Positions 1 through 24,688 of a DNA stretch of 24,688 nucleotides are shown piece by piece. A model generated the notes under the pieces. The model was not told where the DNA came from. It did no database searches and worked only from the letters and a program-made list of their open reading frames with translations. A program made the position numbers and the translations under genes. How positions within the stretch are numbered: the first letter of the stretch is position 1; each line of letters begins with the position of its first letter. The DNA comes from a virus, in IMG/VR virus record IMGVR_UViG_3300042549_010119, positions 1 to 24,688 of that record; one strand, 5' to 3'.

Positions 1-147
1 GCCAATAATTTTTATTTAGGCGCGTATTCTGGTAATGATGCTTTTTTTAATGGAAATATATCTTTAATGTATATTTACAATAAATCATTAACTAGTACAG
101 AAGTAATACAAAACTATAATGCATTAAAAGGCAGATTTGGTCTTTAA
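1..147 (+). CDS. LamG-like (concanavalin-fold) domain protein, 3' end only
   Basis: This is the C-terminal 48 residues of a gene that begins before the window; the frame is open from base 1 to a TAA. The visible residues resemble the last strands of laminin-G/concanavalin-like domains, with a hydrophobic strand (SLMYIYNKSL) followed by a short helix-like EVIQNYNALKG. Such domains bind glycans and are common at the ends of phage fibres and adhesins. The next gene is a fibre protein with an S74 chaperone, which supports a role in host recognition. The assignment rests on a short stretch and the rest of the protein is not visible. Confidence 0.5.
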   Translation, partial: ANNFYLGAYSGNDAFFNGNISLMYIYNKSLTSTEVIQNYNALKGRFGL

Positions 148-150
148 CAT

Positions 151-165
151 ATATTTATAACAAAT
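151..165 (+). promoter_or_regulatory. Putative late-type promoter motif (ATATTTATAACAAAT)
   Basis: This is one copy of a 15-bp motif (ATATNTATAATNAAC-like) that recurs just upstream of most structural genes here. It lies in the gap before the S74 fibre gene. It contains a TATAA core without a recognisable -35 box. Promoter activity is inferred from recurrence and position. Confidence 0.4.
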
Positions 166-188
166 AACCTGGATAGAGAAAGGAAATT

Positions 189-1298
189 ATGCCAAACGAA
201 TTTATAGCCCGTAATGGGTTACGCGCACAAAACAACTCAGATATTACTGGATCATTTAGAGTATCAGGAGGAATAACAGGATCATTACAAGGTACAGCAT
301 CTTATGCAACTCAAGCTTTAAGTGCATCATACGCTCTAAGCGCGGAAGGAGGTACAGTAAATTCAGGTACAGCAGCAAAACTAGCTTACTATGCTTCAAC
401 AGGAACAGCAATTAGTAATACATCTAATCTAGAGTATGATGGAACTAATTTACAAATAGTAAGTACTGGTCAAATAGGATTCTACACAGATTCAGGAACT
501 ATATACTTTGGTAATTTTAGTTCTCCTAGTTATGGTCGAGCTGGATTTAGTGTACCTGGGGCATCAGTTATGGTTATTGATTATTCAACAGCTAGAGCAG
601 GATTTGGTGGTGGAACGGGTTTAATTACTGGTGCTCCTGGTGGTTTAGTTGAAATTAGAGGTAAAGCAAATGAAATACAATTACTTATAAAAGGTAATGG
701 TACACAAACTGCAAATTTAACTGAGTGGCAAAATTCAGGTGGTAGTGTCTTAGCGTATGTAGACCCATCAGGAAATATTAATGGTCAAAATTTCAAATCA
801 AACAGTTCATCTGGGGATGAAGGAGGAGAAATATTTCTTGCTCAAGCACAAACTAATACAACTTTAGCGGGTGGAATTACTATTGATTCCTATCAAGATA
901 AACTTAGATTTTTTGAACAAGGTGGTTCTGCTAGAGGAGCATATATAGACATAGCTGCTTGCACAGCAGGAGTAGGCACAGATATTATAGGAGGTTTATC
1001 AGACAGAAGAAGAAAAAACAACATTATATATCTTTCTAATTCATACTCTACAATAATAGACTCACTTAAACCTGTTAAGTTTGAATTTAAGGAAAATCCA
1101 GGAGTTATAAAGCATGGTTTTATAGCACAAGATGTATTAGAAATCGAACCTGAACTGGTTTATGGTAATGGTGCGGAAGAGAATGGTTCATATAGAATAG
1201 ATTATGATGGTATCTTAGCTATGACTGTGAAATCACTACAAGAGGCATTAGCTCGAATTGATCAATTAGAAAAAACAATTAAAGACATTCAGGGGTAG
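189..1298 (+). CDS. Tail fibre / structural protein with C-terminal S74 intramolecular chaperone
   Basis: The protein has 369 residues. The N-terminal part is Gly/Ser/Thr/Ala-rich with a repeated ASYA-type pattern (GTASYATQALSASYALSA), as seen in beta-rich fibre shafts. The C-terminal 99 residues form a peptidase S74 (chaperone of endosialidase) domain. It starts at Ser271-Asp272 in SDRRRKNN, includes GFIAQDV at 310-316, and ends in a coiled-coil helix (LQEALARIDQLEK). In this family the domain drives trimer assembly and then cuts itself off at the conserved Ser. The gene has one of the few Shine-Dalgarno-like leaders in the window (AGAAAGGAAATT). It lies between a LamG-type protein and the neck genes, so it is probably part of the fibre or adhesin apparatus. 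The exact fibre is unknown. Confidence 0.85.
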   Translation: MPNEFIARNGLRAQNNSDITGSFRVSGGITGSLQGTASYATQALSASYALSAEGGTVNSGTAAKLAYYASTGTAISNTSNLEYDGTNLQIVSTGQIGFYTDSGTIYFGNFSSPSYGRAGFSVPGASVMVIDYSTARAGFGGGTGLITGAPGGLVEIRGKANEIQLLIKGNGTQTANLTEWQNSGGSVLAYVDPSGNINGQNFKSNSSSGDEGGEIFLAQAQTNTTLAGGITIDSYQDKLRFFEQGGSARGAYIDIAACTAGVGTDIIGGLSDRRRKNNIIYLSNSYSTIIDSLKPVKFEFKENPGVIKHGFIAQDVLEIEPELVYGNGAEENGSYRIDYDGILAMTVKSLQEALARIDQLEKTIKDIQG

Positions 1299-1302
1299 TT
1301 AT

Positions 1303-1317
1303 ATATTTATAATAAAA
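1303..1317 (+). promoter_or_regulatory. Putative late-type promoter motif (ATATTTATAATAAAA)
   Basis: This copy of the recurrent ATATTTATAAT motif lies immediately after the fibre gene stop and 7 bases before the gp13-like start codon. A promoter this close would give a very short leader. Confidence 0.45.
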
Positions 1318-1324
1318 TACTACC

Positions 1325-2458
1325 ATGAATATTTCTATTTATCCCGGTTCTAGTTCATTTTTTCCTGGAAATACTCCATTTGGATTTTATGATAATGACT
1401 ATCAATTTCAAACCGATGCTGATAGAGTAACTACATTCTGCGCTAGAAGATTAGGATATCCCATTATGGAAGTTGAATTACAAGATTTAAACTTCTACAC
1501 AGCATTTGAAGAAGCAATCACAACATACGGAAACGAATTATATGCTTACCAAGTAAGAGATAATTTTTTAAGTATAGAAGGAACTCCAAACTCAACAGAT
1601 TTAAATCAATCTTTAATTACCCCTACTTTAGCTACATTAATTAGATTATCTCAACAATATGCTGTAGAATCAGGAACAGGAGGAAATGTAAATTACTATA
1701 GTGGATCTATTACAACTACCGCTAATATTCAAGATTATAATTTAACAGATTGGGCTTTAAGTGAAAGTATAGTAGGAGAAATTGAAATTAAAAGAATATT
1801 TTGGCAACCACCTCCAGCAGTAAATCAAGTATATAATTTAAGTATATTCTCTGGTTTAGGAGGAGTACCAGCGGTTGGAAGTTATGGTTTATTTGGTTCA
1901 ACTGGATTTTTAATGTATCCAACAAGTTTATTAATGCAATCAGCTCAAGCTGTTGAAATGCAGAATCAAATTTCATTAGCAGATTATACTTTTGAATTAA
2001 TAAATAACCAATTAAGAATATTTCCTATACCATCAGAAGATGGAGGAAAAATTTGGTTTCAATATTTAAAAATAAATGAAAGATTAAATAGTGTTGTCCA
2101 GGAAGCTACTTCATCAATTACTAATGTTTCAAATGCTGGATATAATAATCCAACTTATTCAACAATTAATTCTGTTGGTCGTCAATGGATATTTGAATAT
2201 ACTTTAGCACTATGTAAAGAAATGTTAGGATATGTTCGTGGAAAATATAGTACTGTTCCTATTCCTGGAGCAGAAATGACTTTAAATCAAAGTGATTTAA
2301 TTGCTGCAGGTAAAGAAGAAAAAACAGCTTTAATTGAAAGATTAAGAGTATATTTAGATGATACATCAAGAAAATCTTTACTAGAAAGAAGACAAGCAGA
2401 ATCAGTTGCTCGTCAAGCAGAAATCAGTCAAGTTCCTATGACAATTTTTATCGGATAA
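1325..2458 (+). CDS. Neck protein, gp13-like
   Basis: The protein has 377 residues. Near the N-terminus it has the signature seen in T4-type gp13 neck proteins: FCARRLGYPIMEVEL, then an acidic helix with AFEEAITTYGNEL. The C-terminal part has the other typical block, WIFEYTLALCKEMLGYVRGK followed by PIPGAEMTLNQSDLI and a charged helix. gp13-type proteins cap the filled head and form the tail-docking collar with gp14. Its place directly upstream of gp14- and gp15-like genes matches the T4 order 13-14-15. It is longer than T4 gp13 (about 309 residues) because of a variable middle region. The assignment is by remembered family pattern, not by alignment. Confidence 0.72.
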   Translation: MNISIYPGSSSFFPGNTPFGFYDNDYQFQTDADRVTTFCARRLGYPIMEVELQDLNFYTAFEEAITTYGNELYAYQVRDNFLSIEGTPNSTDLNQSLITPTLATLIRLSQQYAVESGTGGNVNYYSGSITTTANIQDYNLTDWALSESIVGEIEIKRIFWQPPPAVNQVYNLSIFSGLGGVPAVGSYGLFGSTGFLMYPTSLLMQSAQAVEMQNQISLADYTFELINNQLRIFPIPSEDGGKIWFQYLKINERLNSVVQEATSSITNVSNAGYNNPTYSTINSVGRQWIFEYTLALCKEMLGYVRGKYSTVPIPGAEMTLNQSDLIAAGKEEKTALIERLRVYLDDTSRKSLLERRQAESVARQAEISQVPMTIFIG

Positions 2459-2462
2459 AAAT

Positions 2463-2975
2463 ATGGCATTATTTGGATCAAGTAGAGACGTATCAGTAGT
2501 ACGAAAACTTAATAGAGAATTATTAAATAATATTATATCTCAACAGTGTGTTATTTATAAAATTAATCTAACTAAAACTGTTTCTAATATATATGGAGAA
2601 GCAAGTATGGAAAGATATTATACTGAACCTACTATATTATTTACTAGAATTATTAGAACACCTCCATCGTTTGAATCAACAGATTTTGGAAGTGATTACA
2701 ATCGAGTTATTACTTTTGACTTTTTAAAAGATGATTTAGTAGAAGCAAATGTTTTTCCTGAACTTGGAGATATTATTATGTACTATGAAGATTACTATGA
2801 AATAGAGCAATCGTTTGATCAAAGCCAATTATTTGCAGGTAAAGATCCAAATTACAATTATCAACAAAATCCACTAAATCCAGGATTAGAGAATTTTGGT
2901 TATAATGTATCAGTAAATTGTGTTGCTCATTACATTCCTGCAGATAAAGTAAATTTAACTAAAGAAAGAGAATAA
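2463..2975 (+). CDS. Neck protein, gp14-like
   Basis: The protein has 170 residues and resembles the T4-type gp14 neck proteins in pattern: a basic N-terminal helix (RKLNRELLNNII), a YGEA segment, then beta-strands with FPELGDIIMYYEDYYEIEQ and a C-terminal NVSVNCVAHYIPADKV. gp14 works with gp13 to complete the head and attach the tail. It follows the gp13-like gene by 4 bases, and its stop codon overlaps the next start (TAATG), so translation is probably coupled. It is shorter than T4 gp14 (about 256 residues). The family call leans on synteny as much as on sequence. Confidence 0.6.
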   Translation: MALFGSSRDVSVVRKLNRELLNNIISQQCVIYKINLTKTVSNIYGEASMERYYTEPTILFTRIIRTPPSFESTDFGSDYNRVITFDFLKDDLVEANVFPELGDIIMYYEDYYEIEQSFDQSQLFAGKDPNYNYQQNPLNPGLENFGYNVSVNCVAHYIPADKVNLTKERE

Positions 2976-3853
2976 TGGCTAATAAAAAACCAACCCCTAA
3001 ATCACAAAGAGAAATAAGTATTTCTCAACAAGAACCTTATCAACAAGGCGGACCTGGTTTTCAACCTATAGGAAATCCTAATGATTCTGAATTAAATAGA
3101 GGAAATCAATTTAGTTTTAAAGGAGATACTACTAAACCTCTTACTTTAAGTATTCAAGATATAGATGAAGCTATATTTTATTATTTTACTGAAGTTATAA
3201 AACCATATGTAATTCAAAATGGACAAAGACTACCTGTACCTATTATTTATGGTAGTCCTGAAAAATGGAAGTCAATTCAAAAAGACGGATATTATAGAGA
3301 TAAAGTTGGAAAAATAATGTCTCCTTTATTAGTATTTAAAAGAGATGATTTAACTAAAAATAGAAGTATAGGAAATAAATTAGATGCAAATCAACCTCAT
3401 TTATATACTTCAATGGTTAAAACTTACTCTAAACGTGATTTTTATACTCCTTTTGATGTACTAAATAATATTAAACGAGAAAAAGAACAATATGCTATAG
3501 TAATACCAGATTATGTAACTATAAAATATAGTTGTATGATTTATACTTATTACGTAGAACAAATGAATAAAATAGTAGAAGCAATTAATTACGCATCTGA
3601 TTCATATTGGGGAGACCCAGCAAGATTTAAATTTAGAGCAATGATTGATTCATTTAATACAATTATAGAAACAAATGATGGTCATGATCGTGCTGTTAAA
3701 AGTAGTTTTGATATCAAATTAAACGGATATATAATCCCAGATGTAGTACAGAAAGATATGAATGCAGTTAAAAAAATTCCTACTGTTACTAAAACTATAT
3801 TTGGATTTGAAACTACTAATAATATTAATCAAACTCCTAACACTCAAATTTGA
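2975..3853 (+). CDS. Proximal tail sheath stabilisation protein, gp15-like
   Basis: The protein has 292 residues (T4 gp15 has 272). The core follows the gp15 pattern: PVPIIYGSPEKW, a conserved PLLVFKRDDL strand, VTIKYSCMIYTYYVEQMNKI, then RAMIDSF and a strand with FDIKLNGYIIPD. In T4, gp15 forms the hexamer that ends the tail tube and sheath and joins the tail to the neck. The N-terminal 45 residues are low-complexity and Gln/Pro-rich. The start overlaps the upstream stop by one base. The TGA stop lies inside a TTGACA sequence that may be a -35 box for the next gene. Fit to the family and to the T4 gene order is good. Confidence 0.72.
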   Translation: MANKKPTPKSQREISISQQEPYQQGGPGFQPIGNPNDSELNRGNQFSFKGDTTKPLTLSIQDIDEAIFYYFTEVIKPYVIQNGQRLPVPIIYGSPEKWKSIQKDGYYRDKVGKIMSPLLVFKRDDLTKNRSIGNKLDANQPHLYTSMVKTYSKRDFYTPFDVLNNIKREKEQYAIVIPDYVTIKYSCMIYTYYVEQMNKIVEAINYASDSYWGDPARFKFRAMIDSFNTIIETNDGHDRAVKSSFDIKLNGYIIPDVVQKDMNAVKKIPTVTKTIFGFETTNNINQTPNTQI

Positions 3854-3878
3854 CAATTTAAAAAAAAGTTATTATAAT
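3850..3878 (+). promoter_or_regulatory. Consensus sigma70-type promoter (TTGACA-17-TATAAT)
   Basis: TTGACA at 3850-3855 and TATAAT at 3873-3878 match the bacterial housekeeping consensus exactly, with a 17-base spacer. The next start codon is at 3886, only 7 bases after the -10 box, so a transcript would be leaderless or nearly so. The match and spacing are seen directly; activity is inferred. Confidence 0.5.
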
Positions 3879-3885
3879 ACAAATC

Positions 3886-4137
3886 ATGGAAAAAAAGTTT
3901 TTAACAGAAGAAGAATTAAAAGGTTTAAAAGATTTAAACACTGCAACTCAAGATCTAATTATCAAGTTAGGCCAAAATGAATATCAGGTACAAATTTTTA
4001 ATGATCAAAAAAAAGAGTTAATTAAAGAATTTGAAACATTAAAAACAACTGAAATAACATTTAGTCAAAATCTCCAATCTAAATATGGAGTAATAAATGT
4101 TAATATCGAGACAGGAGAGATTACATCGATTAATTAG
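3886..4137 (+). CDS. Small coiled-coil protein of unknown function
   Basis: The protein has 83 residues. It is mostly helical and charged (MEKKFLTEEELKGLKDLN, then KKELIKEFETLK) and ends in a short strand pair, YGVINVNIETGEI. Small proteins of this general type occur in T4-like phage genomes, but I cannot name a function. It sits alone between the gp15-like and sheath genes, at the place where T4 has the terminase genes 16 and 17. It seems to have its own promoter and ends in TAG. A scaffold-like or regulatory role is possible but not supported by any motif. Confidence 0.7.
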   Translation: MEKKFLTEEELKGLKDLNTATQDLIIKLGQNEYQVQIFNDQKKELIKEFETLKTTEITFSQNLQSKYGVINVNIETGEITSIN

Positions 4138-4140
4138 TTT

Positions 4141-4170
4141 TTGACATATCTTTAGATATTTATAATCAAC
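4141..4170 (+). promoter_or_regulatory. Putative promoter of the sheath gene (TTGACA plus ATATTTATAATCAAC)
   Basis: The recurrent motif ATATTTATAATCAAC at 4156-4170 lies 22 bases before the sheath start codon. A TTGACA lies upstream at 4141-4146, but the spacing to TATAAT is only 14 bases, shorter than a normal sigma70 promoter. The motif itself is the stronger signal. Confidence 0.5.
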
Positions 4171-4192
4171 AAAATAAATAAAATATCTAAAA

Positions 4193-5905
4193 ATGGCAGA
4201 AATTTTAATATCCCCGGGTGTATTAGCTAGAGAAATTGATCGTTCTCAAGTAGCGCAACAACCTGTACAAGTAGGAGCAGCAATAATTGGCCCTACAGTA
4301 AAAGGTCCTGTAGAATTACCTACAGTGGTAACTTCTTACAGTGATTATGTAAACAAATTTGGTGATGTATTAACAAGCGGCAGTGACGTTTATTCATACT
4401 TTACTTCAATTTCAGCTTACAACTACTTTAACAACGGTGGAACTACATTATTAGTAGCCCGTGTAGTAACAGGTTCTTATACCTCTGCTACAAGTACACC
4501 TATTAGTGCAAGTGTTGGAGCTGGCTCTCAACCAGCATTTACTTTAACTACTATCTCTAAAGGAGTAGTAATGAATAACTCAGGTTCATTAGATGCAGCT
4601 GGAGCTTTAATTAGCGGATCAGCTGATAATATTCGTTGGGAAATTGTAGGTCCAAATACTTCTTCTGGAACTTTTAGTTTATTAATTAGACAAGGTAATG
4701 ATGTTACTAATTCTAAAACAGTATTAGAAACTTATACTAATTTATCATTAGATCCAAAATCTCCAAATTATATTTCTAAAGTAATTGGTGATTATGTTTA
4801 TAATTATAATTCATCAACTAATCAAATTGAATTAACAGGTAGTTATGTAAATAATTCAGCTTTCGTTTATGTAAGTTCAGTTAATTTAACTACTCCTGAT
4901 TATTTAGATAATAATGGTGTAGCAAAAAATCAATATACAGCATCTATTCCTTTAGCTGCTAGTGGTGCTTTTGCTGGAGCTACAGGTGCTATAAAAGGAG
5001 CAGCTCAGTTCTATAATAATATTAGTACTACTGATTCTCAAGGTGTAACAGCTGGTAACTACACTAACATGGTAAATTTATTATCAAATAAAGATGATTA
5101 CCAATTTAAAATGTTAATTACTCCAGGTTTAATTGATGGGTTTGCTTCTCATACAGGTACTATAAGTAATATTGTTACAAACACTCAACAACGTGGTGAT
5201 AGTATTTTTGTATTAGATCCAGTAGGATATGGTTCAACTTCAACAGCTGTAATTTCTCAAGCTGCTTCACGTGATACTTCATATGCTGCTTCATATTGGC
5301 CATGGTGTCAAATTTTAGATCCATCAAGTGGTAAAAATGTTTGGGTTCCGGCTTCAACAATGATTATTGGTGTATATGCTTATAATGATTCAGTTTCTGA
5401 ACCTTGGTTTGCACCTGCAGGTATTAATCGTGGTGGTTTAGGTTCAGTAATTCGTGTTGAACAAAAATTAAATCAATCAACTAGAGATGCTCTTTATACA
5501 GGTAAAGTAAATCCAATTGGAACTTTCCCAGGTCAAGGAGTTGTGGTATATGGTCAAAAGACATTACAAACAAAACCATCAGCTTTAGATCGTGTAAATG
5601 TTCGTCGCTTAATGATTGAATTGAAATCTTATATTTCTCAAATTGCAAATACATTGTTGTTTGAACAAAATTCAATTGCAACTAGAAATACATTTTTAGG
5701 TCAAGTAAATCCTTATTTATCTTCAGTTCAACAACGTCAAGGTTTATTTGCTTTTAAAGTTGTAATGGATGAAACAAATAATACAGCAGCCGTAATCGAT
5801 AGAAATCAATTAGTAGGAGCTATTTATGTTCAACCAACAAAAACAGCTGAATTTATTTATTTAGATTTCATCATTACTCCAACTGGAGCTACTTTCCCAG
5901 CATAA
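4193..5905 (+). CDS. Tail sheath protein, gp18-like
   Basis: This is the major contractile sheath protein (570 residues; T4 gp18 has 659). The N-terminus has the standard sheath opening, ISPGVLAREIDRS, then GAAIIGPTVKGP, SYSDYVNKFG and NYFNNGGTTLLVARV. The C-terminal third holds the conserved sheath fold, with LGSVIRVEQKLNQSTRD, GVVVYGQKTLQ and VNVRRLMIELKSYI. Sheath subunits surround the tube and contract to drive it into the host. The gene has its own promoter motif and a strong terminator. Its arginine codons are mostly CGT (about 10 CGT, 1 CGC and 5 AGA by hand count), unlike the AGA-rich baseplate genes, which fits high expression. Confidence 0.95.
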   Translation: MAEILISPGVLAREIDRSQVAQQPVQVGAAIIGPTVKGPVELPTVVTSYSDYVNKFGDVLTSGSDVYSYFTSISAYNYFNNGGTTLLVARVVTGSYTSATSTPISASVGAGSQPAFTLTTISKGVVMNNSGSLDAAGALISGSADNIRWEIVGPNTSSGTFSLLIRQGNDVTNSKTVLETYTNLSLDPKSPNYISKVIGDYVYNYNSSTNQIELTGSYVNNSAFVYVSSVNLTTPDYLDNNGVAKNQYTASIPLAASGAFAGATGAIKGAAQFYNNISTTDSQGVTAGNYTNMVNLLSNKDDYQFKMLITPGLIDGFASHTGTISNIVTNTQQRGDSIFVLDPVGYGSTSTAVISQAASRDTSYAASYWPWCQILDPSSGKNVWVPASTMIIGVYAYNDSVSEPWFAPAGINRGGLGSVIRVEQKLNQSTRDALYTGKVNPIGTFPGQGVVVYGQKTLQTKPSALDRVNVRRLMIELKSYISQIANTLLFEQNSIATRNTFLGQVNPYLSSVQQRQGLFAFKVVMDETNNTAAVIDRNQLVGAIYVQPTKTAEFIYLDFIITPTGATFPA

Positions 5906-5916
5906 TAATTTAAATT

Positions 5917-5947
5917 TCTTCCCTCCAAAAAAGGAGGGAAGATTTTT
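5917..5947 (+). terminator. Intrinsic terminator after the sheath gene
   Basis: A perfect 10-bp stem, TCTTCCCTCC paired with GGAGGGAAGA around an AAAAAA loop, is followed by TTTTT. It begins 11 bases after the sheath stop codon and precedes the tube gene promoter motif. Confidence 0.9.
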
Positions 5948-5956
5948 AAAAACATA

Positions 5957-5971
5957 ATATGTATAATAAAC
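5957..5971 (+). promoter_or_regulatory. Putative late-type promoter motif (ATATGTATAATAAAC)
   Basis: This copy of the recurrent motif lies between the sheath terminator and the tube gene start. Because a terminator precedes it, a separate promoter for the tube gene is expected, which strengthens the reading of this motif as a promoter. Confidence 0.55.
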
Positions 5972-5989
5972 AATAATAAACTAAACAAA

Positions 5990-6478
5990 ATGGCAGTATT
6001 ATCACCAAACGAAATATTTTTTACAGCATTTGAACCTAAAGTAAAAAATCGTTTTATTATGTATGTAGATGGAATTCCATCTTATATGATAAAGAAAATA
6101 GGCGCAGTAGGAGTAACAATGGATGAAATTAAATTGAACCACATTAACGTTTACCGTAAAATTAAAGGTAAAGCTGCATGGGATGATATTGAAATGACTT
6201 TATTTGATCCTATCACACCATCTGGAGCTCAAGCAATAATGGAGTGGGTTCGTTTACATCATGAATCTGTTACTGGTCGTGATGGTTATTCTGATTTTTA
6301 TAAAAAAGATGTTACCATTAACGTATTAGGACCTGTAGGTGATATCGTTTCTGAATGGATTATTAAAGGTGCATTTATTAAATCTGCAAGATTTGGTGAT
6401 TACAGTTGGGATGATGAAAACGCAGCTCAAGAAATATCAGTAAACTTAGGTATGGATTATTGCATATTAAATTACTAA
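5990..6478 (+). CDS. Tail tube protein, gp19-like
   Basis: This is the major tail tube subunit (162 residues; T4 gp19 has 163). It begins with a short N-terminus leading to KNRFIMYVDGIPSYMIKK. It then shows the typical tube-fold blocks IKLNHINVYRKIKGKAAWDD, TLFDPITPSGAQAIMEWVR and WIIKGAFIKSARFGDYSW. The protein stacks as hexameric rings to form the inner channel. It lies between two intrinsic terminators and has its own promoter-like motif, so it is probably a single-gene transcription unit. Four of five arginine codons are CGT, as in the sheath gene, which fits a very abundant product. Confidence 0.93.
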   Translation: MAVLSPNEIFFTAFEPKVKNRFIMYVDGIPSYMIKKIGAVGVTMDEIKLNHINVYRKIKGKAAWDDIEMTLFDPITPSGAQAIMEWVRLHHESVTGRDGYSDFYKKDVTINVLGPVGDIVSEWIIKGAFIKSARFGDYSWDDENAAQEISVNLGMDYCILNY

Positions 6479-6499
6479 TTCAATATCAAAATTAAATTT

Positions 6500-6527
6500 A
6501 AGCTTGCCTTTATGGCAAGCTTTTTTT
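6500..6527 (+). terminator. Intrinsic terminator after the tube gene
   Basis: A perfect 9-bp stem, AAGCTTGCC paired with GGCAAGCTT around a TTTAT loop, is followed by TTTTT. It starts 22 bases after the tube stop codon. Confidence 0.9.
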
Positions 6528-6535
6528 ATCATACG

Positions 6536-6550
6536 ATATGTATAATAAAC
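6536..6550 (+). promoter_or_regulatory. Putative late-type promoter motif (ATATGTATAATAAAC)
   Basis: This 15-bp motif is identical to the one before the tube gene. It lies directly after the tube terminator and 22 bases before the gp26-like start. The exact repeat after a terminator is good evidence for a promoter. Confidence 0.58.
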
Positions 6551-6572
6551 AAAGTTATATTAAATAAGAATT

Positions 6573-7328
6573 ATGGAACAAGTTACAAATCAAGAAACAC
6601 CTAAATTTAATTTTCCAACAGAAACAATTGAACTTCCATCAAAAGGATTATTATATCCAAAGGAAAATCCATTATCATCAGGTAAAATAGAATTAAAATA
6701 TATGACGGCTAGAGAAGAAGATATTCTAACTAACCAAACATATATACAAAATGGTACTGTACTAGATAAATTATTACAATCATTAATTGTAACCAAAATT
6801 AATTATAATGATCTAATTGTGGGAGATAAAAACGCAATCATGATTGCAGCTCGTATTTTAGGTTATGGTAAAGATTATACATTTGAATATGGTGGTGAAC
6901 CATACACTGTAGATTTATCTACACTTGATAATAAACCATTTGATGTATCAATGATTAAATCTGAGGGAGTAAATGAATTTGAATATTCTTTACCACACAC
7001 TGATAATGTTATTACATATAAAATTTTATCTCATGGAGATGAAATTAAAATTGATGCTGAATTAACTGGTTTAAAGAAAATTAATAAAAACGCATCTCCT
7101 GATTTATCTACTAGGTTAAAATATATCATTACTTCAATAAACGGAAATCGAGACAATAAAGATATCAGAAATTTTGTTGACAATCATTTGTTAGCTCGAG
7201 ATTCTCGAGAAATTAGAAAACGTATTAGAGATTGTCAACCAGATGTAGATCTATCTTTTTTTCCCGAAGGGAGTTCCAATAGAATCGATATTCCAATTGG
7301 GATTAAGTTTTTTTGGCCTGACCTCTAA
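6573..7328 (+). CDS. gp26-like baseplate/tail assembly protein (possible tail assembly chaperone)
   Basis: The protein has 251 residues. It carries the signature of the T4 baseplate protein family (gp26-like, Pfam T4_baseplate): IELPSKGLLYPKENPLSSGK, IELKYMTAREEDILTN, and later AARILGYGKDYTFEYGGE. In T4, gp26 is needed to assemble the baseplate hub. Here the gene sits between the tube and tape-measure genes, where lambda-like and P2-like phages keep their tail-assembly chaperones. Its last codons (IGIKFFWPDL) run over a seven-T stretch and overlap the next gene by 32 bases. A +1 or -2 slip there would join residues 1-247 to the downstream frame. Confidence 0.8.
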   Translation: MEQVTNQETPKFNFPTETIELPSKGLLYPKENPLSSGKIELKYMTAREEDILTNQTYIQNGTVLDKLLQSLIVTKINYNDLIVGDKNAIMIAARILGYGKDYTFEYGGEPYTVDLSTLDNKPFDVSMIKSEGVNEFEYSLPHTDNVITYKILSHGDEIKIDAELTGLKKINKNASPDLSTRLKYIITSINGNRDNKDIRNFVDNHLLARDSREIRKRIRDCQPDVDLSFFPEGSSNRIDIPIGIKFFWPDL

Positions 7329-7623
7329 CAACGCCCCAATTATGAGGTCGGCTTTATTCACCCAAATCCATGAAATAGTATTTCATGGTAAGGGTGGATA
7401 CGACTGGAACACAGTTTATGAAATGCCTCGATGGTTACGTCAATTTACTTTTAATAAAATTCAAGATTTTTATAATAAAGAAGCAGAAGCACAAGAAAAT
7501 GCTGCATCTTCAAATAAAAATACATTAATTGATCCTTCAGGTAATATTAATCGTGAAAATTGGAAAGGTATCCCAACTCCAATTCAGCCTGGTAAATCCG
7601 ATAATAAAGTAAAATATAAATAG
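7297..7623 (+). CDS. gp51-like small protein, likely expressed as a frameshift extension of the gp26-like gene
   Basis: The open frame gives 108 residues from a TTG, or 94 from an ATG at 7342; neither has a Shine-Dalgarno sequence. The conserved-looking core is LFTQIHEIVFHGKGGYDW then MPRWLRQFTFNKIQDFYNKE, which I associate with the gp51-type baseplate hub assembly proteins that follow gp26 in T4-like phages. The tail is low-complexity. The frame is +1 relative to gp26, and the overlap holds a slippery T run followed by a stem-loop. The product is therefore probably made mainly as the C-terminal part of a gp26-gp51 fusion of about 349 residues. Separate translation from the ATG at 7342 is the main alternative. 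Confidence 0.7.
   Translation: MGLSFFGLTSNNAPIMRSALFTQIHEIVFHGKGGYDWNTVYEMPRWLRQFTFNKIQDFYNKEAEAQENAASSNKNTLIDPSGNINRENWKGIPTPIQPGKSDNKVKYK
7307..7353 (+). other. Putative programmed ribosomal frameshift element (+1 or -2)
   Basis: The gp26 frame reads AAG TTT TTT TGG across seven Ts at 7308-7314. A +1 slip of the P-site TTT re-pairs perfectly and continues in the downstream frame with GGC; a -2 slip gives the same frame with one extra Phe. Five bases after the T run begins a 6-bp stem, GACCTC at 7320-7325 with GAGGTC at 7344-7349. It extends as GGCC/GGCT past a single bulged T. The loop has 18 bases and contains the gp26 TAA stop. Such a GC-rich hairpin stands out in this AT-rich sequence. 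Frameshifting is inferred, not shown. Confidence 0.6.
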
Positions 7624-7630
7624 TTGTAAA

Positions 7631-7653
7631 TTTTCCATATTTATTATGGAAAA
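7631..7653 (+). promoter_or_regulatory. Perfect 9-bp inverted repeat with late-type motif before the tape-measure gene
   Basis: TTTTCCATA and TATGGAAAA flank a TTTAT loop. The repeat overlaps a variant of the recurrent motif (ATATTTATTATGGAA at 7637-7651). It lies 12 bases before the tape-measure start codon. It is not followed by a T run, so it is a poor terminator. An operator, an mRNA leader hairpin or a chance palindrome are all possible. Confidence 0.4.
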
Positions 7654-7665
7654 ATACTCTAATAA

Positions 7666-8520
7666 ATGGCTGATTTAAGCAAAAAAGAAATAGAAGAGCT
7701 AAAAAATCTTATAAACCTTTTAGATAAAAACATAAAAGGTGTGAGTTTTGACAACTTAGTTAAATCTGCAGATGCGGCTCGTGTTGTTTTAAAAGATTTA
7801 AGATTAGAAGCTAGAGAATTTACTGATGATATCAGTACAGTAGCTCAATCATTCAAAGAAATAGTTAACGAAATATCTAAAACCCGCACAGCAACAAAGG
7901 ATACAGCTAGTTTATTTAATCAACTTTACAATATATCTAATAAAATATTGTATGATCAAAAAGATATTTCTAATTTATCTCAAAAAGATATTAAGTTATT
8001 AAAACAAAAAGCTGAACAAACTAAAAAACTATTTGAAGCTAATAAAGATATATTAGAACAAGAAAAATCTTCTTTGGATGCTCAAAAATTAGCTCAAGAA
8101 CGATTAATAAAAAATATTTCTAATCAAAGATATAATTCTTTAGCTAATAATAAATTACTTAAGGCATCCGAAGATGAGTTAGGTAAAATAAATAAAAAAT
8201 TAAAAGAAAAGGAATTAGCTTTAAATGAGGTAAATCAAATAGTAAAAAAAGAAGGTACTTTATATCCGAGTATTATAGCTAGTTTAGATAGGATTAATGA
8301 CAGAATAGAACAAGAAAATAATTTACTAGGATTAACAGGAGGAGCAGCATCTGGTTTAAATGATATATTTAGTAAATTTGGTTTAGATGGATTATCTAAT
8401 GCTTTAGGTTTAAATAAAGCTTTAGAAATAACTCAAGATAAAGTTAAAACTATAGTTAAAGCTAAAGAAGAAGAAGAAAGATTAGCATTTGAACTAAAAC
8501 AACTAGATGAAGAAAAATAA
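7666..8520 (+). CDS. Tape measure protein, N-terminal part (ends at in-frame TAA)
   Basis: These 284 residues form the start of the tail tape-measure protein, the gp29 equivalent, which sets tail length and passes through the tube. The sequence is almost entirely helical coiled coil rich in Lys, Glu, Gln and Leu (KKEIEELKNLINLLDKNI; KASEDELGKINKKLKEKEL), with a short glycine-rich hinge (GLTGGAASGLNDIF). It stops at a TAA inside a charged helix (QLDEEK, stop, KRQQKEKDLEAQ). The same frame then continues uninterrupted for another 628 codons, so this is almost certainly one gene with a nonsense codon rather than two genes. The position after the tube and gp26-like genes fits a tape measure. Confidence 0.75.
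   Translation: MADLSKKEIEELKNLINLLDKNIKGVSFDNLVKSADAARVVLKDLRLEAREFTDDISTVAQSFKEIVNEISKTRTATKDTASLFNQLYNISNKILYDQKDISNLSQKDIKLLKQKAEQTKKLFEANKDILEQEKSSLDAQKLAQERLIKNISNQRYNSLANNKLLKASEDELGKINKKLKEKELALNEVNQIVKKEGTLYPSIIASLDRINDRIEQENNLLGLTGGAASGLNDIFSKFGLDGLSNALGLNKALEITQDKVKTIVKAKEEEERLAFELKQLDEEK
8518..8520 (+). other. In-frame TAA stop within the tape-measure reading frame
   Basis: The context is GAA GAA AAA TAA AAA AGA CAA CAA. One base change (TAA from AAA, CAA or GAA) would restore an open frame of 913 residues, and the residues on both sides form the same Lys/Glu-rich helix. Possible explanations are an assembly or sequencing error in an A-rich run, a real mutation, or stop readthrough. 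TAA ends most other genes here, so a changed genetic code is unlikely. Confidence 0.85.
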
Positions 8521-10407
8521 AAAAGACAACAAAAAGAAAAAGATTTAGAAGCACAAATTCTTGAAGAAATAAAAAAGAAAAACGACGAACGAGCAGCTCA
8601 AGGTAAATTACCTTTAACTGGCGGACAGTTAGATACTAATTTAATAGGAAAAGCAGCTTTAGCTAAGAAAAAAGAATTAGAATTTACCAAAGAACAAAAC
8701 GCAGAAGCAGATAAACTAAATGAAAAAGAAAAAGAAAGACTTAAAACATTAAAGGACACAGCAGCAGCAGTAGGAAACTCAGGAAGTAAATTTTCTGTAA
8801 TGCTTGACTATGTTAAAAATTTAGGAACCAATTTAAAGAAAAATCTTACTGATCCATTATTTGTTGCTGGTTTAGCATTTAAATATATACTTAGTGGTTT
8901 TTTATCTTTAGATAAAGCTCAAGCTGAATTTGCAAGACAAACAGGTCGTACTGTTGATCATTTTGATACATTAAATAATAGTTTATTATCATCTGCTGAT
9001 TATATAGAAGCAGCAGGTGCTTTAACTAAACAATTAGGTATGGATGCTACATCCATATTTACTGAAGATACAATTAAAGAAGCAGCTGAACTACACGTTC
9101 TTATGGGTTTATCAGCTGATGAAGCTAGTAAATTAGCTATTTTTTCTAAACTTAATGGTAAAGAATTAAAATTATCTAATGAAAATGTAATAAAACAAAT
9201 TAGTAATTTTAATAAAGTAAATCGAACTGCTTTATCTGGTCAAGCTATATTTCAAGATATAGCACAAACTACAGATATTATAGCTGTAAATTTAGGAGGT
9301 GATGCATCAAAAATAGCGGCAGCTAATTTAGAAGCAAGAAAATTAGGATTATCTTTAGGTGATGTAGATAGAATAGCTGCTTCATTATTAGAATTTGAAT
9401 CTTCCATATCAGCAGAATTAGAAGCTGAATTATTAACAGGTAAAGAACTTAATTTAGAAAAAGCAAGATTATTAGCATTAAATAATGATTTAGAAGGTCT
9501 TGCAAAAGAAATAGGTAATAATGAAGCTATAACTAGTGCATTTGCTTCTAAAAATAGAATACAGCAAGAAGCTTTAGCTAAATCTATTGGTTTACAAAGA
9601 GAAGATTTAGCTAAAATGGTTATAGCTGAAAAACAAAGAGCAGGATTAACTGATGAGGAAGTTGCTAAAGCAGCAGGAATGACTCTTGAAGACTATAAAC
9701 GATTATCAGTTCAAGAAAGTATAAATAAATCTATTGCAAAAATGGGTGAAGCATTAGCTGGACCATTAGAAATGGTAGCTAATCTTTTAAACAGTTTCGG
9801 ACTAATGAAAATACTTATATTAGGTATTGGGACTATTATGACAGTTCAACTAGTTAAAGGTATGGCTGATTTTGGTAGATTATTAATAACTGCTATTCCA
9901 AAATTAGGAGTAATATTAGGCTTAGAGTCAGGTATAGCAGCAGCTAAATTAACAGGTTTAGCCGCAGCTACACTAGGTATAGGAGCAGTAATAGCTATGG
10001 GTGTAGCTGCTTCAGTTATAGATGCAATGACAAGTAAGGTAAATTCTGCTAAAGGTACAGGTATAGGTGATGGTTTCTTTCCATCAAAAGGAAAAACTCA
10101 AATATCTACTAAAGAAGGTGTATTTAATCCATCTCCAAATGATGATATATTAGTTCGCCCTGACATTGGTGGAATGATGAAAAATACAAGTACTGTAAAA
10201 TCAAACAATTCTAATTATTCTTCAATGGTTGCAGAATCAAAAGCACAAACTGCTATACTAAAAGATATGGTTAATACTCTTAGATCTGAAAGAACAACAG
10301 TAGTTCAAGTAGGAGGAGATGCATTTGCTAAACAAACATTAAGAGCAATAGGTAACAATACAACCGAAACTTTTGATCGACTAGCTGTAGGAACTTCTTA
10401 TACTTAA
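8521..10407 (+). CDS. Tape measure protein, C-terminal part (in-frame continuation, no clear start of its own)
   Basis: These 628 residues continue the tape-measure frame after the TAA. The first in-frame ATG is not until 8800, with no ribosome-binding site, so independent translation would lose about 93 residues. The region starts as coiled coil and then becomes a helical domain with typical tape-measure features: GLAFKYILSGFLSLDKAQAE, repeated Ala/Leu-rich helices (FESSISAELEAELLTGKELN), and two hydrophobic stretches (MKILILGIGTIMTVQLV and ATLGIGAVIAMGVAASVI) that could enter the host membrane. It ends with the common NPSPNDDILVRPDIGG-type C-terminal block. The whole gene would give about 913 residues against about 590 in T4 gp29. 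By the usual 0.15 nm per residue this predicts a tail near 135 nm. Confidence 0.8.
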   Translation, partial: KRQQKEKDLEAQILEEIKKKNDERAAQGKLPLTGGQLDTNLIGKAALAKKKELEFTKEQNAEADKLNEKEKERLKTLKDTAAAVGNSGSKFSVMLDYVKNLGTNLKKNLTDPLFVAGLAFKYILSGFLSLDKAQAEFARQTGRTVDHFDTLNNSLLSSADYIEAAGALTKQLGMDATSIFTEDTIKEAAELHVLMGLSADEASKLAIFSKLNGKELKLSNENVIKQISNFNKVNRTALSGQAIFQDIAQTTDIIAVNLGGDASKIAAANLEARKLGLSLGDVDRIAASLLEFESSISAELEAELLTGKELNLEKARLLALNNDLEGLAKEIGNNEAITSAFASKNRIQQEALAKSIGLQREDLAKMVIAEKQRAGLTDEEVAKAAGMTLEDYKRLSVQESINKSIAKMGEALAGPLEMVANLLNSFGLMKILILGIGTIMTVQLVKGMADFGRLLITAIPKLGVILGLESGIAAAKLTGLAAATLGIGAVIAMGVAASVIDAMTSKVNSAKGTGIGDGFFPSKGKTQISTKEGVFNPSPNDDILVRPDIGGMMKNTSTVKSNNSNYSSMVAESKAQTAILKDMVNTLRSERTTVVQVGGDAFAKQTLRAIGNNTTETFDRLAVGTSYT

Positions 10408-10409
10408 TA

Positions 10410-10424
10410 ATATTTATAATCAAC
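10410..10424 (+). promoter_or_regulatory. Putative late-type promoter motif (ATATTTATAATCAAC)
   Basis: This motif is identical over all 15 bases to the one before the sheath gene. It lies 2 bases after the tape-measure stop. It is the only such motif before the tightly packed block of five baseplate genes, so it is the likely promoter of that operon. Confidence 0.55.
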
Positions 10425-10443
10425 AATTTAAATAACAAACAAC

Positions 10444-10722
10444 ATGGGCTTATTAACAAAATTAACAGCAGCTGGTGGAGGTTCTCTTCTATCAGCAGCA
10501 AATGGTGGAGCAATAGCAGTTAATCCACTAGCTACTCAACAATCGCAAATGCATGCTAATGGTAGTCAACCTGGATATTCAGTAAATGGTTCTGGATTTT
10601 CTACTGTTAATCCTCAATTTCAGCAATACAATGATGGAGTAGCTAATATATTACCTCAACCATCAATATTAGATTTAAACGGAGCAACACCTACAGAATA
10701 CATCAATAATCTGCCTCAGTAA
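10444..10722 (+). CDS. Small structural-region protein of unknown function
   Basis: The protein has 92 residues. It has a short helical start (MGLLTKLTAAGG), a low-complexity Asn/Gln/Gly/Ser middle, and a C-terminal block ILDLNGATPTEYINNLPQ that looks conserved in form. There are no membrane segments or catalytic motifs. It is the first gene of the baseplate operon and its stop lies 2 bases before the next start. The N-terminus resembles that of the next protein (M-x-L-x-K-L-x-x-x-G), which may mean both dock on the same partner. A minor baseplate or tube-tip role is a guess from position. Confidence 0.65.
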   Translation: MGLLTKLTAAGGGSLLSAANGGAIAVNPLATQQSQMHANGSQPGYSVNGSGFSTVNPQFQQYNDGVANILPQPSILDLNGATPTEYINNLPQ

Positions 10723-10724
10723 TA

Positions 10725-12809
10725 ATGAGCTTATTTGATAAGTTAAATAATGGTGAAACCAAACTAAAAAGTCTAAAATACGGCCAGGATAGAGAAGGAG
10801 GAGGATCAAGTAATCAACCTTATATTAAAACTCCCCTTGATGCAAAACTGCAACTACCATCGAGTTTAGATTTTATATTGCGAAGTGGATTAATAGGTAC
10901 ACCTTTAAAAACTTCTCTTGATATAAAACTGCCATCAGCTTTAGATTTTCTTAATAATGATTTTATATTGCGAGGTGGACCAGTGGGTGCACCTTTAGCA
11001 GCAGCTACAGACGTAGCTAGATTAAGTAAGTATTTTACTGATTTAAAATCACCAAGTGGTTTATTATTTATAGCTAAACAAAATTTATTATCTAGGATAG
11101 CAGTACAAACCCAATCTAGCGGTAAATTAGTTAATGCTGGCGTTTATACACCGCTATCTACTTTAGGTCAAGCCGCTGTTGGGTTTGCCGGAATCCATTT
11201 AAATAAACAAGGTTTAAACCCGATTCCAGGTAGTGTGGGCTCACTAAGAACATATACTGATGTAGTAACTAACCCAGGTACTACTTCTTCAACTGGAGCA
11301 CCATTAAGTAATTTACTAAATCAAGTTTCTAATTTTTTAAATAGTTTTAATCCAACTGGAGGAGCTAATGGTTCTAATAAAAGATTAGAATTTTTATTTG
11401 ATCAACATATAGATAAAACTAATGTTAGTAATGATGTATTAAGTTATTCTGGGGGTCCTGGAGCTTTTTTAGGTATAGGTAGAACACATATTAGGTTTGC
11501 TGATCAAAGAACAGGATTAAATAATTCAATAATTGGAAACAATCCTAGAGTTAATAAAAATAAAATTAGCCAGTTTACATATCCTGATAAGACTTTATCA
11601 AATATAGTTAAAACTACCCGAATAACATCTCCTTACTCTAAAAATACTGTTTCTGGGAAATATATACAATATTTTTCTTTAAATGATAATTCATCTGATG
11701 CATTAAAATTAAGCTCTAATGACTTATATAATGAGTTACCAATTGATAACTCAAAAAATCCTCTTGCCGTACCATTAAACGATCTAGAAAGTTCATATAA
11801 TTTAACATTAGATCCTTCACCTAAAAATTCATATACTTATACTCAAGATGACCTAATTGCAGCCGGCACATCTTTATATAGAATTGATACTAATAATTTA
11901 GTCGATTTTAGAGAAAAATTAAGAGCCCCGTTTAAAGATGATGTTTTAAATCCAATATTTAATATTTTAGGAAATGCACCAACATATAAAGAAAATAGAA
12001 TAGAAAATAGGGTTGGAGCAGGAGATCCAGGAAATAAATTCTCAAAAGATTTAACATCATATACAGAAGGATATTTTGGTGGAGGAGGATATGGTGCCGC
12101 TTCTCCTGAATCATATGATAAAATAAATGTATTATCTATCTATAAAAGTACTGGACCTAAACTTGAAAAACCAATAAATGATTTAGTTAAATTTAGAATA
12201 GCTGCTATAGATAATGATGATCCAACCAAAAAGATATATATGCATTTTAGAGCATTTTTAGGTTCTATTAGCGATTCATATACTGGAGAATGGAATCCTC
12301 AAAGATATGTTGGAAGAGGTGAAAACTTTTATACTTACGCTGGTTTTGATAGAAAAATTTCATTATCGTTTACTGTTGCAGCTCAATCTAAAATTGAACT
12401 CACTCCTATGTATAGAAAATTAAATTATTTAGCTTCTCAACTTGCCCCGGATTATAGTAAGGCGGGCTACATGAGAGGTCCTTTAATTACATTAACTATA
12501 GGAGGATATTTATATGAACAACCTGGTTTTATAACTAGTTTGACTTATGAAATGAGTGAGGAAACACCTTGGGAAATAGGAATAGACGATAATGGTTTGT
12601 CTGATTCAAGTGTTAAAGAATTACCCCATATGATTAAAGTAACTGGATTTAACTTTACACCAATTCATGAATTTGCTCCTAGAAAACAAGTTAATGTATT
12701 TGATGAAGTAGGAGACTTAACTAATTTTGGAGATCAACGTTATATAGCTTTAAAAGCAAGCAATAATAATTATGATGATTATACTGTTGCTGTACCAAAT
12801 CAAGCCTAA
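10725..12809 (+). CDS. Baseplate tail tube cap/initiator protein, gp48/gp54-like
   Basis: The protein has 694 residues, much longer than T4 gp48 (about 364) or gp54 (about 320). The C-terminal third carries the pattern I associate with gp48/gp54-type proteins: FRAFLGSISDSYTGEWNPQR, YVGRGENFYTYAGFDRKISL, MYRKLNYLASQLAPDYS, GYMRGPLITLTIGGYLYEQP and ETPWEIG. These proteins cap the hub and nucleate tube polymerisation. The N-terminal region is a different, low-complexity part containing an imperfect tandem duplication (residues 38-64 and 65-94). The middle is Asn/Ser-rich and variable. The gene is 2 bases after the previous stop and 5 bases before the next start, inside the baseplate operon. The family call is by remembered pattern and needs profile confirmation. 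Confidence 0.6.
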   Translation: MSLFDKLNNGETKLKSLKYGQDREGGGSSNQPYIKTPLDAKLQLPSSLDFILRSGLIGTPLKTSLDIKLPSALDFLNNDFILRGGPVGAPLAAATDVARLSKYFTDLKSPSGLLFIAKQNLLSRIAVQTQSSGKLVNAGVYTPLSTLGQAAVGFAGIHLNKQGLNPIPGSVGSLRTYTDVVTNPGTTSSTGAPLSNLLNQVSNFLNSFNPTGGANGSNKRLEFLFDQHIDKTNVSNDVLSYSGGPGAFLGIGRTHIRFADQRTGLNNSIIGNNPRVNKNKISQFTYPDKTLSNIVKTTRITSPYSKNTVSGKYIQYFSLNDNSSDALKLSSNDLYNELPIDNSKNPLAVPLNDLESSYNLTLDPSPKNSYTYTQDDLIAAGTSLYRIDTNNLVDFREKLRAPFKDDVLNPIFNILGNAPTYKENRIENRVGAGDPGNKFSKDLTSYTEGYFGGGGYGAASPESYDKINVLSIYKSTGPKLEKPINDLVKFRIAAIDNDDPTKKIYMHFRAFLGSISDSYTGEWNPQRYVGRGENFYTYAGFDRKISLSFTVAAQSKIELTPMYRKLNYLASQLAPDYSKAGYMRGPLITLTIGGYLYEQPGFITSLTYEMSEETPWEIGIDDNGLSDSSVKELPHMIKVTGFNFTPIHEFAPRKQVNVFDEVGDLTNFGDQRYIALKASNNNYDDYTVAVPNQA
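10836..11006 (+). repeat. Imperfect tandem duplication within the tube-cap gene
   Basis: Unit 1 (10836-10916, 81 bases) and unit 2 (10917-11006, 90 bases) share strings such as TTTTATATTGCGA and CACCTTTA. In protein they read LDAKLQLPSSLDFILRSG and LDIKLPSALDF-LNND-FILRGG. Unit 2 has a four-residue insertion (LNND) and lacks two residues. The DNA similarity suggests a fairly recent duplication. Confidence 0.7.
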
Positions 12810-12814
12810 TAAAA

Positions 12815-13111
12815 ATGAATCGTTACCAAAATATACCCGTAATAAAAATAAATCAAAAACCTGTTTATAGAACAGTTAAATATCCTGAAATCCCTTTGGA
12901 TGAAAATGATATATACGTTACTACAGTTCAAGGAGACAGATTTGATGTTTTAGCTTCTCAATATTTTCAGGATGAAACACTGTGGTGGGTAATATCTATA
13001 GCTAACAATTCATTATCTCAAAATTCATTGATTATACCTGAAGGTATTCAACTTAGAATACCAGCAAACGTATCACAAATAGTACGAAAATATATTCAAT
13101 TAAATTCATAA
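12815..13111 (+). CDS. LysM-like baseplate wedge protein, gp53-like
   Basis: The protein has 98 residues. The pattern YPEIPLDENDIYVTTVQGDR, then FDVLASQYFQDETLWWVISI, ANN and IPEGIQLRIP is that of the LysM-like domain found in small baseplate proteins such as T4 gp53 and its relatives in other contractile tails. In those structures the domain helps join wedges to the hub and to each other. It is short compared with T4 gp53 (about 196 residues), so it may be the LysM core alone. It sits 5 bases after the tube-cap gene and 3 bases before the hub gene. Confidence 0.72.
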   Translation: MNRYQNIPVIKINQKPVYRTVKYPEIPLDENDIYVTTVQGDRFDVLASQYFQDETLWWVISIANNSLSQNSLIIPEGIQLRIPANVSQIVRKYIQLNS

Positions 13112-13114
13112 GTT

Positions 13115-16100
13115 ATGGGAAATATAATAGGGGAGCCATTTGATGATTATGTAAATAAACAGATAAATGACAGACAGAATGTCCAGGGAAATGGATATTT
13201 AGGAAACAGAGATAACTTAACTTTGTCTTATTTAAATTCTAAAACAAGTTGGATTAAACTTACGTCTGGAGTAGTAGTAACACCAGATACTTTAGGTAAT
13301 GATAGACTAAAAAGTATAGATTTAGGAAACCACCCTTCATTTACAGGTCCAGACGGTTCTAATACTGGATTATCTTCATTTTTTGTTTTATTTAATGGTA
13401 CATCAGATAATGCAGGAACAGTATTTGGTGGAATAAATCTTAAAACACCTACGAATATAGGTGACACTATATTAGATAAAACCGCATATGGGATTGGAGG
13501 AAATGAATTTGGAATAAGACCAATGCCTGGTATCATCTCAGCTGAAACCAGATTTAGAAATAAAGGAGCAATCCGTGATGGATCAGTTAATATAAAAGCA
13601 TGGAATAAAAATCAACTTGATATCATTGATGTATTATATTTACGTTTAGGATTTCCAATGTTATTAGAATATGGACATTCTATTATTGTTGATAAAGATG
13701 GAAAAATAGATACTAAACCTGATTTTAGTGTATCAAATGATTTTTTAAGTTTAAAATACAAAACCGACAGTGAAGTATTAGATGCTATAGAGAAAAAAAG
13801 AAAAGAATCAGCAGGTAATTATGATGCTATGTATGGTCGTGTTCAAAATTTTGATTGGGCTTTTAATAAAGATGGTTCTTATGATATAACATTAAGATTA
13901 ATAAGTGTAGGTGCTGTAATTGAATCATTTAAAATAAATTCATATATACAAGATTCTCTATCAATATCTAAAAATAAAGAAGATGACTCACAAACAACAC
14001 CAGAAAAAAACTTTCAATGGTTAACAACTTATAGATTTTCTCATACTATAGGAAATATACTTTATTTAGCTTATCAAAAAACAGTAGAAAAGGGATTTAC
14101 TAATTCTAAAATAGATTTTATTTCTACTATAAATAAATCTGAATTAGGAAAAATAGGAAATTTATATAAAAATTACTTTTCAAATAATCCTGATAGTATA
14201 GATTATATTAGTATAGCGGCTAACCAAACTTATGGATTTACTAATTTTTTTAACAGAAATGATGCTTTTTATGTTAGATTTGAGGAATTTTTAAGATTAC
14301 TTCAAATTTCTATCCCACGAAGCAAAGATGGTATCATTTTGCAAACAAATAGTACATCTGATACTAAATATATGAATACTGAAAATTTTCAGTTATCTGG
14401 AAATTATGGTGTTTGTTTAGTAGGAGGATTTAATATAGATGCTTTTGGTTCTGAATCACCAATAGTTACTGCAAATCTAGATTTAGCTAGCAGCAATGAA
14501 AGCCAACTTATTAATGTTGCTCCATATTTAAATTCAAATCCTTTTAAATCATCTACTAATGGAGTTTTAGTAGGAAATATAAATAATATTTATATTAATA
14601 CTACTTTTATTCTTAGTAAAATGGAAAATTTAAAGGATGAAACAAATAAAGTAGCTCTTATTACATTATTAAAAGAAATACTAACTGGTATTAATCAAGC
14701 ATTAGGAGGTATAAATCAATTAGATATTCATATAAATGAAACTACTAATATTATTAGTATAATAGATCAAACTCCCATACCTGGAATAGAAAAATTATAT
14801 ACAACTCCCGGAATATCTACTAGACTTAACATATATGGTTATTCAGGTTCTTCATCTGCAGGATTTGTTAAAGATGTTTCTTTAAAAACCGAAATTACAA
14901 ATAATTTAGCATCATTAATAACAATAGGAGCTACAGCTAATAAAGCAGTAGTAGGAGAAGATGCAACTGCATTTTCTAAATGGAACTCAGGTTTAGTACC
15001 TATTATTAATAAAACTATAGATTATGATGTAGATGAATCTTCAACTGTTGTAAATGCTAAGAATAAGTATGATAGTTTTTTAAAAGATAATACCGAACTG
15101 GTTAATCATTATTTTAGTTATTTAAGCCATTGGGGAAAAGATAGTGCTTTTTTAGAAGGATTTAAAAAAGTTCTTGGAATAAATACATTTTCAACCGATG
15201 ATAATATTCAAACTGTAACTAATTTTTTAGCTTATTTAAAACAAGAAAAAGTTCTTAGAAATATTAAAAATATAGAATCAAATCCTAACACTAATAAAAT
15301 ATCTACTCCTAATAATAAAGGGTTTTTTCCATTAAATGTATCGTTAACTTTAGATGGTTTAGCAGGAATAAAAATATTTCAACAGATTCAAGTTGATACA
15401 CCATTTTTACCATCTAAATATCCTGATGCAATGAAATTTATAGTAAAAGGAGTATCTCATAAAATAGATAATAATGTATGGTCAACAATGTTAGATACTC
15501 TTGCACAATCCATACCAGATCTTGAAGAAAATATTACAAATGTTGTTACCCCAAATCAAAAATCTAGTGGTTTACCATCAGGAGTTATAAATGAAGATAA
15601 TCTTTTAAATTTTAAAAAATTTCTTTATCCAGTTAATGGTAGAATTACTAGTAAAATAATAATAGAAAGAGAAATAAATGGTAGAACATCTGGTCCACAT
15701 CGAGGTATAGATATTGCTGCTCCTAAAGGAGCTCCAGTAATAAGCACTACAGATGGAAAAGTAGTTAGAATAGGAGGAACCGGATATGGTCCAAATGCAG
15801 TATGGATTCAAATTGATTATACTTTCTATAACCAATCTTCAGGAACCGCTACAGCACAACCCCGATATATAGTTTATGGACATTTAGATAAAGCAACAGT
15901 AGCTGTGGGTCAAAGTGTAAAAGCAAACCAACCTATAGGAACCGTTGGAGATAAAGATAGTCCAGGCTCTTACCATTTACATTTTCAAATTAAAAGTAAT
16001 ATAGGTGCTGATAGTGCTGGGACTACATCTAATATTAATACTTGGTTTCCATCTAAAGGACAACCAATAATATTAGGTCAAAATTTTGTAAAACGTAGTC

Positions 16101-16123
16101 AAAACGATAATTTTAACTCATAA
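13115..16123 (+). CDS. Baseplate hub protein with C-terminal M23 (LytM-type) peptidase
   Basis: The protein has 1002 residues. The N-terminal 300 or so contain blocks typical of hub-like baseplate proteins (FGIRPMPGIISAE, GSVNIKAWNKNQLDIIDVLY, FPMLLEYGHSI, VQNFDWAFNKDGSYDITLRL). Around residues 760-800 comes LPSKYPDAMKFIVKGVSHKI, a common hub C-terminal strand set. The last 150 residues are an M23 metallopeptidase: HRGID with zinc ligands His862 and Asp866, His923 in YGHL, and HLH with His954 and His956. M23 enzymes cut peptide cross-bridges of peptidoglycan, so this protein probably replaces the gp5 lysozyme at the tail tip. Its stop overlaps the next start by one base. Confidence 0.8.
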   Translation: MGNIIGEPFDDYVNKQINDRQNVQGNGYLGNRDNLTLSYLNSKTSWIKLTSGVVVTPDTLGNDRLKSIDLGNHPSFTGPDGSNTGLSSFFVLFNGTSDNAGTVFGGINLKTPTNIGDTILDKTAYGIGGNEFGIRPMPGIISAETRFRNKGAIRDGSVNIKAWNKNQLDIIDVLYLRLGFPMLLEYGHSIIVDKDGKIDTKPDFSVSNDFLSLKYKTDSEVLDAIEKKRKESAGNYDAMYGRVQNFDWAFNKDGSYDITLRLISVGAVIESFKINSYIQDSLSISKNKEDDSQTTPEKNFQWLTTYRFSHTIGNILYLAYQKTVEKGFTNSKIDFISTINKSELGKIGNLYKNYFSNNPDSIDYISIAANQTYGFTNFFNRNDAFYVRFEEFLRLLQISIPRSKDGIILQTNSTSDTKYMNTENFQLSGNYGVCLVGGFNIDAFGSESPIVTANLDLASSNESQLINVAPYLNSNPFKSSTNGVLVGNINNIYINTTFILSKMENLKDETNKVALITLLKEILTGINQALGGINQLDIHINETTNIISIIDQTPIPGIEKLYTTPGISTRLNIYGYSGSSSAGFVKDVSLKTEITNNLASLITIGATANKAVVGEDATAFSKWNSGLVPIINKTIDYDVDESSTVVNAKNKYDSFLKDNTELVNHYFSYLSHWGKDSAFLEGFKKVLGINTFSTDDNIQTVTNFLAYLKQEKVLRNIKNIESNPNTNKISTPNNKGFFPLNVSLTLDGLAGIKIFQQIQVDTPFLPSKYPDAMKFIVKGVSHKIDNNVWSTMLDTLAQSIPDLEENITNVVTPNQKSSGLPSGVINEDNLLNFKKFLYPVNGRITSKIIIEREINGRTSGPHRGIDIAAPKGAPVISTTDGKVVRIGGTGYGPNAVWIQIDYTFYNQSSGTATAQPRYIVYGHLDKATVAVGQSVKANQPIGTVGDKDSPGSYHLHFQIKSNIGADSAGTTSNINTWFPSKGQPIILGQNFVKRSQNDNFNS

Positions 16124-16752
16124 TGTATTTTCCATCTTCTCAAATAAAAACTAATCTATATACTAACGGAAATGAACTAGTATATAAATCAAATAATCAA
16201 AAATATATTGGTTTTTATTGGAAAACATCAAGTGGAGAATACTATACTGGAAAAACACCTCAAGATGCAAATATTCAAGAACTTACTTTTTTAACAGAAC
16301 CATCTACAGATAATGTATCTCGCATTGAAACTAATTCTAATCCAAATTATGGAGGAGTATATTTAGACCCAAGTAGTAATTTATATAGTGAATATGATGG
16401 ACAAAAATTAGGTTTAGATAAAGTTAATAGTATTCCTGTTTCATTTAATCCTCAACCAACCCAATCTGATTATGATTTAGGAGAATTTACAAGGTATTTT
16501 TGTAAAAAAACAAATGAATTATATTACGTAGAAATAAATAAAGATACTTATACTAAACTAATAGGTAAAGATCCAAATTATTTATGGCAACTATATATTC
16601 CATTTAAATATCAATGGATAATATCAGGTGAAGAAAAACAAACTTATACTACAAATAAAAACGTAACTAGTTATATGATAGCTAAGTTTAGTTTTTCTGC
16701 TTTAAATCAATTTTTAAAAGAAGATTATCTTAAATTTTGGAAACCTAAATAA
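16123..16752 (+). CDS. Conserved-looking phage structural-region protein of unknown function
   Basis: The protein has 209 residues. It begins MYFPSSQIKTNLYTNGNELV, followed by YIGFYWKTSSGEYYTGKTPQ and, later, DLGEFTRYFCKKTNELYYVE. This opening looks familiar from hypothetical proteins in baseplate clusters of environmental T4-like phages, but I cannot name a function. The composition is rich in Tyr, Asn and Thr and looks beta-rich, with no signal peptide or membrane segment. The start codon overlaps the hub stop (TAATG), so the two are probably translated together and may act together. It is the last gene of the baseplate operon. Confidence 0.72.
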   Translation: MYFPSSQIKTNLYTNGNELVYKSNNQKYIGFYWKTSSGEYYTGKTPQDANIQELTFLTEPSTDNVSRIETNSNPNYGGVYLDPSSNLYSEYDGQKLGLDKVNSIPVSFNPQPTQSDYDLGEFTRYFCKKTNELYYVEINKDTYTKLIGKDPNYLWQLYIPFKYQWIISGEEKQTYTTNKNVTSYMIAKFSFSALNQFLKEDYLKFWKPK

Positions 16753-16757
16753 AGTTT

Positions 16758-16783
16758 GTATATTTAATTATATAAATTAAGGT
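16758..16783 (+). promoter_or_regulatory. Putative second-class promoter motif (GTATATTTAATTA) before the polymerase gene
   Basis: The core TATATTTAA at 16759-16767 also occurs before the gp32 and nrdB genes. It lies in the only gap between the structural and replication modules. The sequence up to 16781 also holds an AT-only inverted repeat (TTAATT and AATTAA around ATATA), and an AAGG shortly before the start codon may be a weak ribosome-binding site. Confidence 0.35.
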
Positions 16784-16784
16784 T

Positions 16785-18065
16785 ATGTTTTACATTATTG
16801 AAAATAATGAACAACTAAATGAGTTTTTTGAAATAGGTTATGACAAAGTATTTATTGAACCTATTTATTTTAATGATTTTGTTCATCCATTACTAAACGA
16901 TATATCTTTACTGTATATCAAACCATTAAACGGGGATAAAGGCTATATATTGGGTATTAACCACAATGAGGCGCTTTCATTAAATTCCGTTGCTATAAAC
17001 AATTTACTCGCTTCTTATAGTGAAATATATGTGCGAGATAGAAAATCATTTATTAATTCATTTCCGCTTAAAAATTTAGTAGACATTTCATTTAACACAC
17101 CTGAATACTCAGAAATTACAACACCTGCTCACGATTTCTTTTACAGAACACACAATACAGAGGATATTAATACTACTATACCATTAGTTAAACATTATGA
17201 AAAATGTGAAAACATATATCATAAAATAAAAGAATACTGTATTAAACCTGAAAATAATAAATTTAATAATCAAATAACTAGTATTTTTAATTATATCGAA
17301 AGTAATGGTATAAAAATAGATAAAAAAATATTAGATAAACATTTTGAATTGAATAATGAATTTTTATCTATTAAAAACGATATAATATATACCCAATATA
17401 ATTTATATACTACAACAGGAAGACCATCAAATAGTTTTAATACTATTAATTTTGCTGCACTATCTAAAGACAATGGTTGTAGAGAGGCATTTATACCTAA
17501 AAATGATTATTTTATTGAAATAGATATAAGTGCTTACCACCCAACATTAGCTGCTCAATTAATAGGATATGATTTTGGAAAAGATACACCATATGAATAC
17601 TTTGCACGAGAAGCAGATATCGAAATAAGCGAAGCAAAAATATTAATGTTTAAACAGCTATATGGTGGAATTTACAAAGAATATCAATACATAGAATATT
17701 TCCAATTAATACAGGAACATGTTAATGAAATGTGGAAAATGTATACAATTAATGGATTTATTGAATGTCCTATATCCGGCCATAGATTTTATAAAGGTAT
17801 AAAAGATATCAACCCACAAAAATTATTCAATTATACACTTCAAAATTTGGAAACAGCAAATAATGTTCGTATAATGTGGGACATTATTAAGTTATTAAAA
17901 GGTAAAGAAACACAAATAGTATTGTATACTTATGATTCTATATTATTAGACTATAATGAGGACGATAATATATTAAAAGATATACAAAATCAATTCAATA
18001 AACATAATTTAAAAATTAAACTAACAAAAGGTAAAAATTATGGCGAAATGTCGCCATTACAATAA
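16785..18065 (+). CDS. Family A DNA polymerase, compact and divergent
   Basis: The protein has 426 residues. From about residue 200 it is a family-A polymerase palm/fingers domain. A TTTGRPSNSFNTINFAAL block carries Arg213. Motif A is EIDISAYHP with Asp247. Motif B is KILMFKQLYGG with Lys285, Phe289 and Tyr293, the same K-x3-F-x3-Y spacing as in E. coli Pol I. Motif C is TYDSILLDY with Asp384. The Pol I steric-gate Glu (710) aligns with His252, and the HDE of motif C is YDS. The first 160 residues look like a degraded 3'-5' exonuclease domain without its acidic residues, so proofreading is unlikely from this chain. T4 itself uses a family-B enzyme (gp43), so the replication set is mixed. Confidence 0.85.
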   Translation: MFYIIENNEQLNEFFEIGYDKVFIEPIYFNDFVHPLLNDISLLYIKPLNGDKGYILGINHNEALSLNSVAINNLLASYSEIYVRDRKSFINSFPLKNLVDISFNTPEYSEITTPAHDFFYRTHNTEDINTTIPLVKHYEKCENIYHKIKEYCIKPENNKFNNQITSIFNYIESNGIKIDKKILDKHFELNNEFLSIKNDIIYTQYNLYTTTGRPSNSFNTINFAALSKDNGCREAFIPKNDYFIEIDISAYHPTLAAQLIGYDFGKDTPYEYFAREADIEISEAKILMFKQLYGGIYKEYQYIEYFQLIQEHVNEMWKMYTINGFIECPISGHRFYKGIKDINPQKLFNYTLQNLETANNVRIMWDIIKLLKGKETQIVLYTYDSILLDYNEDDNILKDIQNQFNKHNLKIKLTKGKNYGEMSPLQ

Positions 18066-18068
18066 TAT

Positions 18069-18536
18069 ATGGAAAATATCGCGTTTGAACCCCAATACAA
18101 TATTTATAATCAGTACGACTTTATAACAGATAAAAACTTTACTGATAATATGAATAACAGGTTATTTGCTACCTTCACTCCGCAAGAATCAATCGATATG
18201 TTGGTTGAAGACTTGTCAACTACATATAATATAATGTATAAAAAAATGTTTATACTTTTTGTTAAAAGTACAAACGAATATGTTATTACTTATAATGTAG
18301 AGCAAGGTAATGTTGAAAACATTCCTGCTAATACTATATTGGTGCATCGCAAAAAAGAATCAAATACTTTATATACAATTAATGCCTTAAACGATTTAAT
18401 TAAAAAATTAAATGGTGGAATTGTAGATCCTACTTACAGAATAAATTGGCCTCAGTATCGCAATTGTATTTTACTTACTCAACATGGAGATATAAAACAG
18501 CTTAATACCAAAATTTACAAGATTGTAGATCTTTAA
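18069..18536 (+). CDS. Unknown protein following the DNA polymerase
   Basis: The protein has 155 residues and starts 3 bases after the polymerase stop, so the two are probably co-translated. The N-terminal part is variable and Asn/Tyr-rich. The C-terminal half (TILVHRKKESNTLYTINALN, then INWPQYRNCILLTQHGDIKQ) looks like a small folded domain. There is no catalytic signature. Its tight linkage to a polymerase that lacks an obvious exonuclease or processivity domain makes a polymerase accessory role possible, but nothing in the sequence proves that. Confidence 0.6.
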   Translation: MENIAFEPQYNIYNQYDFITDKNFTDNMNNRLFATFTPQESIDMLVEDLSTTYNIMYKKMFILFVKSTNEYVITYNVEQGNVENIPANTILVHRKKESNTLYTINALNDLIKKLNGGIVDPTYRINWPQYRNCILLTQHGDIKQLNTKIYKIVDL

Positions 18537-18664
18537 ATATTTATAGTATATACTAAAATACAACACTACAAATAAAAAGGCATTCGAGAGCTTTATAAGC
18601 TAAATTTGGCCTGCAAAAAAATAAGTAGTATATTTAAATAGTAATCAATAAAAATAAACAAAAG
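18537..18664 (+). promoter_or_regulatory. gp32 leader region with promoter-like motif and possible RNA structure
   Basis: This 128-base gap is the longest in the replication module. It starts with ATATTTATAGTATAT, a weak relative of the structural-gene motif. It has an inverted repeat AGCTT-TAT-AAGCT at 18589-18601 inside an outer AGGC (18578-18581) and GCCT (18609-18612) pair. GTATATTTAAATA at 18628-18640 matches the motif before the polymerase and nrdB genes. T4 gene 32 is known to control its own translation through a structured leader; a similar role here is inference. Confidence 0.4.
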
Positions 18665-19507
18665 ATGGATTTAAAATCAATCAAAAACAAACTGAGTGCC
18701 TTACAGACATCCGGGCAGAAAAAAGAAAAGGTAGATTATTCAAAATACCTATGGAAACCAAAACAAGAAGGTAAGTACCAAATTAGAATTATTCCATCTA
18801 AATTGGACAAAACTAATCCGTTTAAAGAAATCTTTGTACACTACGGATTTTCAAAATTTCCTATTTACGCTTTAACTAATTGGGGTGAAAAAGATCCAAT
18901 TGTAGAATTCGTAAAACAACTTCGTACAACCAATGACAAAGAAAATTGGAAATTATCTAAAAAATTAGAACCAAAAATGAGGATTTTCGCTCCAGTAATT
19001 GTTAGGGGTGAAGAAGATAAAGGTGTTCGTCTTTGGGAATTTGGTAAAGAAATTTATATGCAACTATTAGGAATCGCTGATGATGAAGATTATGGTGATT
19101 ATACTGATATTAATGAAGGTCGTGATTTTACACTTGAAGCTGTAACTGGTGATATTGGTGGTCGTCAAGGTCTTAAATCATCAATTCGTATTAAACCTAA
19201 AACTTCTCAAGTAAGCCCAAATAAAGCAGAAGTAGAAAAATTCTTAAATGAACAACCTGATATTTTAGAAATTCAAACTTCATATAAAATGGATTTTGAA
19301 AAACTAAAAGAAGTATTACAAAACTTCCTAAACCCAGAAGCTGAAGAAGAAATTGATGAAGTTACAGAAGAATCAACACCAAGTAATGATTTACCTTGGA
19401 AAGATGAAGAAACTACTGTTACTCCAAAAGCATCTAATTACAAGCTGAAAGAAACAAAACCATCAAAAGCAGATAAATTTGATGCGTTATTTGAAGAAGA
19501 AGACTAA
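18665..19507 (+). CDS. Single-stranded DNA-binding protein, gp32-like
   Basis: The protein has 280 residues (T4 gp32 has 301). It has the three-part layout of the family: a short basic N-terminal segment for cooperativity (MDLKSIKNKLSALQTSGQKK), an OB-fold core (YLWKPKQEGKYQIRIIPSKL, FKEIFVHYGFSKFPIYALTN, RIFAPVIVRGEEDKGVRLWE), and a long acidic tail ending FDALFEEED that in T4 contacts other replication proteins. It coats single strands at the fork and during recombination. The protein has no cysteine, so the zinc site of T4 gp32 (His64, Cys77, Cys87, Cys90) is absent. It heads the gp32-uvsX-exonuclease-gp41 run and has its own leader. Confidence 0.85.
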   Translation: MDLKSIKNKLSALQTSGQKKEKVDYSKYLWKPKQEGKYQIRIIPSKLDKTNPFKEIFVHYGFSKFPIYALTNWGEKDPIVEFVKQLRTTNDKENWKLSKKLEPKMRIFAPVIVRGEEDKGVRLWEFGKEIYMQLLGIADDEDYGDYTDINEGRDFTLEAVTGDIGGRQGLKSSIRIKPKTSQVSPNKAEVEKFLNEQPDILEIQTSYKMDFEKLKEVLQNFLNPEAEEEIDEVTEESTPSNDLPWKDEETTVTPKASNYKLKETKPSKADKFDALFEEED

Positions 19508-19526
19508 AATCTAAAATTAATTTAAA

Positions 19527-20615
19527 ATGGCTAAAACAAACGACAAAGATTCGTTAATGGAAGCAGTCTCTAAAGAACTTAAATCTAAATTTGATTTAAA
19601 TAAATTTAAAGAGAAAAAGCTATTAAGTGGAAATGTTAAATTCAAAGAACAAAAATGGATTCCATTTTCAAAAGCAATGCAAGATGCTTTGTCAATTCCT
19701 GGGATAGCAATGGGTCATATTAATATAGTACGTGGTGGTAGTAACACAGGTAAAACCACCACGTCTATTGAAACGGCTGTATCAGCTCAGAAGATGGGGA
19801 TCTTACCGGTCCTCATCATTACTGAGATGAAACATAGTTGGGAACATTGGAAAACTATGGGGTTTGAAATGGATGAAGTTAAAGATGATAAAGGAAATGT
19901 TATTGATTATGAAGGATTTTTTCTGTATAGAGATAGAGGAAAACTTAATTCAATTGAAGATGTAGCCGAATTTATTTTAGATATGCTAAATGAACAAGAT
20001 AAAGGAAACTTACCTTATGACTTATTATTTTTATGGGATTCGGTAGGTTCTATTGCTTGTAGAATGAGTATAGAACAAGGTAAAAATAACCCTATGTGGA
20101 ATGCAGGAGCAATAGCAACCCAGTTTGGTAATTTTATAAACCAAAGAATTATATTATCAAGAAAAGAAGAAAGTAAACACACAAATACATTCTTGATCAT
20201 TAATAAAACCGGAGTAGCACCAGCTGAAAATGTATTTTCACAACCCCGAATGACAAATAAAGGTGGAAATACCTTTTACTATGATGCATCATTGTGTTTA
20301 ACTTTTGGTAATGTTACTAATAGTGGAACGTCTAAGATTAAGGCACAAAAAGATGGAAAAGATGTAGAATTTGCTCTAAGAACAAAAGTATCATGTGATA
20401 AAAATCACGTAAATGGCATCACTACTAAAAATACAGTTATTAGTACAGTACATGGTTTTATTCCAGATGATCCTAAAGATGTTACTAAATATAAAAAAGA
20501 ACACTCACATGAGTGGGCAGCTATATTAGGAGAAGGTAATTATAAAACCGTAGAAGATAATAGTGAATGGAATGAAAAAGCAGATATTTCCGATATTGTA
20601 GAATCTGAAGATTAA
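19527..20615 (+). CDS. uvsX: UvsX-like recombinase (RecA/Rad51 family)
   Basis: The protein has 362 residues (T4 UvsX has about 390). It has a RecA-type ATPase core: GHINIVRGGSNTGKTTTSIE with the Walker A motif at residues 70-78, and DLLFLWDSVGSI with the Walker B Asp171. LLFLWDSVG and the following CRMSIEQGKNNPMWNAGA block are typical of UvsX. Further on comes LIINKTGVAP. The enzyme forms filaments on single-stranded DNA, pairs homologous strands and starts recombination-dependent replication. It lies between the gp32 and 5'-3' exonuclease genes, its natural partners, and has an acidic C-terminus. Confidence 0.9.
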   Translation: MAKTNDKDSLMEAVSKELKSKFDLNKFKEKKLLSGNVKFKEQKWIPFSKAMQDALSIPGIAMGHINIVRGGSNTGKTTTSIETAVSAQKMGILPVLIITEMKHSWEHWKTMGFEMDEVKDDKGNVIDYEGFFLYRDRGKLNSIEDVAEFILDMLNEQDKGNLPYDLLFLWDSVGSIACRMSIEQGKNNPMWNAGAIATQFGNFINQRIILSRKEESKHTNTFLIINKTGVAPAENVFSQPRMTNKGGNTFYYDASLCLTFGNVTNSGTSKIKAQKDGKDVEFALRTKVSCDKNHVNGITTKNTVISTVHGFIPDDPKDVTKYKKEHSHEWAAILGEGNYKTVEDNSEWNEKADISDIVESED

Positions 20616-20617
20616 AT

Positions 20618-21673
20618 ATGGATAGTAAAAGTTTGCTTAAACTTCTTGATAATGTCAAAAAAGAAGACGAAGTACCAAATCTCGAAGAAACAGGAGAAAG
20701 AATTCTAATAGTAGATGGTTTAAATCTATTTTTAAGAAACTTTGCTGTATTAAATTATATAAATACAGAAGGTACTCATATAGGAGGTTTAGGTGGATTT
20801 TTACGTTCATTAGGATCTTTAGTTAAACAATTAAAGCCTACATCAATTTATGTTGTATTTGATGGAGTAGGTTCTTCTATAAACAGAAAGAACTTACTCC
20901 CCGAATACAAGTCAGGAAGAAGTGTTAATCGAGTTAATAAGAATTCTTTTGATAGTGTTGAAAAAGAAAACGAATCTAAAACAGATCAAATTATTCATTT
21001 AATTCATTATTTACAATGTCTGCCTATTAAACTTTTATCTATTGATGGGATTGAAGCAGATGATATTATAGCTTTTTTAAGTAAAGATCTTACTCAAGAT
21101 AAGAAAAATAAAGTATATTTAGTATCTGCTGACAATGATTTTCTTCAGTTAGTAGATGAAAATATTTTAATGTATAGGTCTGTAGAAAAAGAATTTGTTA
21201 CACCAAAAGATGTAAAAATAAAATATGGTGTTTATCCACACAATTTTCTTATTTATAAAACATTAATGGGAGATAAATCTGATAAAGTAGGAGGTGTAAA
21301 AGGATTAGGTCAAAACAAATTTGAAAAATATTTTCCTGAAGTGATGGGTAATAAAAAAGTATCACTTGATGAAATATATGATATTTGTGCTTTGAAATTT
21401 AAAGAGCATATTATATACTGTAGAGCATTAGAAAATTTTGATAATTTAAGAAAAGCTTATAAGATTATGAATTTAAGTAATCCTATGTTAGATGATCAAG
21501 AAAAAGAATATATATTAGAACAAGTTAAAGAACCTCCATATGAATTAAATATAGAAACATTTTTAAAATTTTATCATAAAGATGGATTAGGAAATGTTTT
21601 AAAGAATGTAGATTATTGGATTAGAGAGAATTGGAATACGATTGATAGATATAATAAAGCAAAAAACAAATAA
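20618..21673 (+). CDS. 5'-3' exonuclease / RNase H, FEN1-like (T4 rnh type)
   Basis: The protein has 351 residues (T4 RNase H has 305). The acidic metal-site residues of the FEN family are in place: IVDG (Asp33), VVFDG (Asp82), IEADDI (Glu146, Asp148, Asp149), and SADNDFLQL (Asp172, Asp174). A helix-hairpin-helix-like block follows (LMGDKSDKVGGVKGLG). The family removes RNA primers and flaps from lagging-strand fragments. This job matters here because the family-A polymerase in this window has no 5' nuclease domain. The gene starts 2 bases after the uvsX stop and is followed 3 bases later by the helicase gene. The N-terminal 25 residues before the first strand are an extra charged segment. 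Confidence 0.88.
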   Translation: MDSKSLLKLLDNVKKEDEVPNLEETGERILIVDGLNLFLRNFAVLNYINTEGTHIGGLGGFLRSLGSLVKQLKPTSIYVVFDGVGSSINRKNLLPEYKSGRSVNRVNKNSFDSVEKENESKTDQIIHLIHYLQCLPIKLLSIDGIEADDIIAFLSKDLTQDKKNKVYLVSADNDFLQLVDENILMYRSVEKEFVTPKDVKIKYGVYPHNFLIYKTLMGDKSDKVGGVKGLGQNKFEKYFPEVMGNKKVSLDEIYDICALKFKEHIIYCRALENFDNLRKAYKIMNLSNPMLDDQEKEYILEQVKEPPYELNIETFLKFYHKDGLGNVLKNVDYWIRENWNTIDRYNKAKNK

Positions 21674-21676
21674 TTT

Positions 21677-23053
21677 ATGACATTAAGTAGTATAGAAGGT
21701 TATGGGATTAGTTTCCAAACAAAAGTAATATCGGCGTTACTAACTGATAAACCATTCTTACAAAACATCAATGATGTTTTAACAGAAGAATATTTTAACA
21801 ATACAGCCCAAAAGTGGATAATAACAGAGGTACTTAAATACTACCAAAAGTTTCATACAAATCCTACAATGGATGTTCTTAAAGTAGAAATGAAAAAAGT
21901 TGAAAATGAAGTACTTCAACTTTCAATTAAAGAACAATTAAAAGAAGCATATAGATCATCTGATGAAAGTGATTTAACTTATATTAAACAAGAGTTTTCT
22001 AATTTTTGTAAAAACCAACAATTAAAAAAAGCATTACTAAATTCAGTAGATTTATTAAAAGCGGGAGATTATGATTCTATTAGATTATTAGTAGATAGCG
22101 CTTTGCGATCAGGTCAAGATAAAAATATTGGTCACGAATATAATAAAGATGTTGAATCTCGATATAGAATGGATGATCGTAATCCAATTCCAACTCCATG
22201 GGAGAAGTTTAATGAATATCTTCAAGGTGGTTTAGGTGAAGGAGATTTTGGATTAATATTTGGAAATCCTGGTGGAGGTAAATCATGGAGTTTAGTTGCA
22301 TTAGGCGCGTTTGCTGTGCAGTCTGGATACAATGTTATTCATTACACATTAGAATTAGGAGAAGGGTATGTTGGAAGACGATATGACTCATTTTTTACTA
22401 AAATACCTGTAAATGTTATAGCACAGAATAAAGATAAAGTAGAAATATCTACATCAGAATTGCCAGGTAATTTAATTATTAAAGAATATCCGATGGGTAA
22501 GGCATCAATGCATACTATAGAATCGCATATTAAAAAATGTATTGATTTAGATTTCAAACCTGATTTAATTATTATTGATTATATTGATTTACTTTCATCA
22601 AGAAGAAAAAATAGTGAACGTAAAGAAGAAATAGATGATATTTATACTAGCACGAAAGGATTAGCTAGAGAATTAAAATTGCCAATATGGAGCGTGTCAC
22701 AAGTGAATAGAGCAGGAGCAAAAGATAACGTAATTGAAGGAGATAAAGCCGCAGGATCTTATGATAAAATCATGATTGCGGATTTCGCAATGTCTTTATC
22801 AAGACAAAAGAAAGATAAACTTAATGGAACAGGTAGGTTTCATATTATGAAAAATAGATATGGGGCTGATGGTATGACGTTTAATGTTAAAGTAGATACA
22901 TCTACTGGCCATATTGATATTTTAGGTGAATTAGATGACGATGATGAAGACCAATCACAAAACGTTAAATCAACGCCTTCAAAACCTGCTACTAATTTGG
23001 ATCAATTTGATAGAGACTATTTAGCTAAACAGTTTTTTGCATTAAATAAATAA
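21677..23053 (+). CDS. Replicative DNA helicase, gp41/DnaB-like
   Basis: The protein has 458 residues (T4 gp41 has 475). The N-terminal 150 residues are helical, as in DnaB-type N domains. The RecA-like motor begins with GEGDFGLIFGNPGGGKSW and has its Walker A motif at residues 196-203. HYTLELGEGYVGRRYDSFF and the Walker B DLIIIDYIDLLSSRR with Asp301 follow, then PIWSVSQVNRAG and GSYDKIMIADFAMSLSR. The protein works as a hexamer that unwinds the fork 5' to 3' and recruits primase. The C-terminus is acidic (ELDDDDEDQ) and then variable. It is the last gene of the gp32-led run before the nucleotide reductase genes. Confidence 0.92.
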   Translation: MTLSSIEGYGISFQTKVISALLTDKPFLQNINDVLTEEYFNNTAQKWIITEVLKYYQKFHTNPTMDVLKVEMKKVENEVLQLSIKEQLKEAYRSSDESDLTYIKQEFSNFCKNQQLKKALLNSVDLLKAGDYDSIRLLVDSALRSGQDKNIGHEYNKDVESRYRMDDRNPIPTPWEKFNEYLQGGLGEGDFGLIFGNPGGGKSWSLVALGAFAVQSGYNVIHYTLELGEGYVGRRYDSFFTKIPVNVIAQNKDKVEISTSELPGNLIIKEYPMGKASMHTIESHIKKCIDLDFKPDLIIIDYIDLLSSRRKNSERKEEIDDIYTSTKGLARELKLPIWSVSQVNRAGAKDNVIEGDKAAGSYDKIMIADFAMSLSRQKKDKLNGTGRFHIMKNRYGADGMTFNVKVDTSTGHIDILGELDDDDEDQSQNVKSTPSKPATNLDQFDRDYLAKQFFALNK

Positions 23054-23083
23054 TAATTTTCTCGGCCTACATTAAAACTTTTA

Positions 23084-23096
23084 ATATATTTAATAA
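23084..23096 (+). promoter_or_regulatory. Putative second-class promoter motif (ATATATTTAATAA) before nrdB
   Basis: The core TATATTTAA at 23085-23093 is shared with the gaps before the polymerase and gp32 genes. It ends 14 bases before the nrdB start codon. No terminator is visible between the helicase and this site. Confidence 0.33.
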
Positions 23097-23107
23097 AAAT
23101 AAACTTT

Positions 23108-24058
23108 ATGATAACTGAACCTAGACATTTTTACAAACCCTTTGAGTACCAAGAGGCATTTAATTTTTATAAAGATCAACATCGAGCCCACTGGTTAGCT
23201 GATGAAGTACCATTAGCATCGGATTTAAATGACTGGTTACAAAAACTTAATGAATCCGAAAAGAATTTAATTGGTAATATTTTAAAATCATTTGCACAAA
23301 CAGAAGTACATGTTAATGATTATTGGTCGACAAAAGTGTCAATTTGGTTTCCTAAACCTGAAATACAAGCAATGGCTCGTGTATTTGCTGATTTTGAATC
23401 AATTCATGCTGAAGCATATGCTCGTTTAAATGAAGAATTAGGATTAGATAATTTTGCTGCGTTCATGGAAGATGAAACATCAAAAAGTAAAATAGATCGT
23501 TTAATTGAAGTACCTGGTAACACAATAGAAGAAAAAGCAATTTCATTAGCTATATTTTCAGCATTTACTGAAGGAGTAAATTTATTTTCTTCATTTGCTA
23601 TATTAATGAGTTTCCAACTAAGAAATTTAATGAAGGGAACAGGTCAAATTGTAGAATGGAGTGTTAGAGATGAATCACTGCATTCAAAAGCAGGATGTTG
23701 GTTATTTAGAAAACTATTAGAAGAACAACCTGAATTAAATAATCTTGAATTAAGGAACAGAATTATAGAAGCATGTGAAATATCAGTTAAATTAGAATAT
23801 GATTTTATTGATAAAGCATTTGAAATGGGTGATATAGAAGGTCTAAATAAAGAACAACTAAAAGCATTTATAAAAGCAAGAGCAAACGAAAAAATAATTG
23901 AACTTGGATATCAAGCAATTTATAATGATATTGATCCTAATCTATTAAAACAAATGGAATGGTTTGGACACTTAACAAGTGGTAAAACACATCAAGATTT
24001 CTTTGCAGGTAGAGTAACAAATTACGCCAAATCTGTAGCAGATTGGAGCGATTTATAA
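23108..24058 (+). CDS. nrdB: Ribonucleoside-diphosphate reductase, small (beta, R2) subunit
   Basis: The protein has 316 residues. It holds the di-metal site and radical residue of class I ribonucleotide reductase. The ligands match the E. coli R2 spacing: Glu66 (where E. coli has Asp84), Glu97 and His100 in FESIHAEAY, Glu155 in FTEGVNLF, and Glu189 and His192 in RDESLHSKAG. Tyr104 is at the place of the E. coli radical Tyr122, so a tyrosyl radical is expected. The enzyme makes deoxyribonucleotides for phage DNA synthesis together with the large subunit encoded 270 bases downstream. Glu instead of Asp at the first ligand position occurs in several R2 groups. Confidence in the family is high; the exact metal is not predictable. 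Confidence 0.93.
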   Translation: MITEPRHFYKPFEYQEAFNFYKDQHRAHWLADEVPLASDLNDWLQKLNESEKNLIGNILKSFAQTEVHVNDYWSTKVSIWFPKPEIQAMARVFADFESIHAEAYARLNEELGLDNFAAFMEDETSKSKIDRLIEVPGNTIEEKAISLAIFSAFTEGVNLFSSFAILMSFQLRNLMKGTGQIVEWSVRDESLHSKAGCWLFRKLLEEQPELNNLELRNRIIEACEISVKLEYDFIDKAFEMGDIEGLNKEQLKAFIKARANEKIIELGYQAIYNDIDPNLLKQMEWFGHLTSGKTHQDFFAGRVTNYAKSVADWSDL

Positions 24059-24071
24059 TTTAAAACCACAT

Positions 24072-24323
24072 ATGTTGAAACCACAATCAATTAGAAAAGG
24101 TACTTCCATTAAATTAAATGGAAAAGATGCCGAAAAACAAGAAGTAATAGATTTAAGTTCAGATTGGACTGAAGCCCAAGAAAATTTATTTAAAAAAATG
24201 CTTAAACAAGGTGGAGAAATGACCATTAAAGGAGTATATATTAAAATTACTCCAAAAGAAAAAGTATTAACATCTACTGGAGAAAAAGATCCAGGAATAT
24301 TAGTGGTAAAAGGATTAGACTAA
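24072..24323 (+). CDS. Small unknown protein between nrdB and nrdA
   Basis: The protein has 83 residues: a basic N-terminus (MLKPQSIRKGTSIKLNGKDA), an amphipathic helix with WTEAQENLFKKMLKQGG, and a beta-hairpin-like end (MTIKGVYIKITPKEKVL). No known motif is recognised. It lies 13 bases after nrdB and 4 bases before nrdA, so it is made together with both reductase subunits. Glutaredoxin is ruled out because there is no Cys. A regulator or partner of the reductase is possible from position only. Confidence 0.65.
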   Translation: MLKPQSIRKGTSIKLNGKDAEKQEVIDLSSDWTEAQENLFKKMLKQGGEMTIKGVYIKITPKEKVLTSTGEKDPGILVVKGLD

Positions 24324-24327
24324 AAAT

Positions 24328-24688
24328 ATGAGTATACAAATAGACACCAGTAAATGGATTAAGGGTAAAAATTACCCAGAATGGTTAGATGAAATAGCTA
24401 TCAGTATGATTTCAAAAGGGTATTTACTACCAGATGAAGATGTATTCGATGCTTATAAACGAGTAAGTAAATTTGCAGCTCGAAGATTAAAACGTAAAGA
24501 GTTACAACCTCTTTTTTATGAGGCAATTGAGAAAAATTGGTTATGTTTAGCATCACCTGTTCTATCTAATATGGGTACAGAACGAGGAATGCCTATTTCA
24601 TGTTTTGGAATTGATGTAGGTGATAGTATTGAAGGAATTGCTGATGCTAATTCAGAATTAATGCGTTTATCATCTCAAGGTGGAGGAG
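24328..24688 (+). CDS. nrdA: Ribonucleoside-diphosphate reductase, large (alpha, R1) subunit, 5' part
   Basis: The first 120 codons are present and the gene runs off the window. The block WLCLASPVLSNMGTERGMPI followed by SCFGIDVGDSIEGI matches the start of the R1 barrel. Cys92 corresponds to E. coli Cys225, one of the redox pair that reduces the substrate. RLSSQGGG then begins the nucleotide-binding loop. In E. coli about 220 residues come before that Cys; here only 91 do, so the N-terminal ATP-cone that gives dATP feedback inhibition is missing. The remaining catalytic residues lie beyond the window. The gene completes an nrdB-unknown-nrdA cluster. Confidence 0.9.
   Translation, partial: MSIQIDTSKWIKGKNYPEWLDEIAISMISKGYLLPDEDVFDAYKRVSKFAARRLKRKELQPLFYEAIEKNWLCLASPVLSNMGTERGMPISCFGIDVGDSIEGIADANSELMRLSSQGGG

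Follow-up and report, generated by a model that had tools for sequence, protein, structure and literature searches.

The window analysed here is the whole of an IMG/VR virus record of 24,688 bases, in which the open reading frames follow the order sheath, tube, a tail assembly chaperone (TAC) pair and tape measure. The tail tube gene (5990-6478, on the plus strand like all window features below) matches phrog_4542, tail tube, at E 5.5e-23 and a tape-measure-like gene lies at 7666-10407, so that the pair between them has the position typical of tail assembly chaperones. The short chaperone, TAC-N, which is T4 gp26-like, occupies 6573-7328, encodes 251 residues and ends with TAA at 7326-7328. 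Across a slippery run of seven T (7308-7314) its frame reads ATT AAG TTT TTT TGG CCT GAC CTC TAA, and the next open frame, exactly +1 relative to 6573-7328, carries the TAC-C extension from GGC at 7315 to a stop at 7621-7623. Joined at the run, the two frames give a product of 349 residues. An earlier sequence-only reading of this DNA had described the run as TTT TTT T in the gp26 frame, the downstream frame as exactly +1 and the fusion as about 349 residues long, and was right in all three. The 15 nucleotides from the run onward, TTTTTTTGGCCTGAC (7308-7322), are dual-coded, with FFWPD in frame 0, FFGLT in frame +1 and an immediate TGA in frame -1. The +1 frame also holds a TTG (7297-7299, 11 nt before the run), which is an unlikely start, and an ATG (7342-7344), which is a possible weak internal start and is not conserved. 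A hairpin, GGCC(T)GACCTC / GAGGTCGGCT, spans 7315-7353 with the zero-frame TAA inside its loop.

A long open reading frame begins 25-82 nt past TAC-C in all 54 relatives with enough sequence, and the gene after TAC-C in Flavobacterium phage immuto is annotated as tail tape measure protein. The window's own tape-measure-like frame is open save for one in-frame TAA at 8518-8520 (GAA AAA TAA AAA AGA), which is probably a substitution or an assembly error since relatives have a single long ORF. Some annotations, that of AM101 for one, already list both chaperone proteins as tape measure protein assembly chaperones.

Kinship with T4 gp26 and gp51

TAC-N matches phrog_150 ('baseplate hub') at E 5.8e-9, a family that also takes in T4 gp26 (6.7e-71), T4 gp51 (2.6e-84) and cyanophage proteins; the match runs to profile position 264 with the fused protein and to 202 with TAC-N alone. 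LIS04, LR756508 and L201 are intermediates that bridge the window TAC-N to the gp26/gp51 family, and homology of TAC-N with gp26/gp51 was found by way of these intermediates and phrog_150; direct hhalign of the clade TAC-N against T4 gp26/gp51 or cyanophage TAC-N gave no significant score. Pfam PF12322 (T4_baseplate) does not reach the window clade, and pairwise profiles of clade TAC-C against the gp51 C-terminus match weakly (E 0.045 and 0.004). The AlphaFold model of TAC-N (pLDDT 90.5) retrieves from BFVD, at E values down to 1e-16, predicted structures of baseplate hub proteins from T4-like and Bacillus phages; TAC-C modelled separately gives a low-confidence model.

T4 gp26 and gp51 are themselves paralogues by hhalign (P 99.4, E 5e-22), and gp51 runs about 46 residues past the end of gp26. 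Judged from these profiles, T4 gp51 is a full-length gp26 paralogue plus an extension, and T4 makes the same short/long pair from separate genes, the short form from 26 and the long form from 51. It is then the fused product that corresponds to gp51; the sequence-only reading had given the name gp51-like to the downstream ORF by itself. The gp26/gp51 paralogy, the span of the phrog_150 match and the structure match fit the proposal of Vladimirov, Gautam & Davidson 2022 (Virology 566:9, PMID 34826709), as relayed in PMC10885494, that T4 produces its short and long TACs from separate genes.

Conservation of the frame relation and of the site

A protein search of IMG/VR returned 80 loci at 58-76% identity, of which 78 are testable, L065 and L072 being cut off. 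TAC-C lies in the +1 frame in 77 of these 78, as in the window, overlapping the end of TAC-N and usually lacking a start of its own. The sole exception, L023, has an insert between TAC-N and TAC-C, an ATG for TAC-C and an altered site (TTC TTT TGG CCC GAT). The insert ORF (L023:4720-5500) reads, judged by eye, like a GIY-YIG homing endonuclease. From its sequence, L023 is a natural loss of the frameshift with a GIY-YIG-like ORF at the site. L211 and L216 likewise have a TAC-C with its own ATG, and all three have a changed or missing run or motif; L087 probably also has a separate downstream gene starting at ATG. The earlier reading had held that relatives with clearly separate genes would speak against a frameshift: such genes occur in these few loci and not in 77 of the 78 testable relatives.

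The motif by itself leads to the same locus. A motif-only DNA scan of IMG/VR with the pattern TTTTTTTGGCCTGAC-N(3-9)-TGA found at least 119 further loci and, among the matches listed, retrieved nothing but the TAC locus. Among those matches the motif lies at the 3' end of a frame resembling TAC-N in 119 of 119 new loci and is followed by an open +1 frame in all 117 that are testable, two being too short. The TAC-C domain pattern is present in 116 of the 117, and in the remaining locus, L261, TAC-C is recognisable by eye. Many motif-found loci belong to a distant branch whose TAC-N carries Cys-x-x-Cys; its member L277 shares about 32-36% identity with LR756508 and with the isolated phages Mel-JY01 and immuto. 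In immuto (vB_FspM_immuto_2-6A) the site reads AGC TTT CTT TGG CCT GAC.

Codon analysis of 69 non-redundant sequences shows ordinary synonymous variation throughout TAC-N except at TTT-TTT-TGG-CCT-GAC, where it is lost. This makes TTTTTTTGGCCTGAC the most synonymously constrained five-codon window of the gene and, close to the TAC-N stop, a conserved slippery sequence. Proline is CCT in 69 of 69 sequences against 46% usage in the gene, and aspartate is GAC in 65 of 65 against 24% of Asp codons; the P values for these site codons were computed without regard to relatedness and are indicative only. The first codon of the run is TTT in all 69, and the second is TTT, CTT or ATT, so that the heptamer is TTTTTTT in 60 sequences, TTTCTTT in 8 and TTTATTT in 1. 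CCT and GAC are frozen because the same bases encode FFGLT in the +1 frame, where the third base of each is the second base of the +1 Leu or Thr codon. Selection on GLT directly after the run implies that translation in the +1 frame begins at the run, and so locates the shift there. Further downstream, variation by codon position in TAC-C (0.41/0.31/0.50) is highest at the third position of the +1 frame. Codon bias also occurs upstream of the run in the window (7284-7307) and relatives: GTC at -24 (27/47, usage 8%), GGG at -9 (33/58, usage 11%), CTT at -6 and AAC at -3 (24/25).

The significance of the site lies in this conservation, not in the run itself or the hairpin. Run length was rejected as evidence, since T7 runs are rarer in the window than in shuffles: 20 T7/A7 runs occur in the whole window, counting T7 on both strands, against a shuffle mean of 51. 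A second T7 run in the same gene, 52 nt upstream, shows no comparable conservation in relatives. The GC-rich hairpin around the stop, which the sequence-only reading took for a standard part of a recoding site, is real in the window, where it folds at -14.4 kcal/mol (z -1.9 over 70 nt, -2.9 over 50 nt). It is absent from relatives: no consensus pair was found in 24 aligned sequences, and the mean z of structure after the site is -0.05 across 69 sequences. The hairpin was accordingly rejected as a stimulator and appears at most to be a private addition of the window sequence; no conserved downstream stem-loop and no pausing signal was found at the site. An upstream pairing, TTGGGC / GCCTGA, was also discarded, as its left arm varies (GGA, GGT) and is not conserved. 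The alignment of relatives proposed earlier as a check thus upholds the frame relation (77 of 78) and the T run (uninterrupted in 60 of 69) and fails for the hairpin.

Direction of the slip and rival explanations

We consider programmed +1 ribosomal frameshifting, by which one gene yields two tail assembly chaperones, to be the explanation of this locus, with a probability of roughly 0.9 on the sequence comparisons; conservation thus favours the joining of the gp26-like and downstream frames proposed earlier, in the +1 direction. Most ribosomes would stay in frame through TTT TTT TGG CCT GAC CTC TAA, which gives TAC-N with its 251 residues. We infer that in a minority the Phe-tRNA, on UUU followed by a pyrimidine, slips one base forward and re-pairs, after which the ribosome would continue with GGC CTG ACC in the +1 frame to make the 349-residue TAC-NC with its TAC-C domain. 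As lambda gpG/gpGT suggest by analogy, the short and long proteins may, in a fixed ratio, coat the tape measure protein encoded just downstream and bring in tube subunits. Common to the +1 sites is a UUU with a pyrimidine after it, as UUU U or as UUU C in TTTCTTT, TTTCTA and TTCTTTCGT, and Phe-tRNA can re-pair one base on at each form, least well at TTTATTT (n=1). A canonical -1 shift (X XXY YYZ) would have no product to continue in that frame, since the motif's -1 frame stops within it ('LA*') and meets TGA at once in the window. Just before the run stands C or G in 64 of 69 sequences and T in 2 of 69, though AAT is the commoner Asn codon; this steers clear of T TTT TTY as used by the -1 shifting cyanophages and, together with the TGA in the -1 frame, favours +1 over -1.

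The strongest rival, though improbable, is a slip at the same site by -2 instead of +1, which would produce the identical frame with one extra Phe (FFFGLT). The sequence-only reading had left both directions open, and T7 and TTTCTTT do permit -2 re-pairing on paper. However, -2 re-pairing is poor or impossible at TTT ATT T, TTT CTA and TTC TTT C, whereas a +1 move on UUU-Y keeps cognate pairing at nearly all sites, and natural -2 shifts are rare. The frame claimed earlier therefore stands, with +1 the favoured direction and -2 possible for the T7 and CTT forms.

It is still less likely that TAC-C is a separate protein with its own start (TTG 7297 or ATG 7342) or is reached by re-initiation past the TAC-N stop. 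Both codons exist in the window, which tempers the earlier statement that the downstream frame has no good start, and the ATG-started genes of L023, L211, L216 and probably L087 are what independent starts would look like. Against this, no start is conserved: in 13 of 69 sequences the stretch from where the +1 frame opens up to the TAC-C domain lacks ATG, GTG and TTG altogether, 44 of 69 have no ATG for TAC-C, and an ATG between run and conserved domain occurs in 4 of 69 only, the window's 7342 included. TTG 7297 is absent from many relatives, and the ATT codon that would give rise to a TTG start is not overrepresented. The +1 frame opens just three codons before GGC in six loci, and selection on the GLT codons after the run argues that translation enters the +1 frame at the run, as ribosomal frameshifting would have it.

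Transcriptional slippage, by which some mRNAs would lack one U or gain two, is very unlikely. It occurs on long T/A runs and the site is a homopolymer run, but 9 of 69 sequences have an interrupted run (TTTCTTT, TTTATTT), it is missing at the related +1 loci TTTCTATTC (LR756508), TTCTTTCGT (GXN1) and TTCTTTTGG (L201-L215), and the equal run 52 nt upstream shows no conservation. An assembly error or broken gene, which the stray TAA in the adjacent tape measure gene might suggest, can practically be dismissed given the same frame and letters in 77 independently assembled relatives and, among the matches listed, in 117 motif-found loci, and the same frame relation in isolated Flavobacterium phages.

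Comparison with known systems

The sequence-only reading knew of no frameshift described for this T4-family gene pair, but this kind of event is already known: as relayed in PMC10885494 and PMC12846349, Vladimirov, Gautam & Davidson 2022 recognised the TAC genes of T4-like phages and reported frameshifting in some groups of them. Those genes likewise belong to phrog_150, form a short/long pair between tube and tape measure and carry poly-T at the end of TAC-N. The signal cited from that study in PMC12846349 is a -1 poly-T site, whereas the window clade uses +1, avoids T before the run and has a -1 stop in the motif. Within the open-access papers searched we found no description of the +1 form, its extreme conservation or a switch of direction in one gene pair, and the +1 version and the switch may not have been published previously.

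Cyanophages (Kyanoviridae and relatives) resemble the window in having a homologous TAC-N followed by a TAC-C without its own N-terminal part. Their TAC-N matches T4 gp26 (hhalign P 98.9, E 1.5e-17) and their fused product matches gp51 over its whole length (E 3e-16). They differ in direction: cyanophage-type TACs have an invariant T TTT TTC in 80 of 80 IMG/VR loci with TAC-C in frame -1, whereas the window clade shifts by +1. In L102-L181, L091 and L101 the T TTT TTC is followed by one more sense codon and the stop. In L090 (S-SCSM1, 3670-3720) the cyanophage heptamer is present, yet TAC-C is in +1, which may be due to a sequence error or to an indel downstream of the stop. L085 (Stenotrophomonas phage RAS14, a jumbo phage, 3735-3990) has a TAC-C-like frame in -1 after GTTTTTTTATC and on its sequence is likely another -1 case. 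The absence of the first ~200 residues from cyanophage gp51 was pointed out by Sullivan et al. 2010 (PMC3037559), who did not mention frameshifting; a frameshift would account for these 'missing' N-terminal residues.

On balance we lean towards a picture in which a large, mostly uncultured T4-like branch makes its long chaperone by an ultraconserved +1 shift that does without a conserved hairpin, cyanophages by a -1 shift at the same position in the protein and T4 from two genes, so that one gene pair would have switched direction and also escaped frameshifting by duplication. If this is true, alterations close to a short T run brought about the switch. The natural series of +1, -1, split genes and an endonuclease-interrupted site could become a test bed for what sets shift direction. 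The +1 frameshift would also correct the annotation of a whole phage group, from which the long chaperone is missing even in RefSeq. For L081 (Flavobacterium phage immuto, 3730-3955) RefSeq calls just a 36-aa internal TAC-C fragment. To our knowledge, bacterial +1 sites besides prfB are few, and the conserved +1 signal of 15 nt in Bacteroidota phages lends itself to testing.

Among better known systems, the shift of lambda gpG/gpGT is -1, whereas that of the window clade is +1. Lambda also makes two products from one gene in the tube-tape measure interval (Xu, Hendrix & Duda 2004). Solved TACs offer no significant structural match for the window TAC-N; in the PDB fold search with its model nothing was significant, with HK97 TAC 2ob9 at E 4.8 (prob 0.20). 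L086 (Streptococcus phage GXN1, 3705-3720) has a +1 site, TTC TTT CGT, followed by an unannotated +1 frame open for about 100 codons; this site resembles the influenza PA-X shift site. The +1 sites of prfB and PA-X are CUU U and UUU C. Both genes are unrelated to the window TAC, and the window shift lacks the stop codon and the Shine-Dalgarno at prfB spacing. The likeness to prfB and PA-X would lie in the slip itself, in which a P-site tRNA on NUU or UUU moves forward before U or C.
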